Part shown: piece by piece, positions 1 through 54,216 of the stretch
How the letters are laid out: each line of letters opens with the position of its first letter
How positions within the stretch are numbered: the first letter of the stretch is position 1
DNA from: Leuconostoc palmae
GTDB lineage: Bacteria; Bacillota; Bacilli; Lactobacillales; Lactobacillaceae
DNA: 54,216 bases
Assembly (NCBI RefSeq): GCF_019656075.1
Contig: NZ_BPKZ01000010.1
Coordinates: forward strand, 1-54,216
Direction: 5' to 3'
Notes under the pieces: generated by a model
What the model saw: only the letters and a program-made list of their open reading frames with translations
The model's database searches: none
Told to the model about the DNA's origin: nothing
Translations under genes and position numbers: made by a program

Positions 1-133
1 GCAACTTTCTTCCCCTCAGTCAACACCTCTTCTTTACTTTTTTTACTTTCCTTTTACTTCCTTCTTTCTTTCCCTCTCACGTTCGCTTTTTATTCGCTAT
101 ATATCCATATTCCTTTTTATCGTTCGCTTTTTA
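1..133. other. Non-coding, pyrimidine-rich tract with a 13-bp direct repeat
   Basis: No convincing gene is present. The first 75 bases of the plus strand are almost all C and T. The 13-mer CGTTCGCTTTTTA occurs at 80-92 and again at 121-133. The tract lies downstream of the cysS terminator, so it is probably the far end of an intergenic region cut by the window edge. Confidence 0.6.
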
Positions 134-157
134 AAAAAGCAGCCTCTCGGCTGCTTG
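134..157 (-). terminator. Intrinsic terminator of cysS
   Basis: A GC-rich 7-bp stem (AGCAGCC/GGCTGCT on the plus strand) with a TCTC loop. On the minus strand it is followed by a run of T. It lies just after the cysS stop codon. Confidence 0.85.
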
Positions 158-158
158 A

Positions 159-1568
159 TTACTTATTATGCCAACGTTGGCCTTGTGGACTATCTTCAAC
201 AATAATTCCTAACTGATTCAACTCATTTCTTATATGATCAGCTAACTCAAAGTCATGATTTTTGCGAGCTTCTACTCTATCACTTAATAACTGTGTCTGC
301 TGTGCAGTGAGTACCTGCTCTTCCAATAATTCTTTTACACCAAATATTGACATCAGCTTTGCCAGTTTATCTGCCAGTTTTTGCGCTGATTTTTTTGCAA
401 TATCATTATGATCAACATAATCATTGGCCAAACTAACCAACCCAAAAATGGCTGCTAAAGCATTTTGGGTATTAAAATCATCATCCATTGCAATCTCAAA
501 ATCTTGAACATATTTTTTCACTTGTAATTCTAACTTTTCATCAGTAAATTCTTTACCAGAATTCAAACTAAAATAAAGATTCCTATAGGCTGTTCGTATT
601 CTATCAAGTTCGACTTGCGCTTGTTTTAGTGTATCGTCGTTATAGTTAATAGGATGTCGATATTGTGTTGTTGCCAGTAAGTACCTTATCGCCATTGGAT
701 CTGGATAAATGGTCAACAAATCATGTATTGTTGTGAAATTTCCTAACGATTTTGACATCTTGATATTGTTCACATTAACAAAACCATTATGCATCCAATA
801 ATTAACAAACTTTGCCCCTGTTCGCGCTTCGGATTGAGCAATTTCATTGGTATGATGTGGAAATGCTAAGTCAATTCCACCCCCATGAATATCAATGGTG
901 TCTGCTAGATATTTTTGAGCCATAACAGAGCATTCAATATGCCATCCAGGTCTTCCCATCCCCCATGGTGACTGCCAGGAAATTTCTGTTGTATTCCGAC
1001 TAGCTTTCCAAACAGCAAAATCAATAGGATCTTCTTTCCGTTTAAGCTCTACATCATCCAGTCGTCCTGCAGCATTTTTTTCCATTTCAGATAAATCTTG
1101 ATGCGCTAAAATACCATAACCTTCAAACTTTTTAGCTCGAAAATATACATCCCCATCAGATTCATAAGCATACCCTTTATCTATGAGATCAGAAACAAAT
1201 GTAATAATATCTGGAATCACCTCGGTCGCTCGCGATCTAATGGTTGCAGGTTTAATATTTAAAGGCAATGTATCGTCATTAAATGCTGTTGCATACTTAT
1301 TTGCAATTTCGATTTCAGATACCCCTTCATCCTGAGCACGTTTGATGATTTTATCATCAACATCAGTGAAATTAGAAACATAACGTACATTGTACCCTTT
1401 ATATTCAAGGTATCGTCTAACAACATCAAAAGCAACTGCTGATCTAGCATTACCGATGTGGATGTAATTGTACACGGTAGGACCACAGACATACATATTT
1501 ATTTCTCCGGCCGTTATTGATTGAAAAACTTCTTTTTGGCGCGTCAAAGTGTTATAAATACGAATCAT
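159..1568 (-). CDS. cysS: Cysteine--tRNA ligase
   Basis: Class I aminoacyl-tRNA synthetase that charges tRNA-Cys with cysteine in the cytosol. The product is 469 residues, normal for the bacterial enzyme. The signature motifs are visible: the [16 protein letters not shown] block near residue 28 (zinc-binding Cys plus the HIGH-like HIGN) and KMSKSLGN near residue 270. GWHIECSVM around residue 208 and the [11 protein letters not shown] segment carry further zinc ligands. The start ATG has AGAGGA about 7 nt upstream. It is a monocistronic unit between its own terminator and that of pgk. I see no T-box in the 127 nt upstream. Confidence 0.97.
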
Positions 1569-1657
1569 AACAAATTCCTCTTATATTCTTCTATCGTTAA
1601 TTTTATTATACAGATTTCGACAAAAAGATGCTTTAGCATTAAAATTTCATTGAAAAA

Positions 1658-1690
1658 TAAAAAAGCACTTCAAGAGAGAAGTACTTTTTA
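1658..1690 (-). terminator. Intrinsic terminator of pgk
   Basis: An inverted repeat (AAGCACTTC ... GAAGTACTT) with A/T runs on both sides. It lies immediately after the pgk stop codon on the minus strand. Confidence 0.8.
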
Positions 1691-1695
1691 CAGTA

Positions 1696-2913
1696 TTACT
1701 TTTCAGAGATAGCAGCAATACCAGGCAATTCCTTACCTTCTAAGTATTCTAGCGAAGCACCCCCACCCGTTGAGATGTGCGATAGCTTGTCGGCAACACC
1801 TAATTGTTGTACAGCAGCGGTTGAATCCCCACCACCAACAATTGTTGTGCCACCATTTTCAGTAACAGTTACTAATTCTTCACCAATAGCCAAAGTCCCC
1901 TTAGCAAAGTTAGGCATTTCAAACACACCCATTGGACCATTCCAAACAACAGTCTTTGCATCGGCTAATGTGTCTTGTAGCAACTGAACTGACTTAGGTC
2001 CAATATCAAGACCCATATAACCATCAGGAATACCAGCTTCAGCATCAACAACTTCAGTTTTAGCATCATTTGAGAAAGCATCAGCTGCGATTGAATCGAT
2101 TGGCAAAACTAGCTTATCACCAGCTTCAGCCATCAATTCTTTAGCCAGTTCAACTTTATCAGCTTCAAACAATGAGTTCCCAATCTTGTTACCTTTAGCT
2201 GCATCAAAAGTATACGCCATACCACCACCAACGATAACTTTATCAGCTTTGGCTAGTAGTGACTTAACAATTTCAATCTTATCAGAAACTTTAGCCCCAC
2301 CAATGATAGCAACGAAAGGACGCACTGGATTAGCCACAGCATCACCCAAGAATTTGATTTCCTTTTCCATCAAGAATCCAGCGGCAGCCTTAGAAACATT
2401 AGCTGAAATACCTACGTTTGAAGCATGGGCACGATGTGCTGTCCCAAATGCATCGTTAATAAACAAATCATCACCCAATGAGGCCCAATACTTACCTAAT
2501 TCAGGATTATTCTTTGATTCATTTTTAACTTCTTCGCCGTTTACAACATCTTCAAAACGAGTGTTTTCAACCATCAACACTTCACCATCTTGCAAAGCAT
2601 TAACGGCAGCTTCTAATTCAGCACCTCGTGTTTGTGGTACAAACTTAACTTCTTTACCCAACAACTCACCTAAGCGTGTCGCAACTGGTGCCAATGATAA
2701 TTCTTTCTTATCATCTTCTGACTTGATACGACCCAAGTGTGAGAATAAAATTGCACGTCCGTTATTTTCAAGAACATACTTGATAGTTGGCAAAGCTGCC
2801 ACAATACGGTTATCGTTACCGATAACACCTGCCTTGATAGGCACGTTGAAGTCAACGCGCATCAATACTTTCTTACCTGAAAGTTCCAAATCTGAAACAG
2901 TCAATTTAGCCAT
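1696..2913 (-). CDS. pgk: Phosphoglycerate kinase
   Basis: Glycolytic kinase that converts 1,3-bisphosphoglycerate and ADP to 3-phosphoglycerate and ATP. The substrate-binding VDFNVP segment near residue 19, the SHLGR loop, the GGAKVSDKI segment and the C-terminal GGGDSTAAV nucleotide loop are all present. The start at 2913 (MAKLTV) is chosen because GGAGG sits 6 nt upstream. An ATG at 2925 would overlap that ribosome site. This gives 405 residues, typical for the family. It is transcribed alone, with its own terminator downstream. Confidence 0.97.
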
Positions 2914-2993
2914 GATAGCCTCCATTTTTTTAGTATTACATGTCCATTATAAAACAAAATTAGCTACTTGTGTGATGATATGTGAACTATTAA

Positions 2994-3827
2994 TCAAATC
3001 ATTGTTATATGATGTGTTTTATGATTTAAGCCACTCATTTCTAACAAATCATAATCTTTTGTTGTTACCCGAATTTCAACAAAGTATTTTTTAGATTGAG
3101 ATAATAGCTGTTTAATGATTGGTTTAATCTCTCCATGCTCGTCAGTAATTCCATCAACAAAGGTAATGATAGTATTGTTGGGTAGCAACGTTAAAAGATT
3201 ATTAATTCTTGTCAAATTAAACATATTATTAGTTACACGATGTAATACATCAGCTACATAGTGCTCAAAGGATTCATATTTATCATTGAATGCATAAACA
3301 AAATCACGTTGACTTTCATTGTAAAAGTCAGTTACCTTACGATCACCATACCCAAAATAATACTCAGTAACAAATAGCTTGTTATCATTAAAGTATTGCA
3401 CAGCAAATAAATGACCATCACGTTGATAAATCGATTTATAGTCAATATCACCGCTACTAGTCAACCAAGTCACTGATTGAACAATTCTCGGAGAACCATT
3501 AAAACAACGAATTTTTGCAATTACGCGTCCAAAACTCACTACATATTTCGATCCATCTTTATCCATTATAAATTTGGCGTTGTTAGGCACAGGAAGATCA
3601 GTCCAAAAAATGCCTAAGTGCACTTTTAATTCACATAAATACTGTTGCGAATAAACATCGAATACTTTATTTAAAGGTAACCCTAATTTTTCCGCTAAAA
3701 AACTAGCATCTTCATGTGGTGTTGTCACCCAAAGTTCTTCACTTTGCCCAGACTTTACACGTGCGATTTGCCACGCAACATCGTATAACTGAGCATCAAC
3801 TAATGACTTAATAATTTCTATTGTCAT
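2994..3827 (-). CDS. Partner protein of the upstream glycosyltransferase (GtfB-like, short)
   Basis: A 277-residue soluble protein with no signal peptide or membrane segment. Its position directly behind a GT4 glycosyltransferase gene, and its general look, resemble the GtfB/accessory partner of GtfA-TarM-type enzymes. It is much shorter than classical GtfB proteins (about 440 residues), so the name is tentative. The start at 3827 overlaps the TGA of the upstream gene in an ATGA, with GGTGG upstream, indicating translational coupling. I infer that it stabilises or directs the glycosyltransferase, modifying teichoic acid or a surface protein. I see no catalytic motif of its own. Confidence 0.55.
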   Translation of the reverse strand: MTIEIIKSLVDAQLYDVAWQIARVKSGQSEELWVTTPHEDASFLAEKLGLPLNKVFDVYSQQYLCELKVHLGIFWTDLPVPNNAKFIMDKDGSKYVVSFGRVIAKIRCFNGSPRIVQSVTWLTSSGDIDYKSIYQRDGHLFAVQYFNDNKLFVTEYYFGYGDRKVTDFYNESQRDFVYAFNDKYESFEHYVADVLHRVTNNMFNLTRINNLLTLLPNNTIITFVDGITDEHGEIKPIIKQLLSQSKKYFVEIRVTTKDYDLLEMSGLNHKTHHITMI

Positions 3828-5254
3828 ATTAAACCACCGATTAATTCTTGCCACTTATCAGCAATATATTTTTCTTCCAATGTTAATGGTATTTTTTGGT
3901 TTCCAATGGCCAATGTATCGTAACAATTATATATATGCATCATGGCCTGTGTTAATTGCGAAATATTTTCAGAATCGTTCATAGTAATCGGCACTAAAAT
4001 CCCATTTTGACCCGAATCGATTAATGTTTGTGCCCCGTACTTATTGGCATAACTGATAATTGGCAGTCCATTTTCTATAGCTTCAACATAAGTCAAGCCA
4101 AACCCCTCCGAATATGATGCTGCGACAAAAGCGTGGTATTTTTGTAATACATTAGATATTTGACTATTGTGTCCTTTTAATGCCACGATATCATTAAGAT
4201 TTCTATCAGCAATGACATTCTTAAGATTTATGAACTCATCACCGGTTCCATAAATGTCTAAAGTTGCTAGATAACCTGATTCTCTTAACTTATCAATAGC
4301 AAAAATAATATGCTTGATATTTTTTTCTTTATGCAAACGTGATGCTGTGACAAATTTCATGACACCGCCATCAAAATGTTGTATCGGCGCTATTTTCTTT
4401 ATCCCCCCCACAGGAATGACAATAATTTTTTGATTCAACGTCTCTTCATTCATGGCTAGCTGGTGAATTATATCATGCTTCTGTAATGCGGTTGAAACGA
4501 CAATACAATCAATGTCTTCCACATGATTGAAAAGATACTGATAATGATTGTTCCATACATTATAGGTCCCTAATTGACCCACAAAATGTTCAGCATGAAT
4601 GATAATAATGATTTTAAAATCATAGCTAGACTTTAACGACAAAAGCACTTCTTCATTTTCGTCACCTCGATCAATAAAGTATTGATTATTTTGAAAGTGA
4701 TGTTCTAATTCTTGATAAAAAAAGCGCAACAGTTCTTCAAATGTGGCAAAATAATAATTTTTCCCACGGAAATTATCTAAATGAATATCTACCATTTTTT
4801 GACCTAATGGTGTGTTTTTATTTTGCCATTGCATACATCTCTTTGCACTAGTTAATATAACTCGGCTTGTATGACTAATTTTCTGATTCCCCTGCGTATC
4901 ATATGACTCGTGTTTGTATACCCTTGCAGAGTAATTACCGCTGGTTTGTTGCATAATCACTCTGGTTGTACCGTTAGTGTCCAACAGTTTTTGTTCATTA
5001 AATGTACTCACCACAAGATTGCCTTTTTCTAAGTATTCATCCGGATCGTCACTTAAAAAATAGTTATACAAGCCAATCACTTCTTTCTCAGCAATTTTCC
5101 ATTTTGACATATATTGATGCATGTTAGGTAGAAAAGCGGTGAAAACATATTTAAAAGACAAATTGCGCTGCTTAAAATATCGTGCTCGGTTAAATTGCGC
5201 ATGTTCTACACCGCTATTACTATTCCCTAACGCTTTGTTAATAAAAAAATGCAT
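3824..5254 (-). CDS. GT4-family glycosyltransferase, TagE/TarM/GtfA-like
   Basis: A 476-residue cytosolic glycosyltransferase. The N-terminal stretch (INKALGNSNSGVEHAQFNRA) matches the opening of TagE/TarM-type poly(glycerol-phosphate) alpha-glucosyltransferases. The C-terminal half is a GT-B nucleotide-sugar domain, with the ASRLHKEKNI segment near residue 303 and the retaining-enzyme ExxxxGxxxxEAIENGLP motif (SEGFGLTYVEAIENGLPII) near residue 385. AGGAG lies 6 nt before the ATG. The acceptor could be teichoic acid or a serine-rich surface protein. No SecA2/Asp genes lie nearby, which favours teichoic acid weakly. It is coupled to the next gene by an ATGA overlap. Confidence 0.8.
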   Translation of the reverse strand: MHFFINKALGNSNSGVEHAQFNRARYFKQRNLSFKYVFTAFLPNMHQYMSKWKIAEKEVIGLYNYFLSDDPDEYLEKGNLVVSTFNEQKLLDTNGTTRVIMQQTSGNYSARVYKHESYDTQGNQKISHTSRVILTSAKRCMQWQNKNTPLGQKMVDIHLDNFRGKNYYFATFEELLRFFYQELEHHFQNNQYFIDRGDENEEVLLSLKSSYDFKIIIIIHAEHFVGQLGTYNVWNNHYQYLFNHVEDIDCIVVSTALQKHDIIHQLAMNEETLNQKIIVIPVGGIKKIAPIQHFDGGVMKFVTASRLHKEKNIKHIIFAIDKLRESGYLATLDIYGTGDEFINLKNVIADRNLNDIVALKGHNSQISNVLQKYHAFVAASYSEGFGLTYVEAIENGLPIISYANKYGAQTLIDSGQNGILVPITMNDSENISQLTQAMMHIYNCYDTLAIGNQKIPLTLEEKYIADKWQELIGGLI

Positions 5255-5314
5255 CCTAAACTCCTACCATATTTTGAATACTTGAAGAACTGATTTATTT
5301 TTATCATCATAGCA

Positions 5315-5355
5315 TAAAAGCGACAACACTTTAAAAATACGTGTTGTCGCTTTTA
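5315..5355 (-). terminator. Intrinsic terminator after the DUF4811 gene
   Basis: Perfect 15-bp inverted arms (5315-5329 and 5341-5355) rich in GTGTTGTCGC, flanked by A and T runs. It is placed to end the exporter/DUF4811 transcript before the glycosyltransferase pair. Confidence 0.88.
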
Positions 5356-5369
5356 TTAACCAAATATTA

Positions 5370-6047
5370 TTATTGAATGTTTAATATTTTTTTAACTTGT
5401 TGAACCTGCAGTGTTGCCGCCTTGTCAGGATCAGTTTTCGCTAAAGCTGCTAATTGTTGTTGCTGTACTGCAACAACAGCTTTTTCGTCATCATTTTTTG
5501 GTGCTAATTTACTTGGTAACGATTTGGCTTGCTTAGTTGTCATAGCTACCCAGGTATCAGGCACTTGATATATCACATGTTTACTTTTTAGTTCACGATT
5601 ATTATCTGCAATACCAAAGATTAGACGATACAAATCTGATTTGTAAACATAACGTGTTGTTTCTACCACACGATAAGCTTTGTTTCCCGAAATATTTTCA
5701 CGCTCTGATGTTGTATTTAGATCCGGCTTGGAAATCGTTACATTTTTATCAGTATTGACTTGCTTATAGATATACGCATTTTCTTTACCTGATGTACCTA
5801 CAGTTTGATAAAGTAATAAACCAAAACTTTGTTGTTCTGATCCAGCTGAAAAAATCTGTGTCTTTTGTGTTGTTGTTTCTGTTTCCATTCCATAATGATC
5901 ATGCATGTTAGCTACAATAGCAACAACACTGGCAATCAAACTCGCAAACATCAACACCGTAACCAAATATCTTAAAGGAGAGGATTTAATCATCATATTA
6001 CCGAAAAAAGCAAATGCAGCAAATAATGCCATAATTAGAATAATCAT
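5370..6047 (-). CDS. DUF4811 family membrane protein (partner of LmrB-type exporter)
   Basis: A 225-residue protein with two N-terminal membrane segments (about residues 2-18 and 26-45) followed by a polar domain that is probably extracytoplasmic, and a Q/A-rich tail. Its composition and place behind a DHA2 exporter match DUF4811 proteins of lactic acid bacteria. The start at 6047 is preferred. The exporter stop lies one nucleotide upstream, and AAGGAGG inside the exporter's last codons gives the right spacing. Its molecular role is unknown; from the gene pairing I infer an accessory function in drug efflux. Confidence 0.7.
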   Translation of the reverse strand: MIILIMALFAAFAFFGNMMIKSSPLRYLVTVLMFASLIASVVAIVANMHDHYGMETETTTQKTQIFSAGSEQQSFGLLLYQTVGTSGKENAYIYKQVNTDKNVTISKPDLNTTSERENISGNKAYRVVETTRYVYKSDLYRLIFGIADNNRELKSKHVIYQVPDTWVAMTTKQAKSLPSKLAPKNDDEKAVVAVQQQQLAALAKTDPDKAATLQVQQVKKILNIQ

Positions 6048-6048
6048 A

Positions 6049-7551
6049 TTATGCTTCCTCCTTATTAGACAAGGTAATCTTACCACTATGCAATGTAAAT
6101 GCCACAACAAGTGCTACAAGAGAAAATCCTGCAGCCAGTATGAATGAGGCATGAAAACCATTTAACGTTGCATCTAATGCCTTTTTACCAAATTCTAGTG
6201 GGTCCTGTCCTCTAAGTGCCGACTTTGGCATATTATCTTTAGTCACAGACTGCATTACAGAAGCAAGTACAGCTGTTCCCAAAGAAGAAGCAATTTGTCT
6301 CATAGTGTTGTTGGCCGCAGTTCCTTGCGCAGCAGTTTTAGGAGACAAGGCACCCATAGCCGATGCTGTTAAGGGCATCATTGTCATTGCAATCCCAAAC
6401 ATACGCAAAGTGTATAACGATGTAATATAAAATGTTGGTGTCGTAGCTGTTAAGTAAAATAACGGCACCGTACCAATCATCAACACAGCAAAACCAGTAA
6501 TAGCTAATCGTTTAGCGCCATGTTTATCATAAAAGGCACCTGCAATTGGTGATACGATTCCCATCATTAAAGCACCAGGTAGTAAAGTTAATCCCGAATC
6601 CAACGGTGTTAATCCACGAATATTTTGCATATAGATTGGCAAAACCATTTCAACACCAATCATAGACATCATAGCTAATGATACTAATATAGTTGTAATT
6701 GTAAATTGTTTTGACTTAAATACAGACATATCCAGAAAAGGATTTTCCATTTTAGATTGATGCCACATGAACTCGATAACAATCAAGAATCCAATGACTA
6801 ACGGGATAATAACTTTCGAACTGCCCCAGCCATTTGAAGCAACCATGGCAAAACCATATAATACTAAACCAAATCCAAATGTTGATTCAATCAAAGACCG
6901 AATGTTTAACGTTACTTTTTGGGTTGGCAGCACATCATGAAAAATAAATATTGAAGCAATCATAATAATAATCACAACAGGTAACACAACACCAAATATT
7001 GAACGCCACGAATTTTGTAAAGTGAATCCTAGAATGGTGTGATCTTTTTCTAAAATCCATCCTGACATTGTAGGGCCAATAGCTGGTGCCATACCTATAA
7101 CTAACCCACCTAACCCCATCGCTTTTCCACGAGATTTAGCATCGAATAACGAGAGTGATACTACCTGCATCAATGGCATCAACACGCCAACTGCCATCGC
7201 CTGTAGCACACGTGCCACCATTAATAACCAAAATGCACTTGTAGGTGTCATAAACGCTACTAAAGTCCCGACTGTAAACAGTGCCATTGCCGACAAATAT
7301 AGAGTTTTTGTAGGAATTCTAGTTGTTAAAAATGCGGAAACAGGCACCATAATTCCATTAGCCATTAAGAAGATAGTGGTTAACCATTGAACTGTGGAAG
7401 CATTAACATCAAATGCCTTCATTAAGGAAGGTAACGCTGTCCCCAAAGCTGTCTGCATTAACATTACAGAAAAGACACCGACCAGTAAAACCATCATCAT
7501 CGCCATGCGATTGATTGGCTTACCATGGGTGTCACGTATTTCATCACTCAT
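6049..7551 (-). CDS. MFS multidrug exporter, DHA2/LmrB type
   Basis: A 500-residue major facilitator of the 14-segment DHA2 (EmrB/QacA) group, expected to use proton motive force to export toxic compounds. The first segment ends in LGTALPSLMKAFDV, the usual D1-type motif region. GMAPAIGPTMSGWI around residue 150 is the antiporter motif C (GPxxGG-like). AGAGGG precedes the ATG. It forms an operon with the DUF4811 gene (1-nt spacing). It shares a bidirectional intergenic region with the upstream pantothenate kinase-like gene, with that gene's terminator next to its promoter. Confidence 0.9.
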   Translation of the reverse strand: MSDEIRDTHGKPINRMAMMMVLLVGVFSVMLMQTALGTALPSLMKAFDVNASTVQWLTTIFLMANGIMVPVSAFLTTRIPTKTLYLSAMALFTVGTLVAFMTPTSAFWLLMVARVLQAMAVGVLMPLMQVVSLSLFDAKSRGKAMGLGGLVIGMAPAIGPTMSGWILEKDHTILGFTLQNSWRSIFGVVLPVVIIIMIASIFIFHDVLPTQKVTLNIRSLIESTFGFGLVLYGFAMVASNGWGSSKVIIPLVIGFLIVIEFMWHQSKMENPFLDMSVFKSKQFTITTILVSLAMMSMIGVEMVLPIYMQNIRGLTPLDSGLTLLPGALMMGIVSPIAGAFYDKHGAKRLAITGFAVLMIGTVPLFYLTATTPTFYITSLYTLRMFGIAMTMMPLTASAMGALSPKTAAQGTAANNTMRQIASSLGTAVLASVMQSVTKDNMPKSALRGQDPLEFGKKALDATLNGFHASFILAAGFSLVALVVAFTLHSGKITLSNKEEA

Positions 7552-7650
7552 GTTTTTTATCCCTCTTTAATTTTTATATTTAAAATAATAATACTTAAAC
7601 ATAGTCGTATATTTTGTTGTTTGACCATGCTCATTATCTTACCTCTAACC

Positions 7651-7683
7651 AAAAATGTTGTCAACAAAGTTGACAACATTTTT
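7651..7683 (-). terminator. Intrinsic terminator of the helD-coaA-like unit
   Basis: A perfect 15-bp inverted repeat (7651-7665/7669-7683, core TGTTGTCAAC) with a 3-nt loop, starting 1-2 nt after the stop codon. The symmetry could also serve as a repressor operator for the exporter downstream, but the A/T-flanked layout fits a terminator. Confidence 0.8.
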
Positions 7684-7684
7684 A

Positions 7685-8359
7685 TTAAACATATTCAATT
7701 TTTTCAACTTGATGATTCTCATTTAAATAAACAATAGCATCAGCATTACTTTTTGACGGTGAAATGTACTTATCTAAGTTAACCTGGTTTGTATTTTCCC
7801 AAACCGCCATAACTAGTTTAGTAAACTCCTTAACTGGCATGTGAGCGTATTGATGACGCCACGAATTAGGATCATGTTTAGCTTTTTCTGTCAATTCTAA
7901 TGTCCTAGTCAAGTACCATCGCTTAATGTTTTCAATTGTTGCATCGAGATAAATTTTAAAATCAATAATCGATAATTGCAGCGCAACAACACCTTCAATA
8001 ATTAGAATATCTGGTTTATTTACTATCCGTGTCACATTATGATCAATGTCTGCAATTTTTTGATCATAATGCGGTATCCGAACTAACTGATTTCCAGATT
8101 TGAATTGTGCAATCAGTTTAGTTAAAGCATCTAAATCATAGGTTTCAGGAAATCCTTTTCTATCAAATAGTTGATGCTCTTGTAAGAACTGATTGGAAAA
8201 TAAAAAATCATCTGTACTAACCACAGCAACATTGATTTTCAGTTTTTCTGCGAGCTCGTTAGCAAATGTACTTTTACCTACAGCTACTGATCCTGCAATA
8301 GCAACAGTCATAAACTCACCATGATATCTAGACTCTATTGCTTTTACTAAACCATTCAT
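7685..8359 (-). CDS. Type I pantothenate kinase-like P-loop kinase (short)
   Basis: A P-loop kinase of 224 residues. It has the pantothenate kinase Walker A AGSVAVGKST at about residue 22, followed by STDDFL, the RKGFPETYD segment near residue 67 and DILIIEGVVALQ (Walker B). These match CoaA, which makes 4'-phosphopantothenate, the first step to coenzyme A. Typical CoaA has about 310 residues. Here the N-terminal region before the P-loop is only about 20 residues, and the canonical TDGFL reads TDDFL. A related uridine/nucleoside-kinase role is therefore possible. The ATG overlaps the helD stop by 4 nt (ATGA), with AGGGTG upstream, so the two are coupled. Confidence 0.75.
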   Translation of the reverse strand: MNGLVKAIESRYHGEFMTVAIAGSVAVGKSTFANELAEKLKINVAVVSTDDFLFSNQFLQEHQLFDRKGFPETYDLDALTKLIAQFKSGNQLVRIPHYDQKIADIDHNVTRIVNKPDILIIEGVVALQLSIIDFKIYLDATIENIKRWYLTRTLELTEKAKHDPNSWRHQYAHMPVKEFTKLVMAVWENTNQVNLDKYISPSKSNADAIVYLNENHQVEKIEYV

Positions 8360-10722
8360 TCATTCACCCTATATAACGAGTTTGGTACATCATCAATCAA
8401 ATTCGATAAACTATTTTCAGCTAGTAATGTCAAACTATGCATTGCACGACTTGCCACAGTATAAAGTAATCGTCTGTCTGACTCATCGCCATAATATTGA
8501 TTATCTGCGTGCCAAATAATCACAGCGTCAAATTCCAACCCTTTGGCTAAATATGAAGGGACGATAATTGCCCCTTGTGCTAGACGTTGATTTTCAGATT
8601 GAATCAGTGTCACAGCGGTTCCTTTTAAAGCTTCTGATAAGTATTGTGCTTCTGATCGCGTTTTGGTAATAATGGCAGTGGTCTCTTGTTGTCTCTTATG
8701 AATGTCCAACTGGCGACGAAGTTGATTCAACATGGCCTCTTGATTATCAAGGATATAGATCTCAGGTTTTTGACCATCTCTATTGAACGCATCAATTGTT
8801 TGACCATCTTTTAAGATAAACTTTGTAAAATCAGTGATTTGCTGAGTTGATCGATACGTTTGCGTTAATTTAACATGGTCTACTTTATCTTTATCAAATA
8901 ATGATGCGAAATCACGTTCTAAATTATTCGCGTTATCTTTTGTAAAAATAGCCTGATTAAGATCCCCCAACACTGTAAACTTAGCTTTTGGGAAACTAAA
9001 CTTCAGAAAAGCTAGCTGAAAAGGAGTATAATCTTGAATTTCGTCAATAAATAAGAAACGAATATCACGTTCCCCTGTCTTCCCTGAAATTAAATCGTAT
9101 AAATACAAATAGAGTGTTGTATCAGCCAAAGACAGCTGTTTATTCTTTAATGAAAGTATGACATCTTCAACATGTTGATGCCAATCATTGATTGCTATAT
9201 CAAACAATGATAAATCGAAGTAAAGGTGGGCTTGTCTCAAAAAATCCACAAACTGTGCACTAATGTTTAAAAAACTGTTTCGTCTAATTTGCCGAGCTAT
9301 AGGTCGCAAGGCTCGTGTCACAATTTGCCGTGATAAGAATTGACGCTCTGCTTTTTCGCTACCAAATTCTTTTGCTTTTGGTCCTTCACCTAACTGAGCT
9401 TGTCTAGTACGCGATGCAGCATCGTTTTCTTGGTCATCCCCAATACGGACCTTCCCCGCTCCAACTAGTTCGTCATACTCCTGTTTGGATAAGTTCTCTA
9501 TTTCCAATTCAACCCAGTCTTTACGCATTTCAGTTCCAATACGAGAACTCAAAACACGCATCAAAGTATCTCGTGTTGCATCCAACCGCTGACTCAATTT
9601 ATAGTTCTCATTATACTGATAGTAAATATCGGTTATACGCTCTTTTGTAATGAGCGGTTCTCCGCGAAATTTCAACGATCGTATTTTAATGTCAGACCTG
9701 TTCAAGTGATTTGCATAATTAGTTACAGCATTGAACATGGCTAAACTACCTTTTGCCATGTTTATTTTTGAATCTGTCTGATTATGTTCAAATCTTTCCT
9801 GTAACGTTTCCACACTAATCTTAGGCAATCTACGTGAGGCATATTGATAAAATGTCATTTGCACCATGTTTTGCTCACCTAACTCTGGCAACACCTGATT
9901 AATATAATCGTTAAATAATTGGTTAGGACTAAATAATACAACTTGTCCCGAAGTTAATTTGCCTCGATAACGATATAACAAATAGGCGACACGTTGTAGC
10001 ACTGCTGCTGTCTTCCCTGACCCTGCCGCTCCTTGTACAAATAACAAATCTGCCGAAGTATTTCGTATGATTTTATTTTGTTCTTTTTGAATAGTTGTCA
10101 CAATTGACTTCATTTTAGTTGATGATTCACCAGATAGAGCATTCATCAACATGGCATCACCAATGGCTTCCTCTGTGTCAAAAAGCGTGACAATGATACC
10201 GTCTTCAATCTGAAACTGCCGCTTTAGGGTGACATGTGCACTTTGTGGTCCATCAGGTGTTAAATAGGTCACATCTCCAATGCCGCCATCATAATAAATT
10301 GAAGCAACAGGTGCTCGCCAATCATAAACTAAAAATTTATTTTCATCATCACTAAAAGAACCTAATCCTATATATATTGCCTCTGCTTCACCACTATCAG
10401 TGACTGATTCACTGAAGTCAATGCGAGCAAAATATGGTTTTTTTATTTGATTGTTAAGTGTCACGTAACGACGTTCTGCACGTGTCTTAGAGTTCTCTCG
10501 TTCTGATAGCATTTGCTGTTGCTGGCGAATAGAAGCAGCTGTTTCAACAATGCCCGAGTAGGTATCCGTTTTTAAACGCACATCCCCCCAACTTTGAGAT
10601 ACACTATCGATATTTTTGTTGGTACGTTTAATCTCGTCTTCAGTCGTTTTTAGTGACTTTTTCATAGCCTTTAGCGTTTTATCAAGATATTGCGTTTCTT
10701 CAACTTTAATTTGATTATTCAA
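8356..10722 (-). CDS. helD: HelD-type RNA polymerase-recycling helicase (UvrD superfamily)
   Basis: A 788-residue superfamily 1A helicase. The N-terminal coiled coil (residues 1-80) is the HelD secondary-channel arm. Then come Walker A QGAAGSGKTAAVLQRVAYLLY, the FIDEIQDY Walker B, TQTYRST, and the C-terminal VPSYLAKGLEFDAVII and YTVASRAMHSL motifs. HelD removes stalled RNA polymerase from DNA. I choose the TTG at 10722. The frame is open further up but would run through the tRNA-Glu gene and two terminators. From the TTG the length equals that of B. subtilis HelD, and a promoter lies 35 nt upstream. The next in-frame ATG (10665) would remove part of the coiled coil. Confidence 0.88.
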   Translation of the reverse strand: MNNQIKVEETQYLDKTLKAMKKSLKTTEDEIKRTNKNIDSVSQSWGDVRLKTDTYSGIVETAASIRQQQQMLSERENSKTRAERRYVTLNNQIKKPYFARIDFSESVTDSGEAEAIYIGLGSFSDDENKFLVYDWRAPVASIYYDGGIGDVTYLTPDGPQSAHVTLKRQFQIEDGIIVTLFDTEEAIGDAMLMNALSGESSTKMKSIVTTIQKEQNKIIRNTSADLLFVQGAAGSGKTAAVLQRVAYLLYRYRGKLTSGQVVLFSPNQLFNDYINQVLPELGEQNMVQMTFYQYASRRLPKISVETLQERFEHNQTDSKINMAKGSLAMFNAVTNYANHLNRSDIKIRSLKFRGEPLITKERITDIYYQYNENYKLSQRLDATRDTLMRVLSSRIGTEMRKDWVELEIENLSKQEYDELVGAGKVRIGDDQENDAASRTRQAQLGEGPKAKEFGSEKAERQFLSRQIVTRALRPIARQIRRNSFLNISAQFVDFLRQAHLYFDLSLFDIAINDWHQHVEDVILSLKNKQLSLADTTLYLYLYDLISGKTGERDIRFLFIDEIQDYTPFQLAFLKFSFPKAKFTVLGDLNQAIFTKDNANNLERDFASLFDKDKVDHVKLTQTYRSTQQITDFTKFILKDGQTIDAFNRDGQKPEIYILDNQEAMLNQLRRQLDIHKRQQETTAIITKTRSEAQYLSEALKGTAVTLIQSENQRLAQGAIIVPSYLAKGLEFDAVIIWHADNQYYGDESDRRLLYTVASRAMHSLTLLAENSLSNLIDDVPNSLYRVNE

Positions 10723-10756
10723 AATGCATCTCACTCTCTTAAAATTAAGTGTTTTA

Positions 10757-10785
10757 ATTATACGCTTAATTCGCCTATAATACAA
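10757..10785 (-). promoter_or_regulatory. Promoter of helD
   Basis: -10 TATAAT (10757-10762) and -35 TTGTAT (10780-10785) with a 17-bp spacer. The -35 box is embedded in the T-run of the terminator just upstream. Confidence 0.65.
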
Positions 10786-10817
10786 AAAAACAGCCTTACT
10801 TTTATAAGGCTGTTTTT
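10784..10817 (-). terminator. Second terminator behind tRNA-Glu
   Basis: A 10-bp stem (AACAGCCTTA/TAAGGCTGTT) with a run of seven T on the minus strand. It backs up the stronger hairpin just upstream. Confidence 0.85.
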
Positions 10818-10823
10818 GAATAT

Positions 10824-10850
10824 AAAAAGCCGCAACCGAAGTTGCGACTT
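10824..10850 (-). terminator. First terminator behind tRNA-Glu (UUCG tetraloop)
   Basis: On the minus strand an 8-bp stem GTCGCAAC/GTTGCGGC closes a stable UUCG tetraloop and is followed by T5. It begins about 5 nt after the tRNA 3' end. Confidence 0.88.
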
Positions 10851-10854
10851 GATA

Positions 10855-10926
10855 TAGCTCGTGAGAGAATCGAACTCTCGATTCCGCCGTGAAAGGGCAG
10901 CGTCTTAGCCACTTGACCAACGAGCC
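10855..10926 (-). tRNA. tRNA-Glu (anticodon TTC)
   Basis: A 72-nt cloverleaf. The acceptor stem GGCTCGT pairs with ACGAGCT, with discriminator A. The anticodon stem is CTGCC/GGCGG with loop CTTTCAC, giving TTC. The T arm is GAGAG TTCGATT CTCTC. CCA is not encoded. It is transcribed alone from its own promoter, with a double terminator behind. Confidence 0.96.
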
Positions 10927-10937
10927 ATGGTCAGTGA

Positions 10938-10957
10938 TGTCTGATCTGTATCAGACA
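10938..10957 (-). other. Hairpin in the tRNA-Glu precursor leader
   Basis: Perfect arms TGTCTGAT/ATCAGACA with a 4-nt loop between the tRNA promoter and the mature 5' end. It is probably a processing feature of the precursor. Confidence 0.6.
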
Positions 10958-10965
10958 ACTATATT

Positions 10966-10994
10966 AGTATATCAACTATTGGTATTATCGTCAA
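10966..10994 (-). promoter_or_regulatory. Promoter of tRNA-Glu
   Basis: -35 TTGACG (10989-10994) and -10 TATACT (10966-10971) with exactly 17 bp between. This places transcription start about 30 nt before the tRNA. Confidence 0.8.
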
Positions 10995-11015
10995 CACTTT
11001 TTCAAATTAATTTTA

Positions 11016-12257
11016 TTAATTATCTTTTTTTCGTTTTAAAGTCATTAATTTTTTAGGATCGATCTGCTTAGGTTCTGAAATCAATTGGTGCTTATAATAC
11101 AACCAAGGATGTTTATCGTCGAACTCTGCATCAGTAGTTACTGGGAATCCATTTCTAAAACGTGTTAATAGCCAATCCTTAAGTGGTTTGGGAATACACA
11201 ACAATTCAAAATCAGCTGGTGCCATAGCATATCGAATACTTTTTTCATCATCATCGATAACTTTTTGAACCCAATTAGGATCAATAATAAGTTGTCTACC
11301 TAATGCGGCAAAAGTTGCCCCATAATCCAATATCGACTCTACTTGGTCTGGTTTTTTCAACAATCCAGCTACCATTATGGGATAGTTTTCAGGTAAAACT
11401 TTTTTATACTTTTCAATTATGGCAGTTTTATCTTGTTTGTTACGAAAAGAAGATTGAAAGGCATCTTTTAGAGATAAGTGAATATAATCTACTGGTAATT
11501 TACTTAACTTTTTTGCAAAATTAAGTGAATCTTCTAAGCTAATGCCCGGTGTTATAGACTCCTCTGGAGATTGTCGATAGCCCAATAAAAATGGTTTACC
11601 AGCATACTTCTCAATGATCTGTGCTATTTTAGCTGTTAACGCCAAACCAAAGCGCGCACGCTTGTCGTTAGTTCCTCCCCAAACATCTTCTCTCTGATTA
11701 CTATCAGGCGAGAAGAATTGTTGAACTAAATATTGGTTTGCACCATGAATTTCAACTCCATCAAAACCCGCTAATATCGCACGCTTGGTTGCACGAGCAA
11801 AATCATCAATTAGGTCAGCAACTTCTTGATGTGTCAAATCACGTGGAACCTCATGGTCTCCCTTTGGGTATGGCACAGCTGATGCCGAAACTGGTTGTTG
11901 TCCTCTCAAAATTTCTGATGTTGTTTCCCTACCAGCAGCATATAGTTGAAGTATTGATTTGGCACCGCCTGACTGAATAGCCGATGATAACCGTCGTAAA
12001 CTATCAATCTTATCATCTTCCGCAGCAGAAATAGCCCCTTCCCACCCTCGAGCTAGTTTGTTAACATAAGCAGCTTCGGTAATGACCATACCGACACCTT
12101 TGCTTCTTAATACATAGTAACGCAGCTCATCTTCTGTTACACTACCGTCTTCAAAAGAAGCGCGCAATGTTGTAGGTGCCATTACTACTCTATTTTTCAC
12201 TTTAAAATTTTTACGTTCAAAATAATAGTCTTCTAAAAAATCATAATTTATCTGCAT
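11016..12257 (-). CDS. NADH:flavin oxidoreductase, old yellow enzyme family
   Basis: A 413-residue FMN-dependent TIM-barrel oxidoreductase. Recognisable parts are KNRVVMAPTT near residue 21, ILQLYAAGRE, the HGANQYLVQQFFSP segment (substrate/FMN His and Asn), NQREDVWGG, and VAGLLKKPDQVE and ALGRQLIIDP near the C-terminus. Such enzymes reduce activated C=C bonds or quinone-like substrates; the true substrate is unknown. The start is set at the ATG at 12257. The in-frame TTG at 12272 lies within the -10 box. The ATG has no ribosome site and sits 6 nt after TATAAT, so the mRNA may be leaderless. Confidence 0.88.
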   Translation of the reverse strand: MQINYDFLEDYYFERKNFKVKNRVVMAPTTLRASFEDGSVTEDELRYYVLRSKGVGMVITEAAYVNKLARGWEGAISAAEDDKIDSLRRLSSAIQSGGAKSILQLYAAGRETTSEILRGQQPVSASAVPYPKGDHEVPRDLTHQEVADLIDDFARATKRAILAGFDGVEIHGANQYLVQQFFSPDSNQREDVWGGTNDKRARFGLALTAKIAQIIEKYAGKPFLLGYRQSPEESITPGISLEDSLNFAKKLSKLPVDYIHLSLKDAFQSSFRNKQDKTAIIEKYKKVLPENYPIMVAGLLKKPDQVESILDYGATFAALGRQLIIDPNWVQKVIDDDEKSIRYAMAPADFELLCIPKPLKDWLLTRFRNGFPVTTDAEFDDKHPWLYYKHQLISEPKQIDPKKLMTLKRKKDN

Positions 12258-12263
12258 AAATTC

Positions 12264-12269
12264 ATTATA
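12264..12269 (-). promoter_or_regulatory. -10 box of the old-yellow-enzyme gene
   Basis: TATAAT on the minus strand ends 6 nt before the ATG. The -35 region at 17 bp (CTGTTA) is weak. The spacing predicts an mRNA starting at or next to the ATG. Confidence 0.5.
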
Positions 12270-12270
12270 C

Positions 12271-12301
12271 AAAAAAAGAACCTGTTTAACAGGCTCTTTT
12301 T
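12271..12301 (-). terminator. Intrinsic terminator of the Apf-like gene
   Basis: A stem around CCTGTT/AACAGG extended by A/T runs, ending in T7 on the minus strand. Confidence 0.85.
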
Positions 12302-12314
12302 CATGATTATTGAA

Positions 12315-12920
12315 TTAATACCAACCAGTAGCTTGTGAATGAGCCCACGCATTTTCTGCAGTACCATAACGAGCAGAGATGTATGACTTCATGGCATTCA
12401 ATTGATCATTATAGTCTGATGAGTTTCCACCATACATTGCACGTGCTTCTGGTGATAATTGACCAATACCATAATATTGTCCGTTTGTTGCACTTGTGTT
12501 TCCACCAGATTCACGAGCAATCAATGCATCTAATGCTGAAGATGATGATACTTGTGGTGATACAGTTTGTTGCACAGGTGCTGCAGTATATTGTTGCACC
12601 GGAGCTTGTGCTTGTACTTGTGTGGCAGCAACTGGTGCTTGTGCCGCAACAGATGGTGTATCTTGTGCTACTTTATCAGCTAAACTCAAATGTTGTCCTA
12701 CAACAATCAAGTTAACATCTGAGATGTTGTTATTTGCTGCAATCTTTTCAACTGAAGTGTTAAATTCTACTGATAGCTTATTTAGAGTATCACCTGACTT
12801 AACAACATAGTCTGTTGGTAAGTTTTGTGTATTTGTATCTGCACTTGCATTTGATGCTCCGAATGCCATTGCTCCGGCAACACCAGCAGCAATTGTGATT
12901 GATTTTGTGAAACTAAACAT
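12315..12920 (-). CDS. Secreted LysM protein with Apf-like C-terminal domain
   Basis: A 201-residue exported protein. Residues 1-28 form a signal peptide ending in ASNASA. A LysM peptidoglycan-binding module follows (about 37-81, YVVKSGDTLNKLS start). Next is a low-complexity A/Q/V/P linker (about 85-128). The final 70 residues (ALDALIARESGGN, YGIGQLSP, ending in QATGWY) resemble aggregation-promoting-factor/transglycosylase-like domains. It probably binds the cell wall and helps keep cell shape or trims peptidoglycan. AGAGGT precedes the ATG. It is a single-gene unit with its own terminator. The upstream region (12921-13075) contains a plausible -35/-10 pair and an imperfect cre-like sequence near 13010-13026. 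Confidence 0.88.
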   Translation of the reverse strand: MFSFTKSITIAAGVAGAMAFGASNASADTNTQNLPTDYVVKSGDTLNKLSVEFNTSVEKIAANNNISDVNLIVVGQHLSLADKVAQDTPSVAAQAPVAATQVQAQAPVQQYTAAPVQQTVSPQVSSSSALDALIARESGGNTSATNGQYYGIGQLSPEARAMYGGNSSDYNDQLNAMKSYISARYGTAENAWAHSQATGWY

Positions 12921-13075
12921 GTATGTTTTACCTCTTTTAATTTGAACAATTTACGTTCTGTTTTATGTCTTACGTTATGTGAATTATTCTATGCGCAAAA
13001 TATAATAGGTAAACATCGTAAGCGTTTCAGTTATGTTACGTAGTATTATTTAATATACTTATTACACGTTTTTGT

Positions 13076-14581
13076 TTAGTAAATAACCTTTAACTGTAGT
13101 TCTGGCGTTTTTGGTAACTGATTTTGTGTTTTAAAATAGTTAATCAACATATCTTGAACAGTTTGATCACCACTATATATAGTATCTGCCTCAGCATATG
13201 CTTGATAATCTCCGCCACCTACAGCACGATAACTATTCATAGCCACTGAAAAACTGTCTGTATCCTCTATCTTATTTCCTTTATACAACAAGTTCGTAAT
13301 ACGATTACCAACCGGTCGTGTAACATCAATCGTATAAGACAACCCATAAACTAAATCATAGTTATAGTGCTCTACTTTAGGTACTAACCATTCGTCATTA
13401 ATCATTAACTCACCTTTAGATAGTTTAAAATATTCAGCAGTATGCTCTAAACTTTCTTTTAACTGTTTGCCAAATATCTTTTTTATGACCAAAGTATTAT
13501 CAAAAGGATAGTTTTGTAAGATGTGTCGTAGCGTTAATTTTTGTGGAAAAGTCGAGTCATTATTATTTAAACTAACTAACGCTAAATCTGCTTTCGAAGC
13601 CTCTAATTCGACATGGGCAATTAACTGAAGAATATCATTGCCATATTGGGCTAAATGCAGTGGTGATTGAATTGGGACTGCATTGATTAAATGTGCAATT
13701 GGTTGATCTAACCATTTATGAACTTTATTCTCTAATGGTGATAACACTTCTAAAATCTTTTTGTGAGAAACACTACCAGCTTGCTTTGTTGTTGCACTTA
13801 TCTCCCATTGACCGTTATTTTTTTTACCAATGATTTCTGCAAACATTTTTCCTTGATTAGGCATTTGCAACGTGAGCACATTATTAATTACCTGTGGCAT
13901 GACATTCCCATGTTGATGTCCGGTCAATAGAATGTCTAAATCTAGCGTTTCTGTTAATTCATAGGCAATATTTTCTTTTGTTGTACTCAATAATTCTCCT
14001 GTATTTAAATCTCTCTCATAACCACCATGGTATACACCTACTACTATATCCACAGACTCTCGCAATTTGTCAACCACAGTTTTGGCTTTTTTTAGTGGCG
14101 ACTCAATCTTCACACCACTAAGATGCTCAGGATTTTCCCAAACATTAATATAATCAGTTACTAATCCGATAATTCCTAATTTAGTGCCATTGGGTAGTTC
14201 TTTAATTTGAGCGGGGTAACGTGATACACCATTTAAATCAGTAACATTTTCAGCAACAACTACTGCATCTAAATTATGTAAGTGTTTTTCTAATTCTTGG
14301 TAACCATAATTAAAATCATGGTTACCAAGTGTCACAAAATCATATCCAGCTATATTCATTGCGGTTGCAACAGCATCTAAGTCATCATGTTGTTGTAAAT
14401 ATTGCAACATAGGTGACCCCTGAAACATATCACCCCCATCAATTACAATTGTATTTTCATCTTTATGATAGTTCGCTGCTACATTTGCTAAACCAAGTGA
14501 TTGACTATCAGAACTAATGTAGTCGGTTGGCATCAAATAACCATGAACATCAGAAGTATAGTATATTTTAAAATCAGTCAT
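13076..14581 (-). CDS. Cytosolic 5'-nucleotidase/metallophosphatase (UshA-like)
   Basis: A 501-residue two-domain enzyme. The N-terminal calcineurin-like metallophosphatase domain shows all its metal-ligand blocks: TSDVHGYL (residue 9), DGGDMFQGSP (about 48), LGNHDFNYG (about 82) and LTGHQHGN (about 217). A 5'-nucleotidase C-terminal domain follows from about residue 300, with AVGGGDYQAYAE near the end. There is no signal peptide, unlike secreted UshA, so it should act inside the cell on nucleotides, cyclic or sugar nucleotides, or phosphate esters. It lies behind the phnDCEE transporter genes but is separated from them by a hairpin plus T6, so its expression is probably by partial readthrough. 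AGGAGAG precedes the ATG. Confidence 0.85.
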   Translation of the reverse strand: MTDFKIYYTSDVHGYLMPTDYISSDSQSLGLANVAANYHKDENTIVIDGGDMFQGSPMLQYLQQHDDLDAVATAMNIAGYDFVTLGNHDFNYGYQELEKHLHNLDAVVVAENVTDLNGVSRYPAQIKELPNGTKLGIIGLVTDYINVWENPEHLSGVKIESPLKKAKTVVDKLRESVDIVVGVYHGGYERDLNTGELLSTTKENIAYELTETLDLDILLTGHQHGNVMPQVINNVLTLQMPNQGKMFAEIIGKKNNGQWEISATTKQAGSVSHKKILEVLSPLENKVHKWLDQPIAHLINAVPIQSPLHLAQYGNDILQLIAHVELEASKADLALVSLNNNDSTFPQKLTLRHILQNYPFDNTLVIKKIFGKQLKESLEHTAEYFKLSKGELMINDEWLVPKVEHYNYDLVYGLSYTIDVTRPVGNRITNLLYKGNKIEDTDSFSVAMNSYRAVGGGDYQAYAEADTIYSGDQTVQDMLINYFKTQNQLPKTPELQLKVIY

Positions 14582-14591
14582 TTTCTCTCCT

Positions 14592-14614
14592 AAAAAAGGA
14601 CGACAAAGTCGCCC
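14592..14614 (-). terminator. Terminator-like hairpin between phnE2 and the nucleotidase gene
   Basis: On the minus strand GGGCGAC/GTCGTCC (one G-U pair) with a 3-nt loop, followed by T6. The T-run abuts the ribosome site of the next gene, so readthrough must occur if the nucleotidase is made from the phn transcript. Confidence 0.7.
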
Positions 14615-14620
14615 TTAAAT

Positions 14621-15430
14621 CTAACCACGTAAAATTTTATGTCTTAATTTATCAGACAAAATTTCCACTACAAAAACTAATACGAATAACCCAATCAAAA
14701 TTGCGCCAACCTGATGCCAATGATAAGCACTCAAAGCAAAAATCATTGGTGCCCCAATACCGCCAGCGCCAACCAAACCTAATATTGTCGCTTCACGCAG
14801 ATTCATATCAAAACGATAAACTAAAATTGAAATGAAATCAGGTCCTAATTGTGGCAATACGCCATAGCGTATTTTTTGGAATAAGGTCGATCCAAAAGCA
14901 TCAAGTGATTCTAAAATACCTTCATCCAAATCCTCTATCGTTTCAATAAACAGTTTAGAAATCATTCCTATTGAAACAATTGCCAATGTCATCACGCCAG
15001 CAAAAGGTCCAGGTCCCGTAACGCGAATAAACATTAATCCATAAACCAGTGATGGCACCGTTCTAATCGCCATGATTATAAAACGTGTCACAACAACTAC
15101 TGGCTTAGGTACAATATTAGTAGCGGATATGAATGATAAAGGTACGGCAATAATTGCACCAACAAGTGTTCCTAAGAAGGCAATTGCGATAGTCTGTAAT
15201 ATCAAATACATGACTCCGCTATCTCCCAACCCAAATAGCAGACTTGTGTCAGGAGTAAATATACCTGTTAAAATGTTCCGACCAATTTCAAAACCCTTTG
15301 ACGTCATATGTGCACCACCAAGTGCTGGGGTTGATGAAAATAGCAGAATAAGTAAAATAATGACAGTAATACCATACTGCAAGCCACGATGTGGTTCTTT
15401 GCTGAGAACAGCCTCTAATTTCTTATTCAC
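14621..15430 (-). CDS. phnE: Phosphonate-type ABC transporter permease (second PhnE)
   Basis: A 269-residue inner-membrane permease with about six membrane segments. It has the EAA-type coupling loop SLDAFGSTLFQKIRYGVLPQ followed by DMNLREATILGLVGAGGIG near residue 211, the PhnE signature. It starts at a GTG with AAGGAGA upstream. With the first PhnE it should form the membrane heterodimer of the uptake system. No C-P lyase gene is visible nearby, so the substrate could be a phosphonate, phosphite or phosphate ester; the sequence does not decide. Confidence 0.85.
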   Translation of the reverse strand: MNKKLEAVLSKEPHRGLQYGITVIILLILLFSSTPALGGAHMTSKGFEIGRNILTGIFTPDTSLLFGLGDSGVMYLILQTIAIAFLGTLVGAIIAVPLSFISATNIVPKPVVVVTRFIIMAIRTVPSLVYGLMFIRVTGPGPFAGVMTLAIVSIGMISKLFIETIEDLDEGILESLDAFGSTLFQKIRYGVLPQLGPDFISILVYRFDMNLREATILGLVGAGGIGAPMIFALSAYHWHQVGAILIGLFVLVFVVEILSDKLRHKILRG

Positions 15431-15441
15431 GTGTTCTCTCC

Positions 15442-16263
15442 TTAACTTAAGTACTTACGCAACTGTTGACTAACTGTTTCTATAATAATAACAGCAATAA
15501 AAATTGCTAATAAAATCATGCCTACACTTTGGAACTCACGCCAACCAATTTTTTCATTCAAAATCATACCAATACCACCGGCTCCCACGTACCCTAAAAT
15601 GGCAGCATATCTAACATTTCCCTCAAAAGCAAATAATGATGTTGAGAGGTATGTTGGTAAAATTTGTGGCAAAATAGTCGTCACAAACGCACGTGAGGGA
15701 TTAGCCCCAGTTGCCACTAATGCTTCATAGGCACCCATATTGACAGTTTCAATGTATTCAAATAGTTGCTTGCCTACAAACGAAAAACTGAACAAGAAAA
15801 TAGCAATTGTCCCAGCAAAAGTACCTAAGCCAAAAATATAGGTTGCAATCAAAGCTGATACTAGCGTTGGAATTGTACGAACAACTGTCAAAATAAATCG
15901 AATAGTTAAATTAATGACACGATTATTAGTCACATTATTAGCTGCCAAAATTGCAAATGGCAATGCCACTAATGCACCAAAGAAAGATCCTATAAATGAC
16001 ATTTGTATCGTCATTAACAACGGTTGCCAAATTTTTGGGAAATAAGACCAGTTAGGTGGAAACATACTGCCAAATAATTTCCAGAAACCGGTAAAATTAG
16101 TGAATAAGGTTACAACACTAAAACCTGTCACCCAAACAGAAATGGTAATAGCAATCAGAAATAACATAATAATTAAAGGTAAGCGTGTAAACTTTTGGCT
16201 CACTTTTTTACCATTGGTTAAAGTATAACTTTCAGCCTCAAATAATTTATCATACCAACTCAT
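15442..16263 (-). CDS. phnE: Phosphonate-type ABC transporter permease (first PhnE)
   Basis: A 273-residue permease with about six membrane segments. The coupling segment is ALVATGANPSRAFVTTILPQ, followed by EGNVRYAAILGYVGAGGIG near residue 211. The ATG overlaps the phnC stop by one base (TAATG). It is the partner of the second PhnE, which follows 11 nt downstream. The two permeases differ enough to be separate subunits rather than a recent duplication. Confidence 0.85.
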   Translation of the reverse strand: MSWYDKLFEAESYTLTNGKKVSQKFTRLPLIIMLFLIAITISVWVTGFSVVTLFTNFTGFWKLFGSMFPPNWSYFPKIWQPLLMTIQMSFIGSFFGALVALPFAILAANNVTNNRVINLTIRFILTVVRTIPTLVSALIATYIFGLGTFAGTIAIFLFSFSFVGKQLFEYIETVNMGAYEALVATGANPSRAFVTTILPQILPTYLSTSLFAFEGNVRYAAILGYVGAGGIGMILNEKIGWREFQSVGMILLAIFIAVIIIETVSQQLRKYLS

Positions 16264-17009
16264 TACTTAGCCTCTTCTTTACTATAAATCAAATCTAAAA
16301 TATCACTAGTAATTTCTGATGCAGGACCATCATATACAACTGCCCCTGCGCGGATTCCAATAATACGCTTTGAATATTCTAAAGCTAAGTCAACGTGGTG
16401 AATGTTAATTAACACCGTTTGACCCAATTCTTCATTAATTCTTTTGAAATCATCCATCACTTCATGCGCAGTGACAGGATCCAGAGCTGCAACTGGCTCA
16501 TCAGCTAACAAGACGCTAGGGTTTTGTGTTAACGTACGTGCTAACGAAACACGTTGCTGTTGCCCGCCTGATAGCTGATCCGTACGGACAAATGCTTTAT
16601 CTAACATAGAAACACGATCCAATGCTTCTAAAGCGCGAACTTTTTCTTCCTTTGAAAACAAACCAAATAGTACTCGAACAAATGGCATGTCAGGAACTAA
16701 AGAACTCATGACGTTTTTAATTACTGAGATTCTAGGGACTAAATTATAAGACTGGAAAATCATACCAACTTTTCGACGATAATGACGTAATTCTTGCCCT
16801 TTTAGCTTTGAAATTTCAATACCATCAACAGTTAATTTACCCTCAGTAATATCATTTAAACGATTAATTGTGCGAATAAATGTTGACTTACCCGCCCCAG
16901 ACATACCAATAATACCGATGAATTCACCATCTTGAATTTCAAGGTTAATATCTTTTAAACCTTTTACACCGTTTGGATAAGTTTTTGAAACGTGTTCAAA
17001 TTTAATCAT
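16263..17009 (-). CDS. phnC: Phosphonate-type ABC transporter ATP-binding protein
   Basis: A 248-residue ABC ATPase. Walker A is GMSGAGKST near residue 34, the Q-loop lies in MIFQSYNLV, the signature is LSGGQQQRVSLARTL, and Walker B is VLLADEPVAALD. IHHVDLAL holds the switch histidine. The start at 17009 (MIKFEHV) has AGGA 8 nt upstream; the ATG nine bases earlier sits on the ribosome site itself. It energises the PhnE pair and is fed by PhnD. Confidence 0.9.
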   Translation of the reverse strand: MIKFEHVSKTYPNGVKGLKDINLEIQDGEFIGIIGMSGAGKSTFIRTINRLNDITEGKLTVDGIEISKLKGQELRHYRRKVGMIFQSYNLVPRISVIKNVMSSLVPDMPFVRVLFGLFSKEEKVRALEALDRVSMLDKAFVRTDQLSGGQQQRVSLARTLTQNPSVLLADEPVAALDPVTAHEVMDDFKRINEELGQTVLINIHHVDLALEYSKRIIGIRAGAVVYDGPASEITSDILDLIYSKEEAK

Positions 17010-17056
17010 GATTGCCATCCTAATTTTATATGTATTGGCCTAATGGCCTTAACGCA

Positions 17057-17088
17057 AGAAAAGCGGCGCTTGTATGCGCTGCTTTTCT
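17057..17088 (-). other. Intercistronic hairpin between phnD and phnC
   Basis: 13-nt arms (AGAAAAGC + GCGC core, one wobble pair) with a 6-nt loop and no strong T-run on the minus strand. It probably protects the phnD mRNA or causes partial termination, giving more binding protein than transporter. Confidence 0.65.
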
Positions 17089-17129
17089 GGTATATTTAGT
17101 AAATTATCTGTCACATTGTACGTAACAAA

Positions 17130-18176
17130 TTATTTTTGAGAATTCTTTAACACTTTTTGTGCAGCACGTTCACCATCATAATTAGATGATTTTGCGGTTT
17201 CATATCCCTCATGAGAATATATGGCAATAACTTGCTTACCTTCTTTTGTTTTTGCCAAATTGATAAATGCTTTTGAAAGTGCTTTTTCAAATTCCGGTGT
17301 CATCACCTTTGACTTCTTTGAAACTGAAATTGTATCATTGTAGATTTCTTGTGATACACCAATAACATTTGTTTCTTCCCAGATTGATTTAGGTTGTTGG
17401 TAATCTGTTGTCCAAAGTGTTGTAAAGTCGCGACGAGCATCCCCATACGTTGGCATGATGTCGATTTGACCAGAAGCTAGGCGAGCCATTCCTGATCCAT
17501 ATGAATCAACCGTAACGGTATTTTTTAAATCGGCTACGGTTTTCTTATAGTTTTTATTCAACCATAATGATGGATAAATATAACCTGCTGATGACGTTGT
17601 CGATGACAATCCCCATTTCGCTGAATTCAAATCATCCCAAGTCAACTTTTGTCCTGAATTAACCTTCTTAGCTAATTCTTGTCCTTTTGCTGATGGTCCT
17701 GCAATAAAGATTGAACGATACTTTGATGATTGTTGACTTGTTTGCTCTGTTGGCTTACCATCATTCCACTTAGCAGCATCTGAGAAGTTCTTGTTAAGAC
17801 CAGCACGTGTGGCTGTCAACAAAGGCTTAACACCATCTTCGTACATCACATATGTTCCACCAGGAATAAACCCAATGTCTGCAGTACCAGATGTCAATGC
17901 TTCACCAGCAGCTTCATAACTAGTTCCTACTTTAATATCAACGTTGTCAACCGTGTAACCTTCTTTTTTCAGCTGATCTTTTAATAGCCCTTTCAAAGGA
18001 GCGGTTGCAGTGACAATTTTATCAGGTTGCTTCGATGGTACAAAATATACTTTTAAGTCTTTGATAGTCTTGTCTGAAGTTGATTTTGAACCACTATGCG
18101 TCAATCCAAAATATGCTGCAATAGCTATAATAACAACAATAACGATACCCGCGAGTGTTTTCGCATTCTTGCTCAT
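17130..18176 (-). CDS. phnD: Phosphonate-type ABC transporter substrate-binding protein
   Basis: A 348-residue PhnD/SsuA/TauA-like binding protein. One hydrophobic segment (residues 8-25) anchors it outside the membrane; there is no lipobox cysteine, so it is probably not a lipoprotein. The fold is recognisable from LKVYFVPSKQPDKIV (about 42), TSGTADIGFIPGGTYVMY, the TSSAGYIYPSLWL segment and ARLASGQIDIMPTYGDARRDF. The start at 18176 is preferred because AGGAGA lies 9 nt upstream. It is the first gene of the transport operon. A clear -35/-10 is not obvious in the 270 nt upstream. Confidence 0.85.
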   Translation of the reverse strand: MSKNAKTLAGIVIVVIIAIAAYFGLTHSGSKSTSDKTIKDLKVYFVPSKQPDKIVTATAPLKGLLKDQLKKEGYTVDNVDIKVGTSYEAAGEALTSGTADIGFIPGGTYVMYEDGVKPLLTATRAGLNKNFSDAAKWNDGKPTEQTSQQSSKYRSIFIAGPSAKGQELAKKVNSGQKLTWDDLNSAKWGLSSTTSSAGYIYPSLWLNKNYKKTVADLKNTVTVDSYGSGMARLASGQIDIMPTYGDARRDFTTLWTTDYQQPKSIWEETNVIGVSQEIYNDTISVSKKSKVMTPEFEKALSKAFINLAKTKEGKQVIAIYSHEGYETAKSSNYDGERAAQKVLKNSQK

Positions 18177-18206
18177 GGTACTTTTCTCCTGTGTGCCAAC
18201 TGGCAT

Positions 18207-18450
18207 TTAATCTACAACAATGATACACTATCTATTCTAGAAGCATTGAGTAAAATTTGTTCTGCATGTCTGTAAAGATAATGTATTTTTCCCAATTACT
18301 AATATATCAAAAAAAAGAGCACCCTCACTAATACAAAAATTATAAACTACTCATTTTAAAAAGAAACGTCCGGCACTTTACGAACAATACCACATAAATT
18401 AATAGATAAAACGAACATTAAAACATTCAAGACTACTTTTAAATGCTCAA
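18207..18450. other. Intergenic region upstream of phnD
   Basis: AT-rich DNA between the phnD start and the atpC terminator. It must contain the phnD promoter. Candidates near TTTACT about 18255 are weak. No coding signal is seen. Confidence 0.5.
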
Positions 18451-18482
18451 AAAAAACCGAATGTATAGCATTCGGTTTTTTA
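18451..18482 (-). terminator. Terminator of the atp operon
   Basis: Perfect arms AAAACCGAATG/CATTCGGTTTT with a 5-nt loop and T-run, directly behind atpC. Confidence 0.92.
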
Positions 18483-18932
18483 TTATTTTCCTTGACGGAT
18501 TGCAGCAACATGAATTCTATTCACTGCTCTCATCAGAGCAACGCGTGCGCGTTTGAGTTCATCATCATTATTATCATTTTGAGCATGAGCAATGCGTGCT
18601 TCTGCGCGTTCTTTCGCACTTTCTGCACGTGTTACATCAATATTACCAGATGTTTCTGCACTATCAGCAACAATGGTCAATAAATCATTAGAAAACTCAG
18701 CAATACCGCCGTTAACAGCCAAAATTTCATGTTGGCCATCTTTTTTTACTAGTAATTCATTAATTGTTAAAGCAGCCAAGACTGGGACATGATTGCGCAT
18801 AATACCAATTTGTCCGCCTTGTGTATTAACAACGGCTAACTCAATATTCGATGCATTATAAATTTCACCCACAGGCGTTACAATTTGTATAGTAATGCCT
18901 GTTGTGTTTGTTGTAGATGTTTCATCTGCCAT
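18483..18932 (-). CDS. atpC: ATP synthase subunit epsilon
   Basis: A 149-residue F1 epsilon subunit. The N-terminal beta-sandwich (residues 13-95, with GGQIGIMRNHVPVLAAL and VNGGIAEF) is followed by a two-helix C-terminal domain that regulates ATPase activity. The first 12 residues are Thr/Ser-rich and extend beyond the usual start. It is the last gene of the operon, 14 nt after atpD and followed by the operon terminator. Confidence 0.95.
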   Translation of the reverse strand: MADETSTTNTTGITIQIVTPVGEIYNASNIELAVVNTQGGQIGIMRNHVPVLAALTINELLVKKDGQHEILAVNGGIAEFSNDLLTIVADSAETSGNIDVTRAESAKERAEARIAHAQNDNNDDELKRARVALMRAVNRIHVAAIRQGK

Positions 18933-18946
18933 TAGTCAATACCCCC

Positions 18947-20365
<1,419 letters not shown>

Positions 20366-20464
20366 TTAAAGCGTACAAAAACGTATACTCGTTAGGGTAC
20401 ACATTATTGTCTGTAATCATTGCTTAACAGCAATTTTATTTGTTATATGATAGTTGGCTACTAA

Positions 20465-21373
20465 TTATCCTAACGCAGCCATACCACCTGTAATTTCTGT
20501 AATTTCCGTCGTAATTGCAGCTTGACGTGCACGGTTGAACTGTAATTCCAAACGTCCAATAAGATCTTTGGCATTATCAGTCGCAGCTTTCATCGCTGTC
20601 GATGAAGCTGCATGTTCAGCTGTTTTCGCATCAAGCACTGCTTCATACACTAAACTTTGCGCAAACTGAGGCAACACAACATTTAATACAGCTGTTGTGT
20701 CTGGTTCTATTTCATAAGCACTTTGCACGTTTAATTCGGCCTTTTGAGCCTCAGTACCACCCATATGTTCCAATGTATCACCTGTCAAAGGTAGCAATTG
20801 AACATCACGATATTCACTCGTTAGACGATTAACAAAGTGATTGTATACAACATGAAGTGCATCAAACACTTCAGATTCATACAAACTTGTTACCGTTTGC
20901 ACAACTGAACGTATTTCGTTAAATGATGGTACATCTGAAACACCACGGTGTTCCAAAATAACTTCAAATCCGCGCTTTTTATAGAAATCAGCCCCATTGC
21001 CACCTACTGCCAAAATAACAGTATTTGTAGGATTCAAATTCAAACGTTCCAGTAATACGTTAGTTTGCTTAATAACGTTTGCGTTATATGAACCAACTAA
21101 ACCACGATCTGATGTCACAACTAAGATTCCTGTCTTACGAATATCTCGTTGTGCAATCAAAGGAATATGTTTGGCGTCAGCATTATCAAATAAATGCGCA
21201 GAAACGAGATGTTCAACAACTGCTTCAAGACGAGCAGCATACGCTTGATAGCCTACACTATATTTTTGAATCTGACTTAATTTAGCCGTTGATACCATTT
21301 GCATGGCACTGGTAATTTGACGCGTCTTTTTAGTGGATGATATACGACGCTGAATATCTTGCAAAGAAGCCAT
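20465..21373 (-). CDS. atpG: ATP synthase subunit gamma
   Basis: A 302-residue central stalk subunit. It opens with the long N-terminal helix ([21 protein letters not shown]) and ends with the conserved [19 protein letters not shown] helix. Together these form the rotor coiled coil. [11 protein letters not shown] near residue 88 is the usual central motif. It starts 15 nt after the atpA stop. Confidence 0.97.
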
Positions 21374-21388
21374 TTCAGCGTCCTCCTA

Positions 21389-22912
<1,524 letters not shown>

Positions 22913-22915
22913 TCA

Positions 22916-23458
22916 CTAACCTAATAATTGTGCCTTCATTTTGGCAATTTTCGTTTGTAAACTTCCATCAATTAAAGTAGATTGTGACTTTAGAATCACA
23001 CCACCAATAATTTTTTCATCTACAACATTAGTTAAATTAACATGCTTTGCACCAGTTTTATCAGCAAAAAGCTGTGCTAATCTTCCTAAACGTGTCTCAT
23101 CTAAAGATACTGCAGTTGTTGCAATAACATCAACAATACCATTGACCTCATTATATTGATTATCAAATGCTTCAACAATTTTAACTAAAATATTCAAGCG
23201 GTTATTGTGTATCAATAACTTGACCAAATTCTGAACAGATTCAGTTGCATCAGCCGTTAATGTGTTTATTAGCGCATGACGTATATTCTGGTCAATATCA
23301 TTTGAGGTAGCAAACATAACAAAACTAGGATTTTCTTTAAAAACTATTTTTAAAGCTTCTAAATCTGACTTCGTTTCTTCTATATTATCTTGCTCATGAG
23401 ATAGTTCAAAAATTGCTTTGGCGTATTGGTCAGCGATATCTTTAAGATTTTTTGCCAT
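22916..23458 (-). CDS. atpH: ATP synthase subunit delta
   Basis: A 180-residue peripheral stalk subunit. It has the N-terminal six-helix domain beginning IADQYAKAIFELSHE and the C-terminal KIIGGVILKSQSTLIDGSLQTKI motif that closes the family. It connects subunit b to the top of F1. It lies between atpF and atpA with 11-12 nt spacers. Confidence 0.95.
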   Translation of the reverse strand: MAKNLKDIADQYAKAIFELSHEQDNIEETKSDLEALKIVFKENPSFVMFATSNDIDQNIRHALINTLTADATESVQNLVKLLIHNNRLNILVKIVEAFDNQYNEVNGIVDVIATTAVSLDETRLGRLAQLFADKTGAKHVNLTNVVDEKIIGGVILKSQSTLIDGSLQTKIAKMKAQLLG

Positions 23459-23469
23459 CCCAATACTCC

Positions 23470-23979
23470 TTATTTAGTTTCTAAATCTGAAATGTAAGCA
23501 TCAATTAATGCTTGTTGATCATTTAACGATAATTCCTTTTGCATCAACTTTGAAGCAATCGCTACTGATAGCGCTGCAACGTCGTCTTTTGCATGAGTAA
23601 TTGCGTCTTCCTTGAGCTTTTGAGCATCAGCTTGTGCTTGTTGGTTGATTGTTGTTGCACGTTCAGATGCAGCAGTAACCAACGCATCACTTTGCTTTTG
23701 TGCACTCGCTTTTGCATCAGCAACAACTTTAGTTGCTTGTTGACGCGTATCAGCAAGTTCACTTTGCCTCTGTGCAGCTAATTTTTCTGCCTCTTGACGT
23801 GCATTTTCTGCACCATCAATGTCATCAGAAATCTTTTCTGCACGTTCATCAAGAACTTTTGTCAATGGCCCATAAGCCACTTTCTTCAAAATAACCATCA
23901 ACACGAGGAATGAAATGATAATAAACAGCATATTACCTAGAGGTAATTTATTTGCTGCTAAGGTTGTTAAACCAAACAT
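23470..23979 (-). CDS. atpF: ATP synthase subunit b
   Basis: A 169-residue peripheral stalk subunit. It has one N-terminal membrane helix (about residues 12-32) followed by a long, charged, Ala/Gln-rich coiled coil typical of subunit b (LDERAEKISDDIDGAENARQ start). Its usual length and place between atpE and atpH confirm the call. Confidence 0.95.
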   Translation of the reverse strand: MFGLTTLAANKLPLGNMLFIIISFLVLMVILKKVAYGPLTKVLDERAEKISDDIDGAENARQEAEKLAAQRQSELADTRQQATKVVADAKASAQKQSDALVTAASERATTINQQAQADAQKLKEDAITHAKDDVAALSVAIASKLMQKELSLNDQQALIDAYISDLETK

Positions 23980-24005
23980 GATTTTCCTCCACTATCTATT
24001 TATGA

Positions 24006-24251
<246 letters not shown>

Positions 24252-24255
24252 TTAG

Positions 24256-24337
24256 TGTCAAATAGCATTGTATTTGACATACTTGAATTTTGATTGGATG
24301 AAACGCTCCCGCGTTTTAGCAAAATGACTTGTGTCAT
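24256..24337 (-). other. Three hairpins in the atpB-atpE spacer
   Basis: The 159-nt spacer holds three inverted repeats: TGTCAAATA/TATTTGACA (24256-24264/24271-24279), AAACGC/GCGTTT (24301-24306/24311-24316, a GGGA GNRA tetraloop on the minus strand) and ATGAC/GTCAT (24324-24328/24333-24337). No T-run follows, so they are more likely mRNA stability or translation elements than terminators. Confidence 0.6.
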
Positions 24338-24392
24338 AAATGGCGGTTTTATTTTCCACTTTTGGCACAAATCTCATTTACTAAGTCACTCC

Positions 24393-25118
24393 TTATTCAT
24401 TGCCCGATAACTGAGCAATAAATACACCTGTCAGAATTACGAATACGTAAGCCTGAATACCACCGATGAAGAGTGAAAAGCCTTGCCAGACCATTTCAAT
24501 CGGCAATGCTAGCACTGTCCAGAAACCATTTAAATGTCCTGGCCATGCTAAACTATTAGCCACGAGTGTCAGTAACATTTCACCAGCGAAGATGTTACCA
24601 AACAAACGCAGTGATAACGTTAAGAAGTTAGCTAACTGCTCAATGATATTAAGCGGTAACATCCAAGAATATGGTGTAAATAACATATTTTTAAGGTATC
24701 CCTTAAAGCCAAGTTGTTGTACACCCATTCCATGTGCAACCATCAAAGACATGATAGCCAACGTCATCGTCACGATTGGGTTAGCTGTTGGTGACTTAAT
24801 ATAAGTCACACCATCAGCACCCTGCAATTGAAGCAACAAGCCCATTTCGTTTGATACAACGATGAAGAAAAACAACGTAAATGCATACAAACCAAATTGT
24901 CGTGCTTGCTTCTTTGGCAATTGTCCACCCACTATGCCGTTTGTAAAATCAAGTAAATATTCAATAACATTTTGTCGTTTACCTGGTCGTAAAGTTGGCT
25001 TACGCGTGAGAACAATCGATACAATCACAACGATTGCCATAGCCAGCAACGTTGAAAGTATCGTGCCCCAATCAAATGTGAGACCTAGAAACTCAAACGG
25101 TGCCGTAGGGTCATCCAT
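24393..25118 (-). CDS. atpB: ATP synthase subunit a
   Basis: A 241-residue membrane subunit with about five to six helices that forms the proton half-channels. The essential arginine lies in LTLSLRLFGNIFAGE near residue 170. The C-terminal FIGGIQAYVFVILTGVFIAQ helix is typical. AAGGAG precedes the ATG. It is the first gene of the operon; no atpI-like gene of normal size precedes it. Confidence 0.96.
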   Translation of the reverse strand: MDDPTAPFEFLGLTFDWGTILSTLLAMAIVVIVSIVLTRKPTLRPGKRQNVIEYLLDFTNGIVGGQLPKKQARQFGLYAFTLFFFIVVSNEMGLLLQLQGADGVTYIKSPTANPIVTMTLAIMSLMVAHGMGVQQLGFKGYLKNMLFTPYSWMLPLNIIEQLANFLTLSLRLFGNIFAGEMLLTLVANSLAWPGHLNGFWTVLALPIEMVWQGFSLFIGGIQAYVFVILTGVFIAQLSGNE

Positions 25119-25176
25119 GCGCCTTCTCCTTTCTCATATAAATTTGGCGAAATGGTCGTAAACGGCTATTCGTCAT
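25111..25176 (-). CDS. Possible small ORF overlapping the atpB start
   Basis: A 21-codon frame (MTNSRLRPFRQIYMRKEKAHG) with a weak AGG about 10 nt upstream. It overlaps the first codons of atpB, as a translationally coupled leader would. The frame stays open upstream of the ATG for about 20 codons. It may be the tail of a lost atpI or chance. No family is recognised. Confidence 0.25.
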   Translation of the reverse strand: MTNSRLRPFRQIYMRKEKAHG

Positions 25177-25496
25177 AACATATAAACCTATAATACGCTT
25201 TTCAAAATGAAATACAACTGTTTTGTATCACTTTTTCACAAAGAAATGACCATACGTTTTGTTAAACGTTGGTAAAATGCTTTTTAGCACCTAATTATTA
25301 AAAATTACAATTCAAAAATTCAACATAAATACAGTAAAAATCCTTTACAATCGGCATATTTTAAAATATTTAATGTTATGAACTGCTATTTCATTAAGTG
25401 TTAAAATCTAATTTTATGTTCTGTCCAATTGTTCACAGTATTCAGTTTTTTAGATAAATTCATATCAGGAAGTAGACATCTTGTGATTTTAAAAAC
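25119..25496. other. Upstream region of the atp operon
   Basis: 378 bp of AT-rich DNA without a convincing gene apart from the small frame noted separately. A candidate minus-strand promoter is -35 TTGTAT (25212-25217) and -10 TATTAT (25190-25195) with a 16-bp spacer, which would give a leader of about 65 nt for atpB. A TTGAAA-17-TATGTT alternative overlaps it. Confidence 0.45.
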
Positions 25497-25524
25497 AAAA
25501 AACGCACGACATCTATCGTGCGTT
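25497..25524 (-). terminator. Terminator of the uracil permease gene
   Basis: 9-bp GC-rich arms AACGCACGA/TCGTGCGTT with a 6-nt loop and a T-run on the minus strand, touching the stop codon. Confidence 0.9.
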
Positions 25525-26828
25525 CACTGTGCATCACTTGCAGCCACTTTCGGCAAAACAAGATTCAGAATAATACCTAATACTGTCGCAATCGCAACGC
25601 CGGAAAAATCTACTTGACTACTTAATTGTAAATGAAAATTTCCAATACCGATAACCAAAACTGGCGCAGCAATCATAAGATTACGTTTCTTACTATAATC
25701 TACTTTATTATCAACAATCACTTGTAACCCAGCTGCAGCGATCACACCATACAACATAAAACCAACACCACCAGTGACAGCCCCAGGAATCGTAGCAATT
25801 AGCGCCGATAATTTGCCAACAAAGCTGAAAATGATAGCAAAAAATGCGGCACCTCCAATAACCCAAACAGAGTATACTCGACTGAGTTGCATGACCCCAA
25901 TATTTTCCCCGTATGATGTTACAGCTGGCCCTCCAATCAATCCTGCAACAACAGAAGCTGTTCCATCACCAGTTAATGTTCTCTTTAAACCCGGATTAAT
26001 GAAAAAATCATGTCCAGTTATTTTTGACAAGACCATAAGATGACCTAAGTGTTCCGACAAAGTCACAAGAGCTAATGGTGCCATACTTAATACAGCTGCT
26101 GGATAAAACTTAAACCCCTCTTTTCCTATGAATGTTTCATAGTTTGGCATTTGCAACCAATGCGCAGAAGATACAGGTGATAAATCAACTAGACCAAAAA
26201 CCAACGCCACAACATATCCAAAAATGATCCCTAATAATACAGGTAATAACCCTAGAAATCCCTTCAGAAACATATTAAATGCAATTGTAGCTAAAAGCGT
26301 GATCAAAGCAACAACGAAAATTTTCCAATCATATTTACCATTTATTGTTGTCGCTGATGTGGCTGCTGCACCTGCCAAACTCAAACCAATAACCATAATG
26401 ATTGGTCCAACAACTTCTGGTGGGAAAATACGATCTAACCATCCAGTACCAACAAAAGAGACAATCAATGCCACAACTAAATAAACTAACCCAACAGAAA
26501 TAATACCTTGCGCAACAGCAGGATAACCCACTGTTTTCATCAATGATGCCATTGGAATAATGAAAGCAAAACTAGATCCCATGTAGGCAGGCACTTTACC
26601 TCGTGTAATTAATAAATGTAATAAAGTCCCTATACCGGAGGTAAACAAAGCAACCCCTGGATTTAACCCAACAAGCAACGGTACTAATACTGTTGCCCCA
26701 AACATTGAGAACAAGTGCTGTAAAGATAATCCCAGCCACGTCAAAAATGGTGGCTTATCATATAAATCATAAATTGCTTGATTGTTTGTCTTGGATGCCA
26801 TCGTCTTGTTGCGTAAAACAAAGTTCAC
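25524..26828 (-). CDS. uraA: Uracil permease (NCS2 family)
   Basis: A 434-residue nucleobase:cation symporter with the 12-14 membrane segments of the NCS2 family. Typical stretches are the LSLQHLFSMFGATVLVP opening, SLAPLALVTLSEHLGHLMVLS near residue 253 (the substrate-binding Glu) and GDGTASVVAGLIGGPAVTSYGENIGV (about 286). It imports uracil for salvage. Translation starts at a GTG with AGGAGG just upstream; an ATG nine codons later has no ribosome site. A TATAAT box lies about 50 nt upstream. I see no PyrR attenuator in the short leader. Confidence 0.92.
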   Translation of the reverse strand: MNFVLRNKTMASKTNNQAIYDLYDKPPFLTWLGLSLQHLFSMFGATVLVPLLVGLNPGVALFTSGIGTLLHLLITRGKVPAYMGSSFAFIIPMASLMKTVGYPAVAQGIISVGLVYLVVALIVSFVGTGWLDRIFPPEVVGPIIMVIGLSLAGAAATSATTINGKYDWKIFVVALITLLATIAFNMFLKGFLGLLPVLLGIIFGYVVALVFGLVDLSPVSSAHWLQMPNYETFIGKEGFKFYPAAVLSMAPLALVTLSEHLGHLMVLSKITGHDFFINPGLKRTLTGDGTASVVAGLIGGPAVTSYGENIGVMQLSRVYSVWVIGGAAFFAIIFSFVGKLSALIATIPGAVTGGVGFMLYGVIAAAGLQVIVDNKVDYSKKRNLMIAAPVLVIGIGNFHLQLSSQVDFSGVAIATVLGIILNLVLPKVAASDAQ

Positions 26829-26885
26829 GCTCCCTCCTATTTTCCTTCTCTGATATTCTTAAAATCAACGTCTTAATTATAAACT

Positions 26886-26924
26886 AAAAAACCTGACATA
26901 AACGAAAAGTATGTCAGGTTTTTT
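26886..26924 (-). terminator. Strong terminator closing the orphan transcription unit
   Basis: Perfect 15-bp arms (26886-26900/26910-26924, core CCTGACATA) flanked by A6/T6. It directly follows the non-coding unit at 26925-27265 and precedes the uraA promoter. Confidence 0.92.
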
Positions 26925-27255
26925 AATCTATGGAATTTTAAATTGCGCTGCAAACGCCTCATTGACTCGAACATATTTACTATTGTCTTATGCCTTGCCA
27001 AATACTTGTCTTTACGACTAACCAGATGTTAATGATGCCCAAGCAGCTCTACTTGCCTGCTCTTACGTAAACTCATGTGTAAATCAAGTATTCTTATGAC
27101 ACTGATTAACTGCGAAAATCAATTGCGAATGTTATCCTTATTCTGAATCTGAATCTGAATTAAATACGTTAATCAGTATCTATAAGACAGTAGCCCATGA
27201 TATGTCGATATCATTCATATTATTTTGCGTCATTCATGGCCTCCTCTTATTTGTT
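26925..27255 (-). ncRNA. Orphan cre-controlled transcript: candidate dual-function small RNA or decayed gene
   Basis: The minus strand has, in order, a promoter with overlapping cre, AGGAGG, an ATG (27233) opening only 17 codons, then about 250 nt with no open frame, then a strong terminator. The RNA can form a 13-bp stem GATACTGATTAAC/GTTAATCAGTGTC (27168-27180 with 27098-27110, one G-U pair). This encloses a loop with TTCAGA three times (27142-27159). A second small hairpin, CAAGTA/TGCTTG, lies near 27045-27061. In the start codon's frame the unit ends in a stop (26928-26930) just before the terminator, but eight in-frame stops interrupt it, about as many as chance gives at this base composition. 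Either a structured regulatory RNA or a badly decayed short gene. Confidence 0.45.
27180..27233 (-). CDS. 17-codon ORF at the head of the orphan transcript
   Basis: The ATG at 27233 lies 6 nt after a perfect AGGAGG and encodes MTQNNMNDIDISWATVL before TAG. A second ATG at 27237 is too close to the ribosome site. The excellent initiation signals suggest that translation does start here. The peptide has no recognised family. Confidence 0.4.
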   Translation of the reverse strand: MTQNNMNDIDISWATVL

Positions 27256-27260
27256 AAGCC

Positions 27261-27289
27261 AATTATAGCATGATTTGTAAACGCTTACA
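27261..27289 (-). promoter_or_regulatory. Promoter with perfect cre site (CcpA operator)
   Basis: TGTAAACGCTTACA (27276-27289) is a perfect palindromic cre. On the minus strand the -35 TTGTAA lies inside it and TATAAT follows after 17 bp at about 27262-27267. CcpA bound here would repress the orphan unit when good sugars are present. Confidence 0.8.
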
Positions 27290-27299
27290 ACACTATATA

Positions 27300-27325
27300 A
27301 AAAAATGTAATCGCCTACATTTTTT
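27300..27325 (-). terminator. Terminator overlapping the prfC stop codon
   Basis: 10-bp arms AAAAAATGTA/TACATTTTTT with a 6-nt loop. The prfC TAG lies at the loop-stem junction. It is AT-rich, so probably of moderate strength. Confidence 0.6.
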
Positions 27326-28826
27326 CTTCTAAGATAACGTCTGGATACTTATCATGGAACCAGTTCATTGCAAACTTGTTTTCAAACAGAAATACTGGCT
27401 GATCATAGCGATCCTTGACTAATAGATTACGACTTGAAGCCATTTTTTCATCAAGCTGATTTGGCGCTATCCAACGAGCAACTTTTGATCCAATAGATTC
27501 AAATTGTATTTCAACGTTGTACTCATTTTCCATTCTAAATTGGAAAACTTCAAATTGCAGCTGACCAACCGCACCAATAATATAATCACTGCCTTGCCAA
27601 GATTTATACAACTGGATGGTTCCTTCCTGTACCAGTTGTTCAATCCCTTTATGGTATGATTTTTGTTTCATAACGTCTTTAGCAATCACACGATTGAACA
27701 ATTCTGGTGTAAAAGTTGGTAAATCTGGGAACTGAATTGTCTTTTTCCCTGAAAAAATTGTATCCCCAATTTGAAAATTACCAGTATCATAGACACCAAT
27801 AATGTCTCCGGGTACAGCTGTTTGGACATTTTCGCGCTCTTCAGCCATAAATTGAGTAACATTAGACAATTTCAATTTTTTACTATTCCGCTGTAAAGTA
27901 ACGTCCATGCCACGATTAAATTCACCAGAAACAATTCTCACGAACGCTATTCTATCACGATGTCGTGGATCCATATTCGCTTGGATTTTAAACACAAATC
28001 CTGAGAACTGGTTGCTTTCAGGTTCTTGGGGATCACCCAATACTGTCACCACTGGCTCTGGTGCGGGTGCGTACGTTAAATATTCACGTAAGAATTCAGT
28101 GACACCAAAATTCACTAACGCTGATCCAAAAAATACAGGTGTTAGTTTACCATGAGCAATGGCCTCTTGATCAAATTCATTGCCAGCATCGCGTAATAAT
28201 TCAATTTCATCCATTGCTTCTTCAACAATCTCAGGATGCGCCGTAGCATTTTTGAATTGGACCATATTATCACGTTGCAAATCATAAATTCCTTGCAATA
28301 TTTGTCCTGAGCCAACTGGCCAGTTCATAGGATATGCTTGAATCCCCAAAATAGACTCTAATTCATCTACCAAATCTAATGCATGTCTAGCATCTCGGTC
28401 AATCTTATTAAAGAACGTGAATACTGGTATACCTCGTTGCGCCACAATTTCGAACAACTTCTTAGTCTGTGGCTCAATCCCTTTAGCAGCATCAACTACC
28501 ATTACAACTGAATCAACAGCCATCAATGTTCGATAGGTGTCTTCAGAAAAGTCTTCGTGTCCTGGTGTGTCCAGTATGTTAATACGCTTACCATCGTAGT
28601 CAAACTGTAGCACAGAAGAAGTTACTGAAATACCTCGTTGCTGTTCAATTGCCATCCAGTCTGAAGAAGCTAATTTGTTAGAGCCACGCCCTTTGACAGT
28701 CCCTGCTTCACGAATGACACCACCATGAAGTAATAATTGTTCAGTGAGTGTTGTTTTACCAGCATCCGGATGTGAAATAATAGCAAATGTTCGACGATTT
28801 TTTAATTGTTCTTGAAAGTTTTCCAT
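27315..28826 (-). CDS. prfC: Peptide chain release factor 3
   Basis: A 503-residue translational GTPase that recycles RF1/RF2 after peptide release. G-domain motifs are [12 protein letters not shown] (residue 19), the switch I region [26 protein letters not shown] (about 86) and NKIDRD (about 139). These are followed by the RF3-specific domains (FAEERENV-like and [19 protein letters not shown] near 430). The ATG lacks a Shine-Dalgarno sequence. A TTGTAG-17-TAAACT element ends 7 nt upstream, so the mRNA may be leaderless. Confidence 0.95.
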
Positions 28827-28833
28827 AAAGATT

Positions 28834-28862
28834 AGTTTACCCGATATAACGGTAATCTACAA
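28834..28862 (-). promoter_or_regulatory. Candidate promoter of prfC (leaderless arrangement)
   Basis: -10 TAAACT (28834-28839) and -35 TTGTAG (28857-28862) with 17 bp between. The -10 ends 7 nt before the ATG. The boxes are weak, but no other initiation signal is visible. Confidence 0.4.
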
Positions 28863-28865
28863 TAT

Positions 28866-28898
28866 AAAAAAGCTAACCTCAATATGATTAGCTTTTTT
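28866..28898 (-). terminator. Terminator of the carbonic anhydrase gene
   Basis: Arms AAAAAAGCTAA/TTAGCTTTTTT around an 11-12-nt loop, with T-run on the minus strand. Confidence 0.85.
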
Positions 28899-28916
28899 TA
28901 TGATGCGACTAGTGAG

Positions 28917-29543
28917 TTATTTTTCACCTATTACATCAACTACACGATCCGCAATATCTTGTACTTCTCGATAATTGTTAGGATATTTTTTATGTAATAA
29001 CGCAAGTTCTGTCATACTTATATGAATTGGTTCTTGTAAGACAATCCATGTCACGTTTTGACCCAAGGGAGGAGTTGTTAAAGATCCTACATAGCGATAA
29101 TAAGATCTGTTATCTGGTAACAACTCATTTAAACGTTCTGTGGGTATAGACCCTTCGTAGAGATCTTCTATTGTGCTATGATTATTTGCTAATGTTGATA
29201 CATCTGCAAAAGCTGCAACAACTAATACTCGATCTTCTTTCAGGAATACAAAATGTGACTCAGCATCATGCCTGTGTCCATCAATTAAATGTTCAGCGCC
29301 TTCGTGAAAATGAATTCGTTCTAATTGCCAAATTTCGTCATTTATCACTAGCGTTCCATTAGCTAAAAACTGTTCTCCAACCACTCTATCATCATAAGTC
29401 GTCGTTCCCTTAAAAGTAATTGATAAGTCGTTATTGCTGTCAATATGCACCACGTATTGTTGCTTGATATCAATTGGTGATTGTAATGGCGTTTCTCCAT
29501 CCTCATGCCATGATTCTTGCTGACTGTAATCTAAATGTTGCAT
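28917..29543 (-). CDS. Alpha-class carbonic anhydrase, apparently cytosolic
   Basis: A zinc enzyme for CO2/bicarbonate interconversion. Family hallmarks are QSPIDI near residue 21, the zinc-histidine pair in RIHFHEGAEH (about 77) with the third ligand in DAESHFVF, and the GSLTTPPLGQNVTWIVL segment. It has 208 residues. Unlike most bacterial alpha-class enzymes there is no signal peptide, so it should stay in the cytosol and supply bicarbonate for carboxylations. The third of three tandem ATG codons (29543) is chosen because GAGG lies 7 nt before it. Confidence 0.88.
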   Translation of the reverse strand: MQHLDYSQQESWHEDGETPLQSPIDIKQQYVVHIDSNNDLSITFKGTTTYDDRVVGEQFLANGTLVINDEIWQLERIHFHEGAEHLIDGHRHDAESHFVFLKEDRVLVVAAFADVSTLANNHSTIEDLYEGSIPTERLNELLPDNRSYYRYVGSLTTPPLGQNVTWIVLQEPIHISMTELALLHKKYPNNYREVQDIADRVVDVIGEK

Positions 29544-29677
29544 CATCATACCTCGTAAGATTTCTTTCTATTTTATCAAAAAATGAGTAAAGTATACCCA
29601 CAGAAAAAATAAGCAACCGCTAAGTTACTTATACTGTATAATTAAGGGTAAAGATTGAGAAAGAAAAGTGGTCTGTC

Positions 29678-30331
29678 ATGCAACTTGTAACTGCTGCTGA
29701 AATGCAAAAAATTGATAATTATACAATTGAAACTATTGGCATATCTCAGAATGTTTTGATTGAGCGTGCTGCCCTGTCCGTTATTGATGTTATTGGTGCT
29801 GGACATTATAATCTAGAACATATTTTAGTATTAGCTGGACTGGGAAACAATGGTGCAGACGGCACTGCCATAGCTCGTCTCTTATATACTCAAGGTTTTA
29901 ACGTTTCATTACAATTTGTTGGGAACTTATCAAAAGCAAAAGATAGTGTCCAAAAACAGCTAAACATTATTGAAAATTACGGTCTGGTTCGCGCAGAAAA
30001 AAGTGATTTTAATGAAGCGACCCTCATTATAGATGCTATTTTTGGTGTGGGATTAAATAATACTTTGCCAGAGGGACTTCAAAAAATGATTAAAGCAGCC
30101 AATCACATTGAAAAGACTGTTATAGCAGTTGATGTACCAACTGGTATTGATGCAACAACCGGCGAAGTGCGAGGCGCTGCCCTAAAAGCACATACAACCG
30201 TAACATTTGGCTACAACAAGGTAGGCTTAACACAGGGAACTGGTAGCCATCTTGCTGGTACTGTTATTGTGAAAGATATTGGTTTGTGCTTACCACCTGA
30301 TATCATTTTTTCCAATGAATCGACAAAATAA
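29678..30331 (+). CDS. nnrE: NAD(P)H-hydrate epimerase
   Basis: A 217-residue YjeF N-terminal domain protein that repairs hydrated NAD(P)H by epimerising the R form to the S form. Motifs are VTAAEMQKIDNYTIE at the start, VLAGLGNNGADGTAIARLL near residue 51 (nucleotide-binding Rossmann-like loop), LIIDAIFGVGLN and VAVDVPTGIDATTG near 148. The dehydratase domain often fused at the C-terminus is absent. A TATAAT lies at 29637-29642; the ribosome site is weak (AGTGGT). It is a single-gene unit. Confidence 0.9.
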   Translation: MQLVTAAEMQKIDNYTIETIGISQNVLIERAALSVIDVIGAGHYNLEHILVLAGLGNNGADGTAIARLLYTQGFNVSLQFVGNLSKAKDSVQKQLNIIENYGLVRAEKSDFNEATLIIDAIFGVGLNNTLPEGLQKMIKAANHIEKTVIAVDVPTGIDATTGEVRGAALKAHTTVTFGYNKVGLTQGTGSHLAGTVIVKDIGLCLPPDIIFSNESTK

Positions 30332-30364
30332 AAAAGCTATTGCCAATATAGGAATAGCTTTTTT
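30330..30364. terminator. Bidirectional terminator between nnrE and uppP
   Basis: Arms AAAAAAGCTATT/AATAGCTTTTTT serve both converging genes. Confidence 0.88.
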
Positions 30365-30372
30365 ATTTTGGC

Positions 30373-31221
30373 TTACATGTTAATGAGTCCTGTTACACCT
30401 AAAATTAAGAAAATAATACCTACAGCAATACGATACCAGCCAAAAGGCTTGAAATCATTGTTTTGTATATATCTCATCATCACTTTAATGGCAAACAATG
30501 CAACAACCCATGAAACAACAAAACCAATAAGCATTACAACTAGCTGTGCACCAGTGAAAGATCCACCCTTTGCCAAGAAAGATCCGACTTTAAGAATTGT
30601 AACACCAAACATAACAGGAATAGATAAGAAGAAAGAAAACTCAGCTGCCACAAAACGTGAAGCACCCAAAATAATAGCACCTAATATAGTCGCACCTGAA
30701 CGTGATGTACCTGGAACAAGTGACAGAAGTTGAAAGAAACCAATATACAATGCCATTTGAAATGTAATCTTGTTAACATCCGTCACACGTGGCGCAATAT
30801 TTTTCTGACGATTTTCAATTACAATAAACACAATACCATAAATAATTAATGTTGCGGAAACTACCCAAGGATTTAGCAAGTGTGCATCCATAAAATCATT
30901 CAGTAGAAAACCAAAGATAACAGCTGGTAAAACACCGACAATGACTTTAATCCACAAACGCCATGTTTGAAATTGTTCACGTGATGTCTTTCTTGATGAA
31001 AATGGATTTAATTTATGGAAGTAAAGTTGTATCACGGCAAAAATTGCGCCTAATTGAATAGCATAATCAAATACAGCCGTGAAACTTTTTGTCCAGACGC
31101 TGCCACTCGGAATATTCATTAACGCTTCTGCTAAAATAATGTGCCCTGTTGATGATACTGGCAAAAATTCTGTTATTCCTTCGACAATACCAATAATAAT
31201 GGACTTTATAAAATCAAACAT
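30373..31221 (-). CDS. uppP: Undecaprenyl-diphosphatase
   Basis: A 282-residue polytopic membrane phosphatase (BacA family) that regenerates undecaprenyl phosphate, the lipid carrier of cell-wall synthesis, and gives low-level bacitracin resistance. The active-site blocks are the GIVEGITEFLPVSSTGH region near residue 12 and LVPGTSRSGATI near 163. AAGG precedes the ATG. Confidence 0.95.
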   Translation of the reverse strand: MFDFIKSIIIGIVEGITEFLPVSSTGHIILAEALMNIPSGSVWTKSFTAVFDYAIQLGAIFAVIQLYFHKLNPFSSRKTSREQFQTWRLWIKVIVGVLPAVIFGFLLNDFMDAHLLNPWVVSATLIIYGIVFIVIENRQKNIAPRVTDVNKITFQMALYIGFFQLLSLVPGTSRSGATILGAIILGASRFVAAEFSFFLSIPVMFGVTILKVGSFLAKGGSFTGAQLVVMLIGFVVSWVVALFAIKVMMRYIQNNDFKPFGWYRIAVGIIFLILGVTGLINM

Positions 31222-31335
31222 ATGCCTTATGTCGTGTTCAAAACACGTTCCCTTCTAGTTAAACTTTCTTTATTCTATACTATATTGTATGGGTTTACTA
31301 CAGAACATCTATTTCGTATAAATTATTTTAAAGTA

Positions 31336-31364
31336 TTGCTTTTAAATAATCTACATGATACTAT
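31336..31364 (+). promoter_or_regulatory. Promoter of tRNA-Lys
   Basis: -35 TTGCTT (31336-31341) and -10 TACTAT (31359-31364) with a 17-bp spacer, about 32 nt before the tRNA. Confidence 0.6.
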
Positions 31365-31396
31365 ATTATATGTTGTTTCAATACAAATACTACTAT

Positions 31397-31469
31397 GGAC
31401 AGTTAGCTCAGTTGGTAGAGCAACGGACTCTTAATCCGTGGGTCCAGGGTTCGAGCCCCTGACTGTCCA
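31397..31469 (+). tRNA. tRNA-Lys (anticodon CTT)
   Basis: A 73-nt cloverleaf. The acceptor stem is GGACAGT/ACTGTCC with discriminator A. The anticodon stem is ACGGA/TCCGT with loop CTCTTAA, giving CTT. The T loop is TTCGAGC. CCA is not encoded. It is a single-gene unit. Confidence 0.96.
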
Positions 31470-31478
31470 CTTTCACTA

Positions 31479-31512
31479 ATCGTTAACTTATCAAATAAGT
31501 TAACGATTTTTT
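31479..31512 (+). terminator. Terminator of tRNA-Lys
   Basis: Perfect 13-bp arms (31479-31491/31495-31507, core CGTTAACTTAT) with a CAA loop, then T6. Confidence 0.9.
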
Positions 31513-31518
31513 GCATAT

Positions 31519-31554
31519 AAAAAAACTCGAACACAATAAATGTTCAAGTTTTTT
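31519..31554 (-). terminator. Terminator of the hemolysin III-like gene
   Basis: AT-rich arms AAAAAACTCGAACA/TGTTCAAGTTTTTT (one mismatch-type pair) overlapping the stop codon. Confidence 0.8.
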
Positions 31555-32191
31555 ATAAACTAATATAAATACTAGCAAACATAAGGCCTGCTCCGCCTAA
31601 AACAAACACATGCCAATAAACATGACCCATCGGTATTTTGGGTATTAAGTAAAAAACGGTTCCCGCTGAATACGTAAGGCCTCCTGCCAAGAGTAGCCAG
31701 AAAGCTGTATGAGACAAGACACCCCATAAGACGGGCATCGCCAAAATAATCAACCATCCCATAACAAGATAAATTGTCACAGCAACCCATGGCCATCGAC
31801 CCACAAAAAATAGATCGTAAACAAAGCCTGCAATTGTCATAGCCAATATGGCTCCCCATATTGCCCAACCAATCCATCCTTTTAATAATAACCACGTATA
31901 AGGCGTGTAGCTGCCTAGAATTACCAAATAAATACCAGCGTGGTCAAAAAATTGAAAAATTTTGGCAGCTGGTGTGAAAATCAGCGAATGAAACAGCGTT
32001 GAAGCAAGAAGAAAGAAACCTACTGTACCAACATAGATTGCAATCGCTGTCACTTCAAAGGCTGTCACTGGCTGACGTAGAATATGAATAATCAAGGCAA
32101 TACTAGCTAGTACAGCTAAAAAAAATCCCAGACCATGAGTCACAGCATTTAATATTTCGTAAACAATATGATAACGTTTTGATCGTTGCAT
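31553..32191 (-). CDS. Hemolysin III/TrhA family membrane protein (PAQR superfamily)
   Basis: A 212-residue protein with seven predicted membrane segments. It has the family's conserved NAVTHGLGFFLA (residue 15), STLFHSL (about 64), FFDHAGIYLVILGSYTPYT (about 81) and a late GHVYWHVFVLGGA block. The His/Asp/Ser residues form a metal site like that of adiponectin-receptor relatives. It probably tunes membrane energetics or lipids; toxin activity is doubtful. GGAGACAA precedes the ATG. Confidence 0.9.
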   Translation of the reverse strand: MQRSKRYHIVYEILNAVTHGLGFFLAVLASIALIIHILRQPVTAFEVTAIAIYVGTVGFFLLASTLFHSLIFTPAAKIFQFFDHAGIYLVILGSYTPYTWLLLKGWIGWAIWGAILAMTIAGFVYDLFFVGRWPWVAVTIYLVMGWLIILAMPVLWGVLSHTAFWLLLAGGLTYSAGTVFYLIPKIPMGHVYWHVFVLGGAGLMFASIYISL

Positions 32192-32271
32192 TTGGTTTGT
32201 CTCCGTGTTTAGATGGTATACCCATTATACCATTTTGACAACAAGCTCAATTACTTGAAATGACAGCTATT

Positions 32272-33153
32272 TTATACCAACGTCTCCCAATCTCGTGACC
32301 ATAAAAGTCCCATGGCACCATCACCAGTGTGTACGCCAATATAAGCACCAATTTTACCGCGTTCAAAAATCACCGTTGGATATTCCGCTTGTAAATCTTT
32401 AAGCCATTTGTCACCCAACTTGGCATTATTACCATCAATCACAAAGGCACGTACTGGATATTCGACTTGAGATAAATATTGATTTAATGCTGATTTAATT
32501 TCTTTTAGGGCACCACTCATTTTACGAGCTTTCGCCACTGCACCAATTTTACCTTCCCCCTGAATGTCCATGGATAAGATAGGTTTAATATTGAGCAGGC
32601 CACCCACTAGTGCTGCACCACGTGATAGACGTCCTGTTCTTTGTAAATGAGAAATATCATTAACTACAAACCGCACATCAAAAGTATCTCTTAGCGTAGC
32701 CAGTGATTGCCAAATTTGATCAAGTGATTTACCACTTTCACTCATTTTTGCAGCCATAACTGCCTGAATCCCTGAACCGATAACAGCAAATTTCGAATCC
32801 CATACTCTGACATCCGCCATACCTTCATAATTGGATGCAACGGCCTGGGCCGTTTGGTAAGCCCCAGATATACCTGACGAAATAGGTACAATAAGTGCTG
32901 CATCATAACCAGCAATTTTAGCATTATTTAGCGCTTCTTCCCAGTCGCCAGGCGCTGGTTGAGAAGTCGAAGCAACAATACCGTTTTCTTTCATCATTTT
33001 CACAAGCTGCCCAAGATCTTGAATATCCACAGACTCTTTATACACTTCATCCCCAAAAATAATAGGATCATTAACTTGAAAAATGTGATAGCGATTGCGT
33101 AAAGTCGTTGGAATGGTTGATGCCGAATCACTTATCACTGCTATTTTTGTCAT
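32272..33153 (-). CDS. DegV family fatty-acid-binding protein
   Basis: A 293-residue protein of the DegV/FakB family, which binds a fatty acid and presents it to the kinase FakA. The opening IAVISDSASTIP and TSQPAPGDWEEAL near residue 60 line the ligand pocket. VPISSGISGAYQTAQ (about 95) and the C-terminal GVHTGDGAMGLLWSRDW complete the pattern. GGAG precedes the ATG. FakA is not in the window. Confidence 0.9.
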   Translation of the reverse strand: MTKIAVISDSASTIPTTLRNRYHIFQVNDPIIFGDEVYKESVDIQDLGQLVKMMKENGIVASTSQPAPGDWEEALNNAKIAGYDAALIVPISSGISGAYQTAQAVASNYEGMADVRVWDSKFAVIGSGIQAVMAAKMSESGKSLDQIWQSLATLRDTFDVRFVVNDISHLQRTGRLSRGAALVGGLLNIKPILSMDIQGEGKIGAVAKARKMSGALKEIKSALNQYLSQVEYPVRAFVIDGNNAKLGDKWLKDLQAEYPTVIFERGKIGAYIGVHTGDGAMGLLWSRDWETLV

Positions 33154-33186
33154 TCGTTGTCTCCGTTGATTTCTATAGTAATTTGG

Positions 33187-33525
33187 TTATAGTAGATTCC
33201 CGAATTGCATGCCAATCCAGAAAAATAAAAAACCACTTAAAATTTGAACTAATAAATAAATGCTCTGTTTAATCAAATGATACTCTGAGCTTTGTGTCAT
33301 CATCGTACTAAATGTCGTAAAACTACCAATTAACCCTATGCTAAACACACCATTCATTGCATGTAACTGATGCAAAGCCAAGAGCATCCCCATTAAAAAA
33401 GAACCACAAACATTAATCAACCAGACTGCTGTCAGATATTGGTTGTTAAATTTCCAGTAACTGATGATGGCATATCTTACTAGGGTTGCTATAGCTGATA
33501 GCACAAAAACACTGACTATAATCAT
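33187..33525 (-). CDS. crcB: Fluoride channel FluC/CrcB, second subunit
   Basis: A 112-residue, four-helix membrane protein. It has the NVCGSFLMGMLLAL-like block (NVCGSFLMG near residue 39) and GLIGSFTTFSTMM, the Phe/Thr fluoride-path motif. The ATG overlaps the first subunit's stop (ATGA). Two tandem FluC genes usually give a heterodimeric fluoride exporter. Confidence 0.92.
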   Translation of the reverse strand: MIIVSVFVLSAIATLVRYAIISYWKFNNQYLTAVWLINVCGSFLMGMLLALHQLHAMNGVFSIGLIGSFTTFSTMMTQSSEYHLIKQSIYLLVQILSGFLFFWIGMQFGNLL

Positions 33526-33926
33526 TTCGCATACCTATTCCTATACAAGTAACGTCCCAAATTGTGTCCGCACTTAACCACTAATATCCCACCAATAATT
33601 GTAACCATAAGATATGGAAACGCATTCATTGGTCTACATAATTGTATCTCGTAAAATTCAAGCATCATGGTACTGAAAGTTGTGAAACCACCAATAACGC
33701 CGGTTCCTAAAAATGATTTCAACAGTATGGTTCTTTGACTGGTATAAGGTAGAAATGTACCCAAAAAAGCTAATAAAAATGCCCCTGTTAAATTAATCCC
33801 CACCGTTGTTATCGGCCAGTGCCCAACAACAGGCATTAATCCCAAAGTAAATCGTAAACTTCCACCAATACCACCACCTAGCATCACCAGATATAATTCG
33901 ATTATTTTGTTTCTCTCACTTTGCAT
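33522..33926 (-). CDS. crcB: Fluoride channel FluC/CrcB, first subunit
   Basis: A 134-residue, four-helix membrane protein. The blocks are LGGGIGGSLRFTLG near residue 15, GINLTGAFLLAFLGT and GTGVIGGFTTFSTMMLEF. The start at 33926 is supported by a good promoter whose -10 ends 7 nt upstream. There is no Shine-Dalgarno, so the transcript is probably leaderless, which also leaves no room for a fluoride riboswitch. It is followed in an ATGA overlap by the second subunit. Confidence 0.9.
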   Translation of the reverse strand: MQSERNKIIELYLVMLGGGIGGSLRFTLGLMPVVGHWPITTVGINLTGAFLLAFLGTFLPYTSQRTILLKSFLGTGVIGGFTTFSTMMLEFYEIQLCRPMNAFPYLMVTIIGGILVVKCGHNLGRYLYRNRYAK

Positions 33927-33933
33927 AAGTATT

Positions 33934-33962
33934 ATTTTAGCAATTTTAATATTTATTAGCAA
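33934..33962 (-). promoter_or_regulatory. Promoter of the fluoride channel operon (leaderless arrangement)
   Basis: -35 TTGCTA (33957-33962), 17-bp spacer, -10 TAAAAT (33934-33939), then 7 nt to the ATG. Confidence 0.65.
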
Positions 33963-33984
33963 AATTATCAATCGAATTCGTATA

Positions 33985-34014
33985 AAAAACAGCTTGCCAG
34001 ACCAAGCTGTTTTT
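33985..34014 (-). terminator. Terminator of the flavoprotein gene
   Basis: 12-bp arms AAAAACAGCTTG/CAAGCTGTTTTT with a 6-nt loop. Confidence 0.9.
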
Positions 34015-34017
34015 ACC

Positions 34018-35412
34018 TCATAATTTTAAAATAAATTTTGCAACCTGTTTTCCTGACTGACGGCCAAAAACAACTGTTTCCGCTAATGAGTTTCCCCCGA
34101 TTCGATTATCACCGTGAAGTCCACCGGTCACTTCTCCGGCAGCATATAGGCCTTTTATAGGTGCATTATCTTTATTTAGCACCTCGGTTTTAGAATTAAT
34201 GCTAATCCCTCCCATGGTGTAGTGAATTGCCGGCTTAATATGAATAGCATAGTATGGGGCTTGCGTGATGCCTCGCGGCATACCTGTTTGACGTCCAAAG
34301 GCAGTATCTAATCCTTGTTTTTGATAATCATTCCAGTCTGTTATTGTTCTAGATAATGACTCAGCATTGAGGTTTGCTTCTTTTGCAAGACCAGAAATTG
34401 TACTAGCTTCAGTGACTAACCCGACTGCGTGGTAAAAGTTGATAGCTGGGAAAGCATCTCTAATCGATTGGTCAAAAATCAATGTTGCACCATCTTCATC
34501 CAGTGCATCTATCGCTGCCGTCACTTGATCTCTTGTCGTCATCTCATTGACAAAACGGCACCCTTTCTGATCAACTAGTATTGCACCCTCTCCTCTAACG
34601 CCTTCACCAATCAAATAAACATGATCCGTATCTTGTTGAACTGTCGGATGAACCTGAATCTTTGCCATGTCAACTAATTTTGCGCCTACTTCAGTTGCCA
34701 ACATCATGCCATCACCAGTTGCTCCTGGATGGTTAGTCGTTTTAAGATGAACAAGTTCAGGCCTATATTCTTGTAACATCGACTTATTTTGTGAAAACCC
34801 TCCAGTTGCAATTAAAATTGCTTTAGTCGAAATTTCAAATGACATTTCCTTATTTGTGGTCAGCTTGATCCCAGTTACGCTATGATTATCTGTAATTAGA
34901 GAAACAACACGTGTGTCATTAAACAATGGAATATTTTTCTCCAATAGTTGTTTTTGCAGTCCTCTTACTAAATAACTACCCACAGCTGATTTATCACCAG
35001 GTCGATGTGCGCGTCGTTCTGACATCCCACCTGTTGAAGTGATATCTGTTAATTTAATTTGATGTTTATCTAGCCAATTAATCGCTGATTCTACATGCGT
35101 GACAAAATAACTTAATAAAGCCTTATTATTGGTACCACCGCCACCGTTCAAAGTATCTTCATAAAAAGATTCTTGAGAATCGACAATCCCATGTTCTAAT
35201 TGGACAGATGTTTCTACGGCATTCATGCCAGATGATGCACGGTTTGAATTGCCACCCAGCACGCTCTGCTTTTCAACAATTGCTACGTCTAAGCCTAATT
35301 CTTGAGCTTGAATAGCTGCTGTCATGCCTGCAATACCAGAGCCAATCACAACAAAATCATAAGCTGATTTTATATCATCAATATTATTGGTAGGAAATAT
35401 AAATTTAGACAT
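34018..35412 (-). CDS. FAD-dependent fumarate reductase/flavocytochrome c-like flavoprotein
   Basis: A 464-residue soluble flavoprotein. The dinucleotide fold FVVIGSGIAGMTAAIQA lies near residue 21, followed by EKQSVLGGNSNRASSGMNA. The active-site region shows GGMSERRAHRPGDKSAVG (about 126), HPTVQQDTDHVYLIGEGVRGEGAI (about 251) and IHYTMGGISIN near 395. The end AAGEVTGGLHGDNRIGGNSL is standard. It has no FMN-binding or heme domain and no signal peptide, so it probably uses NADH or another cytosolic donor to reduce fumarate or a related enoate. AAGGAG precedes the ATG. Confidence 0.88.
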   Translation of the reverse strand: MSKFIFPTNNIDDIKSAYDFVVIGSGIAGMTAAIQAQELGLDVAIVEKQSVLGGNSNRASSGMNAVETSVQLEHGIVDSQESFYEDTLNGGGGTNNKALLSYFVTHVESAINWLDKHQIKLTDITSTGGMSERRAHRPGDKSAVGSYLVRGLQKQLLEKNIPLFNDTRVVSLITDNHSVTGIKLTTNKEMSFEISTKAILIATGGFSQNKSMLQEYRPELVHLKTTNHPGATGDGMMLATEVGAKLVDMAKIQVHPTVQQDTDHVYLIGEGVRGEGAILVDQKGCRFVNEMTTRDQVTAAIDALDEDGATLIFDQSIRDAFPAINFYHAVGLVTEASTISGLAKEANLNAESLSRTITDWNDYQKQGLDTAFGRQTGMPRGITQAPYYAIHIKPAIHYTMGGISINSKTEVLNKDNAPIKGLYAAGEVTGGLHGDNRIGGNSLAETVVFGRQSGKQVAKFILKL

Positions 35413-35529
35413 GCGGCTCCACTCCTTTTTATGTTACAATTCCATGACAAAAAACCAATAAGGTTGCATTGTTTCCTTTTTTAACTTATATATTATTTCA
35501 CAAATTATAACATAATTTATATTCATTAA

Positions 35530-36072
35530 TTTATTTTTGGGGGTCATTGTTTACAACCACCAGACAAATTCCTCAATCCAAATGATTCAATTATTTCTGG
35601 AAGTACGACAACCACTACGCCTACTAAGCCTGTTCTTAAATTTGCTAATGTGCCTACTAACTTGCCCTTTAACACGGTTAGTCTTGGTACTAGTCAGGGT
35701 GGCTATGTTACCGCAACGCGCCAAGATCCCAACTGGGGAATGGACATTTATGACAATCGAAATAATGGTAAAGGCGGTAACTGGTCTGTTAGCGCCAATC
35801 TTGTTTCTGATAAGATGACAGGCAATAATGGTCACACATTGACTACACCAATTATTTTTAAAGACGCCAATTCAACATCGAGTGTTTTAAGTACAAAAGC
35901 ACCCGTAACTATTTTTTCTAACTACTCTATCTCTTCTAATTCTAATTATATTAGACATGTTCAATTTAATGACCCTAATACAGGTCTGCTTATTCGTGCA
36001 CTTACTTCGGAGATTTATACTAATGAAAATTATTCAGGAATTATTAACTTCACGTTGAATAATGTACCTTAA
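35530..36072 (+). pseudogene. 5'-truncated WxL-domain surface protein
   Basis: The frame is open from 35530 but has no signal peptide and no credible start; recognisable sequence begins about 35551. It carries a proline/threonine linker, then a WxL cell-wall-binding domain. FANVPTNLPFNTV and WGMDIYDNR are present, followed by GNWSVSANLV and the final NYSGIINFTLNNVP, the usual closing beta strand. The second WxL motif has lost its Trp (INFTL instead of the usual TWTL). Upstream sequence gives no start in frame. I read this as the remnant of a small secreted WxL protein that lost its 5' end. No partner DUF916 gene is nearby. Confidence 0.75.
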
Positions 36073-36113
36073 TACAAAATTCTCTCTTTTTAAATTATAT
36101 GAAAATTAGCCTA

Positions 36114-36142
36114 TTGACAACTCATCAAATTCTTAGTATTCT
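36114..36142 (+). promoter_or_regulatory. Promoter of the trpXYZ operon
   Basis: A perfect -35 TTGACA (36114-36119), a 17-bp spacer and -10 TATTCT (36137-36142). Transcription should start near 36149, ahead of the leader peptide. Confidence 0.8.
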
Positions 36143-36170
36143 TATCTTACAGTCAACTTGGAGAAAAGTT

Positions 36171-36218
36171 ATGCAAAATACACTATTACAATTGAATAAT
36201 GCCTGGTGGCGTCGGTAA
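36171..36218 (+). CDS. Tryptophan leader peptide
   Basis: A 15-residue ORF, MQNTLLQLNNAWWRR, with GGAGA 6-7 nt upstream. Tandem UGG codons at 36204-36209 are followed by two Arg codons and UAA, all just before a series of inverted repeats and a terminator. This is the layout of a trp-type attenuation leader. Tryptophan is otherwise rare, so two adjacent UGG codons in a 15-codon ORF in front of a tryptophan transporter are unlikely by chance. Confidence 0.85.
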   Translation: MQNTLLQLNNAWWRR

Positions 36219-36378
36219 TCAGCTTTTCATTTTGATGGATAAAGCTGATGTTTAAAACATTTGTTTTATCCATACCGACGTATTTTGTCTAGCACCTCAG
36301 TCTGTATGGAAATAAGCCATGCAGACTTTTCTTTTGACCTTGGAGAGCACTGTATGGCTGTCTAAGGTCAATTTTTTT
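36210..36378 (+). promoter_or_regulatory. Transcription attenuator of trpXYZ
   Basis: Competing helices, all read from the sequence. Outer stem: 36210-36217 with 36273-36280 (CGTCGGTA/TACCGACG). Hairpin A: 36218-36226 with 36241-36249. Hairpin B: 36235-36243 with 36265-36273. Helix 2:3: 36269-36279 with 36300-36310 (one mismatch). Helix 3:4: 36299-36309 with 36317-36327. Helix 4:5: 36315-36324 with 36350-36359. Terminator: 36334-36348 with 36357-36371, then T7. A ribosome stalled at the UGG pair covers the outer stem but leaves hairpin A. That frees segment 2 to pair with 3 and segment 4 to pair with 5, which breaks the terminator. A ribosome at the stop codon blocks A, lets B form and restores termination. 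Confidence 0.8.
36334..36378 (+). terminator. Regulated terminator upstream of trpX
   Basis: 15-nt arms beginning TTGACCTT and ending AAGGTCAA (one internal mismatch, one G-U) with an 8-nt loop, then T7. It sits between the leader peptide and trpX, so it can only be regulatory. Confidence 0.9.
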
Positions 36379-36399
36379 GAAAAACGGGAGAATTTTATT

Positions 36400-37407
36400 A
36401 TGAATAAACGCCTTTTAGCAGTTATTGCAGTTATTGTTGCTTTCTTATGTGTCGCATTTTTCCTCACCAGTAAACCAACTAATAGTCAGGAAAACAAGAA
36501 AAACTATGTACCAACTGTTGGTATTCTACAGCTAGTGACTCACCCTGCATTAGATGAAATACATCGGGGAATTATTTCCGGATTAAAGTCACAGGGATAT
36601 TCTGGTGATAAAATCAAGATAGATTACCAAAATGCACAAGCTAATCAAGCTAATCTCAAAACAATGTCACAAAAATTTGCGAATGAAAACGCCGATTTAA
36701 CTATTGGTATTGCAACACCAGCAGCATTATCGTTAGCAAAAACAGCATCTGGTAATTCACCCGTTATCTTAGCAGGCATTACTGACCCAGCAGGATCTGG
36801 TTTAGTCAAAACAACACAACGCCCTGGTAACAACGTAACAGGTACTTCTGGCGATTCTCCACTTGAACAACATCTTTCAGTTATCAAAAAAGTGGTCCCA
36901 AATGCTAAAAAGTTAGGCATTATTTACACAACTTCAGACCACGGTGGTGAGTATAATGCCAAAAACATGGAAAAAATTGCCCAAGCAGCTGGTTACGATG
37001 TTAAGATGTTTACAATTTCTTCGACTAACGATATGCAACAAGTTGCTGAAACAATGGCTAATCAAGTTGACGTTGTTTATGCCCCTCAAGACAACGGTGT
37101 TGCCAGCTCTATGAAAACACTAGTTAATGTGACAAATAGTAATAAGATTCCTGTCATTCCTGCTGTGGATACTATGGTTAAAGATGGTGGATTAGCCACA
37201 GTTTCAGTTAGTCAATACGACTTGGGTTATCAAGCCGGTGTTATGGCTGCTAAAGTATTAAAAGGTAAAGATACCGCAACATATCCGGTAAAAACAATTA
37301 CTGAAGGTAAGATGGTTGTCAATTTAAAACAAGCAAAGCTACTAGGTATTCCATTACCTGATAGTATCATTGCCGAAGCAAAAGCCAAGGGAGAAGTCTT
37401 CAAATGA
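36400..37407 (+). CDS. trpX: Tryptophan ABC transporter substrate-binding protein
   Basis: A 335-residue extracytoplasmic binding protein of the TrpX/DUF534 ABC family. A hydrophobic N-terminal anchor (residues 5-23) lacks a lipobox Cys. The domain begins TVGILQLVTHPALDEIHRGI near residue 42, followed by IGIATPAALSLA, VILAGITDPAGSGLV (about 125) and VYAPQDNGVASSM (about 225). The start at 36400 has GGGAG upstream; the longer open frame from 36319 runs through the terminator and is not used. It opens a trpX-Y-Z operon. Tryptophan as substrate is inferred from the family and from the leader peptide. Confidence 0.88.
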   Translation: MNKRLLAVIAVIVAFLCVAFFLTSKPTNSQENKKNYVPTVGILQLVTHPALDEIHRGIISGLKSQGYSGDKIKIDYQNAQANQANLKTMSQKFANENADLTIGIATPAALSLAKTASGNSPVILAGITDPAGSGLVKTTQRPGNNVTGTSGDSPLEQHLSVIKKVVPNAKKLGIIYTTSDHGGEYNAKNMEKIAQAAGYDVKMFTISSTNDMQQVAETMANQVDVVYAPQDNGVASSMKTLVNVTNSNKIPVIPAVDTMVKDGGLATVSVSQYDLGYQAGVMAAKVLKGKDTATYPVKTITEGKMVVNLKQAKLLGIPLPDSIIAEAKAKGEVFK

Positions 37408-38303
37408 GTATAATTGTATCAAGTATTGGTCAAGGACTTTTATGGGCAGTTTTAGGCGTCGCGCTGTTTCTAACATTTAGAATTCTAAATTTCCCAGATA
37501 TGACAGTTGAAGGTTCGTTTCCATTAGGTGCAGCTACTGCTGTTAGTCTAATAGCACACGGATTCAATCCTTACTTAGCAACCCTCATCGCTTTTGTTAT
37601 TGGAACAATTGCAGGATTAGCCACAGGATTACTCTACACCAAAGGACGTATTCCTATCTTATTAGCTGGAATTTTAGTCATGACTGCTTCATTGTCAATT
37701 AACTTACGTATTATGGGATCCGCAAATATCTCACTGTTAAATCAAAAGTCTGTTTTTTCAGCTCATATACTACAACATTTGCCAAAATATTTTGACTCTG
37801 TCTTTGTTGGTTTGATAATTATCACACTTATCACACTAGCGCTTATCTTTTTCTTACAAACTGATCTAGGTCAAGCATTTATTGCAACAGGCGATAACGC
37901 AACTATGGCACAGTCAATTGGTATTAAAACTGACCGTATGACAATTATGGGTCTTATGTTATCAAATGGCTTAATTGCTTTTGGTGGTGCTATTATAGCT
38001 CAAAATAATGGTTATGCTGACATCAACATGGGTATTGGTATTATTGTTATCGCATTAGCATCGATTATTATAGGCGAAGTTATTTTTGGTGATTTATCCC
38101 TCAATGAACGCCTCGTTGCTGTTATAGTAGGCTCAATCTTGTATCGTCTTGTCCTTCTTGCTGTGCTACAGCTTGGCTTTTCAACCAATGATTTAAATCT
38201 CATTTCAGCTGTTGTTCTAGCCATTGCTATGATGTTGCCAAGATTACGACATGCCCTTAAACTCGATTCATTGATTAAAAAAGGAGTTAGCACCCATGAG
38301 TAA
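37404..38303 (+). CDS. trpY: Tryptophan ABC transporter permease
   Basis: A 299-residue permease of the branched-chain/ribose-type fold with about eight membrane segments. It opens with QGLLWAVLGVALFLTFRILNFPDMTVEGSFPLGAA, a pattern shared by TrpY proteins. A cytosolic coupling region, TGDNATMAQSIGI, lies near residue 164. The ATG overlaps the trpX stop (ATGA), indicating tight coupling. Confidence 0.87.
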   Translation: MSIIVSSIGQGLLWAVLGVALFLTFRILNFPDMTVEGSFPLGAATAVSLIAHGFNPYLATLIAFVIGTIAGLATGLLYTKGRIPILLAGILVMTASLSINLRIMGSANISLLNQKSVFSAHILQHLPKYFDSVFVGLIIITLITLALIFFLQTDLGQAFIATGDNATMAQSIGIKTDRMTIMGLMLSNGLIAFGGAIIAQNNGYADINMGIGIIVIALASIIIGEVIFGDLSLNERLVAVIVGSILYRLVLLAVLQLGFSTNDLNLISAVVLAIAMMLPRLRHALKLDSLIKKGVSTHE

Positions 38304-39051
38304 TCCGGTTTTTTCTCTCAAAAATATCGTTGTCACTGTTGGTGATGGTGTCAAGATATTAGATAACTTAAATCTTGACATTTACGATGGCGATTTCATC
38401 ACAATACTTGGCACAAATGGTGCTGGAAAATCAACACTATTTAACACTATTGCAGGCAACCTAAAAATTACATTGGGTCAACTGGAACATCATGGTAAAA
38501 ACATTACTAACTCTAGTGCGGTGTCTCGAACAAACTATATTGCCCGTGTCTTTCAAGATCCAAAAATGGGTACTGCCCCGCGTATGACTGTTGCTGAAAA
38601 TCTATTACTTTCTGAAAAACGTGGCAAAAAACGATCACTAAGAAACCGTGGTTTAACTAAGGAAAAGTTAGCTGATTACGCAAAAATTACTAAAGTGATG
38701 GGTAATAATCTCAATACAAGATTACAGACTGCTACTGGTAATTTGTCTGGCGGACAACGTCAAGCTTTAAGCTTTTTAATGGCAACACGCGTCAAGCCTG
38801 AGCTATTACTGTTGGATGAGCATACTGCGGCACTTGATCCTAAAACATCAGAACATCTTATGATCGCTACTAACGAACAGGTTACACAAAATAACTTAAC
38901 AGCTATGATGATCACTCATAACTTAGCAGATGCTTTAAAATATGGTAATCGTTTGATTATTCTAAATGCTGGTAAAGTTGTCTTGGATGTTAACGGAACA
39001 GCAAAATCCGCACTTACTGAAGGAGATATTTTGAAATACTTCATTGCTTAA
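38296..39051 (+). CDS. trpZ: Tryptophan ABC transporter ATP-binding protein
   Basis: A 251-residue ABC ATPase. Walker A is LGTNGAGKSTLF near residue 36. The Q-loop is ARVFQDPKMGT, the signature NLSGGQRQALSFLMA, Walker B LLLLDEHTAALD (with His after DE, a known TrpZ-type variant of DEP), and the switch is MMITHNL. It starts 8 nt inside trpY, with AAGGAG upstream. It is the last gene before a bidirectional terminator. Confidence 0.9.
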   Translation: MSNPVFSLKNIVVTVGDGVKILDNLNLDIYDGDFITILGTNGAGKSTLFNTIAGNLKITLGQLEHHGKNITNSSAVSRTNYIARVFQDPKMGTAPRMTVAENLLLSEKRGKKRSLRNRGLTKEKLADYAKITKVMGNNLNTRLQTATGNLSGGQRQALSFLMATRVKPELLLLDEHTAALDPKTSEHLMIATNEQVTQNNLTAMMITHNLADALKYGNRLIILNAGKVVLDVNGTAKSALTEGDILKYFIA

Positions 39052-39084
39052 AAAAACGTTTCGCAAATATGCGAAACGTTTTTT
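39051..39084. terminator. Bidirectional terminator between trpZ and the amino acid permease
   Basis: Perfect arms AAAAAACGTTTCGC/GCGAAACGTTTTTT with a 6-nt loop between converging genes. Confidence 0.93.
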
Positions 39085-40420
39085 AAGCTTTTCTAAATTT
39101 GACTATACTAATCATAAAGAGTACCACAAACCATATAATAGCTAAAATCGTGGTAATTCTTGTTGATGATGAAAATAGCAGTATAGCAAAAATAGCTAAC
39201 ATGAATAAAATAGTCAAGTAATTTGAAATTGGTGAAAAAGGCATTTTAAAGTGTTTTTCACTTGTTTGATAATCTTTGGAGCGACGGTATTTAATATGCG
39301 TCAACATTAATGACATGTAAATTACAATAAACGTCGCTGATGCAGTTGAAGTCACAAGGCTAAACGCATCTTTTGGAAATACATAATTTAGAATAATTGT
39401 AGAAGCCACCAAACAAGCTGATAATGCTATACCATGCATGGGAATGTGGCGCTTGTTTAACTTCGCAAAATAACTATCTTTAGGTGATAAAGAAAAAATC
39501 ATTCGCCCTGTCGTAAAGAGTGCACTATTTAATGATGACGCAGCCGCAGTTAAGATGACGAAATTAATAATCCCTGCCGCTGATGAAATGCCTATACCAG
39601 AAAATACTTGCACGAATGGTGACATATTAGCGCTATAGTCTGTCCAAGGCTGAATAACCATAATCGCTAACAATGCCCCTACATAAAAAATCAAAATTCT
39701 AAGAATAATTGAGTTAATCGATTTTGGAATTGTATAAATTGGATCTTGTGTTTCAGAAGCTGCCATTCCCACAAACTCAACACCTAAAAACGCAAAAAAT
39801 GCCATTTGGAAAGCTGACAGTAACTGGCTTTTATTGGCAACAATCAAACCATGTTCCCATAAGGTTGAAAGATGGGTTATGCCAACCTCAGTCTTAACAT
39901 GTAAAACAAGCATCAATATACCAGTAATTATCATAGCAACTATAGCGATAATCTTAATTAACGCAAACCAAAATTCAGCTTCACCGAATGCTTTAACAGC
40001 GATAATATTCATAGAATACAAAACTAGTAAGAATAACGCCTCCCAAACCCACACTGGTACCGATGGCAGCCAAAACTGCATATACTTACCAATTGCTGTC
40101 AACTCTGCCATGGCAATGATAATCCAACCCAACCAATATGTCCATCCCATTACGAACCCAGCACGGTTACCTAGATAAGTTTTAATGAAACCAATGAAAT
40201 TCGTTTGATCATGATTCGATAATAATAGTTCGCCCAGTGCACGCATCATTGCAAAAATAAATAATCCAGTAATGATGTAAACAAGCAAAATGGCTGGACC
40301 AGCCTTCTGTATTGAATCTCCTGCACCTAAGAACAGTCCTGTCCCAATTGTTCCGCCCAGTGCAATCATATTAATATGTCGACCTGATAAGGTTCGCGCT
40401 AACTTTTGATCTTGTTTCAT
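39083..40420 (-). CDS. Amino acid permease, AAT family
   Basis: A 445-residue APC-superfamily transporter with about 12 membrane segments. The first helix signature is MIALGGTIGTGLFLGAG near residue 18, and FLGVEFVGMAASETQDP is the helix 6 motif (about 207). LSPKDSYFAKLNKRHIPMHGIAL (about 315) is typical of CycA/GabP-like members, so the substrate may be a small neutral amino acid, but I cannot specify it. The start at 40420 has GAGGAG upstream. It is convergent with trpXYZ and not co-transcribed with it. Confidence 0.87.
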   Translation of the reverse strand: MKQDQKLARTLSGRHINMIALGGTIGTGLFLGAGDSIQKAGPAILLVYIITGLFIFAMMRALGELLLSNHDQTNFIGFIKTYLGNRAGFVMGWTYWLGWIIIAMAELTAIGKYMQFWLPSVPVWVWEALFLLVLYSMNIIAVKAFGEAEFWFALIKIIAIVAMIITGILMLVLHVKTEVGITHLSTLWEHGLIVANKSQLLSAFQMAFFAFLGVEFVGMAASETQDPIYTIPKSINSIILRILIFYVGALLAIMVIQPWTDYSANMSPFVQVFSGIGISSAAGIINFVILTAAASSLNSALFTTGRMIFSLSPKDSYFAKLNKRHIPMHGIALSACLVASTIILNYVFPKDAFSLVTSTASATFIVIYMSLMLTHIKYRRSKDYQTSEKHFKMPFSPISNYLTILFMLAIFAILLFSSSTRITTILAIIWFVVLFMISIVKFRKA

Positions 40421-40526
40421 AATTTTTCTCCTCGAATGACGTACAAGTTCTATCATAGGCTATCACTAACTCGATATACAAATAGTCTTTTTCATTATGA
40501 GATGAAATTGATTCATGTCCTTATGC

Positions 40527-40542
40527 TGTTTCACGTGAAACA
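40527..40542. promoter_or_regulatory. parS-like ParB/Spo0J binding site
   Basis: TGTTTCACGTGAAACA is a perfect 16-bp palindrome identical to the core consensus of bacterial parS. It lies in the intergenic region between the amino acid permease (-) and the L-HicDH gene (+). ParB would load here, spread and recruit SMC. Confidence 0.85.
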
Positions 40543-40632
40543 ATTCATTTTTAAAATAAAAAGCGTTTTCTCTCTAAAAATGTGTATAATTTAATTGTAA
40601 ACACATTTTTAACTAATAAGGGGTTTTTCGAT

Positions 40633-41550
40633 ATGAGGAAATTAGGTGTTGTTGGTATTGGACATGTTGGGTCAACAGTTGCACAAATTATCGTTAGTCA
40701 AGGATTAGCAGACGAACTTATTTTGGTCGACAAAAATGAAAACAAATTAGCCGCTGAAGTGCTAGATTTGCAAGATGCCGCAAGTTTACTAGCTCATCAT
40801 GTCACTGTCAGAGCTGGTTCTATAGCTGATTTAGCTGATGTAGAGGTCGTTGTTTCTGCTTTGGGACATATTGAACTGATTGAACCAGGTGGAGACCGTT
40901 TTACTGAATTACGTGCGAATACACCTGAAGTTCAACAAGTTGGGTCAGATTTAAAAGCAGCCGGATTCAATGGTGTTCTGATTGTAATTTCAAATCCAGT
41001 TGATGTGATTACCGGTATTTATCAAAAAGCAACTGGATTACCTACGAATCAAGTTTTTGGCACGGGAACTTACTTAGATACTGCCAGACTGAAGCGTACA
41101 TTAGGTGCAGCATTAAACATCGATCCTCATAGTGTTCAGGGTTATATGCTTGGCGAACATGGTGATTCACAATTTGCTGCTTGGTCCACCGTTAAGGTGT
41201 TAGGTCAAACAGCTGAAGATTTGGTCACTAATTACGGTCTTGATTTAGACAAAGTTGCTAATGATGCACGTGTAGGGGGCTTCACAGTTTTTGATGGTAA
41301 AAAATATACAAATTTTGCTATTGCCCATGCAGCAGTTTCTCTCGCTCAATTAGTCATCTCAGATGCTCACAACCAAGCCATTGTTTCTCATTATGATCCA
41401 AATTTTGATGGCTATATCTCTACCCCAGCTATTATTGGACGAGACGGTGTTGTGGGCAATTTTGATCTGACATTGACAGCTAACGAATCAGAATTACTAA
41501 AAAAATCAGCTGAGACAATTGCCGAAAAAACAGCTCAACAGCTCAAATAA
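40633..41550 (+). CDS. L-2-hydroxyisocaproate dehydrogenase (L-lactate/malate dehydrogenase family)
   Basis: A 305-residue NAD-dependent 2-hydroxyacid dehydrogenase. The Rossmann motif GVVGIGHVGSTVA lies near residue 4, NPVDVIT near 119, GTGTYLDTARLKR near 140, and the catalytic GEHGDSQFAAWS (His) near 173. The substrate loop, with ALGHIELIEPGGDRF in place of the short LDH loop, resembles L-HicDH of Weissella/Lactobacillus, which reduces bulky 2-oxo acids from branched-chain amino acids. The start at 40633 has AAGGGG upstream. TATAAT lies at 40585-40590. A sequence around 40560-40572 (AAGCGTTTTCT) is a weak cre-like half-match. Confidence 0.85.
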   Translation: MRKLGVVGIGHVGSTVAQIIVSQGLADELILVDKNENKLAAEVLDLQDAASLLAHHVTVRAGSIADLADVEVVVSALGHIELIEPGGDRFTELRANTPEVQQVGSDLKAAGFNGVLIVISNPVDVITGIYQKATGLPTNQVFGTGTYLDTARLKRTLGAALNIDPHSVQGYMLGEHGDSQFAAWSTVKVLGQTAEDLVTNYGLDLDKVANDARVGGFTVFDGKKYTNFAIAHAAVSLAQLVISDAHNQAIVSHYDPNFDGYISTPAIIGRDGVVGNFDLTLTANESELLKKSAETIAEKTAQQLK

Positions 41551-41580
41551 AAAAGGATGCAGTTTTCGCATCCTTTTTTT
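41549..41580. terminator. Bidirectional terminator between L-HicDH gene and nupC
   Basis: Arms AAAAAAGGATGC/GCATCCTTTTTT with a 7-nt loop between converging genes. Confidence 0.93.
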
Positions 41581-41589
41581 ATGTTTATT

Positions 41590-42813
41590 TTACCAAACAA
41601 ATAATCCAGCCATTGCAGCAGAAACTAATGATACTAAAATCCCTGATAATAGCATATATGGTACTCGTGAACTAATGTAATCATTTTTTTCTTTATCAAC
41701 CAAGCCTTTAAACGCACCGATAATCATTCCCAGTGTGCCAAAGTTAGCAAAACTAGTTAAAAATACAGTTAATACGATACGAGCATGTTCGTTAGCAAAT
41801 AATCCTTTGCTACCCATAATGGACTTTGATACTTTGCCCATAACTACGAATTCATTGGTCACTAACTTAGTCCCCATATACTGGGCAATTTGAAATGCAT
41901 CATGACTATTAAATCCTAGCAACCAAGCAAACGGAAACATCACTACGCCAAAAATGTTTTCTAATGTCAACCAATGTATCCCCGTCAGACTAAATAGTTG
42001 GTTAATTAAGGCAGCTAAGGAAACGAAGGCAATAACTGTAGCAGTAATAATCAAGATTAACTTTCCCGCACCTAAAATGGAGTCTCCCAAAAATGAGAAG
42101 AATGGTTCTTTTTTACCATTTAAGCCACTAACATTCACGATAACATCATCTTCTGTAGAAACTTTTGTCGGGTTCAAGATAGCCGTAATGACAATCGCGC
42201 CTAAAATATTTAACGGTATAGCTGTCAAAACATATTTACCCGGCACCATTTGTGTATACGCACCAATAATAGCCGATGTCACGCAACTCATAGACATCAT
42301 AGCCAACGTTAGATTTCTTCGTGCACTCATATGATCCAACTGTGCTTTTGAAACAGCTAACACTTCAGTATTACCCAAAAACATCATCTCTATTGAGAAA
42401 AAAGCTTCAAATTTTGGTTGCCCTGTTATAAAAGCTAATCCTTTTCCTATCCACCGAATCAACCATGGTAGCACACCAATATAAGTCAGAATATCAAACA
42501 ACGGCACTACTAACAATATTGGTAACAATGCTGTCGTCACGAAATTTGGGCCACCATTGTTGGCTGTTAACCAGTCTGGCAAAGCAAAAGCTATACCTTT
42601 TGACGCAACTGATACTAGCCAGTTAAAGCCATCAGAAGCCCCTTGAACAGCTATTTGGCCTGCTTTGAATTGTGTAAAAAACCATGCCAGTAGCACTTCT
42701 AATCCTAGAACTATCAGTACTGATCGCCATTGCACGTTTTTTTTGTCATTAGAAAATAAGTATGCAATACCAATAAAGATAGGGATACTTAAAATATTAA
42801 TGATGATTAACAT
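41590..42813 (-). CDS. nupC: Concentrative nucleoside transporter (CNT/NupC family)
   Basis: A 407-residue proton-coupled nucleoside importer. Characteristic blocks are the GPNFVTTALLPILLVVPLFDILTY stretch near residue 89, FFSIEMMFLGNTEVLAVSKA (about 139, substrate-binding Glu) and the late FNSHDAFQIAQYMGTKLVTNEFVVM segment (about 295). The GAFKGLVDKEK tail is also typical. Its promoter overlaps a cre site, so uptake should be repressed by CcpA when preferred sugars are available. It lies next to a second, ABC-type nucleoside system. Confidence 0.93.
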   Translation of the reverse strand: MLIIINILSIPIFIGIAYLFSNDKKNVQWRSVLIVLGLEVLLAWFFTQFKAGQIAVQGASDGFNWLVSVASKGIAFALPDWLTANNGGPNFVTTALLPILLVVPLFDILTYIGVLPWLIRWIGKGLAFITGQPKFEAFFSIEMMFLGNTEVLAVSKAQLDHMSARRNLTLAMMSMSCVTSAIIGAYTQMVPGKYVLTAIPLNILGAIVITAILNPTKVSTEDDVIVNVSGLNGKKEPFFSFLGDSILGAGKLILIITATVIAFVSLAALINQLFSLTGIHWLTLENIFGVVMFPFAWLLGFNSHDAFQIAQYMGTKLVTNEFVVMGKVSKSIMGSKGLFANEHARIVLTVFLTSFANFGTLGMIIGAFKGLVDKEKNDYISSRVPYMLLSGILVSLVSAAMAGLFVW

Positions 42814-42862
42814 ATATTACCTCATTTTTTAAATAAGTTTGTAGTAGTTTTGTATTATTCCT

Positions 42863-42900
42863 ATTATAGCAATGATAACCTAATTTTGTAAGCGTTTTCT
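42863..42900 (-). promoter_or_regulatory. nupC promoter with overlapping cre
   Basis: TATAAT (42863-42868) and -35 TTACAA (42886-42891), 17-bp spacer, on the minus strand. The cre TGTAAGCGTTTTCT (42887-42900, one mismatch at the last base) overlaps the -35, the same layout as at the orphan unit near 27.27 kb. Confidence 0.8.
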
Positions 42901-42913
42901 AACGATTGAAAAA

Positions 42914-42946
42914 TAAAAACCTCTTGACTCTGATACCAAGAGGTTT
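42914..42946 (-). terminator. Terminator of the nup ABC operon
   Basis: 10-bp arms AAACCTCTTG/CAAGAGGTTT with T5 on the minus strand. Confidence 0.8.
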
Positions 42947-42952
42947 ATGCCA

Positions 42953-43909
42953 TTAAGCAGCTTTTATATAATTAACGCCATCAGCTTTTGGCGCCCTTGT
43001 TTTTCCGAAGAAGAAGACAAGAACAATAATCGTCAAAACATAAGGTGCAATTTGCAACCAAATCGGTGGCACTGTCTTCAATAGTGGCAATTGTGCACCC
43101 ACCACTGCTAAGGATTGTGATAATCCAAAGAATAACGAAGCACCTAATGCTCCGATAGGATTCCAACGACCAAAAATCATTGCTGCCATTGCCATGAATC
43201 CTTGTCCAACAATTGTACTAGCAGAATAATTTAGAGAGATAGATTGTGCAACAACAGCACCTCCAACACCTCCAAGTAATCCTGATATCATAACACCAGA
43301 ATAGCGTAGTCTTGAAACATTAAGTCCAAGTGTATCAGCAGCTTGAGGATTTTCACCTACTGAACGCAGTCTTAGTCCGAACTTAGTCTTGAAAATAATG
43401 TACCAAGATAACACAGCTACAAATATAGCTAACCAAGCCGGCCCAGATGTTTTAGCAAAAAATAATTGCCCCAATACAGGAATACTTGCTAGACCAGGAA
43501 TAGATGCATAACCAAAATCATGTGAAATCGGTACTGTCTGCCCCTTTCCATACAATACTTTGATTAAAAATACCCCTAATGCTGGTGCCATTAAATTAAT
43601 CACTGTTCCAGAAATAATGTGATCAGCTCGTAAAGTCACTGTGGCAACGGCATGTAGTAGAGAGAATATCAATCCAATCAACGCTCCTGCCAATAGCCCA
43701 AACCATGGCGTTGCTGATCCTAGTGTATTAGAAAAAGTTAAATTAAACACAATCGATGCAAATGCACCCATTCCCATAATACCTTCAAGACCCACGTTTA
43801 CCACACCAGCTCGTTCAGAAAAAGTACCTCCAATAGACGTAAAAATTAAAGGCGCTGAGTAAACCAGTGTGCTAGAAATTACAAGTGATAACATAGCCAT
43901 CAAAGACAT
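42953..43909 (-). CDS. nupQ: Nucleoside ABC transporter permease (NupQ-like)
   Basis: A 318-residue permease with eight to nine membrane segments of the BMP/nucleoside ABC class. It opens with the GTFSERAGVVNVGLEGIMGMGAFAS signature near residue 28. The coupling segment GENPQAADTLGLNVSRLRYSGVMISG lies near 184. It forms the translocation pore with NupP. It starts 2 nt after nupP. Confidence 0.88.
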   Translation of the reverse strand: MSLMAMLSLVISSTLVYSAPLIFTSIGGTFSERAGVVNVGLEGIMGMGAFASIVFNLTFSNTLGSATPWFGLLAGALIGLIFSLLHAVATVTLRADHIISGTVINLMAPALGVFLIKVLYGKGQTVPISHDFGYASIPGLASIPVLGQLFFAKTSGPAWLAIFVAVLSWYIIFKTKFGLRLRSVGENPQAADTLGLNVSRLRYSGVMISGLLGGVGGAVVAQSISLNYSASTIVGQGFMAMAAMIFGRWNPIGALGASLFFGLSQSLAVVGAQLPLLKTVPPIWLQIAPYVLTIIVLVFFFGKTRAPKADGVNYIKAA

Positions 43910-43911
43910 AT

Positions 43912-45048
43912 TTATTCACCGCCTTTCTGATTTTTATCTTCTAATTGTGATGCTTTAAGTTCTTTTTTTGCTGCAGCATTTGTTGCTGCTTTGTCATCCA
44001 TCGCTTTAATGCGCACCTGGATAAGTTTAATTAGGTAGCTAGCTCCCACAAAGAAAATAATAGATGCTGTGACAATATCAACTAATTCAAATGGTACACC
44101 AGATGACATTGGCATACCTAAGCCACCAATTTTCAAAACTGAAAAAATTGCGGCAGCAGCAAGGATACCAAGGTATGAACTACTACCCAGTAGTGCGACA
44201 GCCATGCCATCAAATCCAATTGAAGGTGATCCGTTTTGAGTAAAGAAATTCAAATAATTACCTAACCCTTCAATAGTTCCAGCTAGTCCAGCCAATCCAC
44301 CTGAAATGGCCATCGCAATTACAGCATTACGCTTTGCAGACATCCCGGCATACTTAGCAGCATCCGAATTTAAACCAACAGCACGGATTTCAAAACCCAG
44401 TGTTGTTCTAGTCATGACAAACCAAACAACAACAATCATAATTAATGAAATAAATATTCCTGAAGAAATACTTGAACCTTGTGTCAATTCAGTAAGCCAC
44501 TTCATTTGCAGTGAAGCATTCGCACCAACTTGTTTAGTCGTCTCTGCAGAAACTTTAATCCCTTTTGACATTGTATTTTGTAAGATGTTATTCCCCAAAA
44601 ATAAGAGAATGTAATTCATCATAATAGTTACAATCACTTCACTCGCACCAAATTGCGCTCGTAGCCATCCAGGTATCGCACCTGCAAGGGCTCCCAAACC
44701 TGTGCCTAAAATAATCGCACTAGGTATCATGAAGTAGACGGGCATACTAGGAAAAGTTAACGCATACCAGATTGATCCAACCCAACCAGCTAATGCTTGC
44801 CCTGACAGACCAATGTTGAAGAAACCGGCTGTTTGAGCCACAGTGAAGCCTAATGCCGTCAAAATAAGTGGTGTCATTTGTGTGAGCACACTGCCAATGT
44901 CTTGCATTGAGCCAAACGCCGATCCAAGCAAAGCAACATATCCTAATATTGGATTGTACCCAAACACTAGCATAATAACTGCACCTATAATCAATCCAAA
45001 TATAACTGAAAATAGCGCAACTGAGAACGAATTTTTTTGTGTTGTCAT
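43912..45048 (-). CDS. nupP: Nucleoside ABC transporter permease (NupP-like)
   Basis: A 378-residue permease of the same class. It has the LTALGFTVAQTAGFFNIGLSGQALAG block near residue 62 and the coupling segment AVGLNSDAAKYAGMSAKRNAVIAMAISGG near 232. A charged Lys/Ala-rich C-terminal tail (about 350-378) is longer than in NupQ. The ATG overlaps the nupO stop by one base (TAATG). Confidence 0.88.
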   Translation of the reverse strand: MTTQKNSFSVALFSVIFGLIIGAVIMLVFGYNPILGYVALLGSAFGSMQDIGSVLTQMTPLILTALGFTVAQTAGFFNIGLSGQALAGWVGSIWYALTFPSMPVYFMIPSAIILGTGLGALAGAIPGWLRAQFGASEVIVTIMMNYILLFLGNNILQNTMSKGIKVSAETTKQVGANASLQMKWLTELTQGSSISSGIFISLIMIVVVWFVMTRTTLGFEIRAVGLNSDAAKYAGMSAKRNAVIAMAISGGLAGLAGTIEGLGNYLNFFTQNGSPSIGFDGMAVALLGSSSYLGILAAAAIFSVLKIGGLGMPMSSGVPFELVDIVTASIIFFVGASYLIKLIQVRIKAMDDKAATNAAAKKELKASQLEDKNQKGGE

Positions 45049-46604
45049 TAGGCGTCCACCTCTTGTTTAAGTGCTGATTTGGCGTCAGATAAACTCATTC
45101 CTGTCATCAATAAGCCTAACTCTTGTTTATTTGTATCTTTTGCATCTACAATCCCAACAATTTTCCCGGCATTGATTACTGCAATACGATCAGAAAGGTT
45201 AAGTATTTCATCTAATTCAAAACTTACAACCAAAACTGCTTTTCCAGCATCCCTTTGGTCTATAAGCCGTTGATGAATATACTCAATAGCACCAACATCT
45301 AATCCTCTTGTTGGTTGTGAAGCAATAATTAATTCGTTTTCACGATTTAACTCACGGGCAATAACAGCCTTTTGCTGGTTACCACCTGACATTGAACCAG
45401 CTGTTACTTGTATGCCAGCTGCACGCACATCAAACTCTGTGACAAGTTTTTGAGCTAAGTTATCCATTTCATCTTTTTTTAGAATACCATTTTTGGAAAG
45501 TGGGGCCTTATAGTATGTTTGAAGGGACAAATTTTCTGACAATGTCATATCAACTTCCATACCAAATCTCAGACGATCTTCAGGGATATGACCAACACCA
45601 GACTCAGTTATTTGTCTAGGTTTTTTGTTAGTAATATCTTTCCCTTGTAAAACAATCGATCCGGCTTGCACTTTTGTTAACCCCGTAATGCCTTGAATCA
45701 ACTCGGTTTGCCCATTACCATCAATACCAGCAATCCCAACAATTTCACCTGATTTAACATCGAGTGAAAAGTCTTTAACAGCAGCTACACCACGTGCATC
45801 ATGAACTTCAATATTGTTTAAGTTTAAAACGGTTTCCCCTGTCTTAACGTCGGACTTTACTGTTTTAAAACTCACCTCTCGACCAACCATCATATCAGCT
45901 AACTCTTGTGAAGATACACCAGCCACTGGAAAAGTCTCAATAGACTTACCGGCACGTATCACCGTAACAGTATCAGCTGCAGCACGTATTTCATCAAGTT
46001 TATGAGTAATTAAGACAATTGATTTGCCTTCCTTGGCTAAGTTATGCAAAATTGTAATTAATTCTCCAATTTCCTGAGGTGTCAGAACTGCTGTGGGTTC
46101 GTCAAAAATTAATATATCGGCGCCACGATATAGTGTTTTTAATATCTCCACACGTTGTTGCTGACCGACTGATATATCAGAGATTTTCGCATAAGGGTCA
46201 ACTTGTAAGCCATATTTCTCAGATAATTCCTGAATTTTTTTTGCCGCTGTTTTAGTATCTAACGACAGCCCTTTAGTGATTTCTGAACCCAACATGATAT
46301 TTTCAGTTACTGTGAAAGCATCAATAAGCATGAAATGTTGATGTACCATCCCGATACCCAAGGCATCTGATTTTGATGGTGAATCCACTGTCACAGTTTT
46401 TCCGTTAATCAAGATTTCTCCTGATGTTGGCTGAAGCAATCCCGTCAAAATATTCATTAGGGTTGATTTCCCAGCACCGTTCTCACCAAGTAACGCGTGA
46501 ATTTCACCTTGTTGGACTTGTAAATTAATGTCATCATTGGCCGCAAAATCGCCGAATTTCTTAACGATATGTCGCATTTCAATGACTGGTGTTGATTCGG
46601 TCAT
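45048..46604 (-). CDS. nupO: Nucleoside ABC transporter ATP-binding protein (NupO-like)
   Basis: A 518-residue ABC ATPase with two tandem nucleotide-binding domains. Domain 1 has ALLGENGAGKSTLM near residue 35, ISVGQQQRVEILKTL and LIFDEPTAVLTPQE. Domain 2 has the degenerate Walker A GIAGIDGNGQTELI near 293, SGGNQQKAVIARE and ASQPTRGLDVGA (degenerate Walker B), the usual asymmetry of the YufO/RbsA class. It is the first gene of its operon. No BMP-type binding-protein gene lies beside it. It is preceded by an attenuator-like hairpin. Confidence 0.9.
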   Translation of the reverse strand: MTESTPVIEMRHIVKKFGDFAANDDINLQVQQGEIHALLGENGAGKSTLMNILTGLLQPTSGEILINGKTVTVDSPSKSDALGIGMVHQHFMLIDAFTVTENIMLGSEITKGLSLDTKTAAKKIQELSEKYGLQVDPYAKISDISVGQQQRVEILKTLYRGADILIFDEPTAVLTPQEIGELITILHNLAKEGKSIVLITHKLDEIRAAADTVTVIRAGKSIETFPVAGVSSQELADMMVGREVSFKTVKSDVKTGETVLNLNNIEVHDARGVAAVKDFSLDVKSGEIVGIAGIDGNGQTELIQGITGLTKVQAGSIVLQGKDITNKKPRQITESGVGHIPEDRLRFGMEVDMTLSENLSLQTYYKAPLSKNGILKKDEMDNLAQKLVTEFDVRAAGIQVTAGSMSGGNQQKAVIARELNRENELIIASQPTRGLDVGAIEYIHQRLIDQRDAGKAVLVVSFELDEILNLSDRIAVINAGKIVGIVDAKDTNKQELGLLMTGMSLSDAKSALKQEVDA

Positions 46605-46666
46605 TTATTTTCTCAGAGCATACCCAGTAAAGTACTACGTATGTTTTCACTTTCTGATAATATTTT

Positions 46667-46703
46667 AAAAAAATCCACGGACAAGTGCTGTTCGTAGGAT
46701 TTT
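46667..46703 (-). terminator. Terminator-like hairpin in the nupO leader
   Basis: On the minus strand AAAATCC...GGATTTT with further broken pairs inside, followed by T7. It lies between a TGGTATAAT extended -10 (46715-46723) and the nupO ATG, about 65 nt before the gene. It could attenuate transcription. I see no purine-riboswitch consensus in the leader. Confidence 0.55.
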
Positions 46704-46714
46704 CTTCAAGCAAT

Positions 46715-46723
46715 ATTATACCA
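46715..46723 (-). promoter_or_regulatory. Extended -10 promoter of the nup operon
   Basis: TGGTATAAT on the minus strand is a full extended -10; no good -35 is needed or seen. The leader would be about 105 nt. Confidence 0.55.
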
Positions 46724-46819
46724 TGATTATTTGTACAAAATTATTTCAATTAATTTACCTCGTGCGATTTTTAGATTAATAGGAATGTGATTTTAACGTT
46801 AGTACCATAGTAATTAGGC

Positions 46820-46825
46820 TATAAT
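46820..46825 (+). promoter_or_regulatory. -10 box of ktrB (leaderless arrangement)
   Basis: TATAAT ends 6 nt before the ktrB ATG; no Shine-Dalgarno lies between. The -35 is weak. Confidence 0.5.
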
Positions 46826-46831
46826 AGAGAT

Positions 46832-48235
46832 ATGTCACGAAAAATAGAACTCCCTACTTCTGCGGAGATGAAAAAATTCCATAATCGTTCACGTCGATAT
46901 ACTTTTTGGTCTCATATTTCTATGCCACAACGTTTAACTTTAGGATTTTTATCTGTTATTACTGTTGGTGCTATTTTTTTAATACTACCAATTAGTCACC
47001 ATGGTAATATGAGCCATTCCTTTATGGATGCAATGTTTACTGCTACGTCAGCAGCATCTGTAACTGGGCTAACAGTCGTAGATACAGCAACTCACTGGAC
47101 AACTTTTGGCCAACTGATTATTATGTGTCTCATTGAAGTTGGTGCACTCGGATTCATGTCTTTTTCGGTCCTATTATTTACAGCTACTCGTAAACAAATG
47201 GATCTGCGCAACAAAATGATGGTTCAAGAAGTTTATAGCCTTGAAAGTTTGTATGACACACGCGTTGTCTTTGGCTATGTTATTAAATTATCGATTATTA
47301 TACAGCTTGTAGGTGCTTGTCTGCTCGCCCCATTTTTTATGCATGACTTTGGCATTAAACGTGGTGCTTTTTATGCTATTTTTCATGCCATCTCCGCATT
47401 TGGAAACGCAGGATTTAGCATATTACCTAAAAATGATGTCTCCATTGCAAATCAGCCGTGGATTTTATTGATATTCGCAGCATTAATTATCGCTGGTTCA
47501 CTAGGTTTTTTGGTTTGGAGAGATCTACTGCTTTATCATCACAGACGTCGACTATCACTCCACTCCAAACTCGCTTTGGTTATGACTGGGGCCTTAATTA
47601 TTGGCGGTTGGTTATTATTTGAATTGACAGAAAAAAATTTGGCTGTAGAAACCCAATTGTCAACCTTTGATCGATTAGCAAATACATTATTCATGTCTAT
47701 TTCATATCGTACAGCCGGTTTTTCACAATTCAGCTTTAACGATATGTCACCCGCAACTATACTGTTAACGATGATGCTAATGTATGTTGGTGGTACTCCC
47801 GGATCAACCGCTGGCGGAATTAAAACAACTACTTTAGGTGTTTTACTATTAAAAACCCACGCGGCTCTGCGGGGCAAAAAAGATGTTACCTTTGCTCGGC
47901 GTCGATTAACAAACGAAAATATTACCCGTTCACTACTACTAGTTTTTGTCTCTATCGTTTTTTTGGCTATATTGGCCTTTCTATTAATGCTGACGCAAAG
48001 TCCAGATTCAAAATTTGGTCTAGAATACGTCATTTTTGAAGTCATCAGTGCTTTTGCCACTGCAGGATTAACACTAGGTTTGACACCTCATTTGACAGAT
48101 TTCGGTCAATTAGTCATTATGTTAACTATGTTTATTGGTCGAGTAGGTGTCTACACTGTCATGTTCTCAGTTCTTAATGTTCATGGAGAGCATGCACCAT
48201 ATCAATACCCAGAAGAATCTGTTATCATCGGTTAG
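46832..48235 (+). CDS. ktrB: Potassium uptake protein, KtrB/TrkH family
   Basis: A 467-residue potassium channel-like transporter made of four membrane-pore-membrane repeats. Selectivity-filter Gly residues lie in the four pore loops: AASVTGLTVVDT (about 73), AFGNAGFS (about 189), SYRTAGFSQ (about 291) and ISAFATAGLTLGL (about 407). The gating segment GGTPGSTAGGIKTTT lies near 321. Sodium coupling and partnership with KtrA are family knowledge. The ATG has no ribosome site and follows TATAAT by 6 nt. Confidence 0.92.
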   Translation: MSRKIELPTSAEMKKFHNRSRRYTFWSHISMPQRLTLGFLSVITVGAIFLILPISHHGNMSHSFMDAMFTATSAASVTGLTVVDTATHWTTFGQLIIMCLIEVGALGFMSFSVLLFTATRKQMDLRNKMMVQEVYSLESLYDTRVVFGYVIKLSIIIQLVGACLLAPFFMHDFGIKRGAFYAIFHAISAFGNAGFSILPKNDVSIANQPWILLIFAALIIAGSLGFLVWRDLLLYHHRRRLSLHSKLALVMTGALIIGGWLLFELTEKNLAVETQLSTFDRLANTLFMSISYRTAGFSQFSFNDMSPATILLTMMLMYVGGTPGSTAGGIKTTTLGVLLLKTHAALRGKKDVTFARRRLTNENITRSLLLVFVSIVFLAILAFLLMLTQSPDSKFGLEYVIFEVISAFATAGLTLGLTPHLTDFGQLVIMLTMFIGRVGVYTVMFSVLNVHGEHAPYQYPEESVIIG

Positions 48236-48254
48236 ATTAAGAAAGGAACAATTT

Positions 48255-48920
48255 ATGCGACAAACATATGCCATTATTGGTCTTGGTAGGTTCGGTGGAG
48301 CGCTATTAAAAACTTTAGTTGCTAACGGTCAAGATGTGCTTGGTATAGACATCAGTGAGGAAAATGTTAATGAGTATCGCGACATTGCAACACAAGTTGT
48401 TATTGCTGATGCACAAGAAGACGATGTTTTACGCAAACTTGACATTGCCAGTTTTGATCATGTTATTGTAGCTATTGGTCATAATATGCAAGCAAGTATA
48501 TTAGCAACCATTAATGCCAAAGACTTAGGGGCTAAAAATGTCATTGCCAAAGCAGAAAATCACACACACTTACGCGTGCTAACTAAAATTGGAGCCGATT
48601 TTGTTGTTCAACCCGAACGAGAAATGGGTGAACGTCTGGCCAGAAAACTTCTGGCTCCGAATATGTTGAACTTTATTGAATTATCTGATGACTACTCCAT
48701 GGCAGAAGTACAAATTGTTAACTCAGAGTTTTCAGGAAAAACATTATCTGAGCTTAATATTCGCAAAAAATTTGGTTTAAATGTCATTGCTGTTCGACAC
48801 GATGGTGAAGTTGTAGTTGCGCCGGAAGCAGGTTATCAAATACATCATAATGACATTTTGTCGGTCGTTGGACCTAAAGATATGGTTGATGATTTTGACC
48901 AAATGACAAATCATGTTTAA
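48255..48920 (+). CDS. ktrA: Potassium uptake regulatory subunit, KtrA/TrkA family
   Basis: A 221-residue cytosolic RCK protein. The N-terminal Rossmann domain begins YAIIGLGRFGGALLKTL and binds nucleotide (GIDISEE acidic tip). A C-terminal TrkA-C domain starts near residue 140. It forms the ring that gates KtrB. The start at 48255 has AAAGGA upstream, 19 nt after ktrB; the longer open frame overlaps ktrB and is not used. Confidence 0.93.
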   Translation: MRQTYAIIGLGRFGGALLKTLVANGQDVLGIDISEENVNEYRDIATQVVIADAQEDDVLRKLDIASFDHVIVAIGHNMQASILATINAKDLGAKNVIAKAENHTHLRVLTKIGADFVVQPEREMGERLARKLLAPNMLNFIELSDDYSMAEVQIVNSEFSGKTLSELNIRKKFGLNVIAVRHDGEVVVAPEAGYQIHHNDILSVVGPKDMVDDFDQMTNHV

Positions 48921-48921
48921 T

Positions 48922-48952
48922 AAAAAAACACCCTAATATTAGGGTGTTTTTT
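48922..48952. terminator. Bidirectional terminator after ktrA
   Basis: Palindromic AAAACACCCTAAT/ATTAGGGTGTTTT between converging units, followed by T6. Confidence 0.88.
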
Positions 48953-49787
48953 ATTGACTAATAAATGTTGCTATTTGAGAGGCAACAAATGGATTATCAC
49001 GTACCTGACTATGTTGTGATTGTTCTCCGCCCACTAATACACTATATGCTTAGTTGTGCTTAATAAAGTATTTAAAAGATTGCGAACTAAAATTAGTCAC
49101 AACACCATCAGACCCGTCACCTTCATCTCCCATCACGTTCATAATTTTAGTCTGTATATCCATATTGTTTTTGTTTTGTTCAAAATAATGGTAGTTATCG
49201 TCTTGCATCTTTGGCTTTGATGTGCGACCATCAAGTTCGTTTTTTGCAAATGCGGTTCGATTAAATTTACCATCTATCATCCCAGAATTAAATGGGGCTG
49301 CAATAGCAATTATCAATTTTCGGATATTGTTTATTGTCAGGATGATGTGACAGCATTGTTGTAGCAGCTACAGTTGCTCCCATTGAATGCCCAACTAACG
49401 ACACTTTTTTCATACCACTGCCACGTAATTGCTTTAAAAATTTTGCTAGAACATCAGATTCCTGACGTGCAGAATTTCCCTATTTTAAAAATCAAACTGG
49501 TAAATTGCCCCGTATCCACTATTAGACTTAACAAGATTCAACTCGTAGCTCCCAGATTTTGAGATATTAATGGTTTCTCTTTTTGTAATATGTGTTTTAT
49601 CTTGGATAGATTTAGCTAAAACATTAGTCGCATTTGCACTGCTACCATAGCCATGTAACAGTATAATTGTTTGGTTCGATGGCTCATGATAATTTTTTAT
49701 ACGACTAACCATATAATAGCCACCAACCAAACAAAGCATAAGAATTAACACTGTAGTAACTAATATTTTCCCTTGTCTACTCGTCAT
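48951..49787 (-). pseudogene. Broken DUF915-type alpha/beta hydrolase
   Basis: Pieces of one hydrolase in three frames. The first 100 codons (49485-49787) give a membrane anchor (residues 8-27) and IILLHGYGSSANATNVL. After a frameshift near 49480-49490 the sequence continues with KFLKQLRGSGMKKVSLVGHSMGA, which holds the nucleophile Ser. A second frameshift near 49305 leads to LIAIAAPFNSGMIDGKFN. An in-frame TAA at 49050-49052 then interrupts the tail, which runs on to VGGEQSQHSQVRDNPF and ends at 48951. The intact gene would encode about 275 residues. The three lesions make it inactive. Confidence 0.8.
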
Positions 49788-49803
49788 CCATGTTCCTCAT
49801 ATA

Positions 49804-50223
49804 TTAATCAAACTGTTTTACCAATATGACTTTGAAATTATTATTACCAGATAAAAGTTTATCTACTGGACAACGTCGTTGCGCAATTTCTAATATATCT
49901 TCCGCCTCTACATGACTAACATGTGGTATCAAAACATTCGCTTGCACGTTGAACTGAAAGCCTTCATTATCACGTAACATCTCGACAACAACACGCACTA
50001 CACTTTGATGTGATAATTTCCGACGCTTTTCTTCTACTTCTATGGTTGCATTAAGACACGTTGCCAAAGAGGCCGCTAATAATTGCTCAGGATTAGTTCC
50101 TGGAGTCTCACTTATTGGACTACTTGTTGTAATGGTTAAATCATCGTTATCAATAGTCTTAACTAGTCCTTCAATACCAAACGAATTTACTACTTATGTA
50201 CGATATAACACATTTTCTGCCAT
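49804..50223 (-). pseudogene. OsmC/Ohr-like peroxidase gene with an early stop codon
   Basis: A 139-residue OsmC-family protein is readable from the ATG at 50223 (AGGAG upstream) except for TAA at codon 10 (50194-50196). The catalytic Cys is in LATCLNATI near residue 57. A second Cys lies in AQRRCPVDKL near 121, as in Ohr/OsmC enzymes that reduce organic hydroperoxides. A TTG at 50067 could restart translation but would drop the N-terminal half. A stop-codon sequencing error is the main alternative. Confidence 0.75.
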
Positions 50224-50269
50224 GAAATTCTCCTATATGCCATACTAATCAAATTCAATTATAACAAAT

Positions 50270-50803
50270 CTACATACTTTTAGTCAGTATTTTTTCTTTA
50301 GCTGATTTCAAAACAGTTAACGCTGCAGTATACGTAGCAATCCCGTAATCAAAGGTTATTTGCTGTGTTGATGTCATTCCGTCACTGAGCCACTCTGCTA
50401 AACGTTCTTGTAACGATTCCAACTGCAATGTTTTCCTAAATATTTCTTCATCTAAAAATTTAATCACTTCTTCATCAGGTAAATAAGCGCTGAAATATAA
50501 GCGCATGAGTAAGTCAGACTTAAATATTTCATCAGACGTTGGTTCAATCAAAGCCTCATCAAAACTTTTACTTCCTAATTCTGTAATTTGGTAAATGTTC
50601 TTATTTGGTTTATCAGTCTGCACAATTGTCTGTTTCACAACTAGTCCCTCAGACTCTAATTTTTTTAACGTTGGATAAATCATCCCAAACGTCGCATCAA
50701 AAAAGTGATTTAGTCTTGTCTGTAAAATATCATTGATCTCGTATCCTGTATGAGGTCCTGACTTTAAAATACCAAGAATGACCTCTTTACCTTTCATTAC
50801 CAA
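50270..50803 (-). CDS. PadR family transcriptional regulator
   Basis: A 177-residue PadR repressor. The winged helix is typical (ILGILKSGPHTGYEINDIL, then FGMIYPTLKKLESEGLV), followed by a C-terminal helical dimerisation domain. TTG at 50803 has GGAGG 8 nt upstream; the ATG two codons later is the alternative. It is the second gene of an operon with the MFS exporter. The palindrome overlapping the exporter promoter is its likely operator, giving autoregulation released by an exported drug or phenolic compound. Confidence 0.88.
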   Translation of the reverse strand: MVMKGKEVILGILKSGPHTGYEINDILQTRLNHFFDATFGMIYPTLKKLESEGLVVKQTIVQTDKPNKNIYQITELGSKSFDEALIEPTSDEIFKSDLLMRLYFSAYLPDEEVIKFLDEEIFRKTLQLESLQERLAEWLSDGMTSTQQITFDYGIATYTAALTVLKSAKEKILTKSM

Positions 50804-50836
50804 TGATTACACCTCCGATACCATACTTTTTTACCA

Positions 50837-52387
50837 TTATACACCACCTCGTTTCAAACGTTTTTCTTTCAAAAATAAACTAATTACTGCACTTATAAGA
50901 ATAAATATGACACTGTAACGATACAACTTTTCAAAGGCAAAGCGTAATTGATTCTTCGTCAGATTTTCTATATCTTCAACTGCGTTTTTAAATTCAGGTG
51001 GTAAGTGGGTAGTATTTGTGTCTTCGAACTTTGTTTTGGTCATTGAATGATTTATTTTGTCCAGTGTTTGTAATTTTTCTCGGTTAGATAGATGCGTTTG
51101 ATTAATACGTCTTGAAGCATAATCTATTGAGTTAGTTTTAGCTTGCGCTAAACCACTATACAAACCAGTTATAAATATCGCTACAGCAAGCATAGACCCG
51201 ACCTGTCTCAATACTCCGGTTACACTCTGAGATGCTGTCAATGATGCCCCTTCTAATTGACCAGCTGAAATGACTAGAATAGGTCCTGTGATCAAACCAT
51301 ACCCAATACCAACCAGAACACCTGCAATCATCGTATGCTGGTTGTCTTTTAATGCACCAAATCCTAACCACCCATACCCTGCAGCAATTAATATAAATCC
51401 CACACCTAATAATAAAGGCGCGGATATTTTTGATTTTATGAAGCCGGATATGGGTGCAAAAATAAAAATAGCAAATGATATTGGTGCAATCAATAACGAA
51501 GCATGTAACGTTGTCATTCCGCCAACATTCGTAAAATAATTCGGTAATATAACCATAATAGCAACTAAAAATACATTACTTAACACAATAATGATAGCAG
51601 CTAAAGAAAACATTTTATCGGCAAATAGTTTCAGTGGCACCATTGGATTTTGGCTTTTCTTCTCGATGCAAATAAACAATATAAAACTTAAAACGCTAAC
51701 AGTTAAACAAAGAATGGTTTCCCAACTTGTCCACCCCCATAAGCGTCCATTAATCAAACCAATAGATAAATTACCTAATGTCATCATGCTAGATATTGCA
51801 CCGCCAATATCAATTTTTTGAACCTGTCGATTTTCGTTTTTAAAAGGAAAAAAGCAGGCGCTAAATATAAGCATGCTAATTACCAATGGTAAATTAATCA
51901 CAAAAATCCAACGCCATCCAAGTAACTGCGTAATGACGCCACCAATAGTTGGTCCAAGTGCCGCGGCTAAACCTTGTGTTATCCCTAAAATACTAATCAC
52001 TTTTGTTCGATTTTCACCAGTTACTAAACGAATGGCTAATGTCATGGCTAATGGAAATATTAGTGCAGCACCACAACTTTGGATCGCTCTGCCTACTAGC
52101 AACGTTGTCAAATTACTAGATACAGCCGAAATAGCAGATCCGATACCAAACATAGCTGTTCCTAACATAAATCCTCTAAACATACCAAACATTTCTGCTA
52201 AACGAGTTAACGGTATCGTTAGTGAGGCGAACAAAATCAAATAGATACTTAATGTCCATGACAATTGATCTAGCCCAGTGTTTAGATATTGTCCAATGCT
52301 TGGTAAACTAACATTCATAATTGTTGTATCTAACATACAAACAAAAATCCCCAATACGAATACACTTATTAAAATCGTTTTTTTCAT
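50837..52387 (-). CDS. MFS multidrug exporter, DHA2 family
   Basis: A 516-residue, 14-segment drug:proton antiporter. The first helix ends CMLDTTIMNVSLPSIG (motif D1), LTRLAEMFGMFRGFMLGT is motif A, and LGPTIGGVITQLLGWRWIFVINLP is motif C (about residue 147). An extra loop of about 75 residues (about 410-485, rich in charged residues) precedes the last helix, longer than in many relatives. The start at 52387 has AAGGGG 7 nt upstream. Confidence 0.9.
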   Translation of the reverse strand: MKKTILISVFVLGIFVCMLDTTIMNVSLPSIGQYLNTGLDQLSWTLSIYLILFASLTIPLTRLAEMFGMFRGFMLGTAMFGIGSAISAVSSNLTTLLVGRAIQSCGAALIFPLAMTLAIRLVTGENRTKVISILGITQGLAAALGPTIGGVITQLLGWRWIFVINLPLVISMLIFSACFFPFKNENRQVQKIDIGGAISSMMTLGNLSIGLINGRLWGWTSWETILCLTVSVLSFILFICIEKKSQNPMVPLKLFADKMFSLAAIIIVLSNVFLVAIMVILPNYFTNVGGMTTLHASLLIAPISFAIFIFAPISGFIKSKISAPLLLGVGFILIAAGYGWLGFGALKDNQHTMIAGVLVGIGYGLITGPILVISAGQLEGASLTASQSVTGVLRQVGSMLAVAIFITGLYSGLAQAKTNSIDYASRRINQTHLSNREKLQTLDKINHSMTKTKFEDTNTTHLPPEFKNAVEDIENLTKNQLRFAFEKLYRYSVIFILISAVISLFLKEKRLKRGGV

Positions 52388-52399
52388 AACCATTCCCCT

Positions 52400-52445
52400 T
52401 TTATATTAACATAATTTATATTAACTTAATTAATATAAATGTCAA
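52400..52445 (-). promoter_or_regulatory. Exporter promoter with PadR-type operator
   Basis: -35 TTGACA (52440-52445) and -10 TAATAT (52418-52423), 16-bp spacer. A perfect 10-bp inverted repeat TTTATATTAA/TTAATATAAA (52415-52439) covers the spacer and -10. TTTATATTAAC is repeated at 52400-52410. Repressor bound here would block RNA polymerase. Confidence 0.7.
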
Positions 52446-52455
52446 GTTTAGGCAC

Positions 52456-52485
52456 AAAAAAACCGCTACTGTGTGAGCGGTTTTT
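52456..52485 (-). terminator. Terminator of the small HTH gene
   Basis: Arms AAAAACCGCT/AGCGGTTTTT with an 8-nt loop. Confidence 0.85.
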
Positions 52486-52495
52486 CATTAAGTGA

Positions 52496-52798
52496 TTATA
52501 AATTATTATCTTCATCGATTTGATTGATTTTATCAAAAACCCGAAAAAGATTTTCCATTTCTGTTAATTTATATTTTTTTGAATTGCGATCGTACACGAT
52601 TTCAGATTGTACAGGTTCTCCTACTTGCAAATCATGTAAAAAATCGCGTATTTCTGATATATCGCGCTGTACAGTCTTACGCCCTATAAAAAACATATCT
52701 TCGATTTCCTCAATCGATAACGCTCGACGACTAATTAATGCAGAATACAATCTTAAAATGCGTTGCTTATCATTAAAAACAGTTTTGTGTGCTGACAT
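52496..52798 (-). CDS. Small DeoR/HTH_11-type DNA-binding protein
   Basis: A 100-residue protein made almost only of a winged helix-turn-helix (RILRLYSALISRRALSIEEI, then FIGRKTVQRDISEIRDFL), as found at the N-terminus of WYL/DeoR regulators. No effector domain is present, so it is either a stand-alone regulator or the N-terminal stub of a larger one. The clean stop and terminator favour stand-alone. GAGGG precedes the ATG. Confidence 0.7.
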   Translation of the reverse strand: MSAHKTVFNDKQRILRLYSALISRRALSIEEIEDMFFIGRKTVQRDISEIRDFLHDLQVGEPVQSEIVYDRNSKKYKLTEMENLFRVFDKINQIDEDNNL

Positions 52799-52898
52799 AT
52801 TTTCCCTCGGTGAAATACTCTAAATTAATTGTACCAAATAAAACAGATGTTCGTTACAATAGAAATATAATTACTTTAACTATGAAAGGTCATCTATC

Positions 52899-53285
52899 AT
52901 GTCATTTTTCAATTTTCTAAAAACGAAAAAGCCTGCTAAAGTATCTCACAATGGTAAAACAATGTCTTCAGAGGCTCCTATTTGGGAAACCACGGTCGAT
53001 CCAGATGTTTTCTTTAATAGTTACCAGAAAGCAATTCATTCACCTAACACAAACGATAGCCAAACAGCTATCGAACTTAGCAGTAACCTATCTGATTTAC
53101 AAATAGCCTTTATTGACCGCTTTGCCAAAACATTATTAACAAAGTTAAAAAAAGAAAAAAACAAAGACAAACGAGCAGAGCAAGCAATTGAAGCAATCAA
53201 CAAAGTTCGAGTTTATAATAAACAGATGACTGTTGACGTTCGAGCACACCTAGCCCAAACTAAGAAAAAACTGATTGGAGACTAA
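52899..53285 (+). CDS. Hypothetical protein
   Basis: A 128-residue soluble protein, not recognised. The first 20 residues are basic (FLKTKKPAKVS), and the last third is strongly charged and helical (TLLTKLKKEKNKDKRAEQAIEAI), suggesting a coiled coil. AAAGG lies about 10 nt before the ATG. It precedes the PEBP gene by one nucleotide, so the two form an operon. Confidence 0.7.
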   Translation: MSFFNFLKTKKPAKVSHNGKTMSSEAPIWETTVDPDVFFNSYQKAIHSPNTNDSQTAIELSSNLSDLQIAFIDRFAKTLLTKLKKEKNKDKRAEQAIEAINKVRVYNKQMTVDVRAHLAQTKKKLIGD

Positions 53286-53286
53286 C

Positions 53287-53793
53287 ATGAAATTGACAGT
53301 TAAATTAGAAGATGGTTTTATACCAGATAAATACGCTAAATATGCCTCTCAAGAATATCGCACAAGTAATATGCCTACTGTCAATTTCCCTATTACAATC
53401 TCTGAAATTCCAACTGGTACAAAGTCATTAACCGTCAGTTTGATTGATTATGATGCAGTTCCTGTTACTGGTTTTCCTTGGATACATTGGCTAGCAGCTA
53501 ACCTACCCGTAGATAGTATTCCAGAAAACTTGAGCGAGACAGGCCTCGGTGTCTCCGGTATGAATTCAACTTGGCACAATGTTCAAAAAGGTGGAGAACT
53601 ACCTAATCCAAAAATTAATCAAGCCTACATCGGACCTATGCCCCCTGATAAAACGCATGATTACACATTAACTATCTTTGCATTAGATACCGTATTAGAC
53701 CTTCAAAATGGATTCTTTTTGAACGAATTAAGAACCAAAAGTAAAAATCATATATTGGCTATGGAAATCTTAGAATTACCAGCACGTGCTTAA
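53287..53793 (+). CDS. YbhB/YbcL family (PEBP, Raf-kinase-inhibitor-like) protein
   Basis: A 168-residue phosphatidylethanolamine-binding-protein fold. Signature pieces are SLTVSLIDYDAVPVTGFPWIHWLAANLP near residue 55 (the DPDAP-like ligand-site strand and HWL), and YIGPMPPDKTHDYTLTIFALD near 117 (the GPxPP...HxY block). The ligand is unknown. The start at 53287 has GGAG 6 nt upstream; an ORF start 12 nt earlier overlaps the previous stop codon. Confidence 0.9.
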   Translation: MKLTVKLEDGFIPDKYAKYASQEYRTSNMPTVNFPITISEIPTGTKSLTVSLIDYDAVPVTGFPWIHWLAANLPVDSIPENLSETGLGVSGMNSTWHNVQKGGELPNPKINQAYIGPMPPDKTHDYTLTIFALDTVLDLQNGFFLNELRTKSKNHILAMEILELPARA

Positions 53794-53814
53794 CACCTAT
53801 TTTAGGTGTTTTTT
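53792..53814 (+). terminator. Terminator of the PEBP operon
   Basis: 8-bp arms AACACCTA/TAGGTGTT with a 3-nt loop and T-run, overlapping the stop codon. Confidence 0.85.
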
Positions 53815-53837
53815 ATACAGTTTTTTTACTTTATCCA

Positions 53838-53870
53838 GTATTTAAATGTATATTTATTACATTTAAATAC
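53838..53870. promoter_or_regulatory. 13-bp inverted repeat upstream of argC (possible ArgR operator)
   Basis: Perfect arms GTATTTAAATGTA/TACATTTAAATAC around a 7-nt AT spacer. The AT-rich palindrome before an arginine biosynthesis gene suggests an ARG box, though it does not match the TGAAT-N-ATTCA form closely. Confidence 0.5.
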
Positions 53871-53922
53871 ATATGAGATTAATATTTATAACATAGTCTA
53901 ACTAATCAGGAGGTGCCTAAAG

Positions 53923-54156
53923 ATGCCTGAAAACAAATTAAATGTAGCCATAGTTGGCGCTACTGGATATGGTGGTCTTGAACTACTTCGTTTATTATAT
54001 AACCATCCAAATGTTAACGTCTCATCCATTCATCACACCTCCGAGTCTCAAGATGATATCAACCAATTGTTTCCTCATTTGAAAAAAATGTATAAAATAA
54101 CATTTTCGCCTTTTAATCCCAACAATATTATGCAAACAGCAGTGCTCTTATACTAA
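53923..54156 (+). pseudogene. argC: Truncated N-acetyl-gamma-glutamyl-phosphate reductase
   Basis: The first 77 codons of argC: NVAIVGATGYGGLELLRLL is the NADP-binding loop, followed by SSIHHTSESQDDINQLFPHL. A normal enzyme has about 340 residues, but this frame stops at 54156, and the next gene's ribosome site lies only about 40 nt further. The catalytic Cys region and the whole second domain are missing. AGGAGG precedes the ATG, so the stub can still be translated. The host would lack ArgC unless another copy exists. Confidence 0.75.
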
Positions 54157-54209
54157 AAAAATGGACTATTTTTATTCAGTCCGTAAAATGAAAGTATAGG
54201 AGTATTTTT

Positions 54210-54216
54210 ATGTCAA
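54210..54216 (+). CDS. Start of the next gene (partial, probably arg operon)
   Basis: ATG with AGGAG 7 nt upstream, cut by the window end after two codons. The position behind argC suggests argJ, but the sequence shown cannot confirm it. Confidence 0.4.

Follow-up and report, generated by a model that had tools for sequence, protein, structure and literature searches.

T-box elements and TRAP are the textbook answers to how trp genes are controlled in lactic acid bacteria. Leader-peptide attenuation is a classical and known class of mechanism, and in the attenuator of the E. coli trp operon (RF00513, Trp_leader) a leader ORF with Trp codons is combined with an antiterminator that competes with an intrinsic terminator. 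Within the Firmicutes the accepted precedent for leader-peptide attenuation lies in the His leaders, reported in the accessible portions of two papers as His leader peptides in the B. cereus group, Peptostreptococcaceae and Erysipelotrichales (PMC9413887) and as hisZ/hisS leaders in bacilli (PMC2965389); these concern another amino acid and other genes, and the same portions contain no link to the trpB motif. The trpXYZ operon of Streptococcus suis is under T-box control, according to the accessible text of PMC9382623. The trpB motif itself (RF04312, SRC-39-1) is described in the accessible part of Narunsky et al. 2024 (PMC11109978) as having more than 900 representatives, Fusobacteria members among those mentioned, and an uncharacterised ABC transporter as its commonest target. 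Searches of open PMC text returned no report of an upstream ORF (uORF) for the trpB motif and none of a Trp leader of Leuconostoc trpXYZ.

The locus described here lies in a stretch of 54,216 nucleotides from Leuconostoc palmae (the window), taken from a genome of 1.39 Mb in 28 contigs that is 99.6% complete. Upstream of a tryptophan transporter operon the window holds a leader, at 36114-36399, in which a Shine-Dalgarno (SD) sequence with a specifier-codon ORF, mutually exclusive antiterminator and terminator structures, and a target that handles Trp are found together. We consider it very likely that this leader is a tryptophan-specific, ribosome-mediated leader-peptide attenuator of trpXYZ, related to RF04312, which by the same reasoning would be an attenuator too. 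The features are as follows.

36114 to 36142, forward strand: promoter, with -35 TTGACA at 36114-36119, a 17-nt spacer and -10 TATTCT at 36137-36142
36160 to 36163, forward strand: Shine-Dalgarno GGAG of the leader ORF
36171 to 36218, forward strand: leader ORF of 15 codons, MQNTLLQLNNAWWRR-stop, ending AWWRR-stop
36210 to 36217, forward strand: segment 1, located on the Arg codons and the stop codon, pairing with 36273-36280 of segment 2
36218 to 36249, forward strand: hairpin A, 36218-36226 with 36241-36249
36236 to 36272, forward strand: hairpin B, 36236-36243 with 36265-36272, which excludes A and overlaps segment 2
36269 to 36280, forward strand: segment 2, common to 1:2, B and 2:3
36269 to 36279 with 36300 to 36310, forward strand: antiterminator 2:3, with one mismatch
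36299 to 36335, forward strand: terminator 1, hairpin 3:4 (36299-36309 with 36317-36327) and U tract 36328-36335
36315 to 36359, forward strand: second antiterminator 4:5, 36315-36324 with 36350-36359
36334 to 36378, forward strand: terminator 2, hairpin 5:6 (36334-36341 with 36364-36371) and U tract 36372-36378 (seven T)
36400 to 37407, forward strand: trpX, tryptophan ABC transporter substrate-binding protein (NF041285 equivalog, relative of PDB 3lft)
37404 to 38303, forward strand: permease in the same operon, trpY position (PF02653)
38296 to 39051, forward strand: ATP-binding protein in the same operon, trpZ position (PF00005)

The assignment of the target as trpXYZ, made by a first-pass annotation from the letters alone, is borne out by the TrpX equivalog (432.7 bits against a cut-off of 390) and by the permease and ATPase that follow it. 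A search of the source genome gave no match to trpB (tryptophan synthase beta), so import is probably its sole source of Trp; by gene content, Trp auxotrophy with dependence on uptake is probable. A plasmid search gave no match. Upstream of the leader, 35537-36072 contains ORF fragments, one of which (35650-36069) is without a Pfam or NCBIfam match, and two adjoining small membrane ORFs on the reverse strand at 33187-33971 resemble, by eye, paired CrcB/FluC fluoride channels.

The perfect -35, the well-initiated ORF of 15 codons and the tandem UGG codons that the first-pass annotation had pointed out are all in the sequence. A promoter scan of the window found 2 sites where 2.7 are expected, which is not above chance, though all 19 genus genomes keep TTGACA together with the greater part of the -10 region. 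Within the leader ORF the codons TGG TGG occupy 36204-36209, the Arg codons 36210-36215 and the stop 36216-36218; the tryptophan codons lie outside the relay helices, though a small hairpin over them is possible. Downstream, each segment has alternative partners, segment 2 pairing with 1, within B or with 3, segment 3 with 2 or 4, and segment 4 with 3 or 5, while the hairpin of terminator 5:6 encloses segment 5. The leader had been proposed to hold a chain of inverted repeats ending in a U-tailed terminator: every pairing of that chain is present, and 3:4 is a terminator candidate as well. Since 3:4 and 5:6 are each followed by a U tract, there are two terminator candidates in tandem. A terminator scan returned one site (0.1 expected), which is hairpin 3:4; hairpin 5:6 was missed by this simple scan, its loop being above the size allowed there. 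The leader fold has z = -6.89, none of 200 shuffles being as stable, and contains 7 stems of at least 8 bp against a shuffle mean of 0.68. A strict search for chains without mismatches gave a chain length of 2 for the leader, equalled by 8 of 500 shuffles and by 10 window tiles, and is uninformative because 2:3 has a mismatch.

The leader is present in 19/19 Leuconostoc genomes, the source genome counted, all of which keep WW, RR and the stop as well as conserved pairing segments. With 15 leaders from four other genera of the family these make 34 leaders of the window type, and in all 34 the uORF is exactly 15 codons long, opens with ATG behind an SD and contains WW; R14 is kept in 34/34 and R15 in 32/34, and several codons 5' of W12 vary freely. 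Pairing was followed in an alignment of 24 leaders (23 distinct), the ten leaders of genus g2 being aligned apart and left uncounted. The proportion of cells paired was 96.6% for the 1:2 helix, in which 2 pairs are changed on both sides, 94.6% for hairpin A, 94.7% for 2:3, 94.4% for 3:4, 89.5% for 4:5, with 4 of its 10 pairs changed on both sides, and 91.2% for 5:6. In hairpin B the outer stem reached 86.9% and the inner stem merely 43.0%. Taken as sets over the 24 leaders, the terminator helices have 85.9% of cells paired against 34-45% when slid, and the antiterminator helices 92.8% against 27-42%.

An alignment of relatives had been proposed as a check in the first-pass annotation, and covariation was observed in both structures. 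Against shuffles that do not correct for the relatedness of the sequences, pairs changed on both sides number 7 in the terminator set (shuffle mean 3.4, reached by 4/500) and 6 in the antiterminator set (mean 3.1, reached by 7/500), and cells changed on both sides number 16 (mean 4.4) and 18 (mean 4.5) respectively, neither value being reached by any of 500 shuffles. The number of pair types is unexceptional, 60/500 shuffles being as high for the terminator set and 141/500 for the antiterminator set. Both of the mutually exclusive structures thus seem to have been kept, which is what a switch needs. In the leaders of genus g2 (L068, L071-L073, L075-L077, L079, L081, L082) the second terminator appears by eye to be lost, and a potential pairing partner of segment 4 is still there. 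Two genomes of the genus (L021, L022) gave a second weak match to the leader, 30 bases long, which was rejected; in L021 it lies, by eye, within a GntR-type regulator.

From this anatomy we infer stalling, a relay, termination and a cellular response to tryptophan along the following lines. When charged tRNA-Trp is low, the ribosome would stall at UGG 12/13 and cover segment 1, leaving hairpin A free to form and to disrupt hairpin B. With B broken, segment 2 would be free to capture segment 3 (antiterminator 1), and segment 4, unclaimed, would take segment 5 (antiterminator 2), so that both terminators would be prevented and transcription would run on into trpXYZ. With ample Trp the ribosome would get to the stop codon and cover the 5' arm of A; with A blocked, B would form and hold segment 2, and the terminators 3:4 and 5:6 would follow. 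Without translation, 1:2 and B would form together and termination would again be expected. The model shares with the E. coli trp attenuator the Trp-codon leader ORF, the stall, stop and no-translation logic, and the opposition of antiterminator and intrinsic terminator, and differs from it in having tandem terminators and a transporter as target. Segment 2 lies about 40 nt past the assumed edge of a ribosome at the stop, and therefore the rival hairpins A and B are added to the scheme, relaying the signal.

Masked folding, another check put forward in the first-pass annotation, was carried out on growing transcripts with the ribosome-covered stretch held unpaired, the edge of the ribosome being assumed 12 nt beyond the first base of the A-site codon. 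When segment 3 has just emerged, the probability of 2:3 is 0.98 with the ribosome at W12 and 0.88 at W13, 0.20 at the stop and 0.00 without a ribosome. At the same point hairpin A reaches 0.90 (W12) and 0.61 (W13) in the stalled states and at most 0.08 in the others, and hairpin B 0.94 at the stop and 0.86 without a ribosome. In these equilibrium models the position of the ribosome therefore selects the structure as segment 3 emerges. Across the 34 leaders, upstream pairing of segment 3 averaged 0.78 stalled, 0.49 at the stop and 0.45 without a ribosome, against 0.63 stalled and 0.63 at the stop in shuffles. This pairing shifted as predicted by over 0.1 in 25/34 leaders, the opposite way in 1/34 (L035) and neither way in 8/34 (L019, L020, L034, L068, L076, L077, L081, L082).

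The proposed three-state relay thus agrees with the order of 2:3 pairing, stall above stop above no ribosome, and some of its later steps run counter to equilibrium folding. With just segment 2 out, B outcompetes A even in the stalled state (0.96-0.99), and once segment 4 is out equilibrium favours B with 3:4 (0.99) in the stalled state. With segment 5 out, 4:5 has a probability of 0.89 at W12, 0.14 at W13 and 0.57-0.59 at the stop; in this modelling the values for W13 and the stop contradict a simple view of the second step, which is the least secure part of the model. At full length every ribosome state ends in both terminators, with 5:6 at 0.95-0.96, and antitermination must for that reason be kinetic, as the decision is accepted to be in classical attenuators. 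The same full-length result is what would be expected if the leader were merely a constitutive double terminator working at a fixed rate, with the ORF as a relic. Compensated, mutually exclusive pairings and WW in every one of the 34 leaders are unexpected for a passive terminator, and we regard that explanation as quite improbable.

Control by a T-box or TRAP, as in other Firmicutes trp genes, would have the precedent of S. suis, in which, according to the accessible text of PMC9382623, the same operon responds to the same signal, uncharged tRNA-Trp, and the T-box, unlike the Leuconostoc leader, senses tRNA directly without translation. The source genome does contain 16 T-box matches, 4 of them above the cut-off. 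None of the 16 is on this contig, however, and no T-box was found in the window at the Rfam threshold or in L002 at E <= 5. An Rfam scan of the window gave no existing family, RF00513 Trp_leader and T-box (RF00230) included, and TRAP had no match in the source genome, the B. subtilis control being positive. Neither system was thus found for this trpX, and the chance that one of them controls it is close to negligible. The claim of the first-pass annotation that a leader-peptide attenuator is unusual for the lineage is doubtful, since Trp leader ORFs occur 5' of trpX in many of the sampled Lactobacillales genomes. As far as we found, what is unusual is that such Trp leaders have gone unrecognised just outside a riboswitch-like Rfam model.

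Within the family, TrpX was found in 230/251 genomes. The 70 trpX upstream regions that were read are a non-random set: 11 belong to the window's own genus, and the others are for the most part best matches or stand for one genus each. Of the 70, 51 satisfy strict criteria, namely ATG, SD, a Trp close to the end and the outer stem. Among the 19 failures some have a Trp ORF (L048, L049, L065) and in others none was seen. Five regions of genus g29 (L047, L050, L051, L052, L066) carry a different Trp leader, AWWWLG or AWWWLV, with simple hairpins 5' of trpX; it may achieve the same control in a different way. In L038 and L040 extra repeat-like sequence separates the leader ORF from trpX by 400-520 nt.

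The window leader scores below the gathering score of RF04312 and does not reach that family even at E <= 5, L002 giving no match, and weak sub-threshold RF04312 matches were present in 10 of 36 sources scanned. A covariance model, R1, was made from 25 (of 27 chosen) trpX leaders of family genera outside the window's genus, at least 7 of the 25 rows being RF04312 places. It detects 32 of the 39 sources given, with the window second best (51.3 bits, E 8.5e-14), and misses two g7 leaders of the window type, four of g29 and one of g11. On the whole source genome R1 matches this leader alone, and at E < 0.001 it finds 22 of 30 RF04312 loci from other families of the order. Judged from these matches, the window leader is a relative of RF04312 via intermediates and is not filed as a member. 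Hairpin B corresponds to P1 and 3:4 to the P2 terminator, and the downstream gene is the same; unlike the window leader, the published RF04312 model is without a uORF, hairpin A or second terminator and is labelled a riboswitch candidate.

RF04312 was found in 160 of 295 sampled genomes of the order Lactobacillales at E <= 0.001, in 52 of them above the Rfam cut-off. The 90 RF04312 places read consist of 30 returned loci and 60 picked among the further matches listed. The rule applied to them looks for a Trp-containing ORF that has an SD, in a loose definition, and stops between -35 and +10 relative to the motif start; by this rule 30/30 and 56/60 have a Trp uORF, or 86/90 in all. Inspection adds L149 and L172, which have a longer tail, and L183, which has a weak SD, giving 89/90; L180 has neither a Trp uORF nor a trp gene. 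Controls gave 54 of 4500 dinucleotide shuffles (1.2%) and 1 to 4 at each of six displaced positions, 90 places each, the -400 position being read in the 30 longer loci alone. TrpX lies downstream in 81/90. In L108, L115, L144 and L168 the motif is followed by trpB, the gene downstream in L119 is a near-copy of that of L115, no downstream ORF was found in L104 or L130, and L180 has some other gene. In L101 a group II intron maturase (2158-3105) stands 3' of the leader in the expected place of the target gene. One weak RF04312 match in the source genome (L133, 37.7 bits), where no Trp uORF or Trp gene was seen, was taken as chance; L132 and L134 have no such uORF, L134 lying by eye within a coding gene.

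Of the 89 Trp uORFs, 57 have WxxW, typically WQNWRR or WQSWRR, 31 have a single W and one has WxW. Masked folding of these leaders gave 0.63 stalled and 0.36 at the stop (shuffles 0.45 and 0.43), with a predicted shift of more than 0.1 in 77/89 against 413/1780 shuffles and the opposite direction in 2/89. Two terminator-like hairpins lie past P1 and 5' of the gene in 66/81, and among these 66 the duplex rises above shuffles (p <= 0.05) in 59 for 2:3 and in just 20 for 4:5. These counts suggest that in lactic acid bacteria tryptophan uptake is commonly controlled by leader-peptide attenuation.

It is here that the proposal of a ligand-binding riboswitch with an incidental small ORF has to be weighed, as put forward for the trpB motif by Narunsky et al. 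2024, who in the accessible text ranked it a strong riboswitch candidate and themselves left a classic attenuator possible. Two conserved hairpins with an antiterminator, 5' of amino-acid genes, are what such a riboswitch would present. An incidental ORF would hardly be expected to carry Trp codons at a fixed position in nearly all of the 90 places, or to be replaced in another class by His, Phe/Tyr or Leu ORFs (below) that match the target where checked, and a ligand-binding riboswitch is in our judgement very improbable for the window leader. The RF04312 riboswitch candidate is probably a modular leader-peptide attenuator instead. No ligand need then exist, with the ribosome as the sensor, which is a testable claim.

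A phylum-wide search with RF04312 gave matches in 5/398 genomes, among them L131 (genome G865), which has a Phe-containing ORF and whose class we guess to be Clostridia. RF04312-like matches occur in 32/146 genomes of its family and 20/391 of its class. The family search listed 47 places, 30 of them returned as loci. After L214 and L249-L251 had been dropped as truncated, and with L132 outside the set, there were 44 readable loci, all below the Rfam cut-off (39-58 bits). In 37/44 (37/45 with L132) an ORF with SD and ATG ends just 5' of the motif and carries a run of specifier residues, His in 15, Phe/Tyr in 18 and Leu in 4. The rule was written after seeing those ORFs; it is passed by 30/4400 shuffles and, when the position is displaced, by 0-2 of the 44 loci. 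Of the seven misses, six contain Phe by eye and L244 is without a fitting ORF.

Throughout the loci of this class (L131, L210-L213, L215-L243, L245-L248, L252-L256) the leaders mostly match the downstream gene. A HisS/HisZ-type gene (PF13393) is next in 15/15 cases with a His ORF. The 18 Phe/Tyr ORFs precede 9 sodium symporters, 4 BrnQ-type carriers and 4 TrpXY-type ABC genes, as well as the gene of L256, which has no NCBIfam match and is symporter-like by eye. Three of the 4 Leu ORFs precede sodium symporters, and L253, with no NCBIfam match, has a symporter by eye alone. Masked folding gave 0.65 stalled and 0.42 at the stop (shuffles 0.47 and 0.44), with the predicted shift in 26/37 leaders and the opposite in 1/37, against 201/740 shuffles. 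A working logic common to these and the Lactobacillales elements is well supported; their common descent is unproven, because a covariance search selects look-alikes.

We lean towards RF04312 as a broad modular attenuator class of the phylum, with specifier codons (Trp, His, Phe, Tyr, Leu) swapped along with the target and in competition with T-boxes. A shared scaffold of uORF, P1, antiterminator shoulder, P2 terminator and, often, a second terminator is likewise somewhat favoured. What appears to be new, if upheld, is an A/B hairpin relay that leads to terminators in tandem, the breadth of the class, the reassigning of RF04312 and the modularity of its specifier codons. If the modular reading is true, leader codons could predict the substrates of transporters, for example those of L234 and of the BrnQ-family loci L213, L220, L225 and L242. 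Behind Phe- or Tyr-containing leaders lie TrpX/TrpY-like ABC genes in L234 (405-1394, reverse strand), L229, L238, L254 and L255; the binding protein of L234 scores 316.5 against the TrpX equivalog cut-off of 390, and these transporters may import Phe or Tyr. In L213, L220, L225 and L242 the Tyr/Phe leaders stand before carriers of the BrnQ (branched-chain) family, which puts their annotated substrate in question.
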